This document shows, piece by piece, positions 1 through 46,691 of a DNA stretch of 46,691 bases (position 1 is its first letter; the number at the start of each line of letters is the position of its first letter). The stretch is from Candidatus Daviesbacteria bacterium (GTDB taxonomy: Bacteria; Patescibacteriota; Microgenomatia; Daviesbacterales; UBA10151). Location: assembly GCA_021731695.1 (NCBI GenBank), contig JAKFWZ010000019.1, positions 1 through 46,691 of the forward strand. The letters run 5' to 3'. The notes below the pieces were generated by a model that made no database searches, had not been told where the DNA came from, and worked only from the letters and a program-made list of their open reading frames with translations. Both the position numbers and the translations under genes were made by a program.

Positions 1-993
1 TTTTGTTTCTTTTAAATGCTCTATAGATTTAAGTCTAGTGAAAGCTCTGAATTCAAATATTTCTTTTGTCATGCTAATTTTCTTAAAAACTTCTTTTAAT
101 TCTTTTGCACCATATTCAACACTTCTTTCAATTTTAAGTTTAGGAAAAGTTGTTTTAAGTTTTTCAAAAGAAACTTTGTATGAGCGATTATCTCCATCAG
201 ATTTTCCAAAAGAAACTTTACATCCCGGAAAAACTTTTCCGATGATATTTGCTACATCTTTAATTTGATAATTTCCTTCTGTTGAACCAATATTAAATAT
301 CTGACCCTGAACTATTACTTTAGGCGCTTCAACAACTGCGAGAAAAGCATCACAAACATCCAGAACATGCACTAAAGGTCTCCATGGAGTTCCATCGGAT
401 GCGAGTCTGATTTCATTTTCGGTCCAGGCAATTCCTGATAAATTATTAACAACTAAATCGAATCTCATTCTTGGAGAAACCCCGAAAACTGTTGCGTTTC
501 TCATAAAGACAACTGTAAAGAATGGATCTGCTAATTTTTTCAAATCATTCTCAACTAAATATTTACATTTTGCATAAGCTGTCTGAGGAAAAACTTCGCT
601 ATTTTCATCAACTAATCCTTTTTTTGCAATTCCATAAATCGAACAAGAAGATGAATAAACGAATCTTTTTATTCCGGCTTTCTTAGCAAGTTTTGCTAAT
701 CTGACTATTGCAGTATGATTAATATCATAAGTATTTTTTGGATCCTGATTTCCTAAAGGATCATTTGATAAATCAGCTAAAGAAACTAATACATCATATC
801 CTTTCAAATCATGCGCTGTTATATTTCTAGTATCTTTGGTGATAACTTTTGGAGAAAATTTAACTCCATTATAAAACCAACCTTCGCGATAAAATCCCGT
901 ATCAATTCCAGTCACGTCATGACCATTGCTCATAAAAACCTGAGCCATTTGTGTTCCGATATATCCGTCAATTCCTGTGATTAAAATTTTCAT
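1..993 (-). CDS. NAD-dependent epimerase/dehydratase (extended SDR), 3' end cut by window edge
   Basis: Translating the minus strand from the ATG at 993 gives 331 codons with no stop up to base 1, so the gene continues beyond the window. The N-terminus (MKILITGIDGYIGTQMAQ) carries the GxxGxxG NAD(P)-binding turn. A serine-rich strand (VYSSSCSIYG) and a TAYAKCK stretch match the SDR Ser/Tyr-x3-Lys catalytic triad. The start lies 3 bases after the stop of the cytidylyltransferase gene, so the two are co-transcribed and may act in sequence on a CDP-linked sugar. The exact reaction (4,6-dehydratase, epimerase or reductase) cannot be read from sequence alone. It closes the visible part of the polysaccharide operon. 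Confidence 0.88.
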   Translation of the reverse strand, partial: MKILITGIDGYIGTQMAQVFMSNGHDVTGIDTGFYREGWFYNGVKFSPKVITKDTRNITAHDLKGYDVLVSLADLSNDPLGNQDPKNTYDINHTAIVRLAKLAKKAGIKRFVYSSSCSIYGIAKKGLVDENSEVFPQTAYAKCKYLVENDLKKLADPFFTVVFMRNATVFGVSPRMRFDLVVNNLSGIAWTENEIRLASDGTPWRPLVHVLDVCDAFLAVVEAPKVIVQGQIFNIGSTEGNYQIKDVANIIGKVFPGCKVSFGKSDGDNRSYKVSFEKLKTTFPKLKIERSVEYGAKELKEVFKKISMTKEIFEFRAFTRLKSIEHLKETK

Positions 994-996
994 AAA

Positions 997-1773
997 TTAA
1001 TTCCAAACCTTCCATGGTGCTTTTCCGGCATTCCATAATTTTTCTAAAACTGTTTTATCTCTTAGCGTATCCATTGGGTGCCAAAATCCTTCATGGCGAA
1101 ATGCAAACAATTGATTGTCTTTTGCTAAATTTTGCATTGGTTCTTGTTCCCAAGTCGTTGAATCTCCTTCTATATAATCAAAAACTCCAGGTTCCAAAAC
1201 AAAATATCCTCCGTTAACCCAACCAGTATCAGCAGTATCTTTTTCTCTAAATCCTCCAACTTTTTTTTGATTAGTTTTTAAATTAAAAACTCCAAATCTT
1301 CCTGAAGGCTGAACAGCTGTAACCGATGCTAAACCTTTATGTTCTTTGTGAAATTTAATAAGTTCTGTAATATTTACATCTGAAACACCGTCTCCATAAG
1401 TCAAAAGGAACGTTTCATCGCCTAGATAATCACGAGCGTGTTTAATTCGTCCACCTGTTAATGTATCTTCACCAGTCTCGAGTAACGTAACTCTCCAATC
1501 CTCAGCTCCGTTTTTATGAATTTCCATTTTATGACTCGCAACATCGAACGTGACATCTGAGCGATACATTGAGTAATTTGCAAAAAAGTCTTTAATTACA
1601 TGAGATTTATAACCACAAAGGATAATAAACTCATTTATTCCATGGGCCGAGAAGATCTTCATAATATGCCAAAGTATTGGTTTTGAACCAATTTCTACCA
1701 TAGGTTTCGGCCTTACGCCCGACTCCTCTGATATTCTGGTTCCTAAACCGCCTGCTAAAATAACTGCTTTCAT
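997..1773 (-). CDS. rfbF: Glucose-1-phosphate cytidylyltransferase
   Basis: This 258-residue protein makes CDP-glucose from CTP and glucose 1-phosphate, the first step of CDP-deoxysugar synthesis. It opens with the nucleotidyltransferase signature AGGLGTRISEE...RPKPMVEIG and continues with the family-typical ILWHIMKIFSAHGINEFI and YGDGVSDVN (metal-binding Asp) segments. Length and order of motifs match RfbF/DdhA across the whole protein. The downstream SDR gene starts 3 bases after its stop. A plausible promoter lies just upstream (1790-1818), so this pair may be transcribed independently of the larger operon as well as by read-through. The ATG at 1773 agrees with the family N-terminus. Confidence 0.93.
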   Translation of the reverse strand: MKAVILAGGLGTRISEESGVRPKPMVEIGSKPILWHIMKIFSAHGINEFIILCGYKSHVIKDFFANYSMYRSDVTFDVASHKMEIHKNGAEDWRVTLLETGEDTLTGGRIKHARDYLGDETFLLTYGDGVSDVNITELIKFHKEHKGLASVTAVQPSGRFGVFNLKTNQKKVGGFREKDTADTGWVNGGYFVLEPGVFDYIEGDSTTWEQEPMQNLAKDNQLFAFRHEGFWHPMDTLRDKTVLEKLWNAGKAPWKVWN

Positions 1774-1789
1774 ATTATAATTAACTTAT

Positions 1790-1818
1790 AGTATAGTTTA
1801 TTGAGCATAAATTAGCAA
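1790..1818 (-). promoter_or_regulatory. Putative sigma70-type promoter of rfbF
   Basis: On the minus strand a -35 TTGCTA (1818-1813) is followed after 17 nt by a -10 TATACT (1795-1790). The predicted transcript would start about 10 nt before the rfbF ATG. The -35 matches consensus at 4 of 6 positions and the -10 at 5 of 6. It lies inside the 48-nt gap between two operon genes, so it would be an internal promoter. Confidence 0.45.
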
Positions 1819-1821
1819 CCT

Positions 1822-2754
1822 CTAGCTTCGTGTATGCTCTCCGAAATCCATTAGGATTACGCCTAATTTTTTAGTGGTTAAAGCCAGCTTCCATTTAAAA
1901 TTCGTGCCTAAGTTTATTTTTTCAGGCTTATTTATTATAAATTTGAAATATAATGTTTCTATAGGATATTTTATGAATACTTTTACTGCTGATTTTATAT
2001 AGGAAAAAACAGGGACTTTTTGATGGATTTTATACAAAGTAGAGAACTGTTTTTTAACCAAATCTCGAGAAGCAGTCGCTCTACTTTCCTGATTTTTAAA
2101 ATCTCTAATTGTTTCGGGAAGCCTATATGCAACTTCTGCTTTTTTCGTAAACTTATAAATTCTCCCTTGTTTTAAATTTTCGTAGTAAAGAAAAATATCA
2201 ACATTTCCAACTGGAAAATTAGTCAATTTTAAACTTTTTGCCAAATCTTTTCTGAGTGCCAAAACTTTCCCATCACATGTTAGGTGAGACTCGCCTTTCT
2301 TAAACTCATATCTTAAAGGTTCAAATATTAAATAGCTTGTGTAAATACACTTACCTATAAAAGTTTTTGGCGGAAGAGCTTTTATATTTCCACCAACAAG
2401 CCCAACTTTGGCATTTTTGATAAAAGGTTTAATTAGCTCCTCTATTACTTTATTTGAATTAATTATAATATCATCGTTTAAGCCAATAATAATTTCACTT
2501 TTACTTTTCTTAATTAATTGCTGTAATGCATAAGCATATCCGTGATTTTTTCTGCTTTGAAAAACATAAATTTTGTTTGATTTAACAGATCTGGCATTTT
2601 TTACTGTTAAGTCTTTTGAGCCATCTGAATAAACTAATATTTTTTCTATTTTTGCTCGCTTAGTTTTTTGCCCTAGAAGAGATCTCAAAAGAGGAACAAT
2701 ATTCTGTTCTGATTGAAAAGCTGGAATTCCGATTGTAACTGTAGTCTTCTTCAT
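1822..2754 (-). CDS. Glycosyltransferase family 2
   Basis: A 310-residue GT-A fold enzyme that probably adds a sugar to a growing glycan at the cytoplasmic face. The N-terminus TVTIGIPAFQSEQNIVPLL, the VYSDGSKD segment and a GLNDD motif (metal-binding DxD region) are typical of GT2. There is a hydrophobic stretch late in the protein but no clear multi-pass membrane domain. It is related along its whole length to the proteins at 3980-4882 and 4879-5817: all three share (V/S)SDGS, a conserved cysteine near the middle (TCDG, TCHG, SVDG context) and a W-x5-(S/T)TK ending. Start is 1 base after the preceding gene's stop, so translation is probably coupled. The sugar donor is unknown. Confidence 0.9.
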   Translation of the reverse strand: MKKTTVTIGIPAFQSEQNIVPLLRSLLGQKTKRAKIEKILVYSDGSKDLTVKNARSVKSNKIYVFQSRKNHGYAYALQQLIKKSKSEIIIGLNDDIIINSNKVIEELIKPFIKNAKVGLVGGNIKALPPKTFIGKCIYTSYLIFEPLRYEFKKGESHLTCDGKVLALRKDLAKSLKLTNFPVGNVDIFLYYENLKQGRIYKFTKKAEVAYRLPETIRDFKNQESRATASRDLVKKQFSTLYKIHQKVPVFSYIKSAVKVFIKYPIETLYFKFIINKPEKINLGTNFKWKLALTTKKLGVILMDFGEHTRS

Positions 2755-2755
2755 T

Positions 2756-3910
2756 TTATAACTCCGATAAATACCTTTTTAACGCATTGCCTATTGAAAG
2801 TGGGGTAAATTGATTACTGAAAACTCTATATCCATTTCTAGATACTTTTTTATTTTTCTGAGGATTATTTTTTAAACTAAGAATAGTTCTTGCAATACTT
2901 TCTGGATTAGCTGCCTTAGCTAAAATTACATTTTTATTATTAATTAACATACTTTCAATAGCTGGCGAATAAGCTGTTATGACAGTCTTACCTAATGCCA
3001 AACCTTGATATACTTTATTCGGAACAACTCTTTGGACTACCGGGTGATTTGCTAAAAATCCAATGAATACATCAGCAGTTTTTAATGTGTTAAAAGCATC
3101 AACTTCTGTCATATCGGGATAGAAAAGAGCATTTTTTACTTTAAGTGTTATCGCTAAGGAGCGATCTTTATCATATGTATTGCCTTTACCTACAAAAATG
3201 AATCGTATTTTTTTCTCTTTTTCAAGTTGTTTTGCTGCTTTTATTAAATGCTCAACTCCGTGTATCGGACTAAATAAACCATAATAAACAACGTTGAAGT
3301 ATCCATCATCTTTTAGCTTTGGTGCAAATGGATAGATTTCATCATCTGCTCCAATAGGCAAAATTTTAATCTTGCCCTCATTTAAATTAAATTGATTTAC
3401 TAGGTGATCCTTTTGAAATGGAGTATCAGCTAAAACCAGATCACATGCGTGGTAAATTATTGTTTCGCCAAATTTAATAATTTTTCCAAATAAAGATTTT
3501 CTACTAACTATCCCTTGTTCTTCGATTAAGCCTGTCGAAATAACTATCAAAGGATTAAAAACTAGTTTTTTTCTGAATATTTTTGCAACAACATACGCTG
3601 GCAACACATCTATATGTCCTGGATAACCTACATAAATCACGTCTGATTTTTTTATACCCTCAATATTTTTAAAAACTTCTATGACAATTTTGTACTTCCT
3701 TAAGACTCTCATTATTAAATGGAAGAAAGTAGCATCTTTAGGACTATCTAGACGAGTTACCGGTGTATGCGCATTCACAATAACAATATCGACATTATTT
3801 TTAAGCAAGCCATTATTAATGATTCGATTGGATGTAAAATTTCGATCGTAACTACCAAAGAAACAAACTGTGAGATTCTTTTTAGTCAGATTATTGCTTA
3901 CTTTTTTCAT
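2756..3910 (-). CDS. Glycosyltransferase family 4 (GT-B)
   Basis: A 384-residue retaining glycosyltransferase with an N-terminal acceptor domain (LTVCFFGSYDRN) and a C-terminal GT1/GT4 donor domain (VVYYGLFSPIHGVEHLIKAA, then VPNKVYQGLALGKTVI). The usual E-x7-E pair is not obvious; the KVYQGLALG element takes its place, as in several divergent GT4 enzymes. An open frame extends 12 codons further upstream, but the internal ATG at 3910 is preceded by a near-perfect Shine-Dalgarno (AAAGGAGGTAATTAT), which fixes the start. It sits between two GT2 genes of the same operon. Donor and acceptor are unknown. Confidence 0.88.
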   Translation of the reverse strand: MKKVSNNLTKKNLTVCFFGSYDRNFTSNRIINNGLLKNNVDIVIVNAHTPVTRLDSPKDATFFHLIMRVLRKYKIVIEVFKNIEGIKKSDVIYVGYPGHIDVLPAYVVAKIFRKKLVFNPLIVISTGLIEEQGIVSRKSLFGKIIKFGETIIYHACDLVLADTPFQKDHLVNQFNLNEGKIKILPIGADDEIYPFAPKLKDDGYFNVVYYGLFSPIHGVEHLIKAAKQLEKEKKIRFIFVGKGNTYDKDRSLAITLKVKNALFYPDMTEVDAFNTLKTADVFIGFLANHPVVQRVVPNKVYQGLALGKTVITAYSPAIESMLINNKNVILAKAANPESIARTILSLKNNPQKNKKVSRNGYRVFSNQFTPLSIGNALKRYLSEL

Positions 3911-3979
3911 ATAATTACCTCCTTTGAAGATGCAGTAATTTCCCACATTCCTTTTACGGTATTTTTTCTTTTTCTCATA

Positions 3980-4882
3980 TTAACTCCTTAAAATTTTAGA
4001 ACTTGTTGATATAGACCATGTACTTGTTATTCTTTTAGTAATTTTTGACTTCAGTTTCAAAAAAATTGCAATCAGAAAATACACGATAATAAGAGGGTTA
4101 ATAAATAAGTATCTACCGAGTTCTGATAGTAAGATAGAGGTTGTTAAAAAATTCTCTTTCCTAAATTTTTCTGAACCAAACTTTTTCTCTAAATCTATAA
4201 TACTTTTATAAAATCTTAAGCTTTGCTTTTCATGGTCACTAAAATTCTCAGGTAGTTTGTAATAAACTTGAGTACCTCTTGCGAAGCGATATTTATATCC
4301 GTTGGAAACTGCATACATGTAGGAATATGCGTCTTCTGCAACACTATTTTTGAAATCTATTTTTTTGTATAAATTCTTAGAGAATGCTCTGGCACGACCA
4401 TGGCAAGTATATAAGTTATTACCATTTTTATAGTTTTCAAAGATATGTTTTTTAAATTTCATGCTTATCGCTAAAATTTTCCCTATGAATGTTATTGGTT
4501 TGATTTCTTCTACGCCAACGGAAGTTAAATCCGCACGATTATTAATTATCGGATTTATAATTTTTTCAATAAATTTTTTATCTCTAAGCAAAATATCTGC
4601 ATCTAATAAAACTAATATGTCTGAGTTTATTTTTTCCATTATCTGGCTCTGTCTCAAAGCTTTTCCTGCTCTTTTTCTATTATTCAGAAGGATAATTTTT
4701 TTGCTCTTTATTTTTTTAATTTGAGCGATTGTTGAATCTGTACTTCCATCAGACGAAACAACTACATTTTTTAACACAAAATTATTAGCTTTCTGAGCTA
4801 AAACTTCTTTGATTAAAAAACCGATATTAGCCTCTTCATTGAAGGCTGGGATTCCGACTGTTACTGTTGTATTAGTTTTCAT
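3980..4882 (-). CDS. Glycosyltransferase family 2 (paralogue)
   Basis: A 300-residue GT2 starting MKTNTTVTVGIPAFNEEANIG, with VVSSDGSTD and LLDADILL as donor and metal motifs. A longer open frame begins at 4990, but the ATG at 4882 overlaps the upstream TGA in a TCAT/ATGA junction (4879-4882) and gives an N-terminus aligned with its two paralogues, so it is chosen here. The C-terminal third contains a hydrophobic segment (ILLSELGRYLFINPLIIVYFLIAIF, cut here as one membrane or interfacial helix) that may dock the enzyme to the membrane. The 70-nt gap to the next gene holds that gene's strong ribosome binding site. Confidence 0.9.
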   Translation of the reverse strand: MKTNTTVTVGIPAFNEEANIGFLIKEVLAQKANNFVLKNVVVSSDGSTDSTIAQIKKIKSKKIILLNNRKRAGKALRQSQIMEKINSDILVLLDADILLRDKKFIEKIINPIINNRADLTSVGVEEIKPITFIGKILAISMKFKKHIFENYKNGNNLYTCHGRARAFSKNLYKKIDFKNSVAEDAYSYMYAVSNGYKYRFARGTQVYYKLPENFSDHEKQSLRFYKSIIDLEKKFGSEKFRKENFLTTSILLSELGRYLFINPLIIVYFLIAIFLKLKSKITKRITSTWSISTSSKILRS

Positions 4883-5817
4883 AAAGTTGTTAATAGTAAT
4901 AAACTCGATAGAATGGTTCTTTTTGTACTTACGGCTATATCCCAAACAGAGTTTAACTTCTTTTCTCTTTTTAGGGCCAAAAGCCTGCAATACTGATTCA
5001 AAAACAGAATAAACAAAGCCATGTGAGGTTTTTTAAGGAAACTAAATGCTAAATGTTTAAGCAGAATTTTTCTGGGAATGTAGGTCTCTTTATTAACTAA
5101 TTCAGCCTTAAAATGCTTTCTCATTCTTATTGCAGCTGATTCAAATCGGGTATTTTGTCGCAGATGATCTTTCAAATTAGTCGGTGATCTAAAATATACA
5201 ACAGCATTTTTGACAAACTTATATTTATATCCCTCAGTCAGGCAGCATAAGTATGTATATAAATCATTCGCTATCATATCAGCCGGAACACTGATCTTTT
5301 TAACTAACTCTTTTTTGTATGCTAAAATTCTCCCATCAACTGAAAATTTATTGTTTCCTCCTCGAACTTCACTTCTAAACTTAGAATAGGATTCAAAGCT
5401 TAAATTAATGCAACTTTCAATAAATGTTTGCCCGGAAACGGGCACTGGATTACCTCCACACATACCCACTTTTTTGCTTTTTATAAGAGGCTGAATTAAA
5501 TTATGAATTACTAATTCATGTGCAAATACAACATCAGCATCGGATTGCACCAAGAAATCAGTTTGAAGATCTTTATAAATTTTATTTAACCAGGTTGATT
5601 TGCCAACTCTTTTTTTATGATCCCATACTTTAATTTTTTTTGATTTTAAAGATCTTGCAAGTTTTACAGTCTTATCTGTTGATCCATCAGAATGCACCCA
5701 TATTTCTTTCAGAATAAAACCCTTTTCTTTTTGCATTAAAACAGACACTAAAAATTTCTTAATATTACCTGCTTCTTTATAGGCACTGATCGCTACAGTT
5801 ACAGTTACTTTTTTCAT
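4879..5817 (-). CDS. Glycosyltransferase family 2 (paralogue)
   Basis: A 312-residue GT2 with the same plan as its two paralogues: TVTVAISAYKEAGNIKKFL at the N-terminus, VHSDGSTDKT, LVQSDADVVFAHE with the DxD metal motif, and a C-terminal W-D-I-A-V-S-T-K block. The start codon overlaps the stop of the 1575-residue multidomain protein (ATGA at 5814-5817), and its own stop overlaps the next GT2 start in the same way, which implies tight translational coupling and fixed stoichiometry. The natural reading is that the paralogues add successive or alternative sugars to one repeat unit. Substrates cannot be deduced. Confidence 0.9.
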   Translation of the reverse strand: MKKVTVTVAISAYKEAGNIKKFLVSVLMQKEKGFILKEIWVHSDGSTDKTVKLARSLKSKKIKVWDHKKRVGKSTWLNKIYKDLQTDFLVQSDADVVFAHELVIHNLIQPLIKSKKVGMCGGNPVPVSGQTFIESCINLSFESYSKFRSEVRGGNNKFSVDGRILAYKKELVKKISVPADMIANDLYTYLCCLTEGYKYKFVKNAVVYFRSPTNLKDHLRQNTRFESAAIRMRKHFKAELVNKETYIPRKILLKHLAFSFLKKPHMALFILFLNQYCRLLALKREKKLNSVWDIAVSTKRTILSSLLLLTTL

Positions 5818-8800
5818 ATTTCAACCCTTAAACCTTTTAAAACTAATTTTTTGAATCTATCGCTATTTACATCATTTTTAATTACTGACAAGAATTTTTC
5901 AGCACTATTTTCCCAACTAAAATTTTGCGCCCATTTGTAGGATTGTCCGGACAATTCACTCCTAAATTCTTCATCTTCAATCAGATTTATCATTGCTTTT
6001 GCAAACATTCTTACATCCTTAGGTTTAACCAAAAGACCCGTTTTTCCGTCAACAACAGAATCGCGAAGACCGTTTACATTAGAAGCAATAACAGGCGTTC
6101 CAGAAGCATTGGCTTCAATAACTGTAATTCCCCATCCTTCAATCATTGAGGGCTGAATCATAACCCAGCTTTCTGCAAGTAGTTTTAACTTTTCTTCTTC
6201 TGTTACTTTGCCAGTAAATTGAACTGCGTTCTCGATTTTAAGGTCCTCGACAAGTTTTTTAAGATAACTTATACTTTCTCCAAATCCTGCGACTGTTAGT
6301 ATGGATTTTGGAAATTTAGTGTGAACTTCGACAAAAGCTTTTATTGCCACATCAATATTTTTGTATGGTTGGAGTCGTCCTAAATAAAGAAAAGACGGAT
6401 AAGCGGTCTTTTTGCGGGTTAAAAAATTGCCTGAATGAATACCAGGATTAACAATCTCAACAGAATCAAAATAATTTTTTCCGAGTTTTAATATTTCAGA
6501 TTTTGATGAATCAGAAACTGTAACTACTTTTTGTTTTCTGTATGCAAATGGCATTAATTTCGCTTCGAGAAATCCAGCTACAGTCGCCAATGGCCATGAC
6601 AAATGATTTCTAAAAACTTCCTGGTGAATGTGATGAATTAAAAGTAGTTTTGGTTTTCTGACATAGAAGGGTGTAAAGAACGGTATCCCATTCTCCGAAT
6701 CAATTATTAAATCGTATTTACCCCTGAATCGAAATGCGTAATATAGAATAGCCCAAAAATAAACAGTATAAAAACCACCACGTCTTACTATTTGAACCCC
6801 ATCAATAACCTCATATCTTTTATTCTTACTATCATTACCACAGAAAATTGTAACTTGATATCCTTCTTCTACCCATAATTTTGAAAGTTCGTGAATATAA
6901 TTTTCAGCTCCTCCCGACCAAACGTGTCTGATATCTCTCCAATTAAAAATAAGGACTCTCAATCTACCCTCTTTATCTATTTCGAAAGGAAGAGTTCTCG
7001 TAAATAATCCTAAAAAATCTGCTAAATTATTTTCAAATACTTTTACATATTGTGCAAAAAAGTGAAGCGAGGACAAGACAACTAAATTCAACAGAGCAAC
7101 AATAAACATATCGAAAACGATCGCTTCTACCGTAGCGTGATTAAAATAAATTAATGCATACTGAACAAAAACTAGCAGGAATGAAGCTACTGGAATTGTG
7201 TAGATTTTTTTTGCAAGATAGTAAGATACGAAAATTTGAGACAAACAAAACAGCATCATTGCAAATGTAAAGGGCTCAAGATAATTTAGTATTTCATAAG
7301 CCTTTTCCCCAAAAATAAAAGGCACGGTAATAGATCCAAACTGTCCCCAGAATAAATATCCGACTCCAGTGACTATAAATGTTGTTATAAAAATTACCAG
7401 TAATAATTTGTCTGAATTCTTATTAGCTCCTTCGTTTCGACTTACAAAAGGTAGGATTAACTGATTTGATAAAGCCCCTACAAAGTAAATAATTTTTCCA
7501 ACTGTTGACACCAATGCGTATTTTCCTGCTTCGACTGGAGCTAAATAATGATTTGCTAAAAGAACATCAAAACTTAAAAATGCAACAGGTGCCATGATAG
7601 ATAGTGCTGATGCGGTAAAGAATTTAAACGGGAAGGATAGCTCCTTTCCTTTAAGATCTATGTTTTTTGGCAGCTGTAAATATTTATTTGCAAATATCAA
7701 AGAAAAGATTAGAGAGAATATTATTGAAATTGGAAGACAAACATAAACAATATCTTCATAACCGTTCTGGATCAGAAGAAAAGCCGAAGCAAATTTGAAT
7801 ATTGCTTCCACAAGTAGTAAGAAACCAACTTTTTCTAGTTGCAATTTTCCAGCGAGTAAGCCTTTAATTAATGCAAAACCTGTGCCAAAAATCCAAACTG
7901 GTGTAAATAAGAGAAACAGAAGGTAATCTTCAGAATTAAAATAATTCATCAAAAAAGGAATCATTGCAAACCAAACTCCGGATAAAATTATTGAGGTAAA
8001 AATTGCTTTTTTAGCTGCAAGATATAAAAATCCTTCCGCTAGATAACCTTTATCTTTGCCTTCGAAAAAACCAACTCGGCTAGTAATGGTATTAAATAGA
8101 GAAATTTGCGGAACACCAGCAAAAAAAACAAAACTTGTAATTAAGGATACTCTTGCCAGATCTTCAAAATTTATTGTTCTTCCTAAATAAACGCTAAAAC
8201 CCAAATTGGAAACCCCTGAAATAAACGTTGCTAAAACCAGTATTGCGCTGGCAAAAACAACCTTTCCGCCTGATACTTTAGCTGATAATTTTTTATGCCA
8301 GGGAACCCCTAGAATTTCACTTGCTATTACGGGAGGTGCCTCTGTCTTAATTTCTTTTACTTCTTCTTTAATCGCCTGAGCTGCTTCGTCTATTGATTTC
8401 TTAAGATGCAATCCGTGGAGTGTTTTTTCCCAATAATGAGGTTTTACAATCAGCTGGTATAAAGCTATACAAGCCGCGATTGATGCCATCAGCCAATACA
8501 GCGGAACAAGATATACATATTTAATTAATTCCCACTGCTCTCTTTTTGCACAACCAATCATGTAGTTATAGATGTATAAAAAATTACCCGCCACCAACGA
8601 AAACACTGCCAGATAAAGCACAGTCGCGGGATAAAGTGATTCAATAAAAGTTGATGTGTATGCATAAAACGCAAAGTATGAAAATGTTGTTAACCAAAGT
8701 ATTGGATTGATTAACATAAAAGAAATTCTCGCACCAATAATTAACTGAAAAATAAATGCATGAGGACCCTGTTCATGAATAAATTGAAATGGATTTCTCA

Positions 8801-10541
8801 TGTGAACCAAATAGGTTTGCATGTAACCCTTGATCCATCTTGATCTTTGCCTTATCCAGTTTTTCGGATTACTGTTGGCTTCTTCTAAAGTTGTAGAATC
8901 GATAATTGCGGTTTTATAACCTTTTTTAAATAACCTGACTCCCAGATCGCAATCCTCTGTAACGTTAAACGGATCCCATCCTTCAAGCTCAATAAGAGTT
9001 TTAGTTCTAAAATGATTTGAAGTTCCGCCTAGCGGAATAATAGTGTCCACTGACTGCAAACCGGTGAGCATTACGTCAAACCACAAAGAATATTCAGCAG
9101 TAAAAAATCTGGTTAATAAATTTTGAGATGAATTAAAATAATTAAGTTTTGCCTGAAGACAAACAACATTTGGTTTTGATTTTTTGAATGCTAAATATGC
9201 TTTTTTAAGCTGATCGGGTTCTGGTTGATCTTCTGCATCGTAAATAACTAAATATTCTCCGGTTGCAAAATTCAATCCATAATTACATGCCTTGGGTTTA
9301 GTTTTAGGTTCACTATCAGGAACAATTAAGGTTGAAACATAACGGGGAAGCTTCATCGCTTTTACACTCGCAATGCTTATCAAATCGTCTTCTTCTAAAA
9401 GTAGCTTTACATCAAGTTTATTTTTTGGGTAGTTTAATTTATCGATAGCTTCCAGAAAGGCATCGATGATATGAGCTTCTCTATATAAAGGACAAAGAAT
9501 TGTGTACGTTGGGAGATCTTCATCTTTCAATGCTGCAATTTCATCTTCCGTAGAAACAATTTCAGGTGGATTGTGTAAACTTTTTAAAACAACAAAAAGA
9601 TTGAATAAAACATCAAATCCATAGATAAGACTCAAAAGCCCAACTATTGAAACTAAAGTTATAATCGGATTAAAAATAAATCCTGCTTCAAGAGCGAGCA
9701 AAATAAGAAGCGCCATGATGACCTGGAACGGAGTGAATGATTGCAGGGCGCTTTGATGAGGTTTTAAAGTTGTGTGGGTTTTTAACCACTTTTTATTATG
9801 AACAAAGCCAGCCCCTGCCATTGTGGTGTTTTGAACTGGTTTTATTAAATAAGTTTTATTTCTTTTAAATTTTAATTTGAATGCATTTTTCCCAATTTCC
9901 GTAGAGGTGTGGATAAGATTAACTTTCGATTTTCCATCAGTTCTTTTGTCAAAATTTATATCAACATCAGTTATTTTAAATCCAAGATTGCGGGCTGTGG
10001 TTAAAAGGGTTAAATCTAAAGTCCACGGAGTTACTTCCTTTTCATCTATAAAATCGAAAATTTCTTTTCTGAAAAGTTTTAAACCGGACTGCACATCCAC
10101 TTTAAACCCGTGCAGCATTCTTCCGAATCCGAAATTAAAAGCCTTTGAAACAAATTTTCTTAAAAATGACGCTTTATAACCTTTTCTGTTTCCTACAACA
10201 ACGCCGTGACCTTTAGACTTGGCGAACATTTCAGGAATTGCCTCTGGCGGATATTGAAGATCAGCATCAAGCATAACAACATACTCCGCATTTGAGTATT
10301 TAACTCCCTCAATAATTGAAAATGCTTTACCTAATTTTCCTTCTTTTTTATAAACTCGTATTGGGTATTTGTTTATTAAATTGTTTAAAATTTTGTAAGT
10401 TTTATCGGTCGAGTGATCATCAATAAAAATAATCTTATAGAAAAGACTTGCCTGACTCATAGCTTTGTGAATTCGCTCGAGTAAAGGCAATATATTTCCC
10501 TCTTCGTTTTTTACAGGAATGATTATATCCAGGTTCTTCAT
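5814..10541 (-). CDS. Four-unit glycan assembly protein: GT2 / membrane GT2 / Wzx-like flippase / GT4
   Basis: A 1575-residue fusion. Residues ~3-228: GT2 like polyprenyl-phosphate mannosyltransferase (LDIIIPVKNEEGNI; DAD at 92-94). Residues ~270-700: cellulose-synthase-like GT2 between membrane helices, with YDAEDQ near 434, TED near 528 and QRSRW near 565-569. A charged linker (EEVKEIKTE) follows. Residues ~760-1165: about a dozen hydrophobic helices like Wzx/MATE polysaccharide flippases (NLGFSVYLGRTINFEDLA). Residues ~1190-1555: GT4 with SGGAENY near 1210, YLGRLQPYKN, and E-x7-E at ~1468/1476. No internal stop or frameshift is visible. Normally these are separate proteins; together they suggest channelled synthesis and export of a lipid-linked glycan. 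An in-frame TTG lies two codons earlier (10547); the ATG is preferred. It heads the operon. Confidence 0.93.
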   Translation of the reverse strand: MKNLDIIIPVKNEEGNILPLLERIHKAMSQASLFYKIIFIDDHSTDKTYKILNNLINKYPIRVYKKEGKLGKAFSIIEGVKYSNAEYVVMLDADLQYPPEAIPEMFAKSKGHGVVVGNRKGYKASFLRKFVSKAFNFGFGRMLHGFKVDVQSGLKLFRKEIFDFIDEKEVTPWTLDLTLLTTARNLGFKITDVDINFDKRTDGKSKVNLIHTSTEIGKNAFKLKFKRNKTYLIKPVQNTTMAGAGFVHNKKWLKTHTTLKPHQSALQSFTPFQVIMALLILLALEAGFIFNPIITLVSIVGLLSLIYGFDVLFNLFVVLKSLHNPPEIVSTEDEIAALKDEDLPTYTILCPLYREAHIIDAFLEAIDKLNYPKNKLDVKLLLEEDDLISIASVKAMKLPRYVSTLIVPDSEPKTKPKACNYGLNFATGEYLVIYDAEDQPEPDQLKKAYLAFKKSKPNVVCLQAKLNYFNSSQNLLTRFFTAEYSLWFDVMLTGLQSVDTIIPLGGTSNHFRTKTLIELEGWDPFNVTEDCDLGVRLFKKGYKTAIIDSTTLEEANSNPKNWIRQRSRWIKGYMQTYLVHMRNPFQFIHEQGPHAFIFQLIIGARISFMLINPILWLTTFSYFAFYAYTSTFIESLYPATVLYLAVFSLVAGNFLYIYNYMIGCAKREQWELIKYVYLVPLYWLMASIAACIALYQLIVKPHYWEKTLHGLHLKKSIDEAAQAIKEEVKEIKTEAPPVIASEILGVPWHKKLSAKVSGGKVVFASAILVLATFISGVSNLGFSVYLGRTINFEDLARVSLITSFVFFAGVPQISLFNTITSRVGFFEGKDKGYLAEGFLYLAAKKAIFTSIILSGVWFAMIPFLMNYFNSEDYLLFLLFTPVWIFGTGFALIKGLLAGKLQLEKVGFLLLVEAIFKFASAFLLIQNGYEDIVYVCLPISIIFSLIFSLIFANKYLQLPKNIDLKGKELSFPFKFFTASALSIMAPVAFLSFDVLLANHYLAPVEAGKYALVSTVGKIIYFVGALSNQLILPFVSRNEGANKNSDKLLLVIFITTFIVTGVGYLFWGQFGSITVPFIFGEKAYEILNYLEPFTFAMMLFCLSQIFVSYYLAKKIYTIPVASFLLVFVQYALIYFNHATVEAIVFDMFIVALLNLVVLSSLHFFAQYVKVFENNLADFLGLFTRTLPFEIDKEGRLRVLIFNWRDIRHVWSGGAENYIHELSKLWVEEGYQVTIFCGNDSKNKRYEVIDGVQIVRRGGFYTVYFWAILYYAFRFRGKYDLIIDSENGIPFFTPFYVRKPKLLLIHHIHQEVFRNHLSWPLATVAGFLEAKLMPFAYRKQKVVTVSDSSKSEILKLGKNYFDSVEIVNPGIHSGNFLTRKKTAYPSFLYLGRLQPYKNIDVAIKAFVEVHTKFPKSILTVAGFGESISYLKKLVEDLKIENAVQFTGKVTEEEKLKLLAESWVMIQPSMIEGWGITVIEANASGTPVIASNVNGLRDSVVDGKTGLLVKPKDVRMFAKAMINLIEDEEFRSELSGQSYKWAQNFSWENSAEKFLSVIKNDVNSDRFKKLVLKGLRVEI

Positions 10542-10574
10542 GGCCAAAAAATAAACCTACTGAGTCAGGTCTAA

Positions 10575-10580
10575 ATTATA
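10575..10580 (-). promoter_or_regulatory. Possible -10 box of the polysaccharide operon
   Basis: A perfect TATAAT lies on the minus strand 34 nt before the ATG at 10541, in the 139-nt gap after the dacA gene. No good -35 is seen at 16-18 nt spacing, so this is weak. Nothing else is recognised in 10542-10680. Confidence 0.3.
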
Positions 10581-10680
10581 TGGCCTATAATAACATACTT
10601 TGAGATAAACATCTACCCTATAACTATTACACTATGATTATGAAAATTTATTTGGAGATTAGAAAAAATTGAACAATAAA

Positions 10681-11655
10681 TTAATTACCCAATTTAGCAT
10701 AAACGTAATCAAGCATTAATTTTGCATCGTCCCTACGATCGGTAGCTCCCAAAAGAACTCCGAGTATTTCCGTATTGCCTCGTCGTGCTAATGTAGCCAG
10801 TGTTAAACCTGCTGCGGGAGTGAAGCCCGTTTTTAAGCCAACAACCCCTGGATACGTAGTGAGTAAATTTATACCTGAATACAGATCATAGTCCTGATGA
10901 TCGGTTGATTGTTCTATATAAATATGTGGCTGAGATGAGATATTTACAATCTCAGGCCACCGATTTATCAGATAACGACTCATTATCGCTGCATCTAAAG
11001 CTGTAGAATATTGGCATGGAATCCGTCCTTCGCAAAATTCCGGATCTTCCTCCAGTCCTGTAGGATTTACAAAAATAGTTTTATTCATGCCCAGTTGTGC
11101 AGCTTTTGAATTCATTAGAGTTATGAATTCCTGCCTGCCGGCAGGCAGGTCCTCACGTCTTCCTGTGGTACCTTCCGCTATAGCTTCAGCTGCATCATTG
11201 GCTGAAACCAAAAAAATTCCACTTAGAAGTTGTTTAAGGGTTAATGATTCCCCTTCAATAAGAAGCATTTTATCCGGCTCCATCTCGGAAGCTCTTTTAG
11301 AAATAAAATATTTATCATCAAAAGATTTGTTTTCAAGCGCAATAATAGTTGTCATTATTTTCGTAAGTGAGGCTATAGAAAGTTGCTCCTGCGGATTTTT
11401 TTCATAAAGAATCTCACCAGTATTTGTATTAATGAAAAAAGCTGATTTAGCCGTAATTTCCGGCGCATCTGAGAAATTTAAGCTTTCTGAATCTATAATT
11501 TTTGGCGACCAGATATTCTCAGAAATTCTGTCTTTTGAAACCCCCAAAACCGGTGATTCAACCTTCTTTTCTTTTAAGACCTCATCACTTTTAAATAAAA
11601 TGAATGTAGACAAAAGAATTATCGAGCAGATTGTAAAAACTGTTCTTATAATCAT
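10681..11655 (-). CDS. dacA: D-alanyl-D-alanine carboxypeptidase (peptidase S11, PBP5-like)
   Basis: Membrane-anchored penicillin-binding protein that trims the terminal D-Ala of peptidoglycan stem peptides. With the ATG at 11655 it has 324 residues: an N-terminal membrane/signal helix (TVFTICSIILLSTFILF), then the S11 triad SLTK (nucleophile Ser ~96, Lys ~99), SAN (~151) and KTG (~275). A palindrome at 11130-11149 inserts LPAGRQ in frame at ~170-175, between SAN and KTG, probably in a surface loop. An earlier start (11715) would overlap the upstream gene by 50 bases and add an unlikely leader before the signal helix. It belongs with the neighbouring transpeptidase and VanW-like genes as a cell-wall group. 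Confidence 0.93.
   Translation of the reverse strand: MIIRTVFTICSIILLSTFILFKSDEVLKEKKVESPVLGVSKDRISENIWSPKIIDSESLNFSDAPEITAKSAFFINTNTGEILYEKNPQEQLSIASLTKIMTTIIALENKSFDDKYFISKRASEMEPDKMLLIEGESLTLKQLLSGIFLVSANDAAEAIAEGTTGRREDLPAGRQEFITLMNSKAAQLGMNKTIFVNPTGLEEDPEFCEGRIPCQYSTALDAAIMSRYLINRWPEIVNISSQPHIYIEQSTDHQDYDLYSGINLLTTYPGVVGLKTGFTPAAGLTLATLARRGNTEILGVLLGATDRRDDAKLMLDYVYAKLGN
11130..11149. repeat. In-frame GC-rich palindrome encoding LPAGRQ
   Basis: A 20-bp perfect palindrome (two half-sites CCTGCCTGCC and its complement) inside dacA. It is much more GC-rich than the surrounding gene, and the same sequence occurs at 23990-24009 in copA. Confidence 0.85.
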
Positions 11656-11665
11656 AAAAGGAGAA

Positions 11666-12748
11666 CTACTTCCTGCCAGCTTCTTTCGGAGGCATAACCA
11701 GAACATTAGAAACATCTATTTTATAGCTATTATATTTATTAACTACTTTTTCCCGCATAATAGCTGCTATATCAGTCGTACTCCAATAATTTGGACCAAA
11801 AATAAACCCACCTGAACAACCATTACTGAAACCAACCTGACCTAAAATAATATTGTCCCGAATACGAACTTTAGTATCGCAGGCAATCTGAATTTTTGAA
11901 CTTCCGCCAAATATGTTTCGCGCAATTAGTATTTCACCTAGCTGGCCTCCGGAAGTTATATCGATGACCGTTTGCCCCATTTCAAAATTATTATTCGTAA
12001 TCATAGCTGTAGAAAGCCTTCTCGCATCAAGTTTGATTCCTTCACCAATATAATTTTGAAAAAGATTGTTACTTATCTTAGGGCTTGCCCGATCAATAAA
12101 AATCGATTGACGCAAGCTATTTTCAAAGATGCTACTTATAATTTTAGGCTTGCCGTAATATATACAAAGCGAACATTCAGCAGAATTTCTGAAAATCGAA
12201 TCTGAGATAAATACATCCGGACCTATTTCAAATCTTCTATAATTTGAAAAAACTGCCTGATTTATAGCGCCTTTTCTGATTCTAATCATATTAAAATCAA
12301 ACGGTCCGGGATTTTCTGAGTCTGAAGTAAAAATAACAGGCTTATAAAATGATCCCTGAATCAATAAATTATTCAGGTCTATTTGAATTTTCTCTCCTGA
12401 ATCCCAAAAAGGCTCCCCTGTTCTTATTCCCCTGGCTTCTTCTCCTGTGTTAACTCCACTTTTTAAATGCCAGGGATTAAAATCGAAATTAGATTTGTCA
12501 TCTTTCGTAGCTACTTTTATATTCGTACCCGGCAAAACAGTGATTCTACTGTTCGTCGGAGAAGAAATATCACCTGTAATCTTTATATCTCCCTCCCAAA
12601 TCTGGTTAGAAAGAATAATTCCGTAAACTTCCTGATCTTTTAGGTGTTGTTCAGGTAAAACTACCGGCAAACCAAAATAAAAAATAAACCAGAGGGCAAA
12701 AAGCGATCCTAGGGACAGTAAAACTTTAAAAAACCAGTGAATTTTCAT
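11666..12748 (-). CDS. Membrane-anchored right-handed beta-helix protein
   Basis: A 360-residue protein with one N-terminal membrane helix (VLLSLGSLFALWFIFYFGL) and an extracytoplasmic domain built of short strand repeats with Asn-rich turns (for example ISSIFENSLRQSIFID, ISNNLFQNYIGEGIKL, ITNNNFEMGQ, IARNIFGGSS, IRDNIILGQ). This repeat style is typical of NosD/pectate-lyase-like parallel beta-helices, which bind or cleave polysaccharides. No catalytic motif is recognised, and the four cysteines may form disulfides. Its stop lies 10 bases before the dacA start, so the two are probably co-transcribed. A role in binding cell-wall or surface glycans is an inference. Confidence 0.7.
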   Translation of the reverse strand: MKIHWFFKVLLSLGSLFALWFIFYFGLPVVLPEQHLKDQEVYGIILSNQIWEGDIKITGDISSPTNSRITVLPGTNIKVATKDDKSNFDFNPWHLKSGVNTGEEARGIRTGEPFWDSGEKIQIDLNNLLIQGSFYKPVIFTSDSENPGPFDFNMIRIRKGAINQAVFSNYRRFEIGPDVFISDSIFRNSAECSLCIYYGKPKIISSIFENSLRQSIFIDRASPKISNNLFQNYIGEGIKLDARRLSTAMITNNNFEMGQTVIDITSGGQLGEILIARNIFGGSSKIQIACDTKVRIRDNIILGQVGFSNGCSGGFIFGPNYWSTTDIAAIMREKVVNKYNSYKIDVSNVLVMPPKEAGRK

Positions 12749-12792
12749 CAGAACTATTGACTTATTATCTTAGCATACCCCACAATGGATTT

Positions 12793-13494
12793 ATGCTTCG
12801 TTTCCTGCCTTTATTGATGATTGCTGCCGTTTTGGTGGCTCTTGTAAATTACGTCCCGCTCAAAAGGGAGATCGTTTATAGGCTTGGAATTTCGGGCGAT
12901 AATACACTCTCTTGTTGCGATGCAGAGCATCTTTCCAAAACCGGCGACTTCGATGAATCAGCTTCGGTTGCAATATACGATAACGAGGAAGTAAGTTATC
13001 CAAAGACATCACTTGCACAGACTCTAAAAACTACTACTATTAGCCAGACCCATGTTTTAGGCACAACAAACGCTGCAGGACAGGAAAAATGGATTGATGT
13101 TTCACTCGATGAACAAAAATTAAGAGCTTATGAAGGTGACACAGTTGTAATGGAGTTCCCGATTTCATCAGGTAAGTGGGCTGCAACTCCTAAAGGTAAC
13201 TTCAATATCTGGTACAAAACCAGAGCTCAGGTGATGAGTGGGGGATCAAAAGCTTTAGGCACTTATTACTATTTACCGAATGTACCGCACAATATGTTTT
13301 TTTATCAAGGATACGCAATTCACGGAGCCTATTGGCATAATAATTTCGGTCAGCCTATGAGTCATGGATGCGTCAACTCTCCTTTGGCCGAAGTTGCAGA
13401 GTTATTTGACTGGTCAGGACCTGTATTGCCCCCAGGAACTAATGCGTTACGAGCCTCTGTAGATAACCCCGGCACGAGGGTAGTTGTTCATTAA
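12793..13494 (+). CDS. L,D-transpeptidase (YkuD family)
   Basis: A 233-residue exported enzyme that makes 3-3 peptidoglycan cross-links or anchors proteins. The N-terminal membrane helix (LRFLPLLMIAAVLVALVNYV) is followed by ~75 variable residues and then the YkuD domain: WIDVSLDEQKLRAYEGDTVV, the catalytic-domain histidine in YAIHGAYWHNNFG, and the SHGCVN motif holding the nucleophilic Cys. The ATG at 12793 is chosen over a TTG at 12757 because it directly precedes the membrane helix. The TTGACT containing that TTG could instead be a weak -35 element of a promoter just before the gene. It is convergent with the VanW-like gene. Confidence 0.93.
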   Translation: MLRFLPLLMIAAVLVALVNYVPLKREIVYRLGISGDNTLSCCDAEHLSKTGDFDESASVAIYDNEEVSYPKTSLAQTLKTTTISQTHVLGTTNAAGQEKWIDVSLDEQKLRAYEGDTVVMEFPISSGKWAATPKGNFNIWYKTRAQVMSGGSKALGTYYYLPNVPHNMFFYQGYAIHGAYWHNNFGQPMSHGCVNSPLAEVAELFDWSGPVLPPGTNALRASVDNPGTRVVVH

Positions 13495-13502
13495 TTATCT
13501 TT

Positions 13503-14180
13503 TTATTTCAAAACACTAACTCTAAGATTTGTTCCGTCGTAATCAAATTTAAAAGTAACTGGCGCGTCTTGTGTATTTTTTATATACAAGTTTTGTTTTG
13601 TAGATGAATCAAAAGCATCAGGGCTGTTGTAAATAGCTACTCCATATTCCTTGGGTATTTCTGGAATCGCGTAAAAATCATGGTTAGAAGGAGCAACAGA
13701 TTCTAAACCTGCATCTTTTGCAGCCCAGTTAATAAGCGAAGCTAAGTGGCAAACACCCATTCCATATAAACCGTCAGCAAATTTATATCCGCCTCCGGCA
13801 CCAAAGTTAGTATTTGGAGACACAACTACATTATTCGAATACTCTGGCAATACATAGTTATGATATGCAAATCTCTGACCAGGCTCAAGTGTAAATTCAT
13901 AGGTAAAAGGCTGTTTTAATTCATCCCAATTAATGTCATTTTTTGAGTGAACTTTACCTGAGATATAGGCCATGTTAAGCAGAATATTGTCCTTATAGGC
14001 ATTTTCAGGCACTTCATAGCCATAACGCATGTTTAAGGACATTTGTCTTGATGCTAATTCCTGAGCCTGAATCTCAACCTGTTGAGCCTGCAATGAGGCT
14101 AGCATTTGAGGCTGTATCGTGGCTACAGAAACAGTAAGAATTGAGGCTGTAAGTAGTGGTACAAAGGCAGTTTGTATCAT
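13503..14180 (-). CDS. VanW-like extracytoplasmic protein, divergent
   Basis: A 225-residue protein with an N-terminal signal/membrane segment (AFVPLLTASILTVSVATI) and a domain resembling VanW: a F-x-Y-H-N-Y-V entry, a glycine-rich GAGGGYKFADGLYGMGVCHLAS stretch corresponding to VanW's GGGICQVST region, and a C-terminal NLYIKNTQDAPVTFKF strand pair. VanW proteins associate with vancomycin-resistance and cell-wall loci, but their biochemical role is unsettled. The canonical GGICQ block is altered to GMGVCHL here, so the family call is moderate. It lies tail to tail with the L,D-transpeptidase, 8 bases apart, and has its own promoter (14226-14254). Confidence 0.7.
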   Translation of the reverse strand: MIQTAFVPLLTASILTVSVATIQPQMLASLQAQQVEIQAQELASRQMSLNMRYGYEVPENAYKDNILLNMAYISGKVHSKNDINWDELKQPFTYEFTLEPGQRFAYHNYVLPEYSNNVVVSPNTNFGAGGGYKFADGLYGMGVCHLASLINWAAKDAGLESVAPSNHDFYAIPEIPKEYGVAIYNSPDAFDSSTKQNLYIKNTQDAPVTFKFDYDGTNLRVSVLK

Positions 14181-14225
14181 GTTTTTTTCAGTTTTGAGCT
14201 TAAATATGCTTAAACTGAACTTAAT

Positions 14226-14254
14226 ACTATACCATACTATGGGTTAAACATCAA
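14226..14254 (-). promoter_or_regulatory. Promoter of the VanW-like gene
   Basis: Minus-strand -35 TTGATG (14254-14249), a 17-nt spacer and -10 TATAGT (14231-14226). The implied leader before the ATG at 14180 is about 35-40 nt. It lies back to back with the promoter of the FAD oxidase in the 134-bp divergent gap. Confidence 0.5.
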
Positions 14255-14277
14255 ATCTATAGGCTTCTTTTTAGGAC

Positions 14278-14306
14278 TTGTTCAAGCACAAAAAAGCCTA
14301 TATGAT
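14278..14306 (+). promoter_or_regulatory. Promoter of the FAD oxidase gene, near-leaderless
   Basis: TTGTTC (14278-14283), a 17-nt spacer and TATGAT (14301-14306). Only 8 nt separate the -10 box from the ATG at 14315, so transcription would start at or within 2 nt of the start codon. No Shine-Dalgarno is present. Confidence 0.55.
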
Positions 14307-14314
14307 TAACAAGT

Positions 14315-15994
14315 ATGGATTTAAAATCTGCCCTGACTAAAACCATAAAAGGCGATGTTTCTGATGATGCTCAGACGCTTGAGACTTATTCGAAGGACGC
14401 CTCAATTTTTGAAATTAAACCTGAACTGGTTATTGCTCCAAAAGATTCTGAAGATGTTCAAAAATTAGTACAGTTTGTATTAGACAACCCCGAGAGAAAT
14501 CTCACGCTCACCCCCCGTGCTGCAGGAACATGTATGTCTGGCGGACCGCTGTCAGAATCTCTAGTTCTCGACATGACTAAATATTTCGATAAAGTTATAA
14601 AAGTCCGCGATGATTATGTAGTAACTGAGCCTGGGGTTTTTTATCGGGATTTTGAAAAGGAAACCCTGAAGAAGGAGCTACTGCTTCCCTGTTATACATC
14701 CTCCCGCGAACTTTGTACTGTTGGGGGAATGGTAGGCAATAATTCTGCAGGAGAAAAAACTTTAAGCTATGGACAGACTGAAAGGTGGGTTAAGGAATTA
14801 AAAGTAGTTTTATCTGATGGAAATGAGTACACGATCAAGCCTTTAAATAAATCAGAACTTGAGGCTAAAATAAAGCAGAATAATTTTGAGGGAGATTTGT
14901 ATAGAAGAATTTTTGATTTAATTGAGCGTAATTCCGATTTAATTCAAAAACATGCTCCTCAAACAAGTAAAAATTCCACAGGATATTACTTATGGAAGGT
15001 TTACGATGAAGAAAAAGGCATTTTTGATTTAAGTAAAATCATTGTTGGATCCCAAGGAACTCTCGGAATAGTCACTGAAATTACATTTGAACTCGTGCAT
15101 CCTAAAAAATCCAAAGCTATGCTTGAGATTGAATTAGGCTCACTTGATCAATTAGATAAAGTGGTGAATGATGTTTTAGAGCATAAACCAGAATCATTTG
15201 AGTGTTTCGATGATCAAACAATTAAATTTTCATATAAATTCATTCCTGATTTCAAAAAAGACTTTAAAAAACATAATTCTGATCCTAAACAACTTCAACT
15301 TTTGCCTAGTTTCCTAAGAGATTTATTTAAAAGACTACCAAAGATTGTTTTGATTGCCGAATTTACAGGCGACAGTGATGAAGAGGTTATGGCTCAGGCC
15401 AATAAGGCTAACGACTCGCTCAAAAAGTTCTCGAAGATTACAACAAGAGTTGTATCTTCAGCTGATGAGGAAAAATATTGGATTTTACGCAGGGATAGCT
15501 TCAATATCTTAAGACATCATTCCGGTAAAAACTTAAGAACCGCGCCATTTATTGATGATATTATCGTAAAACCTGAGAAATTACCGGCATTTTTACCTAA
15601 ATTACAGAAGGCTTTAGCGCCATATAAAAAGAAAATCATATATACAATCGCCGGACATATTGGTAATGGCAACTTTCATATTATTCCCTTAATGGATATG
15701 CACAAAGCTGAAATTAGGGCTTTAGTGCCTGAGATTCAGGAAAAGGTGTTTAGTGTTGTTTTTGAATTTGGAGGCTCGATGGCAGCTGAACATAATGACG
15801 GTTTGGTGCGTGGACCATTCCTGGAGAAAATGTATGGCGCGGAGATGGCCAATCTATTTAAAGCCGTAAAAAAGATTTTTGATCCTAATAATATCTTTAA
15901 TCCGCATAAAAAAATTGATGCGACAAGTGAATATTCTTTAGCGCATATGTCCGGCGCTGGAATTACAGTTGCAGACTACAAAAACAACAAGTAA
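14315..15994 (+). CDS. FAD-binding oxidase, GlcD / D-lactate dehydrogenase type
   Basis: A 559-residue flavoprotein oxidising a 2-hydroxy acid (glycolate, D-lactate or similar). The N-terminal FAD_binding_4 (PCMH) domain contains PRAAGTCMSGGPLSESLVLD, VTEPGVFYRDFE and GGMVGNNSAGEKTLSYGQ. The C-terminal oxidase domain ends with the family motifs AGHIGNGNFHIIPLMD and AAEHNDGLVRG, where EHNDG replaces the usual EHGDG. There is no iron-sulfur domain or membrane anchor. No glcE/glcF partners are visible, so the electron acceptor is unknown. It stands alone with its own promoter. The nearby glycerate-kinase-like gene hints at C2/C3 acid metabolism, but that link is only inferred. Confidence 0.88.
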   Translation: MDLKSALTKTIKGDVSDDAQTLETYSKDASIFEIKPELVIAPKDSEDVQKLVQFVLDNPERNLTLTPRAAGTCMSGGPLSESLVLDMTKYFDKVIKVRDDYVVTEPGVFYRDFEKETLKKELLLPCYTSSRELCTVGGMVGNNSAGEKTLSYGQTERWVKELKVVLSDGNEYTIKPLNKSELEAKIKQNNFEGDLYRRIFDLIERNSDLIQKHAPQTSKNSTGYYLWKVYDEEKGIFDLSKIIVGSQGTLGIVTEITFELVHPKKSKAMLEIELGSLDQLDKVVNDVLEHKPESFECFDDQTIKFSYKFIPDFKKDFKKHNSDPKQLQLLPSFLRDLFKRLPKIVLIAEFTGDSDEEVMAQANKANDSLKKFSKITTRVVSSADEEKYWILRRDSFNILRHHSGKNLRTAPFIDDIIVKPEKLPAFLPKLQKALAPYKKKIIYTIAGHIGNGNFHIIPLMDMHKAEIRALVPEIQEKVFSVVFEFGGSMAAEHNDGLVRGPFLEKMYGAEMANLFKAVKKIFDPNNIFNPHKKIDATSEYSLAHMSGAGITVADYKNNK

Positions 15995-16017
15995 ATCTTG
16001 ATCTTATTTGATATTAT

Positions 16018-16105
16018 GTCCACCTCACCCTAACCCTCTCCTCAAAGGCGAGGGAACAGAACATTCCCTTCTCCCTAAGGGAGAAGGTCAGGATGAGGGG
16101 TAAGG
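16018..16105. repeat. Intergenic inverted-repeat element, copy 1
   Basis: About 88 bp lying in the 126-bp gap after the FAD oxidase. One end reads CCACCTCACCCTAACCCTC and the other GATGAGGGGTAAG, with a strong internal hairpin TTCTCCCTAAGGGAGAA. The same element occurs in opposite orientation at 29068-29193, so it is dispersed through the genome. It carries no ORF. It could act as a bidirectional terminator, although no T-run follows the hairpin. Confidence 0.75.
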
Positions 16106-16120
16106 GTTAAAGAACAGATT

Positions 16121-16678
16121 ATGAAAAATATTCCTGAGGACGCAAAATTAGTTTTTAAAGGCGAGATATTTGAGGTTTTCCAATGGGATCAGGAGATGTA
16201 TGACGGAACCACAATGGTTTTTGAACATCTCCGCCGCATGGATACTGTGATAGTTATTCCAGTCACAAGTGACGGCAAGATTTTAATGCAGGAAGAGGAG
16301 CAACCCAATAAACCTCTTTTTATTACGTTTTGTGCGGGAAAAGTAGATCCCGGCGAAACTCCCGAAGAAGCAGCCGAAAGAGAATTGCTCGAGGAAACAG
16401 GTTATGAGTCTGACCAGCTAAATAAATGGTTTGTTGAAAATAGAGTAGCGAAACTTGACTGGAATATGCATGTTTTTATCGCGAGGAATTGCAAAAAAGT
16501 GGCAGATCAGAAATTGGAAAATGGAGAAAAGGTAAAGGTATTTGAAGTGGATTTTGAGGGATTTATGGAGCAAGTCTCAGATGATAATTATCAAAACTTA
16601 CGCATAAAAAATGAAGTTTTAAAAGCCAAATTAGACCCTGCAAAAATGCAGGATCTAAAAGAGCTTCTTTTTAACTAA
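16121..16678 (+). CDS. NUDIX hydrolase (ADP-ribose pyrophosphatase-like)
   Basis: A 185-residue enzyme with an intact Nudix box G-x5-E-x7-REL-x-EE-x-GY (starting GKVDPGETPEEAAERELLEE), so metal-dependent pyrophosphatase activity is likely. The N-terminal strand region (FKGEIFEVFQWDQEMYDG) resembles ADP-ribose/NDP-sugar pyrophosphatases, but the substrate cannot be assigned. It begins 15 nt after the dispersed repeat. Its stop overlaps the stop of the convergent VOC gene by 4 bases. Confidence 0.9.
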   Translation: MKNIPEDAKLVFKGEIFEVFQWDQEMYDGTTMVFEHLRRMDTVIVIPVTSDGKILMQEEEQPNKPLFITFCAGKVDPGETPEEAAERELLEETGYESDQLNKWFVENRVAKLDWNMHVFIARNCKKVADQKLENGEKVKVFEVDFEGFMEQVSDDNYQNLRIKNEVLKAKLDPAKMQDLKELLFN

Positions 16679-17061
16679 TCTTTTTTTCCGTTATCTAATG
16701 CAAAAATATGTCCTTCCGGATCTGTAAACCAGGCTGTTTTAAACTCTTCCCATGTTGCGATATTATTCTCATCAGTCTTTAATCCTTCCATATCGTAACT
16801 TTCAAACTTAACTCCTTTTTCTTTTAACTCTTTAACTGCTGCTTCAAGATCTTCAACATGAAATGCTGCAACTGTATGCTCGGCAACAGATTTAGGTCCC
16901 TCATAAATAAAGATATGTGATCCTTTTCCGGCTTTAAAAAGCACTCCACCCATATCTTCTTTAACTAGTTCGAGTCCAAGCTTTTCGGCATAAAAATCTT
17001 TTGCCTCTTCCAAATTTTCGTACCTGATTGTTGGTATAACTGGCGCGTCTGATAATCCCAT
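16675..17061 (-). CDS. VOC superfamily protein (glyoxalase/bleomycin-resistance fold)
   Basis: A 128-residue protein with the two beta-alpha-beta-beta-beta halves of the VOC fold: PTIRYENLEEAKDFYAEKLGLEL begins the first and TVAAFHVEDLEAAVKELKEKGV the second, ending in AWFTDPEGHIFAL. Metal-ligand positions are partly conserved. These proteins range from glyoxalases to antibiotic-binding proteins, so no substrate is assigned. The start is fixed by a perfect Shine-Dalgarno (AAAGGAGGTGAGG) a few bases upstream of the ATG at 17061, in contrast to the near-leaderless genes nearby. Confidence 0.85.
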   Translation of the reverse strand: MGLSDAPVIPTIRYENLEEAKDFYAEKLGLELVKEDMGGVLFKAGKGSHIFIYEGPKSVAEHTVAAFHVEDLEAAVKELKEKGVKFESYDMEGLKTDENNIATWEEFKTAWFTDPEGHIFALDNGKKD

Positions 17062-17120
17062 TGTTCCTCACCTCCTTTGAGCCAAATCTTAGTATTTATT
17101 AGTAGGTTTTACAAGCAGTA

Positions 17121-18128
17121 TTAGAATTCTTTTGCAATAATATTTCTGTTCTTTTTTAAACTTTCCTTCATTTGCTCTAAAGTTAGAAGGCCAGTTTGCG
17201 AACCAACTTGTTCTACAACTGCTGCACTATTTGCAGCTCCCCAACGCATTGCTTCTTCCAGTGGTTCACCATGAATTAGACCCGCAATTACTCCTGTAGC
17301 ATACGCATCTCCTGCTCCTGTCATTTCAACTAATTTCGCAGGAAAACAATCCAATTTATAATAATTTTCGCCCTGCCTGCCGACAGGCGTGGCATCAAAC
17401 CCAAATGACCCTTTATTGCCGTCGGTTATAACTACTTTTTGGACTCCAGTATCTGCAATTCCCGAGAGTAATTTTTTAATAGGCGCAGGTGATTTACCCT
17501 CATGCCCTAAAAAATGAATCGCCTCTTCAACATTAACAATAAAGAAGCCGGTTTTGGATAAGATTCTCCCCTGCTTCTTTGCAGCTAATTTAACCTGAAA
17601 CGTGCCTGGCTGATAAGCGAGTTTTGCACCAGTTCTTTCTATATAATTTATCAGCTGGTTTATAACCGGCGTATCAATATAATTCGGCGCCATTGAAGTT
17701 AAATAAATCCATTTAGAATTTTCTAAATCGGGCAATTCAAATTTAAAAGGCTGATGATGAACTAAAATAGTTCGTTCGCCTTTATATGTTAAAACAATAT
17801 TATGGTTTGATGGTAAATCATCGGTTTCAGCAATATACCTAATATCCACTCCTTCTTTTTTAAGTTTTGCTTTAATACGGTCATCATCCTGATCATCATC
17901 TTTATTACCGACATTCGTATAAATTGCAGTTTTAAGCCCGAGGCGCGAAGCTCCGACTGCATTATTCGCTGCATTTCCAGCTACGAGTGAAGCTCCTTCA
18001 GAAACCGGAATCTTAAACCCATATTTAAGACCTAAATATTCAGTTTCTCCGTCGCGTATTATTTTCGCATCATCAATCGGCAGGTATGTATCAATCACCG
18101 TATCGCCAATAGAGATTAAATCAAACAT
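17121..18128 (-). CDS. PfkB-family carbohydrate kinase
   Basis: A 335-residue sugar or nucleoside kinase. MFDLISIGDTVIDTYLP starts the domain, NAANNAVGASRLGLKTAIYTNVG gives PfkB signature 1, and EMTGAGDAYATGVIAGL gives signature 2 with the catalytic Asp in GAGD. The ATG at 18128 is preferred over a TTG at 18146. A degenerate copy of the LPAGRQ palindrome adds TPVGRQGEN in frame (17372-17391), between the domain core and the GAGD motif. Substrate (fructose, ribose, adenosine or other) is not determinable. A complex inverted repeat separates it from the upstream glycerate-kinase-like gene. Confidence 0.9.
   Translation of the reverse strand: MFDLISIGDTVIDTYLPIDDAKIIRDGETEYLGLKYGFKIPVSEGASLVAGNAANNAVGASRLGLKTAIYTNVGNKDDDQDDDRIKAKLKKEGVDIRYIAETDDLPSNHNIVLTYKGERTILVHHQPFKFELPDLENSKWIYLTSMAPNYIDTPVINQLINYIERTGAKLAYQPGTFQVKLAAKKQGRILSKTGFFIVNVEEAIHFLGHEGKSPAPIKKLLSGIADTGVQKVVITDGNKGSFGFDATPVGRQGENYYKLDCFPAKLVEMTGAGDAYATGVIAGLIHGEPLEEAMRWGAANSAAVVEQVGSQTGLLTLEQMKESLKKNRNIIAKEF
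17372..17391. repeat. Degenerate LPAGRQ-type palindrome
   Basis: CCTGCCTGCCGACAGGCGTGG-like sequence inside the PfkB gene. It matches the perfect palindromes in dacA and copA with a few substitutions and lies in the same reading frame, giving PVGRQ. Confidence 0.7.
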
Positions 18129-18136
18129 TTTAGTTA

Positions 18137-18213
18137 AATAAACCAATATACAAATAACCCAATTTATTTTTTATTGAGAATTGGTTTATTTGGCATTGGG
18201 TTATTGGTTTATT
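18137..18213. repeat. Imperfect nested inverted repeat between kinase genes
   Basis: Outer arms AATAAACCAAT (18137-18147) and ATTGGTTTATT (18203-18213); inner arms ATAACCCAAT (18154-18163) and ATTGGGTTAT (18195-18204). It fills the gap between two minus-strand genes and would form a long AT-rich hairpin in mRNA. It looks like a dispersed element rather than a terminator, since no T-run follows. Confidence 0.65.
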
Positions 18214-19139
18214 CATGAGTATTTACTCTTTGCTTCTTCGGGAGTTAAAACTTCTTTAATAGAGTGATCGTCGTTAATAACTACCACTTGATTTGTATGT
18301 TCAGGATGCATTGCTAAATTCTTAATTTGAATAGCCGGATGAACACTTCTCCAAAAGTAATATACAAATTCGCGAATTTGATCTGGGCTCATTCCCCCGC
18401 CTTTAGCTCTTAAAGTTTCTTCAGCCTGATCTCTCCATTCTAGGGAAATCTGATAATTAGGTACATATAAAACAGTCATAAAATCAAACAAGCTCCATAG
18501 AGTTAAGTATTGGTCAAGTTTTGCATTAATATCCTTTGCAAACTGGATATGCTCGGGAGTATCAAGAGCTGGTAATCCCGAGTCAAAAATTGAAATATCG
18601 GATGTTCTCCTAGCACCAACCATCCAACCGTCATAAAATATAAAATCAGGCTTTTCTGTTACGGTCTTCCAGCCTATTCTGTCGCCATCACCATTAAATG
18701 CCCCCTTATCATAAATAGGGATCTTCACTTCCATACCATCGCTCATATTCTTTAAATCAGTCAGATTTTTTAAGGCTAACACTATGTCATGAGTTACTCC
18801 GCGCCGGATATATCTCGGGTCCTTTTCCCTTAATCTGCTTAACTCTTCGTGGGTCATATAGTGGTCATCAATTGATAAACTTTCAGAAGTTTTACCTAAA
18901 TGAGTAACTAAAATTTCCAGGATTTCACCCTGAGTTGTTTTACCGACACCCTGAATTGCAGAAGTTCCCACAATAAGACCCTCTTCTTTTTGCGAAGCTT
19001 CCTTCAGTTTAACTAGTTTTTCAATATAGGGAAGGTAATAATTCAGGAGGTCTTTTTTTAAGCCTTCAGGGGAAACTTCAGGGCGTTTTTCTAAAAGAGG
19101 ATCAAATATTCCAAAATCTTTTTCAATATCGAAATTCAT
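18213..19139 (-). CDS. D-glycerate 3-kinase-like P-loop kinase
   Basis: A 308-residue kinase with a Walker A motif GTSAIQGVGKTTQG, followed by SLSIDDHYMTHEELSRL, DPRYIRRGVTHDIVLAL, KIPIYDKGAFNGDGDRIGW and FIFYDGWMVGARR. This motif order matches plant/cyanobacterial D-glycerate 3-kinase and related uridine-kinase-like proteins (SIDDFY, RG-x-THD, P-x-YDKS, EGWM-x-G). Asp replaces the Glu of EGWM. If it is a true glycerate kinase it makes 3-phosphoglycerate and feeds lower glycolysis. It shares a direction with the PfkB gene but is separated from it by an inverted repeat. Confidence 0.75.
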   Translation of the reverse strand: MNFDIEKDFGIFDPLLEKRPEVSPEGLKKDLLNYYLPYIEKLVKLKEASQKEEGLIVGTSAIQGVGKTTQGEILEILVTHLGKTSESLSIDDHYMTHEELSRLREKDPRYIRRGVTHDIVLALKNLTDLKNMSDGMEVKIPIYDKGAFNGDGDRIGWKTVTEKPDFIFYDGWMVGARRTSDISIFDSGLPALDTPEHIQFAKDINAKLDQYLTLWSLFDFMTVLYVPNYQISLEWRDQAEETLRAKGGGMSPDQIREFVYYFWRSVHPAIQIKNLAMHPEHTNQVVVINDDHSIKEVLTPEEAKSKYS

Positions 19140-19166
19140 AGTTAAAAGGTAGCAGAATTAACAACC

Positions 19167-19275
19167 AAGATACAAGAAACAAGTTACAAACAATGATTAA
19201 TATCTAATTACTTAAATCGCAAATATTTTATATTGAAATTTTGTAATTGGAATTTGTTTGGAAAACTTGTATCTT
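19167..19275. repeat. Long imperfect inverted repeat
   Basis: Arms AAGATACAAG (19167-19176) and CTTGTATCTT (19266-19275) flank AT-rich sequence with further weak pairing (TTACAAA against TTTGTAA). It occupies most of the 177-bp gap between the glycerate-kinase-like gene and the DsbA-like gene. No gene is seen in this gap. Confidence 0.5.
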
Positions 19276-19316
19276 TAGAGTGTAAACGCGCAAGCTATGC
19301 TTATTACTTGGAATAC

Positions 19317-20075
19317 TTATTTCAGTAATGCATCTATTTCAGCCTGGAAAACTGAATATGGCTGAGCACCGACTAATAATTTTCCTGTGACTTCTTTGCC
19401 TGTGGATTTAGCAACAATGAAGCTTGGGGTCCCGGTTGCACCTGCAGCATTTGCATCAGCTAAGTCTTTTGCAATTTCATCAGCATATTTTTTTGAATCA
19501 ATACATGTCTTAAACTGAGCCTGGTTTATGCCTATTGCGTTTGCCATATTATAAAGCTGATCCATAGTTACACCATCCCCGTTTGAGGTTGTGGTTTTGA
19601 AATATTCACCGTGCAATTTCCAATAAGATGGATCTCCGCCTTGTTCTCTTGCGCAATTTGCCGCTGTCGCCGCAGTCGTGGCTAATGGATCATGAAATGA
19701 AAGAGGTAAATCACGGAAAACTAACTTGACTGTGCCTTTATCTATGTAATTTGTTTTTAACTGGGAATAAGTTTGATCATAATGTCTTTTACAGAATGGA
19801 CATTCATAATCTGAGAATTCAATTATAGTTACAGGAGCGTTTGGATCACCAATAACCGGATCATCATCCAAAGAAGCAGTTGCAGGACCCATGCTTGGTT
19901 CAGGAATAGGTGCTGTATCTCCGGCAGTTGGAGCAATTGCAGAGGGAGTTCCTGCAGTGTCTGCAAAACCTTTAATTTTTACTGCACCTCCGGAAATTAA
20001 AATAGATATTGAAATTAAGACAGCTCCAATTATTATTGCAATCGGGGTATTAACTAGCGAATTACTCTTCTCCAT
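19317..20075 (-). CDS. Membrane-anchored DsbA-like thiol-disulfide oxidoreductase
   Basis: A 252-residue protein with an N-terminal membrane helix (~10-30), a Pro/Thr/Ala-rich linker (~38-70) and a DsbA/BdbD-type thioredoxin domain: TIIEFSDYECPFCKRHYD with active-site Cys ~92 and ~95, a helical insertion, and the cis-Pro loop GTPSFIV near residue 215. It probably introduces or rearranges disulfides in exported proteins. The copper island and thioredoxin/DipZ genes elsewhere in the window supply possible redox partners. It has a good promoter (TTTACA-17-TAATAT) with the -10 only 12 nt from the ATG. Confidence 0.92.
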   Translation of the reverse strand: MEKSNSLVNTPIAIIIGAVLISISILISGGAVKIKGFADTAGTPSAIAPTAGDTAPIPEPSMGPATASLDDDPVIGDPNAPVTIIEFSDYECPFCKRHYDQTYSQLKTNYIDKGTVKLVFRDLPLSFHDPLATTAATAANCAREQGGDPSYWKLHGEYFKTTTSNGDGVTMDQLYNMANAIGINQAQFKTCIDSKKYADEIAKDLADANAAGATGTPSFIVAKSTGKEVTGKLLVGAQPYSVFQAEIDALLK

Positions 20076-20087
20076 AGTGAGGTCTTG

Positions 20088-20116
20088 ATATTACATAAAC
20101 AAAATCGCTTTGTAAA
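20088..20116 (-). promoter_or_regulatory. Promoter of the DsbA-like gene
   Basis: Minus-strand -35 TTTACA (20116-20111), exactly 17 nt, then -10 TAATAT (20093-20088). The predicted transcript starts about 6 nt before the ATG at 20075, leaving no room for a Shine-Dalgarno. Confidence 0.6.
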
Positions 20117-20157
20117 CCCTGTAGCTGAATATGTTCCGGTGAACTGGCTTTTTAAAA

Positions 20158-20379
20158 TTACCCTACCAGCACTGCCATATATCCTGTTTTTTTTATTGTG
20201 TCAATTATATTGTCCGGATTCAGTTTTTCCTCATCGAATTCAACTTCCGACTCTTGTTTCGCATAATTTGTTTTAGCTGACTTAACACCAATATCTTCTA
20301 AATCAAAATCAATATTCATGGCGCATGCCGTGCAATACATTCCTTCAATTTTAAATTTTTTCTTAACAATTTTGCTCAT
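20158..20379 (-). CDS. Heavy-metal-associated (HMA) domain protein, CopZ-like
   Basis: A 73-residue single HMA domain: KKKFKIEGMYCTACAMNID contains the GM-x-C-x2-C metal-binding loop, and IDTIKKTGYMAVLVG is the typical C-terminal half. Such proteins carry Cu(I) to P-type ATPases. The ATG at 20379 is chosen over one 15 nt upstream because it gives the standard short N-terminus. It is the last gene of the copper island, 101 bp after the TauE/cupredoxin fusion; that gap contains two small hairpins. Confidence 0.87.
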   Translation of the reverse strand: MSKIVKKKFKIEGMYCTACAMNIDFDLEDIGVKSAKTNYAKQESEVEFDEEKLNPDNIIDTIKKTGYMAVLVG

Positions 20380-20469
20380 AACTTCAAAGAACAACGTAGA
20401 GTATATAAGCGGAGCTTGCGAGCTGCGCTCTTTGAAACTGCGATTTCAATATACTAGCGAAGTTTTCGC

Positions 20470-20493
20470 AGAAGTGATCTTCAAATCACTTCT
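20470..20493. repeat. Hairpin at the end of the TauE/cupredoxin gene
   Basis: Perfect arms AGAAGTGAT and ATCACTTCT around a 6-nt loop, overlapping the stop codon of the gene at 20481. No T-run follows on the minus strand, so it may stabilise the upstream mRNA end rather than terminate transcription. Confidence 0.5.
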
Positions 20494-21530
20494 ATAACAC
20501 CGTTATACATTCCCATTGAACAAGTAAAAGCAATTTTGCCCGGTTTTTTAGGTGTGAATTCGACCGAGGCTGAGCCGTTTGGCTGCAAGTTCTTGGAAAT
20601 TCCTAGCGAAGGAATCCTAAATGCGGAAGCACAACTATATGCTCCTGATGCTTTAAGATTCAATTTAACTGGCTCACCACTCTTAACTGTTATTCGATTT
20701 GGAGTGTAACCATTAGTAGTAACTGTAAGATCCACACTCTGCATACCATTTACTACCTTAACTCCATTCAAACCTTTTTCTGAGTTTTGTTGATTTTCTC
20801 TTGGATTCAAATTTATCTCGATAGGAGAATTTTCAGCGATTGATTGTAAAGTTATTGGTGATCCACTCGCAGTTAAAGCTCCGTTTATCGAGGTAATACC
20901 CAGATACAAAACTGCTATAGCTGCAAATTTAAGAAACTTTTGTCTAAAATTATCGCCCAGCACCGAAGTTAACCAACCTACTCCAAAGAACAGAGGAGAT
21001 GTCCCTAAAACAAAGGTAAACATGATTGCTGCTCCAATAAATGGGTTTGCACTGCTGATAGCTAATGCTTCCATTGCCAAAGTTGTTCCACAGGGAATAA
21101 AAATAGTCATGGCTCCAAGAAATGCCGGAGCAAAGAGATCTTTCGATTTTGACTGATTTCTAACTATCCTGGTCAAAAATCTAGGCGGCTGAATTACCAC
21201 ATATCTAAAAATTGGGTGAATATTTAAAAGATTTAAGGCAACCGCCACCATGTATAGCCCTGCTATTAACTGCATGGCAATCTGGACATTCTGACTAATC
21301 CCGATAACTCCCCCGAATGCTCCCAAAATAAATCCGAGGACTGTGTAAGCCACTAATTTTGCAGCTAAAAAAGCTAGTGTGGGAAAAACAGTATTTCTGG
21401 TATTAACCTTTTTCTCAACTTCCTCCTCTTCCTTTGCAGCAATAACTGAGGCAAGAAGACCTCCCTGAACTGCCAGACAAGTTAATCCTCCCACAGTTAA
21501 ACCGGTAATAAAAACAACCCAAAGATCCAT
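20481..21530 (-). CDS. TauE/SafE- or DsbD-like membrane protein fused to a cupredoxin domain
   Basis: A 349-residue fusion. Residues ~1-235 form about six membrane helices with the conserved entry TGLTVGGLTCLAVQGGLLAS and the pore-type motif FIPCGTTLAMEALA, as in UreH/DsbD_2-like proteins near copper genes. Residues ~255-349 form an extracytoplasmic cupredoxin-like domain: VDLTVTTNGYTPNRITVKSG, a cysteine in AYSCASAF and the C-terminal FTCSMGMYNGVIEVI, whose Cys/Met residues are likely copper ligands. The cupredoxin half resembles the separate protein at 24801-25163. The gene lies in the copper operon between the propeller and HMA genes, so a role in periplasmic copper capture or transfer is inferred. 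Confidence 0.82.
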   Translation of the reverse strand: MDLWVVFITGLTVGGLTCLAVQGGLLASVIAAKEEEEVEKKVNTRNTVFPTLAFLAAKLVAYTVLGFILGAFGGVIGISQNVQIAMQLIAGLYMVAVALNLLNIHPIFRYVVIQPPRFLTRIVRNQSKSKDLFAPAFLGAMTIFIPCGTTLAMEALAISSANPFIGAAIMFTFVLGTSPLFFGVGWLTSVLGDNFRQKFLKFAAIAVLYLGITSINGALTASGSPITLQSIAENSPIEINLNPRENQQNSEKGLNGVKVVNGMQSVDLTVTTNGYTPNRITVKSGEPVKLNLKASGAYSCASAFRIPSLGISKNLQPNGSASVEFTPKKPGKIAFTCSMGMYNGVIEVI

Positions 21531-21558
21531 AATTTAATTTCTTTCTAATTATTTGTAG

Positions 21559-22482
21559 CTAAAGAACTTTATTCCATGTTAAAGCGCTATTAGTACTTTT
21601 ATAAATGCTATTTTTATCTGTTAACAGATAAATAATATTTTGATCTTGCATATTAAATGAGATAAATAATGGTGTTTCTCCGGCAAAATCTGCATTGATT
21701 TTTTCCCATGTTTTACCACCATCATTGCTCTTCGCAAGTTTCTGTGGCTCAGAATAAGATAGCAACTTTTGAGAATCTTGTGGATTAACTACTAGTACAG
21801 AAACGAAACCATCTAGCAATTTAGTCCATGTCGAACCTTTATCAATACTGATCATCAAACCTTGAGGAGAGGAGGCGTATACTATATTTTCATTTTTAGG
21901 ATCTGCTGACAGGTTTACCACCGGAAAGTTTGTGTTACTGGCAATCTCCCAATTTTTTCCTTCATCGGTAGCTCTCTGAAGAGCTCCCTGATACCACCCA
22001 TAAATAAGATTTGGATTTGCAGGACTTACTGCCATGGCATGAAAATCAACAGGCCCTTTCACACCACTGGAAACTTTTTTCCAACTTAACCCACTGTCAT
22101 CACTTTTTTGGAAACCAATATTTCCACCATTTGCGGGATGTCCGCTGCTAAAGAATACTTTTGCATTAGTTGGATGAGTGGAGAATCCCATGTAGTCGTC
22201 ACTCGCTGACCCGACTTTAAATAAGTCTTTGTCATTCATTAAAACAAGTAACCCATGGTGGGTAGCAATATATACTTTAGATGAGTCTTCTACATCAACT
22301 GCCAATCCATGACCGTGAGTGATTGAGTTTACAGGTGCTAGTTCTGTTGAAGAACTTTGAGTATTGTTTGATGAACTTTGCGTATTTATTGAATCTGTTT
22401 GCGACTTTGAATTAAAGAAAAAAAATCCTACCGCTAAAATTATAACAATAAATCCAACAATATAAATCTTATTTTTGGTCAT
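21559..22482 (-). CDS. BNR-repeat beta-propeller protein of copper-resistance type
   Basis: A 307-residue protein with an N-terminal membrane helix (YIVGFIVIILAVGFFFF), a Ser/Asn/Gln-rich linker and repeated Asp-box-like blades (QKSDDSGLSWKKV, RATDEGKNWEI, SIDKGSTWTKL, KSNDGGKTWEKI, STNSALTWNKV). This matches the so-called F510_1955-type glycosyl hydrolase family, seen next to copA in other bacteria. A glycosidase function is not supported by any visible catalytic residues. A histidine-rich start (ITHGHGLAV) and several THH/GHP motifs could bind metal. It starts 2 bases after the copA stop, so it is co-expressed with the ATPase. Confidence 0.8.
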   Translation of the reverse strand: MTKNKIYIVGFIVIILAVGFFFFNSKSQTDSINTQSSSNNTQSSSTELAPVNSITHGHGLAVDVEDSSKVYIATHHGLLVLMNDKDLFKVGSASDDYMGFSTHPTNAKVFFSSGHPANGGNIGFQKSDDSGLSWKKVSSGVKGPVDFHAMAVSPANPNLIYGWYQGALQRATDEGKNWEIASNTNFPVVNLSADPKNENIVYASSPQGLMISIDKGSTWTKLLDGFVSVLVVNPQDSQKLLSYSEPQKLAKSNDGGKTWEKINADFAGETPLFISFNMQDQNIIYLLTDKNSIYKSTNSALTWNKVL

Positions 22483-22484
22483 AA

Positions 22485-24755
22485 TTAAAGTTTAACCCTT
22501 TTCAATAATAGAGAATTTGAGACAACTGAAATGGATGATAATGCCATGGCAGCTGAGGCAAAGATCGGATTCATTAATATTCCGAAGAAGGGATATAAAA
22601 CACCCATAGCTACGGGAATAAGAACAATGTTGTATCCAAAAGCCCAAAATAGATTCATCCTTATAGTTGTCATCGTCTTTTTAGAAAGTTCAATTGCAGA
22701 AGCAACTGACCTTAAATCTTTATTGATTAAAACTATATCTGCTGATTCTATCGCCACATCTGTGCCTGTTCCCATTGCAATTCCTACATTTGCCGCAGCC
22801 AAAGCTGGAGCATCGTTTATACCATCTCCAACCATTGCTACAATTTTACCTTCGGCTTGAACCTTCCTCACCTCTGCTTCTTTCTGGTCGGGTAAAACCT
22901 CTGATAATATTCTTTTAATACCAACTTTTCCAGCTATCGCCTGAGCCGTTCTTTTATTGTCACCAGTAATCATTACAACCTCAATTCCTTTATCCGCTAA
23001 GGCTCGGACACCCTCTTTCGCTGATTCTTTTAAGGTATCCGCAACTCCTATAAATCCGGTAAGTTTTCCATTTATAGCAATCATCATGACCGTTTTTCCT
23101 TCACTTTCCAATTTTTCAATTTCCTCTATGTGTTTCTCTAATGAAATTTTTTCCCGCTCCATAAGCTTACTGTTTCCGAAATAAACCTGCTTTTTGCCGA
23201 CTAAACCTTCTACTCCATGTCCCGCAATAGCTTTAAATTTAGTTACTTCCTCAATTTTTAATCTCTGATCTTCAGCTTCTTTAACGATCGCTTCGGCTAA
23301 TGAGTGTTCAGATCCTTTTTCAATGGCTGCAGCCAGAGATAACAACTCCTTTTTAGAACCTAACAATGGCACGACGTCTGTTACTTCCGGCTTGCCATTT
23401 GTTAAAGTCCCCGTTTTGTCAAAAATGACTACATTTACTTTATGTGCAACCTCTAAACTTTCCGCATCTTTGATTAATATCCCATGTTCTGCACCCTTAC
23501 CGGTTGCAACCATAATAGCCGTGGGTGTGGCCAATCCCATCGCACAGGGACAGGCAATAATTAATACAGCAACTGTGTTCAGCAGAGCATAGAGTAATGC
23601 CGGGGCCGGACCAAATACATACCAGATTCCTAAAGTTGCAAAAGCCAACATAATAACGATAGGTACAAAATAAGAAGATATTGTATCAGCGATTCTTTGA
23701 ATTGGCGCTTTAGAACCCTGTGCTTCCTGAACTAATTTAATAATCTGAGAAAGCATAGTTTCAGAGCCTATTTTAGTTGCTTTAAACGTAAAAGTTCCGG
23801 ATTTATTAATGGTTGAACCGACAACAGTATCGCCTTTAGTCTTATCAGACGGCATGGATTCACCTGTTACCATTGATTCATCAATTGAAGATTCACCCTC
23901 TAAAATAACGCCGTCTACTGCAATCTTTTCTCCAGGTCTCACTCTGATAACATCACCTATAACTACTTGATCAATAGGAATATCTACTTCCTGCCTGCCG
24001 GCAGGCAGGTCTTTCCCATCTCTTAAAACTCTGGCAGTTTTGGCTTGTAATCCAATTAATTTTTTAATTGCATCTGACGTCCCGGCTTTTGCTTTAGCTT
24101 CAAAATATCTGCCTAAAAGAATCAAGCCTATGACAATTACTGCTACATCAAAATAAGGCATTGCGTCCAAGCCTAAGTTCATTACAACATCAGGAAAAAA
24201 TGTTACGAACGCAGAATAAAGATAGGCTACTGTTGTTCCTAAAGCTACTAAGGTATCCATGTTGGCAAGTCTATGCTTTAAAGCTGGTATTGTTGCCCGA
24301 TAGAAAGAAAATCCTGCCCAAAATTGGATAGGAGTTGCCAGAATTAACTGGATCAAAGGATTTTTTAGTAACGAAGGTGCAGTTTCCATAAGCCCCGGAA
24401 AAGACCCCCAGAGAATTAATATCCCTATGACCAAGCTGGAGAAGACTTTAACTTTGAGATCTCTTAGTTCTTTTAGTTTCTGTTTTTTCTCTGCTTCCTC
24501 ATCCTCATTCGATTGATTAACTAAAGCGGTATAGCCAACATTTGAAACAGCAGCTGCAATTTGAGCAGGATTACATTCTTTATCATCAAAAGTAACAGTG
24601 GCTTTTTCAGTAGCCAGGTTAACATTGGCTTCCTTTACACCCGGAGTTTTAGAAAGCGATCTTTCAATCACCCTCACACAAGAGGCACAGTGCATGCCTT
24701 TTATAGAAAAAGTTTTTTTTATCTCCGAAGGAGAGAACTTGTTCACTTCTGCCAT
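22485..24755 (-). CDS. copA: Copper-exporting P1B-type ATPase
   Basis: A 756-residue Cu(I) pump. One N-terminal HMA domain (GMHCASC, Cys ~23 and ~26), paired membrane helices, the A-domain TGES loop ([10 protein letters not shown]), the transmembrane [11 protein letters not shown] motif near residue 403, the phosphorylation site [11 protein letters not shown]-equivalent [20 protein letters not shown] and [12 protein letters not shown]. All P1B-1 hallmarks are intact. A perfect palindrome (23990-24009) adds DLPAGRQEV in frame at ~249-257, in the loop leading into the A-domain. It lies in the operon driven by the CsoR-type promoter, which should induce it when copper is high. Confidence 0.96.
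23990..24009. repeat. In-frame GC-rich palindrome encoding LPAGRQ
   Basis: Identical 20-bp palindrome to 11130-11149, here inside copA and read in the same frame. It sits between VLRDGK and EVDIP, a loop position where related ATPases usually run straight through. Confidence 0.85.
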
Positions 24756-24800
24756 ATTAAGAACCTTTCATTTCAATCAATAACATTGCTGCATTCAGTC

Positions 24801-25163
24801 TTAGATTACCTTCAACTTTCCGTGAAACATATTCATTCCACAAGTAAAGGCGAATTCTCCGGTTTTCTGAGGAGTAATTTCAATCGTTGTTGTTTTATTA
24901 AGAGGAAGAGCTCTTCTAACTTTAAAATCACTTAGTACTACTTCTTCCAAACAGCTTGAAGGATCAATTCTCCTAAAGTTTAATTTTGTGGTTTTGCCTT
25001 TTGGTATTGATATCACCTCGGGCGTATAACCACCATCAACCTTGATATCGACAGAATCTGAAGTGGCAGTTACCACATTCTCCGGTCTCATTAAAAAAAA
25101 CCAATAGGTGAAGGCTATGCCAACTATGCTAAAAATACTGACTAAAATTTTATCTAAACTCAT
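24801..25163 (-). CDS. Membrane-anchored cupredoxin-like protein
   Basis: A 120-residue protein: one N-terminal membrane helix (ILVSIFSIVGIAFTYWFFLM) and a cupredoxin_1-type domain with VDIKVDGGYTPEVISIPKG, a cysteine in DPSSCLEEVV, and FAFTCGMNMFHGKLKVI, where Cys, Met and His are candidate copper ligands. The domain is clearly related to the C-terminal domain of the fusion at 20481-21530. It lies between the SRPBCC-like remnant and copA in the copper operon. It probably binds copper outside the cytoplasmic membrane; the direction of transfer is unknown. Confidence 0.85.
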   Translation of the reverse strand: MSLDKILVSIFSIVGIAFTYWFFLMRPENVVTATSDSVDIKVDGGYTPEVISIPKGKTTKLNFRRIDPSSCLEEVVLSDFKVRRALPLNKTTTIEITPQKTGEFAFTCGMNMFHGKLKVI

Positions 25164-25175
25164 ATTTATTTCTTT

Positions 25176-25277
25176 TCAATTAGACAGGTTTAATGGATTA
25201 TCCATAAACTCAAACACCTCCCCCGGAGGTGCTGAGATTTTCTTTTTTTCCTCGTAATGCTTTATCAGCTCACTCAT
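25176..25277 (-). pseudogene. Truncated SRPBCC/START-like ORF (33 codons)
   Basis: A small frame that starts inside the end of the DUF305 gene (ATG at 25277, overlapping its TGA) and stops 12 bases before the cupredoxin gene. It reads MSELIKHYEEKKKI then SAPPGEVFEFMDNPLNLSN. The segment I-x-A-P-x-x-x-V-F-x-F-x-D-N-P-x-N-L is the standard N-terminal strand/helix of SRPBCC lipid-binding proteins, which run ~140 residues. The rest of the domain is absent, so this looks like a remnant left after a deletion that joined it to the cupredoxin gene. It may still be translated because of its coupling. A small functional peptide cannot be excluded. Confidence 0.5.
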
Positions 25278-25920
25278 ATCCCCAGTCTTTATACCAATTT
25301 CTCATCGCCTCAATCTCTTCAGTCTGAGCTTTGATTATGTCATCCGCCAGCTGTTTCATCTCGGGACGATCAGTTCCGTTTTTTAACATACTCGCCATCA
25401 TAACTGCCATTTGGTGATGCGGAATCATTTCTTCTATAAAAACTTTATCAAAATTTTCTGCATTCTTAAGGTCATCAATATCAGATTCATCTCCCATTCT
25501 GCCCATATGCATCCCTCCACCCTTCATCATTCCACGGCTTCTTTCATAAACCTCATCTGCCGGAACTTCCTTTCCATACCAGTTTTTATACCACTCTTTC
25601 ATTTTATCGATCTCAGAGGATTGAGAAGTCATAATATTTTGCGAGAGGGTTTTTATCTCATCATGCTCCGCTCGTTCCAGAGCCAGATTAGCCATCGTTA
25701 TTGCATCTTCGTGATGCGGAATCATCTGTTCAATAAAATGCGCATCTATGCTTGCCATTCCATATTGCTGGGTACCTGTTTGAACATTTCCGGCTCCCAT
25801 ACCCATCATTCTCATCATTGAAGTATTATTGGAATTAACGGCATTTGAGGTAAAGAAAAGTGTTAACAAAACACCACCCAAAAACCCGATTATTCCATAT
25901 AAAATTAATTTACTGTTCAT
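25270..25920 (-). CDS. DUF305 protein, membrane-anchored, metal-rich-residue type
   Basis: A 216-residue protein with an N-terminal membrane helix (LILYGIIGFLGGVLLTLFF), a Met-rich stretch (MMRMMGMGAG) and two DUF305 four-helix halves, each with the signature H-F/V-I/F-x-E-M-I-P-H-H (HFIEQMIPHHEDAITMA; FIEEMIPHHQMAVMMA). The MIPHH motifs and a Met/His-rich middle (RGMMKGGGMHMGRMG) suggest copper binding outside the cell. A strong ribosome binding site (GGGAGGTGA) precedes the ATG. It follows csoR by 14 bases and so is the first structural gene of the copper operon. Confidence 0.9.
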   Translation of the reverse strand: MNSKLILYGIIGFLGGVLLTLFFTSNAVNSNNTSMMRMMGMGAGNVQTGTQQYGMASIDAHFIEQMIPHHEDAITMANLALERAEHDEIKTLSQNIMTSQSSEIDKMKEWYKNWYGKEVPADEVYERSRGMMKGGGMHMGRMGDESDIDDLKNAENFDKVFIEEMIPHHQMAVMMASMLKNGTDRPEMKQLADDIIKAQTEEIEAMRNWYKDWGYE

Positions 25921-25934
25921 CTTTCACCTCCCTT

Positions 25935-26207
25935 TCAATTTGTTTTTCGTAATATAGCCATAACCTCGGTTACTGCTTTTTCGCTTTCTCCATTTTTAAT
26001 TGCATCCGAAACACAGGTTTGTAAGTGATTTTCCATCATTAAATTATCGATTTCCTTTAATGCCTTTTGAACGGCTTTTGACTGAACTAAAACATCAATG
26101 CAATACGTACCTTCTTCAGTCATCTTGATAACTTTATCTAAATGCCCGCGGGCAATTTTTAATCTGTGAATAATTCTTTGATCATGATTTTTAATTACAA
26201 ATGACAT
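25935..26207 (-). CDS. csoR: CsoR-type copper-sensing repressor
   Basis: A 90-residue all-helical DUF156 protein. The Cu(I) ligands of the founding member are at identical positions: Cys36 (GTYCIDVL), His61 and Cys65 (ENHLQTCV). The DNA-binding side has the usual basic residues (RIIHRLKIARGHLDKV). Apo-CsoR binds a GC-rich inverted repeat and releases it on binding Cu(I). Exactly such a repeat overlaps its promoter (26216-26234). It is the first gene of the operon containing DUF305, cupredoxin and copA, so it should autoregulate the whole copper island. Confidence 0.95.
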   Translation of the reverse strand: MSFVIKNHDQRIIHRLKIARGHLDKVIKMTEEGTYCIDVLVQSKAVQKALKEIDNLMMENHLQTCVSDAIKNGESEKAVTEVMAILRKTN

Positions 26208-26215
26208 TACACGAA

Positions 26216-26259
26216 GTCCCCTGTAGGGGGATATTAAAGCTTGGAAATTATCCTGTCAA
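26216..26259 (-). promoter_or_regulatory. csoR promoter with CsoR operator
   Basis: Minus strand: -35 TTGACA (26259-26254), exactly 17 nt, -10 TAATAT (26236-26231), followed at once by the inverted repeat ATATCCCCCTACAGGGGAC (26234-26216). The C4-5/G4 dyad resembles known CsoR boxes and overlaps the -10 and the predicted start site, where a bound repressor would block polymerase. The csoR ATG follows at 26207. Confidence 0.8.
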
Positions 26260-26331
26260 GAGACGCATTTCGTAACAACTTGTTATCGATTAAGCATCCA
26301 TAAAATGGTATATACTTTAAACACTAAGCAG

Positions 26332-26736
26332 ATGGCTGATCTAAAAGATCCACTGGAAGAATATAAAATAATCCCCCGTTATCACGGGGATACCGTGAGA
26401 ATTCTTTTTGTATTAAGCGGCGCCGTTATGCTGCTGGCATACCCCTTTGTAATGGATCTTGTCCCCGTGCCATTAGTGGTCTCAATATTTGCAATTTTGG
26501 TTTTGGTTATTGTTGCGGGATTCACTAATCCAAAACAGCCCTGGACTGCCGGTCTGGATTTTCTTATCTCTGTAATAGGATTTTCAGTATTTGAGTATGA
26601 GGCTATTTCCAATATTTCAGATAACTTAGTTTTCGCTACTTTTAACCAGATCCTGGCGATTATTTTCTTTTTTGCCATATATTTTAGTGCAAAAACTCTC
26701 AGAGGCTTCCTGTTGCGAAGACGGCACTCTTCATAA
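26332..26736 (+). CDS. Small integral membrane protein, unknown function
   Basis: A 134-residue protein with four probable membrane helices (VLSGAVMLLAYPFVMDLV, LVVSIFAILVLVIVAGF, LDFLISVIGFSVFEYEAI, QILAIIFFFAIYF) and a basic C-terminus (RGFLLRRRHSS). I do not recognise a family. The ATG at 26332 is chosen because a TATACT -10 lies at 26311-26316; an alternative ATG at 26305 would lie upstream of that box. It is divergent from csoR and shares the 124-bp gap, so copper regulation is possible but unsupported. Confidence 0.7.
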   Translation: MADLKDPLEEYKIIPRYHGDTVRILFVLSGAVMLLAYPFVMDLVPVPLVVSIFAILVLVIVAGFTNPKQPWTAGLDFLISVIGFSVFEYEAISNISDNLVFATFNQILAIIFFFAIYFSAKTLRGFLLRRRHSS

Positions 26737-26743
26737 GTCTCAA

Positions 26744-26899
26744 TTACTTTGAGCTCAGTTTGTGTAGATGATATTCAATAAACCTTAAAATAAACATTAC
26801 CGCCATCTGCGCGGCCAGAAATATATATGACAGCAGCAAAATAAAAAGCTGCATTAAAAACTCAAGGGGAATAACTGCAACCTGACAAAGACTACACAT
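26744..26899 (-). CDS. Small membrane protein, 51 residues
   Basis: A short frame overlapping the end of the transketolase C-terminal gene by 8 bases (ATG at 26899, transketolase TAG at 26894-26892). It reads MCSLCQVAVIPLEFLMQLF, then ILLLSYIFLAAQMAVMFIL, then RFIEYHLHKLSSK: an N-terminal CxxC, one long hydrophobic helix and a basic C-terminus. The overlap suggests translational coupling to the pentose-phosphate operon. It resembles a bona fide small membrane protein more than chance, but no family is recognised. Confidence 0.5.
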   Translation of the reverse strand: MCSLCQVAVIPLEFLMQLFILLLSYIFLAAQMAVMFILRFIEYHLHKLSSK

Positions 26900-27878
26900 G
26901 TTTTTTACTTCTCAAAACCTCAAGAACCGCTTTTTTTATATTTTCTTTTGTTAGACTATATTTTTTCATTAGCTCTGCAGTAGTTCCGCTTTCCCCAAAC
27001 GAATCCTCAATTCCTATTCTCTTTATCGGCACTGGATATGATTCGGAAACCACCTCAGCAACTGCACCACCCAAACCTCCTGCAATTTGATGTTCTTCTG
27101 CTGTCACTATCGCCCCTGTTTCTTCAGCTGCTGCCAGAATCGTTTTAGTATCTAATGGTTTAATTGTGTGGCAATTTATTACCCGAACACTAATCTTTTC
27201 CTCTTCTAATTCTTTAGCTACCTGCAAAGCCATATACACCATTTGTCCACAAGCGATAATGGATACATCTTTTCCCTGATTTAAAACTTCAGCTTTTCCA
27301 ATTTCAAAGGGTGAATTTTCTGTTGTGATAACCGGCACTTTATCGCGGGAGAGACGCAAATATGAAGGTTTTCCGTTTTTAGCAATCGCAATAGTAGCCT
27401 TTTTAGCCTCAATTGAATCCGCAGGAACTACCACAACCATATTTGGCAAAACTCTCATTAAAGCAATATCTTCAAGCGCCTGATGTGTTGCACCATCAGG
27501 ACCGACTGAAATACCGGCGTGAGATCCCACAATTTTTACAGGCTGATTATTATAGCAAATTGTCGTGCGTATCTGCTCCCAATTTCTTCCGGGAGAAAAT
27601 GTCGCATACGAAGATGTAAATGGAATTTTTCCTTCATGCGCCATGCCCGAAGCAACCGTTACTAAATTTTGTTCTGCAACTCCAACTTCAACAAACCTCT
27701 CTGGAAACTTTTTCTTAAAAGCCTCCATTCTTGTGCTCTCCGTGAGATCTGCACAAAGACCGACAACATTAGGATTTTCCTCACCCGCAATAACCAACCC
27801 CTCACCAAACCCGTTCCTAATCGGAACTTGTTCAATATCTTCGTCAAATAATTTAGGGTTTAAGTTTTGATTAGACAT
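26892..27878 (-). CDS. Transketolase, C-terminal subunit
   Basis: A 328-residue protein containing the pyrimidine-binding and C-terminal domains of a split transketolase: GLCADLTESTRMEAFKKKFPERFVEVGVAEQN (with the ThDP-activating Glu in VGVAEQN, split here over two elements), SYATFSPGRNWEQIRTTICYNN and GSHAGISVGPDGATHQALEDIALMR. It pairs with the N-terminal subunit at 28126-29001 to transfer two-carbon units in the non-oxidative pentose-phosphate pathway. A conserved-looking 83-residue membrane protein lies between the two halves, and its stop overlaps this start. Confidence 0.95.
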   Translation of the reverse strand: MSNQNLNPKLFDEDIEQVPIRNGFGEGLVIAGEENPNVVGLCADLTESTRMEAFKKKFPERFVEVGVAEQNLVTVASGMAHEGKIPFTSSYATFSPGRNWEQIRTTICYNNQPVKIVGSHAGISVGPDGATHQALEDIALMRVLPNMVVVVPADSIEAKKATIAIAKNGKPSYLRLSRDKVPVITTENSPFEIGKAEVLNQGKDVSIIACGQMVYMALQVAKELEEEKISVRVINCHTIKPLDTKTILAAAEETGAIVTAEEHQIAGGLGGAVAEVVSESYPVPIKRIGIEDSFGESGTTAELMKKYSLTKENIKKAVLEVLRSKKHV

Positions 27879-28129
27879 TATTGATTTCTAACTCCAAATA
27901 CTAAAAACAATACAACTGTACCGACTATAAGGAATAACGTTAAAAATAACATCAATATCCTACTAAGACCGCTTGTGTGTTTCTCAGGTGGCCACAAAAA
28001 CCAAAACATAACATAATCATTATTCACAACTTTGGGATCATATCTAAAACGAACACCATAACCTCTGAGGTATTTATAAATACAGATCAGAGTAATACAT
28101 AATACAGCTACAGGTAAGATTAAATTCAT
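27878..28129 (-). CDS. Small membrane protein between the transketolase halves
   Basis: An 83-residue protein with two membrane helices (LILPVAVLCITLICIYKYL and ILMLFLTLFLIVGTVVLFLVF) and a central aromatic/basic segment (GVRFRYDPKVVNNDYVMFWF). The start overlaps the upstream tkt stop (ATGA, 28126-28129) and the stop abuts the next tkt start, so all three are translated as a unit. No family is recognised. A role in anchoring or regulating the enzyme is only a guess from position. Confidence 0.7.
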   Translation of the reverse strand: MNLILPVAVLCITLICIYKYLRGYGVRFRYDPKVVNNDYVMFWFLWPPEKHTSGLSRILMLFLTLFLIVGTVVLFLVFGVRNQ

Positions 28130-29001
28130 TTTAATTTCTCTCCAATTTCTTCCAATTGTTTTAGCGCTTCTTTCGCCTGCTCACCTTTAGAAGGAGCTCC
28201 TGAAATATCCATAGCATCCGGCGGGGAGCCGTGCCATTCGAATCTATTTTCCATATATGAAACACCCTTTCCAGGAATTGTGTGGGCAATAATGATAGTG
28301 GGTTTTTCAAATATTGTTTTTGCATCCTCGCAAGCCTGAATAATTTCATCAAAGTTATGTCCGTTTACTTCAATCACATTCCAATTAAACGCTCTGTATT
28401 TATCGGCAACCGGATCAATTTTCATAATATCTTCCGTATGTCCGTCAATTTGCATATTATTGCGATCCATTATTACGGTTAAGTTGCCTAATTTATAATT
28501 TGCCGCAAACATAACAGCCTCCCATGTATTTCCTTCCTGATGCTCTCCGTCTGATGTGACACAGTAAACACGCCAACTTTTCTTGTCCATTATTCCGGCG
28601 AGTGCCATTCCCGCGGCCTGAGACAACCCTGAACCCAAAGGACCTGAAGTTGTTTCTAAACCTGGAAGCACTTCCCTGTGCGGGTGACCCTGCAATCGGG
28701 AACCAAGCTTTCTTAAAGACTTTAATTCTTCAACCGGAAAATATCCGCGTCTTGCCATAGCAGAATACAAAACCGGACAAATATGCCCGCAGGATAAAAC
28801 GAATCTGTCTCTATCCTCCCAATCAGGTTTCTCCGGATTTATATTTAATTCTTTGAAGAACAGAGCAGAAAACACATCAGCCATTCCTAAAGGTCCGCCG
28901 GAATGACCTGAACCAGCCTCAACTAGCATCTTAATAATATCTTCACGGATTGTGTTTGCTTTGAGCTCGAGTTTCTTGGATTCTTCAGCAGTCAAGGGCA
29001 T
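28126..29001 (-). CDS. Transketolase, N-terminal subunit
   Basis: A 291-residue thiamine-diphosphate domain: GSGHSGGPLGMADVFSALFF, SCGHICPVLYSAMARRGYF, GHPHREVLPGLETTSGPLGSGL and the ThDP/metal motif CVTSDGEHQEGNTWEAVMFAANYKLGNL (GDG-x-NN variant with SDGE...N). Length and motifs match the N-terminal half of split transketolases. The ATG at 29001 is preceded by TAAACT with a 6-nt gap, in line with a leaderless start. It heads the operon tktN, membrane protein, tktC, 51-residue protein. Confidence 0.95.
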   Translation of the reverse strand: MPLTAEESKKLELKANTIREDIIKMLVEAGSGHSGGPLGMADVFSALFFKELNINPEKPDWEDRDRFVLSCGHICPVLYSAMARRGYFPVEELKSLRKLGSRLQGHPHREVLPGLETTSGPLGSGLSQAAGMALAGIMDKKSWRVYCVTSDGEHQEGNTWEAVMFAANYKLGNLTVIMDRNNMQIDGHTEDIMKIDPVADKYRAFNWNVIEVNGHNFDEIIQACEDAKTIFEKPTIIIAHTIPGKGVSYMENRFEWHGSPPDAMDISGAPSKGEQAKEALKQLEEIGEKLK

Positions 29002-29067
29002 ACATTTAGTTTATCATGATTTTACTTGACTAGCCTCTTATCCTGCGAGCATGGAAAGCAGCTGTGT

Positions 29068-29193
29068 CTTACCCCTCAACCTAACCTTCTCCCTTAGGGA
29101 GAAGGAACTATTTATTTCCCCTCTCCTTTGAGGGTTTAAGCAATATTATTTGCTTAAACGGGTTAGACCCCTCGAGGGTTAGGGTGAGGTGGA
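29068..29193. repeat. Intergenic inverted-repeat element, copy 2, with a nested palindrome
   Basis: The same element as at 16018-16105 but in opposite orientation (starts CTTACCCCTCAACC, ends TTAGGGTGAGGTGGA, internal hairpin TTCTCCCTTAGGGAGAA). It is longer because a second palindrome (29134-29159) lies inside it. It fills much of the 322-bp gene-free stretch 29002-29323. Confidence 0.75.
29134..29159. repeat. Palindrome nested inside the larger element
   Basis: Perfect arms GTTTAAGCAA and TTGCTTAAAC around TATTAT. It interrupts the GAGGG/CCCTC part of the host element relative to copy 1, as if one repeat had inserted into another. Confidence 0.6.
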
Positions 29194-29272
29194 TGCAGCT
29201 CGCAGAGTTTTGCAACGGCGAAGACGGAGCTTGCTCATATTTGCGGTCAAAAGTTGAAAGAAAAAGATAATC

Positions 29273-29308
29273 GAGATTGCTACGTCGCCTTCGACTCCTC
29301 GCAATGAC
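29273..29308. repeat. Short GTCATTGCGAGGAG-type repeat
   Basis: Read on the minus strand it begins GTCATTGCGAGGAGTCGAAG and ends GGCGACGTAGCAATCTC. It shares its first 14 bases and the GGCGACG/GCAATC blocks with the element at 31269-31351. Nothing else is recognised in 29194-29323. Confidence 0.65.
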
Positions 29309-29323
29309 AAAAAAGAATACGAG

Positions 29324-29974
29324 CTAAATAGAAAATCCTTCAGTCGAAGCTTTTACATGATCCCCATGTTCCCCACTATCAATCTCACACTCAAAATCAT
29401 AAATTGCCTGCAAAACTTCCTCGGGATTCTCAACGATTTTATAAACCTTTTCTTCCTCTGGACGAAGAAACATATTCTCTTTAAACGCCTTCATTATTTT
29501 ATGCCAGAATTTTCCATAAAGAATAAGCGGTTTATGATGTCCAAAGTATAAACGCGCCAATCCCCATGCCATTCCAAATTCTGAAATCGTGCCTGTTCCA
29601 CCTTTAAAAATCACATAAACCTGACCCTGTTTCATTAAAGTTAACGTTCTCTCAATATAAGTTTCAGTTTTTATCTCAAGATCAAGCAAATTTTTAGGAT
29701 CTTTACCCTCAAAGTTCTTCATATCTTTAGGGTATAAAGTCACTCCGATAACTTTTCCATCAGCTTTTTTCGCACCTAAAGATGCAGCGAGCATTACTCC
29801 CGGACCTCCTCCGTTAACAATGGTGTAATCTGCTTCAGCTAAACGTTTTGATACATTAAAAACTTCCTGGAATAATTCTTCTTTATCACCAAGATTAGCG
29901 TAGCCAAAAATGGCTATGTTTTTAATTGTTTTTGCCCGAAGATCGCATTTTCTGCTTGCTTTAAAAAATTTCAT
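29324..29974 (-). CDS. LOG-family protein (TIGR00725/lysine-decarboxylase-like)
   Basis: A 216-residue Rossmann-like protein with NIAIFGYANLGDKEELFQE, VNGGGPGVMLAASLGA (GGGxGxM) and the nucleotide-monophosphate motif FKGGTGTISEFGMAWGL (PGGxGTxxE with Lys for Pro). LOG proteins cleave ribose 5-phosphate from cytokinin-type nucleotides or act on other nucleotide monophosphates. Here the ribose-phosphate context (rpe and rpiB upstream in the same operon) fits a nucleotide phosphoribohydrolase that feeds the pentose pool, though this is inference. It starts 6 bases after the rpe stop. Confidence 0.85.
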   Translation of the reverse strand: MKFFKASRKCDLRAKTIKNIAIFGYANLGDKEELFQEVFNVSKRLAEADYTIVNGGGPGVMLAASLGAKKADGKVIGVTLYPKDMKNFEGKDPKNLLDLEIKTETYIERTLTLMKQGQVYVIFKGGTGTISEFGMAWGLARLYFGHHKPLILYGKFWHKIMKAFKENMFLRPEEEKVYKIVENPEEVLQAIYDFECEIDSGEHGDHVKASTEGFSI

Positions 29975-29980
29975 TGAAGT

Positions 29981-30625
29981 TTAAGTATTCACCGCTTCCC
30001 AAAGTTTTTCAAGATTTGAATCAATATCACCTTTAATTAAAAAAGAACCCACCACTAATTGATCCACGCCTGCGTCTATTAACTCCCTGGCATTTAAGTC
30101 GCTAACCGCACCATCAACAGAGATTTTCGGAGCCCAATCGCGGGACTTTAGGTCTTTTATTTTTTGAAATGTTTCCGGCACAAATGGTTGACCCTGAAAA
30201 CCCGGAACAACCCCCATAATTAAAACCATATCAATTTTATCTTTGTATAGTTCTATGACCGTAACGGGAACATCAGGATTTAATGCAATTCCAACTTCCA
30301 TTCCTAATTTTTTTGCCTCATCGATTACCTCTTCAGGATTATTTTTTGATCCGAAATGAAAAATAACTCTATCAAATCCCGCTTCCTTTAGGGCAACCAG
30401 CCATTCAATTGGATATTCAACCATCATGTGTGCTTCCTTTTTGAGATTAAGAGGATAATCTTTTACCGGAATCGTATCTATTGTTTTATTTGGAACATAA
30501 ATGTCGTCTGCAAAATCAATATGCACCCAGCCTTCCTGAAAAGAGTGTGACTTGTGTAACTGCTCAACATGAGCTTTATATTCTTCCGGGGTTTTATCTA
30601 AAATTGCGGGTAGTATTTCAATCAT
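29981..30625 (-). CDS. rpe: Ribulose-phosphate 3-epimerase
   Basis: A 214-residue TIM-barrel enzyme interconverting ribulose 5-phosphate and xylulose 5-phosphate. Motifs follow the family order: LPAILDKTPEEY, WVHIDFADD (HxDxxD metal site, divergent from HVDVMDG), AHMMVEYP, MGVVPGFQGQPF, and SVDGAVS with the second catalytic Asp. The metal/catalytic histidines and aspartates are conserved but surrounding residues differ, so activity on a related phosphosugar is possible. Start overlaps the rpiB stop as ATGA (30622-30625). Confidence 0.88.
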   Translation of the reverse strand: MIEILPAILDKTPEEYKAHVEQLHKSHSFQEGWVHIDFADDIYVPNKTIDTIPVKDYPLNLKKEAHMMVEYPIEWLVALKEAGFDRVIFHFGSKNNPEEVIDEAKKLGMEVGIALNPDVPVTVIELYKDKIDMVLIMGVVPGFQGQPFVPETFQKIKDLKSRDWAPKISVDGAVSDLNARELIDAGVDQLVVGSFLIKGDIDSNLEKLWEAVNT

Positions 30626-31119
30626 TTCTCAAGTAAGGATATCTTCGCTATCCTTCTGGCATGGCGCTCCTCACCTGTAAAAGGTGTTTCCAGAAAAATT
30701 TTAACAGCATCGAGCATCTGCCTTGGAGTTAAGAAACGAATACCCAAAGATAATATATTCGCATTATTATGCTCGCGGGTTAAATGAATCATTTCAAAGG
30801 AATCCTGACTCACAGCACCTGTTATGTCTATTGCCTGAACGGGAGGTTGGGGGGAATAAAACACAGCACATCTGACGTTTTTAAATTTATTTGCAACAAT
30901 TGCCTCCCCCTGACCGGATCCTCCAAATATTATTCCAAAATCATCCGGGTTTGCCGAGATTTTTTCCGCAGCTTTTGAAATCCAATCAGGATAGTCATCG
31001 TTTGCATCAAAGCTAAACGGCCCGCAATCTTCCACGTCATAACCATCATTTTTAAGGAGCTGAAACACCTTATTTTTAATTTCATAACCTGCGTGATCAG
31101 TTGCCAGATAAACTTTCAT
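30622..31119 (-). CDS. rpiB: Ribose-5-phosphate isomerase B
   Basis: A 165-residue RpiB/LacAB enzyme converting ribose 5-phosphate and ribulose 5-phosphate. MKVYLATDHAGYEIKN starts the domain; GGSGQGEAIVANK and TREHNNANILSLG form the active site. The catalytic Cys of the E. coli enzyme is absent; the GGSGxGE form matches the mycobacterial type, in which the Glu acts as base. The ATG at 31119 is chosen because the longer frame (31182) adds a sequence unlike the family and overlaps a promoter (TTTACA-17-TACAAT) ending 6 nt before this ATG. First gene of rpiB-rpe-LOG. Confidence 0.92.
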   Translation of the reverse strand: MKVYLATDHAGYEIKNKVFQLLKNDGYDVEDCGPFSFDANDDYPDWISKAAEKISANPDDFGIIFGGSGQGEAIVANKFKNVRCAVFYSPQPPVQAIDITGAVSQDSFEMIHLTREHNNANILSLGIRFLTPRQMLDAVKIFLETPFTGEERHARRIAKISLLEK

Positions 31120-31125
31120 GGCTAC

Positions 31126-31154
31126 ATTGTAAACTCTACAGTTAAAAGTGTAAA
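31126..31154 (-). promoter_or_regulatory. rpiB promoter, predicted leaderless
   Basis: Minus-strand -35 TTTACA (31154-31149), 17 nt, -10 TACAAT (31131-31126); each box matches consensus at 5 of 6. The ATG at 31119 begins 6 nt after the -10, so transcription should start on or beside the initiation codon. Confidence 0.65.
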
Positions 31155-31174
31155 CATGATCGGGTTTGATGCAG

Positions 31175-31264
31175 TTGAACACTTCATCTGTTTCCTGATA
31201 TAAATAATAAACTCAACCTAAAAAGTGGGTTCTCGAGAATACCGGCTACGTGCCGGTTTTTTCG
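31175..31264 (+). ncRNA. Candidate small RNA with its own promoter and terminator
   Basis: Plus strand: TTGAAC (31175-31180), 18 nt, TATAAA (31199-31204), then ~55 nt of transcript ending in a rho-independent terminator (31241-31262). No ORF fits in between and no plus-strand gene lies upstream that would need this terminator. The predicted RNA also contains a weak hairpin (CAACC against GGGTT). It could instead be a leader/attenuator for the exonuclease gene at 31411. Confidence 0.35.
31241..31262 (+). terminator. Rho-independent terminator
   Basis: Stem ACCGGC / GCCGGT with loop TACGT, followed directly by six T residues on the plus strand. The minus strand has no comparable T-run after the stem. 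Confidence 0.75.
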
Positions 31265-31268
31265 TGGG

Positions 31269-31351
31269 CGTCATTGCGAGGAGCCATGGGCGACGCGGCA
31301 ATCCCAGATCTTTCTGAGATTGCTTCTTCACTTCGTGATATCGCAATGACG
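31269..31351. repeat. MITE-like element with GTCATTGCGA terminal inverted repeats
   Basis: Ends CGTCATTGCGA and TCGCAATGACG are perfect inverted repeats; internal blocks GGCGACGCGGCAATC and GAGATTGC also pair. It shares its first half with 29273-29308. It carries no ORF. The rest of 31183-31410 holds the candidate small RNA and the start region of the exonuclease gene. Confidence 0.7.
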
Positions 31352-31410
31352 ATCTAGTTGAAATATTTTACTAAACAGTTTATATTGGTTTTTCTTCGGA
31401 TTTTGAGAAT

Positions 31411-32820
31411 ATGACATTGCCCGCAAGCCTCACATTTGTAGATATTGAAACAACAGGCGGATCAGTTACCCGCGACCGCATAATTGAAATCGGGCTTTTA
31501 AAAGTTATTGATAATAAAATCGAAACTACTTATAAAACCTTTTTAAATCCTGACCGGTTTTTACCTGATGAAATTCAATTATTGACAGGGATCACACCTT
31601 CTGATTTGGAGGGAGCACCAAGTTTTTTTGATATTAAAGACGAACTTCTCGAGTACTTTCAGGACGCTGTATTCGTCGCTCACAATGCACGGTTTGATTA
31701 CGGGTTTTTAAAACAGGAATTTTTAAGATACGGCGTTAAGTTTAGTCCGAAACAATTATGTACGGTTAAACTTTCGCGTTTGCTTTTCCCCGAACACAGG
31801 CATCATAATTTGGACAGTATTATTGATAGATTCGGATTCACAATCGAAAACCGGCACCGGGCTTTTGATGATGCAAAAGTTCTTTGGGATTTTTATCAAC
31901 AGGCTCAAACAAAAGTGCCGATGGAAAAGTTTTTAGATACAGTCGGGCATATTTTAAAAAAACCCAACACTCCCCCACAATTAAAAAATTTTGACTTATC
32001 TCATCTACCGGAATCACCCGGCGTTTATATATTTTACGGCAAATCCGGCGCTCCTTTATATGTAGGGAAGTCAAAAAATATCCGCGACCGGGTTTTTAAC
32101 CATTTTTCAATGAGTTCAGGTAATTCTTTTGAGATGAAAATTTACAACCAGGTTGAATCTGTTGAGGTTATCCAAACCGAAGGGGAATTAGGTGCATTAC
32201 TTCTCGAATCCGAGACAATTAAAAAATTACTACCTTTATATAACCGGATGCTACGAAATAAAGAAAAAATGGTGGTGGCAAAAAAGATTTCAGTTGACGG
32301 AGTTTTCGGGATAAAACTTGAAGAGACTGACTTTATCGATCCGGATTCCTTAGGTGACGTTATGGCAATTTATAAAACCCGGAAAGCTGCGAGAGAAGCT
32401 TTAGTTACCCTCGCCAAAGATTTTCAACTTTGCGATCGCTATTTGGGTTTAGAAAAAACTAAAACAGAATGCTTTAACGCCAGACTAGGGAAGTGTAAAG
32501 GAATCTGCGATGGCCGGGAAAATTCCATGAAATACAATTTAAGATTTATTGAAGCTTTTTACAGCTCAAAAATAAAATCCTGGCCTCATAACGGACCGGT
32601 TATTATCAAGGAAGGGAACGAAGGATTCCTGATTGATAAATGGTGCTTCATCGGCAAAGTAGATGAGGAAAACCAACCGTCCGGCCCGTATGAATACTCT
32701 TTTGATTTAGACTTTTACAAAATCTTTAAAAGATTTTTATATCAAACAAGCGACTCTAGTCGCTTGAAGATAGAAGGTTTCCCTTCATCCAATCCCCAAA
32801 ACCGCTTTAGCCCCGTTTAA
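31411..32820 (+). CDS. DnaQ-type 3'-5' exonuclease fused to a GIY-YIG (UvrC N-terminal-like) nuclease
   Basis: A 469-residue two-nuclease protein. Residues ~1-170: DEDDh exonuclease with FVDIETTGG (ExoI), AHNARFDYGFL (ExoII) and HRAFDDA (ExoIII). Residues ~200-290: GIY-YIG domain with GVYIFYGKSGAPLYVGKSKN and a downstream Arg/Glu set like UvrC and Cho. A cysteine-containing segment (CFNARLGKCKGICDG) follows, as in UvrC family members. The same fusion is known in Actinobacteria and is thought to act in DNA repair. A palindrome near the 3' end (32747-32766) encodes SDSSRLK, and the last 36 bases overlap the convergent gene. Confidence 0.9.
   Translation: MTLPASLTFVDIETTGGSVTRDRIIEIGLLKVIDNKIETTYKTFLNPDRFLPDEIQLLTGITPSDLEGAPSFFDIKDELLEYFQDAVFVAHNARFDYGFLKQEFLRYGVKFSPKQLCTVKLSRLLFPEHRHHNLDSIIDRFGFTIENRHRAFDDAKVLWDFYQQAQTKVPMEKFLDTVGHILKKPNTPPQLKNFDLSHLPESPGVYIFYGKSGAPLYVGKSKNIRDRVFNHFSMSSGNSFEMKIYNQVESVEVIQTEGELGALLLESETIKKLLPLYNRMLRNKEKMVVAKKISVDGVFGIKLEETDFIDPDSLGDVMAIYKTRKAAREALVTLAKDFQLCDRYLGLEKTKTECFNARLGKCKGICDGRENSMKYNLRFIEAFYSSKIKSWPHNGPVIIKEGNEGFLIDKWCFIGKVDEENQPSGPYEYSFDLDFYKIFKRFLYQTSDSSRLKIEGFPSSNPQNRFSPV
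32747..32766. repeat. In-frame palindrome near the exonuclease C-terminus
   Basis: Arms CAAGCGACT and AGTCGCTTG separated by CT. It encodes part of TSDSSRLKIE about 18 codons before the stop, in a tail that is not part of either nuclease domain, and may be another small inserted repeat of the genome. Confidence 0.6.
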
Positions 32821-33195
32821 TCTCTCTTTATTCGCCAAGTTTTCAACCGTTTGTTCTGCATATCTCCTTAAGAAAGGATTCACACCTAATACTCTTTCTC
32901 TTCCTGCCCTTTCGGAATCGGCAGAAGTTAAAATCCATCCGATGGCCTTTGCGGCAAAATCTCTCAATTTATCCGGCTCGCTTCTTCGGAGCAATCTGTA
33001 AGTAGTTAGCACTCCTAGCTCACCAACGCCTATACTTCTATTCGCACGCATTATTTGATCATGAACTTCACTTAATAACGCGGGCGTTCTTATTGCCGTA
33101 ATAGCGAGCCTTAATTCAGCCTCAACCTGTCTTGCCTGAAAGTTTGTATTTTGACCACCGGTCATTTCAGTCGGTGCCCTTTCTGCAAACATCAT
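32785..33195 (-). CDS. Hypothetical protein under T-box control
   Basis: A 136-residue soluble, Arg/Ala/Glu-rich, probably all-helical protein (EAELRLAITAIRTPALLSEV; LRDFAAKAIGWILTSADSER; RRYAEQTVENLANKERLNG). I do not recognise a family, and it has none of the motifs of an aminoacyl-tRNA synthetase, amino-acid transporter or biosynthetic enzyme, the usual T-box targets. The start at 33195 is set by a strong Shine-Dalgarno (GGAGGTGA) with 7-nt spacing. Its 3' end overlaps the exonuclease gene by 36 bases tail to tail. Expression should rise when the cognate tRNA (probably glycine, threonine or cysteine) is uncharged. Confidence 0.75.
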   Translation of the reverse strand: MMFAERAPTEMTGGQNTNFQARQVEAELRLAITAIRTPALLSEVHDQIMRANRSIGVGELGVLTTYRLLRRSEPDKLRDFAAKAIGWILTSADSERAGRERVLGVNPFLRRYAEQTVENLANKERLNGAKAVLGIG

Positions 33196-33247
33196 AATTT
33201 TTCACCTCCATTTCCCCGGATTTGCAGTGTTCTGGCCACTTAATCAC

Positions 33248-33298
33248 AAAAAAAGCCCTTGTAAAAACTCAAGCTTTTTCTTGAATTCCTACAAGGGC
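33248..33298 (-). terminator. T-box-controlled rho-independent terminator
   Basis: Minus-strand stem GCCCTTGTA (33298-33290) / TACAAGGGC (33263-33255), extended inside by TTCAAG/CTTGAG around AAAAAG, then seven T residues (33254-33248). It lies 53 nt before the start of the hypothetical gene and shares its 5' arm with the antiterminator. Confidence 0.88.
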
Positions 33299-33504
33299 CT
33301 TTAACTTCAAATTGTCAATTGTGCATTGTCAATTCTAAATTATTTTTGGCGGTTCCACCTTGATACATTAAAACATTGCTGCTTTAATCTTTACACCCAG
33401 CTCCGGATATCCGACATTGGGCAATCCAAATTATACAGAATGGATTTACTCTGTAAGGTATTTTTACCTTCAGCTAACGGATCGCAACTCCGCTCAACGC
33501 CTGT
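33248..33504 (-). promoter_or_regulatory. T-box riboswitch (tRNA-sensing transcription attenuator)
   Basis: The minus-strand leader contains CAAGG-TGGAACC-GCC (33362-33348), matching the T-box motif. Its halves pair with GGC-CCTTG (33299-33292): CAAGG with CCTTG (helix A1), GCC with GGC (A2), leaving the 7-nt TGGAACC bulge that binds the tRNA NCCA end. GGCCCTTG is also the 5' side of the terminator, so the two folds are exclusive, as in true T-boxes. TGGA implies a tRNA with U73 (Gly, Thr or Cys in most bacteria). Upstream lie a short stem I candidate (33504-33463, with GAAGGT as a possible Gly specifier), a hairpin TACAGA/TCTGTA whose loop AATCCA can pair with TGGATT (33428-33423) as in a stem II pseudoknot, and a CGGATATCCG stem. 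Confidence 0.78.
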
Positions 33505-33510
33505 AAAAGA

Positions 33511-33539
33511 AATTTACCAAAGCAATACGTAGCTGTCAA
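33511..33539 (-). promoter_or_regulatory. Promoter of the T-box leader
   Basis: TTGACA (33539-33534), 17 nt, TAAATT (33516-33511) on the minus strand, predicting a start near 33504. It overlaps the promoter region of the divergent HTH gene, with a CAACTGTTG dyad (33537-33545) between the two that could be an operator. Confidence 0.5.
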
Positions 33540-33557
33540 CTGTTGTAAAATACCCTC

Positions 33558-33770
33558 ATGCAAAATCAGGTAGTAAATTGTGTTCAGAGTCTTAGAACAG
33601 AGAAGAAAATTACTCAGGAGGAATTAGCTTCCGCAGTCGGCGTGACCAGGCAAACAATTATTGCAGTTGAAAAGGGAAATTATACCCCTTCGGTTTTACT
33701 GGCATTAAAAATTGCTAAATTTTTTAATACATCCGTTGAGAAATTATTTTGTATTAATGGGTTAAAATAA
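33558..33770 (+). CDS. Cro/CI-type helix-turn-helix regulator
   Basis: A 70-residue HTH_3 protein: [46 protein letters not shown] contains the complete five-helix fold (broken here only for length). It resembles the short YozG-like regulators that pair with a small membrane protein. That partner follows 4 bases later. A TAAAAT box (33546-33551) 6 nt before the ATG suggests a leaderless mRNA. The overlapping divergent promoter means it might also affect the T-box transcript. Confidence 0.92.
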
Positions 33771-33774
33771 AGTC

Positions 33775-34128
33775 ATGATTACTGAATCAATAACCGCGAT
33801 TTTAATATTTATTATAGCTGTCATTTTCCTTAACCCAGGGCATCTGGCAATGCCTGACACCGTTAACTCACTTTTAATACTAGGTTTTATTGTGGCGTTT
33901 TTGGCATTTTCAGCTTTTGTATTAAAGGAAAAATCAACCGACGAAAGAGAGGCTCTTCATATTTTAAGAGCGGGCAGAGTTTCGTATTTAACAGGGGTAG
34001 GAGTTTTAGTTTTGGGGATTGTTGTTCAGGCATTGAAACACGAAGTTGACCCCTGGCTGGTTTTTGCGATCTGCGCAATGGTTTTATCCAAGCTCCTTTC
34101 GCGCATTTATTCCAGAATCAAATTGTAA
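33775..34128 (+). CDS. Small multi-pass membrane protein paired with the HTH regulator (DUF2178-like)
   Basis: A 117-residue protein with four membrane helices: SITAILIFIIAVIFLNPG, LLILGFIVAFLAFSAFVL, SYLTGVGVLVLGIVVQAL and WLVFAICAMVLSKLLSRIY. A central KEKSTDEREALHILRAGR motif (charged DERE-x-x-H) is characteristic of the DUF2178-type membrane partners of short HTH regulators. Function of the pair is unknown; membrane sensing by the partner is a common suggestion. The gene starts 4 bases after the regulator and again has TAAAAT six bases before the ATG. Confidence 0.78.
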   Translation: MITESITAILIFIIAVIFLNPGHLAMPDTVNSLLILGFIVAFLAFSAFVLKEKSTDEREALHILRAGRVSYLTGVGVLVLGIVVQALKHEVDPWLVFAICAMVLSKLLSRIYSRIKL

Positions 34129-34135
34129 AGTAGAC

Positions 34136-34165
34136 TTGACATTATCTTTCCATTGGATTTAGAAT
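34136..34165 (+). promoter_or_regulatory. Strong promoter of the thioredoxin-dipZ operon
   Basis: Perfect TTGACA (34136-34141), 18 nt, TAGAAT (34160-34165). The ATG at 34179 is 13 nt after the -10, so the leader would be about 6-7 nt with no Shine-Dalgarno. Confidence 0.65.
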
Positions 34166-34178
34166 AACTTAAGAGCTT

Positions 34179-34721
34179 ATGAAATACACACTTTTCGCAA
34201 TTTTTATAATTCTTGTTTTGGTCGGTGCAGGAATTTATTTTTTTAATCAGTCCCAATACAATCTCTCGGATACTTACTCAGATGATGCAATGATGAAAAA
34301 GGATGATTCTATGGAGAAAACTGATTCATTAGTGGACAGTATGGAAGGATCGGATTCGGGAATGGAAAAATCCGACGGCTCTATGGACGAGTCAGGGGGT
34401 CACGGTCAATATATTGAGTTTTCGGAAAGCGCACTTCAATCGGCAAATGGTAAAAGAGTTTTGTTCTTTTATGCAAACTGGTGCCCAACATGCAGACCTG
34501 CAGATGAGGATTTCAAGCAAAACTCAGCAGAACTCCCTGAAGGTTTAACCATTATTAGAGTTAACTATAATGATTCAGACACTGATGCAGCCGAAAAGGC
34601 TCTGGCTCAAAAATATGGAATAACTTATCAACATACTTATGTTCAAATTGACGAAGAGGGAAATGAAGTTGCAAAATGGAACGGCGGACAAACTGAAAAA
34701 TTGCTTTCATCTATAAAGTGA
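34179..34721 (+). CDS. Membrane-anchored thioredoxin-like protein
   Basis: A 180-residue protein: N-terminal membrane helix (FAIFIILVLVGAGIYFF), a Met/Asp/Ser/Lys-rich linker (~30-75, repeats like DSMEKTDS) and a thioredoxin domain with VLFFYANWCPTCRPADEDF (Cys ~102 and ~105) and KYGITYQHTYVQIDEEG. The usual cis-Pro before the last strands is replaced by TYQHTY, so redox properties may differ. It precedes the DipZ-type gene by 22 bases and should receive electrons from it at the outer face of the membrane. Confidence 0.9.
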   Translation: MKYTLFAIFIILVLVGAGIYFFNQSQYNLSDTYSDDAMMKKDDSMEKTDSLVDSMEGSDSGMEKSDGSMDESGGHGQYIEFSESALQSANGKRVLFFYANWCPTCRPADEDFKQNSAELPEGLTIIRVNYNDSDTDAAEKALAQKYGITYQHTYVQIDEEGNEVAKWNGGQTEKLLSSIK

Positions 34722-34743
34722 TAACATAAATTAAGAAGTTTCT

Positions 34744-36486
34744 ATGATCCTTTTGATCTTTTTTGCATTCATCGCCGGAATTGTCACAATCCTCTCCCCC
34801 TGCATATTGCCTATTTTACCAATCATACTTTCATCATCAATCGGCACTCAAAATATCGGAAAGGGGAGACCGCTCGGAGTTATTACAGGATTTGTTTTAT
34901 CTTTTACTTTCTTTACTTTATTTCTAACGGCAATTGTCAGATTTTCCGGAGTTTCAGCGGATGCACTCAGATTATTCTCGATTGTTGTCATCGGACTTTT
35001 TGGATTATCAATGCTGATTCCAAAAGTTCAGATTTGGCTTGAGATATTATTTTCAAAACTATCCCAATTTATTCCGCAATCAGGAAGTCAAACCGGATTT
35101 GGCGGGGGAGTGATAATCGGACTTTCGCTGGGACTTCTTTGGACACCTTGTGTTGGACCAATTTTAGCATCAGTTATTTCTTTAGCTATAACCGGAACAG
35201 TTAATTTAGACGTAGCTTTAATTACTTTTGCTTACGCTTTGGGTACTGCAATTCCAATGTTTTTTATTATGATCGCGGGGCAATCTGCCTTAAGGAAAGT
35301 TCCCTGGCTTTTAGCAAATACCGGAAATATCCAGAAGATTTTTGGAGTATTGATGATTCTTACAGCTCTCGCATTATTTTTCAATTTTGATAGAAAATTC
35401 CAAACCGCAATTTTGAATACTTTTCCTTCTTATGGCACAGGCCTCACAAGCTTTGAAGATATTCCTTTAGTTCATGACGCATTAGAAAGTTTATCCGGTG
35501 AAAAACCAAATCCTGCAGATATGGGCAAACCTTCATTTGATATGACTGAGGGAAAAGGGGAGCCGGCATCTGATTTTATAGTCGGAGGACAGTGGTTCAA
35601 CTCCCCTCCCCTATCTCTACAAGATTTGCGTGGAAAAGTTGTACTCGTCGATTTCTGGACATATTCGTGTATAAATTGCCAGCGCACTTTCCCCTATTTA
35701 AAATCATGGAACGAAAAATACAAAGATAAAGGTTTAGTTATTATTGGTGTTCACTCCCCTGAATTTGAATTTGAGAAAAATCCTGAAAATGTTAAAAAAG
35801 CTTTAACAGATTTTGGTATCACCTACCCCGTTGTGCAGGATAATGATTTCTCAACCTGGCGCGCATATAACAACCGCTACTGGCCGGCAAAATATCTGAT
35901 CGATAAAGACGGCAATATTCGTTACGAACATTTCGGCGAAGGTGATTATGACCAAACTGAAAAAATGATTCAGGATTTACTTAAAGAAACCGGATCTGAT
36001 GTTACTGATTCAATTAACAATCCCGAACAGGAAATATTCTCCAGAACTCCTGAATTATATTTAGGCTACGGGCGAATAGAATTTTTATCATCACCTGAAA
36101 CTTTAAAAAGAGACTCGACAGGTACTTACACTTCCTCCCCCACTCCTCCTGCAAATACTTTTGGATTTGTTGGTAATTGGAATGTGATGGAAGAATATTC
36201 AAATGCTAGTCAGGGTTCCAAATTATTTTTAAATTTCAATTCAAAAGAAGTTTATTTAGTAATGCGTCCTAAAGATCCGAATCAAAGCGCAAAAGTCAGA
36301 GTATATTTAGATGATAAATTAGTTTCAGAAACAGATTCTGCCGGAACGGATGTAATAGATAATGTTGTTACAATAAATGCGGATACGCTTTATAAATTAA
36401 TTAACTTGCAAACTCCGGGTCAACATATTTTGAAATTAGAATTTTTGGATGACAACATTGAAGTCTATGCGTTTACTTTTGGATAA
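34744..36486 (+). CDS. dipZ: DipZ-type CcdA / thioredoxin / C-terminal sandwich-domain protein
   Basis: A 580-residue fusion. Residues ~1-220: six-helix CcdA domain with ILSPCILPILP (Cys20) and LLWTPCVGPILA (Cys136), the pair that carries electrons across the membrane. Residues ~275-425: TlpA/AhpC-like thioredoxin with VDFWTYSCINCQRTFPYL (Cys309, Cys312). Residues ~430-580: a beta-rich domain ending LEFLDDNIEVYAFTFG, as in mycobacterial DipZ, proposed to be carbohydrate-binding-like. It supplies reductant to extracytoplasmic thiol proteins, probably including the thioredoxin encoded before it. A diverged copy of its last ~19 codons lies at 37029-37085. Confidence 0.93.
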   Translation: MILLIFFAFIAGIVTILSPCILPILPIILSSSIGTQNIGKGRPLGVITGFVLSFTFFTLFLTAIVRFSGVSADALRLFSIVVIGLFGLSMLIPKVQIWLEILFSKLSQFIPQSGSQTGFGGGVIIGLSLGLLWTPCVGPILASVISLAITGTVNLDVALITFAYALGTAIPMFFIMIAGQSALRKVPWLLANTGNIQKIFGVLMILTALALFFNFDRKFQTAILNTFPSYGTGLTSFEDIPLVHDALESLSGEKPNPADMGKPSFDMTEGKGEPASDFIVGGQWFNSPPLSLQDLRGKVVLVDFWTYSCINCQRTFPYLKSWNEKYKDKGLVIIGVHSPEFEFEKNPENVKKALTDFGITYPVVQDNDFSTWRAYNNRYWPAKYLIDKDGNIRYEHFGEGDYDQTEKMIQDLLKETGSDVTDSINNPEQEIFSRTPELYLGYGRIEFLSSPETLKRDSTGTYTSSPTPPANTFGFVGNWNVMEEYSNASQGSKLFLNFNSKEVYLVMRPKDPNQSAKVRVYLDDKLVSETDSAGTDVIDNVVTINADTLYKLINLQTPGQHILKLEFLDDNIEVYAFTFG

Positions 36487-36488
36487 AA

Positions 36489-36722
36489 TCACTGAGTTCT
36501 TTGATTCACTACGTAATAATCCAACAACCTTCTAATCATCGCCTGATAAGAAGCTTTATGTTTTTTAGCAGCTTTCTTGAAAAAATCTAAACTATCCTCA
36601 GTTAAAGTCAAAGTCACCCTTTTCTTTTTTCCTTTTAAACTTAGATCCTCGGGGCTTGGTAAAAAATCACTTATTACTCTTGCCTCAATTGGTTCATCTG
36701 TATAATTAATTTTGTTCTTCAT
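36489..36722 (-). CDS. brnA: BrnA-like antitoxin (ribbon-helix-helix)
   Basis: A 77-residue protein with an acidic N-terminus (INYTDEPIEARVISDFLP) and a ribbon-helix-helix domain (KRVTLTLTEDSLDFFKKAAKK...YQAMIRRLLDYYV). The ATG at 36722 is preceded by GAAAGGGAAAG and overlaps the 3' end of the brnT frame by 17 bases, the normal BrnT/BrnA arrangement. BrnA neutralises the RelE-fold RNase BrnT and represses the operon. Here the antitoxin frame is intact while the toxin frame is broken. It is convergent with dipZ, 2 bases apart. Confidence 0.82.
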   Translation of the reverse strand: MKNKINYTDEPIEARVISDFLPSPEDLSLKGKKKRVTLTLTEDSLDFFKKAAKKHKASYQAMIRRLLDYYVVNQRTQ

Positions 36723-36980
36723 ATATTTTCTTTCCCTTTCTCCAGAATCCTGCGCCAATAATCCTTATTTTATTTCTCCTGTGAGTGAATCTAACTGTTA
36801 AGATTCCTCCTTTAACTTTTCCGAAGCAATAATATCTTTTCTCCTCACCGTGTGCTCAAGATCCTCTGCAATGACACGCTTTGGATCTATAAATGCAAAT
36901 TGCGCAGTTTCAAAATCAATCCCGTGTTTATCAAAATTAGCCTTATTCTTATCCTCGTCCCACTCAAAGGAAATATGCAT
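36706..36980 (-). pseudogene. brnT: brnT toxin with a single-nucleotide frameshift
   Basis: The frame from 36980 reads MHISFEWDEDKNKANFDKH...FIDPKRVIAEDLEH, the N-terminal half of BrnT, then leaves the family. Shifting by one base within CACACGG (~36848-36854) restores the rest: GEEKRYYCFGKVKGGILTV, RFTHRRNKIRIIGAGFWRK, GKKIYEEQN, stop at 36706-36708. Both halves align with a typical ~90-residue BrnT, including the RIIGA and WRKGKK-x-YEE ending. One missing base in a short CA repeat explains everything. It may be a real inactivation, a slippage/phase-variation site, or an assembly error. The ATG-proximal ORF alone (60 residues) would lack the C-terminal RNase residues. Confidence 0.85.
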
Positions 36981-37028
36981 AAAGGAATTACCATATTAGC
37001 ATATGTTTTGTCATACAGATTTATTGCA

Positions 37029-37085
37029 ACAAAGTTTAAATTTTTGGATCCTGATACAGAAGTCTACGTTTTTACCGTTGATTAA
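37029..37085 (+). pseudogene. Remnant of a second DipZ-like C-terminus
   Basis: The last ~19 codons of an open frame read TKFKFLDPDTEVYVFTVD then stop. They align without gaps to the end of DipZ (LKLEFLDDNIEVYAFTFG, stop), same length, with many synonymous and non-synonymous differences. No preceding DipZ sequence is seen, because the inverted brnTA locus lies between. It looks like the residue of a former tandem dipZ-like gene rather than a recent duplication. Confidence 0.5.
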
Positions 37086-37094
37086 AGCTTTAAA

Positions 37095-37373
37095 TTAATA
37101 CCAGAGATAGTAGTGCTGTTTCGCATCGCGATAACATTTTAAAACTCCCCTATAGAAACCAGATATTTGATCACCTCCAGCAACTAAGTTGGGGTGAGAA
37201 ATAATTTCTTCTTCAGTCGGAGAGTACATCTTAAGTTGCTCCTTTTCCGTTAGGACTTTATTCACCTTAGCCGAACAAATATCATACAGAAAAACTCTCC
37301 CTCCAAGCCATATTACACCGCCTAACGGGAGTAATACAAAAATAAATATCAGTAGTGAAATTTTAACATTCAT
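37095..37373 (-). CDS. Small membrane-anchored hypothetical protein
   Basis: A 92-residue protein with one N-terminal membrane helix (ISLLIFIFVLLPLGGVIWL) and a short extracytoplasmic part with two cysteines (YDICSAKVN; VLKCYRDAKQ) that could form a disulfide. The ATG at 37373 directly precedes the helix; the earlier in-frame start adds eight charged residues. No family is recognised. It ends 9 bases from the DipZ remnant, tail to tail. Confidence 0.6.
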   Translation of the reverse strand: MNVKISLLIFIFVLLPLGGVIWLGGRVFLYDICSAKVNKVLTEKEQLKMYSPTEEEIISHPNLVAGGDQISGFYRGVLKCYRDAKQHYYLWY

Positions 37374-37495
37374 TTTTCTAATTTCTTTATCCACCATCCA
37401 ATTTTAACACTTTTCAGCTTATTCTAGGTTCCGAGCATAATTAGCCTTATGAGATGCCTCCTTTAATAAGCCCCTTGCATGGTAAAATCAGGTTA

Positions 37496-38677
37496 ATGAA
37501 AATTTTTATTTCCGTGTTAATAGTTATTATACTTCTTGCCGCTGCTGCAATTTTTTATCTTTATCCGACTTTATACGGTGTAATTCCTCAAAATGAAAAT
37601 ACTCCAAAATTAAGTGATATTTTGCATTCTGTTTCGCCTGTTCAAAATAATTCATCTACGCCTTCTGCGGACATTCCCTCTGAAACAATAATTACGGAAA
37701 ATCTGGATACACCCTGGGCAATTGCCTTTCTTCCAGACGGAAGTATGTTAGTTACAGAAAGAAAAGGAACAGTTAGATTAGTTTCCAAAGATGGTCAGCT
37801 ACAGACAGAACCTGTTGCAACAATTGCTAATTCAAAAGAAATTGGTGAGGGGGGATTATTAGGAATGGCTTTAGATCCTGAATTTATAAGTAATCAAAAT
37901 GTTTATCTCTACTATACATATGCTGGTGAGGGAGAGAATACAAAAAATAGAGTTGTAAAGATGAAATATGCTAACGGAAAATTAACTGATGAACAAATTT
38001 TAGTTGATCAAATTCCCGGAGCCTCGAACCACAACGGTGGAAGAATTAAATTTGGTCCCGGAGATTTTCTATATATAACAACGGGCGATGCACAGGAACC
38101 ATCACTTGCTCAGGATAAAAATTCACTGGCCGGTAAAATTTTAAGAGTTACTAAAGATGGGTATGCCGCACCGGGAAATCCATTTAATAATTTAGTCTAT
38201 TCATGGGGACACAGAAACCCGCAGGGAATTGCCTGGGATAAAGAAGGCAATCTTTGGGGGTCTGAACATGGTCCTTCCGGAGGATCTTTAGGAACCGGTA
38301 ATGATGAAGTTAATCTGATAGAAATTGGCAATAATTATGGCTGGCCGGAAATTCAGGGCGATCAAAGAAGGGATGGAATGATTACTCCGGTTAAAAATTC
38401 AACACCATCTGTTGCATGGGCTCCGGGAGATGTGGCAATTCTGGGCGATACATTATATTTCAGCGGTCTTCGAGGTCAGGCTTTATATAAAGCACAAATT
38501 CAGGGAACTCAACTTACGGATTTTCAGGAATTGCTCAAAGGAAAGTACGGCAGAATCAGAGAAGTTATAGCGGGACCCGATGGAATGATTTATATAACAA
38601 CCAGCAATCGCGACGGACGAGGTGTTCCGAAATCTGAAGATGACAGAATTATTAGAATAAATCCTTCAAAAATATAA
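37496..38677 (+). CDS. PQQ-dependent sugar dehydrogenase-like protein (GSDH/YliI family)
   Basis: A 393-residue membrane-anchored six-bladed propeller. The N-terminal helix (IFISVLIVIILLAAAAIFYL) is followed by LDTPWAIAFLPDGSMLVTER, EGGLLGMALDPEF, SNHNGGRIKFGPGDFLYITTGDA, SWGHRNPQGIAWD, GNNYGWPEIQG and a closing DRIIRINPS. These are the landmarks of soluble aldose/glucose dehydrogenases; the HNGGR...RNPQG residues line the PQQ/sugar pocket. No PQQ biosynthesis gene is visible, so the cofactor may be scavenged or the fold reused. A TAAAAT box 7 nt before the ATG at 37496 supports this start over an upstream one. Confidence 0.88.
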   Translation: MKIFISVLIVIILLAAAAIFYLYPTLYGVIPQNENTPKLSDILHSVSPVQNNSSTPSADIPSETIITENLDTPWAIAFLPDGSMLVTERKGTVRLVSKDGQLQTEPVATIANSKEIGEGGLLGMALDPEFISNQNVYLYYTYAGEGENTKNRVVKMKYANGKLTDEQILVDQIPGASNHNGGRIKFGPGDFLYITTGDAQEPSLAQDKNSLAGKILRVTKDGYAAPGNPFNNLVYSWGHRNPQGIAWDKEGNLWGSEHGPSGGSLGTGNDEVNLIEIGNNYGWPEIQGDQRRDGMITPVKNSTPSVAWAPGDVAILGDTLYFSGLRGQALYKAQIQGTQLTDFQELLKGKYGRIREVIAGPDGMIYITTSNRDGRGVPKSEDDRIIRINPSKI

Positions 38678-38801
38678 TCAGGATTTTTGCTATGCAATTA
38701 ATCCGCAAAAACTTTAAAAACAATCTCTACAATTTTAGAAAATTCGAAGCTAAGCAGAAAAAAATCCGTAAGTTGACTGGTTTTGATCCATTTTGTAGTT
38801 G

Positions 38802-38832
38802 TTGACAGTTTATGGAAGCGATACTGTATAAA
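38802..38832 (+). promoter_or_regulatory. Promoter of the lamin-tail surface protein
   Basis: Perfect TTGACA (38802-38807) with TGTATA at 17 nt (38825-38830) or TATAAA at 19 nt (38827-38832). Either places the start site within a few bases of the ATG at 38840. The remaining gap 38678-38801 shows nothing recognisable. Confidence 0.6.
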
Positions 38833-38839
38833 CTCTTTA

Positions 38840-39943
38840 ATGCCCAACAGAAATCATACAAATTGGTTATTCATCTTCAACGTTTTTCTTGTTATTTCGT
38901 TGATTGTTACTCTAGCAGATCCTTCAAGTGTTAAATCCGCTGCTGCATCTCATGTCGTAATTTCAGAAGTTCAAATCGGAACGACTGGAGCTGGTACAAA
39001 TGAATTTGTTGAAATTTATAATCCAACTGCATCTTCTGTTGATATCAGCAATTGGACTATCGCTAAAAAAACTGCGGCAGCTGATCCAGTTACCGAACAA
39101 GAATTACTTGCAACCGTTCCGGCATCAACCAACATCGCATCACATGGATATTATTTAGTTGCTAACGATGGGTATACCGGAACTGTAACTAGAAACCTCG
39201 GGTATAACGCAGAAGCTTTGGCATCGAATAATACGATTTATTTGAAAAACGGAAGTGGAACTGTAATTGATAAATTAGGATTGGGTACAGGCAATGATTT
39301 TGAAGGAACTGTTAAGGGGAATCCTCCTTCAGACGGAAGTGTTGAAAGAAAAGCTAATACTGACTCAACTGCCTCATCCATGACAACTGGTGCTGACATT
39401 TCGGCAGGAAACGGCGAAGATACCGATGTGAATTCCGCAGATTTTGTAAACAGGAATGTATCCGATCCCCAAAATGCTGCCTCTCCGATAGAACCTTCTA
39501 TCTCAGCTTCACCCTCTGCATCAATAAGTCCTAGCGCATCAGTTTCACCAAGCTCTTCGCCTTCTGCAAGTCCCAGTGCTTCAGCAAGTCCAAGTGCCGC
39601 ACCATCAGCTTCTCCAAGTGCTAGTGCGTCAGCATCTCCATCTGCTAGTCCATCAGCAAGCGCTTCTCCTAGTGCCTCGGCATCTCCGTCAACTAGCCCT
39701 TCAGCTTCACCTAGCGCAACACCAACTCCAAGCGCTAGTGCATCTGCATCACCATCTTCAACACCAAGCGCAAGCCCATCAGCTTCTGCAAGTCCAAGCA
39801 TGAGCGCATCTCCATCTGCGACTCCTAGACCAAGAAAAACATTTGTATGCGAATTTAAACCAGTAACCATATCATTTGGAATATTTAAGAAATTTGAAGT
39901 GAAATTCCATATGCTAACTTGTGAATGGAAAAATCCCAGCTGA
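38840..39943 (+). CDS. Secreted lamin-tail-domain protein with Ser/Pro/Ala repeat stalk
   Basis: A 367-residue surface protein: signal/membrane helix (WLFIFNVFLVISLIVTLA), a lamin-tail domain (~30-160; VVISEVQIGTTGAGTNEFVEIYNPT, SVDISNWTIAKK, NNTIYLKNGSGTVIDKLGLG), a ~115-residue low-complexity stalk of SPSAS-type units, and a 40-residue basic C-terminus with two cysteines (TFVCEFKPV; HMLTCEWKN). LTD domains bind DNA, polysaccharide or surface partners in secreted bacterial proteins; function here is unknown. The ATG at 38840 directly precedes the signal helix and follows a near-perfect promoter. The stalk probably projects the LTD domain away from the cell. Confidence 0.85.
   Translation: MPNRNHTNWLFIFNVFLVISLIVTLADPSSVKSAAASHVVISEVQIGTTGAGTNEFVEIYNPTASSVDISNWTIAKKTAAADPVTEQELLATVPASTNIASHGYYLVANDGYTGTVTRNLGYNAEALASNNTIYLKNGSGTVIDKLGLGTGNDFEGTVKGNPPSDGSVERKANTDSTASSMTTGADISAGNGEDTDVNSADFVNRNVSDPQNAASPIEPSISASPSASISPSASVSPSSSPSASPSASASPSAAPSASPSASASASPSASPSASASPSASASPSTSPSASPSATPTPSASASASPSSTPSASPSASASPSMSASPSATPRPRKTFVCEFKPVTISFGIFKKFEVKFHMLTCEWKNPS
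39485..39830 (+). repeat. Low-complexity Ser/Pro/Ala-coding tandem repeat
   Basis: Degenerate 6-15-nt units (CCAAGTGCTAGT-like) encode runs of SPSAS, SPSTS and SASAS. Unit boundaries vary and codons differ, so it is an old repeat, but length change by slippage is plausible. Confidence 0.85.
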
Positions 39944-40029
39944 ATTATCTAACTAACTTCTGAAGATTTTTAGGAATCTCTCTGCATTCACAAATTTTTT
40001 TGTATTCTCTTAAACTTTAAGTCACAAGC

Positions 40030-40049
40030 TTGGCATATGCATATGCCAA
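40030..40049. repeat. Perfect 20-bp palindrome in an intergenic region
   Basis: TTGGCATATG followed by its exact complement. It lies alone in the 178-bp gap between the surface-protein gene and the DUF1622 gene. It has no loop and no T-run, which fits a dimeric regulator's binding site better than a terminator. Confidence 0.6.
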
Positions 40050-40121
40050 TTAATTCTTTATTCTAAAATTGGATTTTTTGACATTATATTTTCTGAATAC
40101 CATTTTGTATTAAGTGCCATA

Positions 40122-40487
40122 TTAACTATTTTTCTTTTCCCAGGGCCATCGTCCGCTAACTTCAAGTTCAAAAGTAAAACTTAAGAATGTTCTGATTATA
40201 ACAATCATTCCTAAAATCAAAACGCTTTCAAAAGTCGGATTTCCACTTCCGACAGAACGAATGATATCACCTGCAACTAAAAACTCTAGCCCCAGAAGAA
40301 TGGCCTTAGCTAAATTTTGTCTTAATTTAATATATGAAACCTTAAGTTCCCTCTCAAAAAACCAATCTTTAAGAAATATCAAAACTGAAAGGAATAATCC
40401 GGTAACTAAGAGTAGAATTCCAAAAATATCTACAAGGCTACCAAGTTTAGCGACTAGCGCGAGATCTAAAAATCCAAAGGGTATCAT
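40122..40487 (-). CDS. DUF1622 family membrane protein
   Basis: A 121-residue protein with three membrane helices (LVDIFGILLLVTGLFLSVLIF; LAKAILLGLEFLVAGDIIRSV; VLILGMIVIIRTFLSFTFELE). The RQNLAKAILLGLEFLVAGDIIR core and RTFLSF-x-x-ELE segment are the DUF1622 signature. Function is unknown. It follows the 54-residue membrane protein on the same strand by 41 bases, so both may be one transcript. Confidence 0.87.
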   Translation of the reverse strand: MIPFGFLDLALVAKLGSLVDIFGILLLVTGLFLSVLIFLKDWFFERELKVSYIKLRQNLAKAILLGLEFLVAGDIIRSVGSGNPTFESVLILGMIVIIRTFLSFTFELEVSGRWPWEKKNS

Positions 40488-40528
40488 TAATTAAGTATTC
40501 CACTATCTTAAATTTCTCGCAAGTGCAG

Positions 40529-40693
40529 TTAAGAAGTTATTTTAAAAGCCATCCAGACTCCTAAAAGTCCGCCAACAGCATTACCAATTATCGATGTAAA
40601 GGAAAATAGCTCAACGCCAAAAAGAAGCGGAAGGTAACCACCGACAATCGATCCTATTACCATACCCAGCATCACGATAGATTTTCTCGACAT
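40529..40693 (-). CDS. Small membrane protein, 54 residues
   Basis: A short frame reading MSRKSIVMLGMVIGSIVGGYL, PLLFGVELFSFTSIIGN, AVGGLLGVWMAFKITS. Two Gly-rich hydrophobic helices (GMVIGSIVGG; GNAVGGLLGVW) resemble glycine-zipper membrane proteins and the small GlsB/YeaQ-like class. An AGGA lies 10 nt before the ATG. It is shorter than the usual ORF cut-off but codon use and composition look genuine. Confidence 0.6.
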   Translation of the reverse strand: MSRKSIVMLGMVIGSIVGGYLPLLFGVELFSFTSIIGNAVGGLLGVWMAFKITS

Positions 40694-40732
40694 TTAATTT
40701 AGTCCTGTTAAAATATTCCACAATTAGAAATC

Positions 40733-40852
40733 TTAGTCAAGTTTAGGATAACGTCCAGCAGCGTTAGTATGAGCCTGCCTATCAGGGTGCTTTATATCAT
40801 CATCACCTGAAAAGTCTTTACTATAGCCACTTAAGATTCCAGCTTCTCCTTG
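40733..40852 (-). other. Protein-like open stretch without a start codon
   Basis: A 39-codon minus-strand stretch (QGEAGILSGYSKDFSGDDD, IKHPDRQAHTNAAGRYPKLD, stop) bounded upstream by a stop, with no ATG, GTG or TTG. Composition looks like protein rather than chance. It may be the remnant of a gene whose 5' part was lost when the divergent SGNH gene region formed. No family is recognised. Confidence 0.25.
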
Positions 40853-40859
40853 TTATACT
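40831..40859 (+). promoter_or_regulatory. Promoter of the SGNH hydrolase gene, predicted leaderless
   Basis: TTAAGA (40831-40836), 17 nt, TATACT (40854-40859), then 6 nt to the ATG at 40866. Confidence 0.5.
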
Positions 40860-40865
40860 TAATCT

Positions 40866-41615
40866 ATGCTCAGAAAACACCAAAAATTTCTTATCGTTGG
40901 AATATTTTTATTTCTATTCTTAGCTCTCTATCTGAACAGATCATACGCTCATATTTTTGATTATGATGATTCCCGAAATTTGTTGACTCTTGAATTAAAA
41001 ACAGAATACTCATTAACGGGTGGCCTCGGCAATAAAACTTTAACCTACGTCGCCTTAGGCGATAGTTTAACTTACGGACTCGGAGCACCTGGCAAAGAGT
41101 CGACCTTTCCTTATGTTATTGCGAAAGATTTACTTCGAGAAAATAAAACAGTAAATGTACATAACTTAGCAGTTTCAGGCGCTATAACCGATGAAGTTAT
41201 GGAGACCCAATTGCCCCAGGCTTTAGAATTAAAACCGGATGTTGTGTCTTTAATGATCGGGACAAACGACGTGCATGATTATATTGATAAAGAAAATTTC
41301 AGAAATTCACTTGAAGAAATTATCGGTCATCTGCAAAAAGAAACTGATGCTCAAATTCTACTAATTAATATTCCTTATTTAGGGACTGCTGATTTGATTT
41401 TACCTCCACATAATTTAATTATGGACGAAAGAATTAAAGAGTTTAACGAAGTTATTAAAGAAATTGCACAAGGCAAAAATATTGAACTTGTAGATTTATA
41501 TACAAAGTCATATGAACCCTTTAAAAATAATCAAAAATTGTATTACTCTATCGATAATTTTCATCCTTCAGGCGAAGGCTATATTTTATGGGGGGATTTA
41601 ATTAATGGAAATTAA
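40866..41615 (+). CDS. SGNH/GDSL hydrolase, membrane-anchored
   Basis: A 249-residue esterase: N-terminal membrane helix (FLIVGIFLFLFLALYL), then block I YVALGDSLTYGLG (nucleophile Ser ~67), block II Gly in NLAVSGAITDEV, block III LMIGTNDVHDY and block V YSIDNFHPSGEGY with the catalytic Asp and His. All four blocks are intact. Its last 11 bases overlap the acyltransferase start, so the pair is coupled. Acyltransferase-3/SGNH pairs add and remove O-acetyl groups on cell-surface glycans. That fits the polysaccharide operon elsewhere in this window. Confidence 0.92.
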   Translation: MLRKHQKFLIVGIFLFLFLALYLNRSYAHIFDYDDSRNLLTLELKTEYSLTGGLGNKTLTYVALGDSLTYGLGAPGKESTFPYVIAKDLLRENKTVNVHNLAVSGAITDEVMETQLPQALELKPDVVSLMIGTNDVHDYIDKENFRNSLEEIIGHLQKETDAQILLINIPYLGTADLILPPHNLIMDERIKEFNEVIKEIAQGKNIELVDLYTKSYEPFKNNQKLYYSIDNFHPSGEGYILWGDLINGN

Positions 41616-42687
41616 TGTTGTTGATCCTTATTTTCAAACTCTTCTTTTCGGAATTCCCCTTCTGCTCTTAATCCTACTTACAACAAAAAAAGATAAAGAA
41701 CCTCACGAATTAAATGTATCTCATACAAATCAATTAAAAGGTCTCGCGATTTTAATGGTTATTTTTTCTCATATCGGATATTTTCTTGATTCGGGCAACA
41801 GTTTTTTATATCCGTTTTCAGTTGCCGGCGGAGTAGGGGTCAATATCTTTTTGTTTCTCTCAGGGTTTGGACTTACTCTTTCTGCTTTAAAATCTCATCA
41901 TTCAGTTTTAGGTTTTTACATTAAACGTTTAAAAAGAGTTTATTTTCCGATGTGGCTTTTTTTAACCGCTGTTTTATTAATTGATTTTTTCGTTTTGAAG
42001 GTTAGCTATCCCACTCAAACGATTGTAAATTCATTTATCGGTTACTTTCCAAATGCCGAAATTTACGACAGCATAAACTCCCCTCTTTGGTATTTTTCAT
42101 TTATAGTTTTTTACTACTTAATTTTCCCCTTAGTTTTTTTCAAAAAAAATCCATTGGTTTCTGTTCTTTTAGTTTTACTCATCAGCTTATTTGTTTTAAA
42201 AATCGAGTTACCTGTTGTTCCTGATGTTTTTAAACTTTATAAACTTCACTTCTTAGCTTTTCCAATCGGAATGTTTTTTGCAATCCTAGAAAGCGGAAGA
42301 TTTAAGGTCAGCAGTTTAGTAAAAAGTACCCATCCGGTTTTAAAAATTATCCTGAGCATACTATTACTGGCTTCAATCTCTTATACCGCAATTAATTCCG
42401 GCGTTGGCGAAAGAACAATGATCGAACAATTTATAAGTTTGATAACTATGATTTCATTTATTTTCATTGTTTTGCTTTTGCCATTTAAATCCGGTTTTCT
42501 TGCATTACTCGGAATTTATTCTTATGAAGTTTATTTGATCCAATGGCCAATTCTTTATCGTTATGATTTTATTTACAAATATTTACCGGCTTGGATTTCC
42601 ACTCTTTTATATCTTGCGTTATTTTTAGGGATTAGTTGGGTGATGAAAAAAATTGAAGGAGTTATTTTAAGACCAGATAAAAAATAG
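41605..42687 (+). CDS. Membrane acyltransferase, family 3 (O-acyltransferase)
   Basis: A 360-residue protein with about ten membrane helices. The N-terminal part has QLKGLAILMVIFSHIGYFLD with the active-site His, then GGVGVNIFLFLSGFGLTLS (the F-x-S-G-F/Y block) and FYIKRLKRVYFPMW with the R-x-x-R-I/V-x-P motif. These define acyltransferase-3 enzymes that move an acyl group across the membrane to sugars. The C-terminus (SYEVYLIQWPILY) also matches. The start overlaps the SGNH gene. The donor is probably acetyl-CoA and the acceptor an extracellular glycan, but neither is proven. Confidence 0.92.
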   Translation: MEINVVDPYFQTLLFGIPLLLLILLTTKKDKEPHELNVSHTNQLKGLAILMVIFSHIGYFLDSGNSFLYPFSVAGGVGVNIFLFLSGFGLTLSALKSHHSVLGFYIKRLKRVYFPMWLFLTAVLLIDFFVLKVSYPTQTIVNSFIGYFPNAEIYDSINSPLWYFSFIVFYYLIFPLVFFKKNPLVSVLLVLLISLFVLKIELPVVPDVFKLYKLHFLAFPIGMFFAILESGRFKVSSLVKSTHPVLKIILSILLLASISYTAINSGVGERTMIEQFISLITMISFIFIVLLLPFKSGFLALLGIYSYEVYLIQWPILYRYDFIYKYLPAWISTLLYLALFLGISWVMKKIEGVILRPDKK

Positions 42688-42778
42688 GCAGCGGATCCGG
42701 TATGAAAACAATTCTCACCCTAACTTCACTGTGCAGTGTGACATTCTGAATACATGCATTTGACTTTAACGGGAAAAA

Positions 42779-43177
42779 TTACTTGTTAAGAAGTGTAATT
42801 GTAATTTGAAGGACAGATGCAAATGATACCCAGAGTAAGTATGGAATTTGAATATATGCAATCCACCTCATGTGTGGATAGATAACAATCATTGCCCAAA
42901 TTATTGTTATAAGAACGAACAAGATATCAATACTAGCAAGAAGATTATTTTTAAGTCCAAATTGGATAGGAGTAAACGCAAAGTTAAAAATGAGATTCAG
43001 CACAAATGGCAAAATAACTATCATTGGTATCTGTTTTTGAAAAGCCATCAAAAAAACTTTCCCGAACGAAAAGGCAATAAGAATATAAAGCACAGTCCAA
43101 ACTGGACCGAACAAAAAAGATGGCGGTGCCCAAGAAGGTTTTATTAATTGTTGATACCACGTATATTCAGTATTCAT
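42779..43177 (-). CDS. TspO/MBR family protein
   Basis: A 132-residue five-helix membrane protein: WYQQLIKPSWAPPSFLFGPVWTVLYILIA (family start, split for length), FVLNLIFNFAFTPIQFGLKN and IPYLLWVSFASVLQITITLLNK with the C-terminal PY-LW-x-x-FA motif. It is slightly shorter than usual (~155) in the loop between helices 4 and 5. TspO binds porphyrins and heme intermediates and is linked to stress responses. Porphyrin synthesis is not evident in this window. Lone gene with no clear promoter; the 91-bp gap after the acyltransferase holds nothing recognisable. Confidence 0.88.
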   Translation of the reverse strand: MNTEYTWYQQLIKPSWAPPSFLFGPVWTVLYILIAFSFGKVFLMAFQKQIPMIVILPFVLNLIFNFAFTPIQFGLKNNLLASIDILFVLITIIWAMIVIYPHMRWIAYIQIPYLLWVSFASVLQITITLLNK

Positions 43178-43191
43178 ATTGTTATTATAGC

Positions 43192-44046
43192 TTAGCTACC
43201 AATAGGGCAAGTGTTTTTCCCTAAAGCTGCATAAAATCCGCACCAACTAAATATTGCTTCAAAAAGAGCAAAGCCTGAGAAAAAGATAAGCAATGGACTC
43301 CATGTTGTTGTAATTGCCAATACGAGTAATGCTACTGCAATAGCGAAACGAATAAGACGATCAGAACTGCCTATATTTTTATGAACTTTTCGATTGTTAG
43401 CCTTTGCAAACTTTTTTAATACAAACCGGTAGATAAATCCAAAAATGAAGGCAAGCAAATACATAACAAGAATTAAACCCCATCCAAATGGAGACATAAT
43501 AAAGCCTATCGGTGACTCGCCAAAGAAATCGCGCTTCAAGCCGGGAATAAGATTAAGCGCATTTACTCCTTCTTTGCCGTCAAAAGCCTCAATTTCCCCA
43601 ATCGCAAGAGAGTACTTGCTATCGTTATTTTTACTGGAAACTACAATCGTATATTGACCAGCTTGTGCACGCACTTTGTATTCGCCGCCATCCCAGTAGG
43701 TACTTTGTCCAAATGGTTCGAAAAATGTCTTCCATTCTGCATCGCTTCCGCCAATAGTTTTAATAAGTTCTTCCCCGCTATATATTTCGGCAGCAACGTC
43801 TCTTTTTGGAATTCTTGCATCTGGTACTAGAATACCAACATACAAATTAAACTCTTCGGCTGAATCTATTGTATAGATATGTGATTTACCGGAAAGCGTA
43901 CCATAATAAGCCTTTGAAATTTCAGGATCTACAACAGTAGTTGAGTCGTTTTCGACAATCCTTGGTTGGTGAGCAAAAATATGTGTTGGAGAAAAAATAA
44001 TTGTTGCAAGAAAAAAAGTAAGAATAAACTTTTGTAACATTTTCAT
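43192..44046 (-). CDS. Exported membrane protein with a C-terminal DUF2892-type domain
   Basis: A 284-residue protein: signal segment (FILTFFLATIIFSPTHIFA), an extracytoplasmic beta-rich domain (~25-165; YYGTLSGKSHIYTIDSAEEFNLYVGILVPD), a membrane helix (FGWGLILVMYLLAFIFGFIY) and, after a basic loop (KKFAKANNRKVHKN), a helical pair with IGSSDRLIRFAIAVALLVLA and GFYAALGKNTCPIGS, which is the DUF2892/YgaP-like membrane module. Function is unknown. It follows the fasciclin gene and may belong to the TetR operon, though a hairpin lies between. Confidence 0.75.
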   Translation of the reverse strand: MKMLQKFILTFFLATIIFSPTHIFAHQPRIVENDSTTVVDPEISKAYYGTLSGKSHIYTIDSAEEFNLYVGILVPDARIPKRDVAAEIYSGEELIKTIGGSDAEWKTFFEPFGQSTYWDGGEYKVRAQAGQYTIVVSSKNNDSKYSLAIGEIEAFDGKEGVNALNLIPGLKRDFFGESPIGFIMSPFGWGLILVMYLLAFIFGFIYRFVLKKFAKANNRKVHKNIGSSDRLIRFAIAVALLVLAITTTWSPLLIFFSGFALFEAIFSWCGFYAALGKNTCPIGS

Positions 44047-44069
44047 AGTATTTATAATGTATAAATTCT

Positions 44070-44097
44070 AGAAAGCTAGCCTGCAGACTAGCTTTCT
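44070..44097 (-). terminator. Hairpin after the fasciclin gene
   Basis: Perfect 10-bp stem AGAAAGCTAG / CTAGCTTTCT with an 8-nt loop in the gap between the fasciclin and DUF2892-type genes. The T-run on the minus strand is weak, so it may only partly terminate. Confidence 0.5.
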
Positions 44098-44105
44098 TGC
44101 TTGTA

Positions 44106-44669
44106 CTATTGGGGCATGAGTACGGTATCGATAACATGGATTACTCCATTTGATGCCTCAATATCAGCTGTTGTAACGGTAGCATCATTAATCATGACTT
44201 TACCATTTTCAACTTTAACATCTACTTCACTTCCTTCAACCGTCTTGGCCGAAGTCATACCTGCTACGTCTTTTGCCATCACTTTTCCGGCAACGACGTG
44301 GTAGGTCAGTATTTTGGAAAGCTTGTCTTTGTCTTTCAAAAGAGCTTCAACTGTTCCTGCTGGTAATTTAGCAAACGCCTCATCAGTTGGTGCAAAGACC
44401 GTAAATGGTCCTGCTCCTGATAGCGTCTCAACCAACCCTGCAGCTTTAACTGCTGCAACCAATGTTGTAAAATTACCTGCTTCTACTGCTACATCGACTA
44501 TTGTTTTATTATTCATTACTTTCTGATCAGTCTCCATAACGGCCGTAGCGGGTGTCATATCTGTTGATTTAACCATAGATGTATCTTTCTGCATGTTCAT
44601 TACAAATACTCCTGCTACAACAAGTAAAACTATACTTCCTATTACCATTAATAATGTGGACTGTTTCAT
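44106..44669 (-). CDS. Membrane-anchored fasciclin (FAS1) domain protein
   Basis: A 187-residue protein: N-terminal membrane helix ([19 protein letters not shown]), short linker and one FAS1 domain: [41 protein letters not shown] (H1 motif), [13 protein letters not shown] (with the YH signature) and [13 protein letters not shown] (H2). FAS1 proteins mediate adhesion to surfaces or other cells, which suits an epibiotic lifestyle. The gene overlaps the TetR stop (ATGA) yet also has its own strong ribosome binding site (AAAGGAGGTG), so high expression is likely when the repressor is released. Confidence 0.93.
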
Positions 44670-45241
44670 ATTTTTTCACCTCCTTTCAATGCTCTTATTA
44701 AAAAATTAAACATCCTATCAACGAGTTCTTTTTTTTCTTTACCTTTTGGTACATGGGGATAGTATTCGAGAAGAAATCCATTAATGGAATGCGTTATCAC
44801 TTTTGCATCATCTTCGAGATTTTCGACATAAAATTCTTTCGTTTCCATTCCAAATCGCAATACTTCTTCTATGTGAAGCGAGCTTTTATCAGGAACGTAA
44901 CCATTTTTGAATCTTTTAAACTTATTACGGTACGCAAGGTAATATTTAAGTACAGCAACAATTGATTCCTGGTTGTCAATTTGAAATTCAATGCGCTGCC
45001 TTAGCATGTCTGAGGCTGTTTTCATTTTTGGTAGCCTTGAACGCTTAGTACCTAAATTTTTGTTCAACATTTCAAACATTTCTTTTAACAAAGCATCCTT
45101 GTCTTCAAAATGATGATAAATTACAGATGGACTAATTGGAATTTGCTCGGCTAATGTTCTGATACTAAATCCCTCATAACCACTCAAAGCAAAGGTAGGT
45201 ACTGTTTTTTGGAGAATTATTTGTTTTGTATCTTGTTTCAT
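44666..45241 (-). CDS. TetR-family transcriptional repressor
   Basis: A 191-residue regulator: [52 protein letters not shown] is the N-terminal HTH (shown in parts), followed by a helical ligand-binding half. The ATG at 45241 is chosen because the upstream extension would run through two operator palindromes and the promoter. Two AGAAC-N4-GTTCT dyads bracket the -10, so it represses itself and the coupled fasciclin gene. The ligand is unknown. Confidence 0.92.
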
Positions 45242-45245
45242 ATAT

Positions 45246-45292
45246 AGAACGAATGTTCTAACAAATATAGAACACTTGTTCTGGTATGTCAA
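45246..45292 (-). promoter_or_regulatory. TetR promoter with two operator dyads
   Basis: Minus strand: TTGACA (45292-45287), 17 nt, TATATT (45269-45264). Two near-identical palindromes, AGAACACTTGTTCT (45269-45282, filling the spacer) and AGAACGAATGTTCT (45246-45259, just before the ATG), are 23 bp apart centre to centre. Confidence 0.85.
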
Positions 45293-45461
45293 GGGGTAAT
45301 AAAATGAGGATCGTCGATTAATTTAGAATTTAGTTAATCTCAGACTGTAGGCAATAAGCATTCACACGATTTATATTTAAGTATTTCTTTCTGCTATGAA
45401 ATTGTACTAATCATAATATTTAGCTTTATTTTGCCAACTGTCGATTTTTGATCAAGAGTAG

Positions 45462-45686
45462 AATTATGCGAGTATCCACGAAGAGAAAATTCCTCAACCA
45501 GTTCTTGGTGTCGAAGATACAGGGCTTTTTTCTTACCAACTCATCGTAAAGTCTCCTGGTGGCGAGAGTAACCACCAACGCCTTTATGTTTTGTTAAAAT
45601 ATTCCATAGACCATGCAGCTCTCTATGCTCTGCGAGTAAATGCTTACGGCATAAATATCTTGGATGAATATCCCAAACCCTCATAG
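45462..45686 (+). pseudogene. Open stretch of 74 codons without a start, possible gene remnant
   Basis: Reads EEKIPQPVLGVEDTGLF, SYQLIVKSPGGESNHQRLYV, LLKYSIDHAALYALRVNAYG, INILDEYPKPS, stop. Composition is protein-like and slightly less AT-rich than its surroundings. There is no ATG; the frame is closed upstream by TAG at 45459. I do not recognise a family. It sits in an otherwise gene-free 484-bp stretch (45242-45725); 45293-45461 shows nothing I can identify. Confidence 0.3.
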
Positions 45687-45725
45687 ATTTTGATACCAAG
45701 TGTATGTGTTCATAGAATTATTTTA

Positions 45726-46061
45726 TCACTTCAACTTCATTTTCTGTTTCTTTGGCAATGGTAGATATTGCGCTGTAATCTGAATCAATTCAGAAAGCCA
45801 CTCTCGATCGTCAATTCTATCCTCATCAATCACCATTGAAATTTTAGCGCCTCTATAGGCATTGCCTTCTTGGTAATATTTACCAACAAATTTTTTCCCT
45901 TTATCTGTTCTCTTTATATAAAGCTTGTCATCGCAAACCAAACCGACAACCTTGTCGTCATAATACAAGGCATATTCGCTAAACATCTTCCGCGCTGAAA
46001 CACCCCTTAGGGCTGTCAGCTGATCTAATATGTAATCCACTGTTCCCTGCCTTGTCGCCAT
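45726..46061 (-). CDS. TfoX N-terminal-domain protein
   Basis: A 111-residue protein: TVDYILDQLTALRGVSARKMFSEYALYYDDKVVGLVCDDKLYIKRTD is the TfoX/Sxy N-domain (shown broken: VSARKMFSEYALYY is the core). In proteobacteria Sxy/TfoX promotes natural competence, but stand-alone N-domains like this are widespread and of unknown role. The ATG at 46061 gives the usual short N-terminus. The frame stays open to 46160 and adds ~33 residues (SYLSAQNAIREIISLPRG) unlike the family, so a longer product is possible but less likely. Confidence 0.82.
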   Translation of the reverse strand: MATRQGTVDYILDQLTALRGVSARKMFSEYALYYDDKVVGLVCDDKLYIKRTDKGKKFVGKYYQEGNAYRGAKISMVIDEDRIDDREWLSELIQITAQYLPLPKKQKMKLK

Positions 46062-46272
46062 AAATCTATTCTGTTTTAGTCCCCTTGGCAGGCTTATAAT
46101 TTCCCGGATAGCATTTTGGGCAGACAAGTAACTCTCGGCTTCGTATAAATTCATGTCCACGACTGCAAGTTTTCTTTTGTGATTTTGATAATTTCGTTAA
46201 TCTATTAGTGGTGAGCTAGTCGAACCATTCTACAACTACCACCTCCCCCACCGGACTTGAGATTAAAGGTTT

Positions 46273-46635
46273 CTAACCTCCTTTATCAATAGTGCCCAAA
46301 TGCGTGTGCTTGAAACCAGTATCAAGTTTCAGACCAAAACCAAACATCCGATCCATACTGATGTGTGCCATCCAAATAACGGAGATCGGCAAAAGCACAA
46401 CTACATTGAAAAAAACATACATGCCAAGTAATGCGATCGGAATTATGTATGTATGTCCAAGATTATATATGAACGCACCGATTTTTGAGCTTTTAATGTA
46501 ACCGACCATAAATAAATCTGGAACAAGCAGGAGTACGAAAAAAAGCCACCAGCTGGCACCAATAAGATAGTACGCCCACACCATGGCAATAAAAAAAGCA
46601 GTTGCTTCTAGTTTTAAAATAGACACTATGGTCAT
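46273..46635 (-). CDS. DUF4260 family membrane protein
   Basis: A 120-residue protein with three or four membrane helices. ILKLEATAFFIAMVWAYYL, SWWLFFVLLLVPDLFMVGY, GAFIYNLGHTYIIPIALLG, IWMAHISMDRMFGFGLKLD and TGFKHTHLGTI cover the full DUF4260 consensus, including the YNLxHTY, AHIxxDRxxGxGLK and FKxTHLG motifs. Histidine-rich inner loops might bind metal, but no function is known. No partner gene is visible; the last 56 bases of the window show nothing else. Confidence 0.9.
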   Translation of the reverse strand: MTIVSILKLEATAFFIAMVWAYYLIGASWWLFFVLLLVPDLFMVGYIKSSKIGAFIYNLGHTYIIPIALLGMYVFFNVVVLLPISVIWMAHISMDRMFGFGLKLDTGFKHTHLGTIDKGG

Positions 46636-46691
46636 ACTATTTGGGTATTTGCCACAACTAGATGTGACCTTCTCAACAAATATCCAATTAC

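Follow-up and report, generated by a model that had tools for sequence, protein, structure and literature searches.

According to a 2020 review, T-boxes that act on transcription generally need a Stem I long enough to grip the elbow of the tRNA, and a short Stem I mostly belongs to T-boxes that act on translation, in which the specifier is apical when Stem I is ultrashort (PMC7583486). T-boxes before hypothetical genes are already on record in Firmicutes (54 target genes in a set of about 900 T-boxes had no known function; PMC2494555), so an orphan target is not by itself surprising. In the open-access full-text literature, we found no paper that joins T-box riboswitches with Patescibacteria or CPR bacteria. 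Here, we describe a structured leader, about 260 nt long and encoded on the minus strand (33504-33248) of a 46,691-nt stretch of DNA from an uncultured Candidatus Daviesbacteria bacterium, referred to below as the window, which is contig C8 of a 1.45-Mb genome that is 97% complete. The leader is very probably an ultrashort, transcription-terminating T-box, specific for tRNA-Cys(GCA), that switches on the gene of an orphan protein under cysteine shortage.

With the class I T-boxes of Rfam family RF00230, the leader shares a specifier codon, a Stem II region, a IIA/B pseudoknot, Stem III, the UGGNACC bulge and the choice between antiterminator and terminator, and its sister leaders share the amino-acid gene targets. 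It departs from them in that its Stem I stops at the specifier loop, without the distal double T-loop platform, in that ultrashort leaders score below the Rfam cut-off, and in having an orphan target. The translational ileS T-boxes of actinobacteria (Nocardia, Mycobacterium) are like it in their apical-loop specifier, in having no elbow-binding platform and in possessing Stem II and IIA/B; the specifier loop of the window, GUUGCGA, is terminal in Stem I and closed by CGGA/UCCG, as in class II ileS. Unlike them, it has a terminator instead of Shine–Dalgarno sequestration and comes from CPR bacteria rather than Actinobacteria, and the ultrashort CPR leaders serve Cys, Arg, His, Trp, Pro and Val rather than Ile. 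In having a hypothetical target, it resembles the Firmicute T-boxes mentioned above, but many of their targets can be annotated through homologues, whereas none was found for the protein in the window.

The leader and its homologues

The T-box motif described in the first-pass annotation, its coordinates and both of its alternative pairings proved to be exact in the sequence (Table 1). CAAGG and GCC pair perfectly with GGC-CCUUG. The terminator uses these letters as its 5′ arm as well, so that antiterminator and terminator exclude each other through the common arm GGCCCUUG. UGGNACC lies in a 7-nt bulge between the A1 and A2 helices in the window, and this T-box is kept in 74 of 85 homologous leaders. 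Folding of the leader, compared with shuffled sequences, gave z = -7.7.

Table 1. Features of the leader, its target gene and the other T-boxes of the same genome
Feature	Position	Strand	Details
Promoter, sigma-70 type	33511..33539	-	TTGACA-17-TAAATT, TG before -10; 10/12 consensus matches
Stem I, ultrashort	33472..33501	-	GGC/GCU clamp; K-turn-like internal loop GUUGAG/UUA; CGGA/UCCG; terminal loop GUUGCGA
Specifier triplet UGC (Cys)	33484..33486	-	inside terminal loop GUUGCGA, 33488-33482
Stem II hairpin	33455..33470	-	AAGGUA-AAAA-UACCUU; helix 2 of model, and model match
Stem IIA/B-like H-type pseudoknot	33423..33454	-	ACAGA/UCUGU; loop AAUCCA pairs with UGGAUU
Conserved UGUCGG..CCGGAG stem	33396..33421	-	CCCA/UGGG outside, CGG/CCG inside
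Stem III	33367..33388	-	AUUAAA/UUUAAU; from fold; flanking purine motif partly kept
T-box CAAGG-UGGAACC-GCC	33348..33362	-	antiterminator 5′ half with 7-nt bulge; CAAGG 33362-33358, UGGAACC 33357-33351, GCC 33350-33348; from sequence
Antiterminator loop	33300..33347	-	48 nt, holding AT-rich palindromic interspersed repeat
GGC-CCUUG	33292..33299	-	3′ arm of antiterminator, common to terminator
Intrinsic terminator	33248..33299	-	hairpin 33299-33254; T7 tail 33254-33248
Shine–Dalgarno GGAGG	33205..33209	-	about 40 nt downstream of terminator; from sequence
Orphan gene	32785..33195	-	136-aa product, lacking Cys and probably helical throughout
Terminator-like hairpin	32747..32766	-	ends single-gene unit
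Convergent gene	31411-32820	+	overlaps end of orphan ORF
Val T-box	C7		before 75-aa ORF and ValRS
Pro T-box	C2		before 185-aa ORF and ProRS
Trp T-box	C20		before trpE-trpG-trpD
Arg T-box	C9		specifier CGC; before 82-aa ORF, then APH-like, HAD and class I LysRS genes

At about 30 nt, Stem I is indeed ultrashort, in line with the early suspicion of a minimal T-box, and it has no distal elbow-binding double T-loop motif, which is absent from accepted ultrashort T-boxes too. Only 4 nt separate the end of the -10 region from the start of the element in the window, and the promoter score upstream of the 85 homologous leaders averages 9.55 of 12 (6.74 in shuffled sequences); with a promoter directly 5′ of the element, Stem I has no room for a 5′ extension. 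Below Stem I, there may be a K-turn, as judged by eye. The S-turn of Stem II and the flanks of Stem III are not clearly canonical in the window; the purine motif (RRRxG-Stem III-AA) can be seen by eye in sister leaders and is partly present here. Loop-to-downstream complementarity in 65 leaders scored 3.90, against 3.47 (sd 0.08) after swapping between leaders, and such covarying complementarity supports the predicted IIA/B pseudoknot, of 6 bp in the window. Between this pseudoknot and Stem III stands a UGUCGG..CGGAG stem that lies outside the textbook T-box and is found again in most non-Val leaders (e.g. L063, L064, L066, L069, L024 and L025).

The first-pass annotation had proposed a search with RF00230, but cmscan gave no T-box match on the window at any threshold tried, which we regard as a failure of sensitivity. 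The same model matched sister leaders with E-values of 3e-6 to 2.5e-3 (31-43 bits, against a gathering cut-off of 93 bits), and those matched were the ones free of the repeat insert; the window leader is missed because of its ultrashort Stem I and the repeat that enlarges its antiterminator loop. This palindromic, AT-rich repeat, GAATTGACAATG[CT]ACAATTGACAATT, is dispersed over the genome and the clade; in this genome, three T-boxes have a copy inside the antiterminator loop (window 33340-33305, G000:C9:23448-23518 and G000:C20:10610-10684).

A covariance model was built from the 5′ half (Stem I, Stem II and IIA, with the T-box excluded) of four leaders, MAFFT alignments of leaders with differing specifiers having been dropped for model building as they misaligned the specifier loop. 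It gave about 90 matches, in 65 of 233 genomes of the class, and 85 matches were realigned for counts of pairing and specifiers. Across three helices, 92% of positions were paired, each of the 15 pairs showed compensatory changes, and the covariation score was 0.694 (0.166 when shuffled); the Stem I helix was 97.6% paired, with such changes at 5/5 pairs, and the Stem II helix had them at 6/6. The model contained no T-box, yet a T-box lay downstream of 74 of the 85 matches. An exact or near-exact 8-bp arm followed the T-box in 56 of these 74 leaders (0.9% in shuffled sequences), and at least 62 of them have a T-tailed terminator hairpin that incorporates the arm, the terminator of the window being documented separately (Table 1). 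The A1 and A2 pairings, singled out early as the place to look for compensatory changes, have them in homologous leaders, both in A1 (CAAGG/CCUUG, AAGGA/UCCUU, GAAGA/UCUUC, AGAGA/UCUCU) and in A2 (GCC/GGC, ACG/CGU, GUG/CAC). A second model, built from 16 leaders with the window left out, matched the window at 33506-33431 (54.3 bits, E = 5e-14), the next-best match in the 46.7-kb window having E = 0.76. At the level of sequence, then, the first-pass observation of a T-box is confirmed.

Specifier, discriminator and cognate tRNA

The specifier columns of the aligned leaders read CGC before arg genes, CAC before tRNA-His or his genes and UGG before trp genes, and targets agree with specifiers (cysteine synthase and cystathionine lyase, argH/argG/argF, his, trp, proB/ProRS, ValRS): leaders with the loop GUCGCGA precede argH/argG, for example, and the 24 tRNA genes found behind CAC leaders are all for tRNA-His. 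Only three UGC leaders are known. One, with a loop identical to that of the window (GUUGCGA), precedes cysteine synthase in G010, a Candidatus Daviesbacteria genome (UBA9644) of the same family, where a cystathionine gamma-lyase/synthase-type gene lies alongside (gene names by sequence inspection); another, in the Candidatus Parcubacteria MAG SURF_62, precedes genes for an unknown 280-aa protein, a creatininase-family protein and a GNAT protein. By comparison with the sister leaders and their targets, the corresponding loop columns of the window are UGC, and hence the specifier is that of cysteine. Agreement between specifier and target is thus a property of the sister leaders, including the UGC leader before cysteine synthase, the target in the window being an orphan with no sequence link to cysteine.

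The variable base of UGGN tracks the specifier (CAC with G, 31/31; UGG with C, 10/10; UGC with A, 2/2; CGC with C in eight cases and U in six) and is the complement of the discriminator in tRNA-His (C73), tRNA-Trp (G73), tRNA-Cys (U73) and tRNA-Arg (G73); the U of some CGC leaders would complement an A73 in tRNA-Arg. A tRNA-family search of the window's genome found a sole tRNA-Cys, with anticodon GCA, U73 and the end ...GCC-T, so that the A of UGGA faces U73, and the forecast of a U73 tRNA, made from TGGA, holds for tRNA-Cys of the same genome. The discriminators in this genome are U for Cys, G for Trp, A for Pro, G for Arg(GCG) and A for Val(GAC), and the T-boxes match in 5/5 cases.

UGGA alone does not decide the matter, since tRNA-Gly and tRNA-Thr(GGT) of the genome likewise have U73, and a genuine T-box read by one of these might be imagined. 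Neither a Gly nor a Thr codon is present in the terminal loop GUUGCGA, however, and its columns are the ones that read CGC, CAC and UGG in Arg, His and Trp leaders, whereas GGU lies inside the paired Stem II hairpin, where sequence varies freely; the GAAGGT once taken as a hint of glycine (33471-33466) belongs to that hairpin and can be set aside, and we consider either tRNA a highly improbable ligand. No more attractive is a translational T-box that, like actinobacterial ileS, would hide its Shine–Dalgarno sequence rather than terminate: the ultrashort Stem I is familiar from the translational class (PMC7583486), but what competes with the antiterminator here is an intrinsic terminator hairpin ending in T7; the Shine–Dalgarno sequence, about 40 nt downstream, is outside the hairpin and the pairing of the switch, so that control would be transcriptional. 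PyrR was the top Rfam match on the window (E = 0.28), as might be expected if the leader were a constitutive attenuator or another metabolite switch (e.g. of PyrR type) resembling a T-box by chance; its score was 24.9 against a cut-off of 54, though, and neither the leave-one-out match nor the correlation between specifier and discriminator can be chance, so this idea has virtually no credence, and we attribute the PyrR and other weak Rfam matches to chance.

In the tRNA-Cys scheme that we prefer, transcription would start adjoining the ultrashort Stem I, and the terminal loop would display the codon UGC for pairing with the anticodon of tRNA-Cys, with help from the Stem II hairpin and from the IIA/B pseudoknot. 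An uncharged tRNA would pair through its 3′ U73-CCA end with UGGA in the bulge and stabilise the antiterminator; while this was held, RNA polymerase would read through and the 136-residue protein would be made. With charged tRNA, the terminator would form and transcription would stop, the net outcome being production of the protein under cysteine shortage. We infer the tRNA-dependent read-through, the stabilising roles and any benefit that the protein may bring.

The orphan target and its surroundings

The first-pass annotation called the target a 136-residue unknown and not a synthetase, and so it has remained in the databases searched: there were no homologues in 281 genomes of the class (best matches E 0.02-0.1) or in GTDB contigs, IMG/VR, Pfam, NCBIfam, PDB and PADLOC, and a PHROGs match to ribonucleotide reductase (E = 0.04) was judged to be chance. 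Nor is the protein related to the target of the SURF_62 UGC leader or to other small first ORFs. The ORF nevertheless looks truly coding: its codon score, 0.245 bits/codon, is inside the range of neighbouring genes (shuffled sequences not exceeding -0.03, other frames negative), and a strong Shine–Dalgarno sequence precedes it. Single-sequence AlphaFold2 predicted six helices and an all-helical protein, at low confidence (pLDDT 61). Its lack of cysteine was discarded as a clue, as by our estimate this occurs by chance in about one third of proteins of that size. A terminator-like hairpin 3′ of the ORF and a convergent next gene make the unit monocistronic. The divergent operon on the other side (33558-36486) encodes an Xre-type HTH regulator, a membrane protein, a thioredoxin-like protein and a DsbD-like protein with thioredoxin domains, a circumstantial thiol-redox context beside a putative cysteine T-box. 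No T-box was found upstream of CysRS in the same genome (C2:36630-38009).

An orphan in this position might also mean that the leader is an intact-looking relic, once the T-box of a cysteine gene since lost, with the ORF present by chance or in decay. In favour of this, no homologue of the ORF was found; G001, a relative of the same genus, has the neighbouring exonuclease (76% identity) with neither leader nor ORF beside it; and no cysteine synthase was seen in the window's genome, whose one PALP match is encoded downstream on the trp contig. Against this, promoter, specifier, T-box, terminator, Shine–Dalgarno sequence and coding signature are all intact, and small, unrelated ORFs stand first in several further T-box operons of the clade, so that we think a relic unlikely, albeit the most plausible of the alternatives, and keep to a working cysteine switch with the orphan as its target.

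T-boxes in the genome and the clade

The initial impression of a T-box in a CPR-like genome was well founded, the host being a CPR bacterium and T-boxes being many in its clade. Four further T-boxes, for Val, Pro, Trp and Arg, are recognisable in the same genome (Table 1), and the predicted T-box of the window is therefore not an isolated curiosity.

Several features of the sister leaders deserve mention. A tRNA-His(GUG) gene, usually with hisG/hisD or other genes behind it, follows about 24 of the 40 His-type ultrashort leaders, whose specifier is CAC (L093, L094, L095, L096, L098, L099, L101, L102, L105, L106, L114, L120, L122, L124, L125, L127, L130, L133 and others), and a Trp-type leader, L152, precedes tRNA-Trp; here, the T-box would control a transcript bearing its own ligand tRNA. 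A second intrinsic-terminator-like hairpin, with T5-T8, occurs in 25 of 74 leaders, of Arg, Trp and Pro types and in no His or Cys leader, in most cases placed 12-39 nt 5′ of the T-box (shuffled sequences had none; examples are L063, L103, L107, L118, L123, L129, L139, L144, L147, L151, L161, L166 and, at G000:C2, L066, among others). This suggests a two-step attenuator that would respond first to tRNA binding and second to charging. Small, mutually unrelated ORFs often intervene between the leader and a synthetase or biosynthesis gene (L001, L002, L063, L088, L117, L129, L131, L136, L141, L149, L161); three such first ORFs from the window's genome gave no convincing family match in Pfam. L015 (G005:C3:25376-25700) has tandem T-boxes, both UGGA, before a 134-aa ORF and glycyl-tRNA synthetase.

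T-boxes that join an ultrashort Stem I to a terminator, and do so for many specificities, appear to form a new T-box variant; their occurrence for several amino acids opens the long-Stem-I rule to testing. As they score below the Rfam cut-off, such leaders are probably under-annotated. More tentatively, CPR bacteria may possess a T-box class peculiar to them, ultrashort and of terminator type, and the copy in the window may have been turned from cysteine supply to a lineage-specific effector of cysteine starvation. The leader in the window would assign a cysteine-shortage signal to a protein for which sequence by itself offers no explanation. Gene control in CPR bacteria is little known, and these T-box leaders show that amino-acid sensing based on tRNA is common among them.
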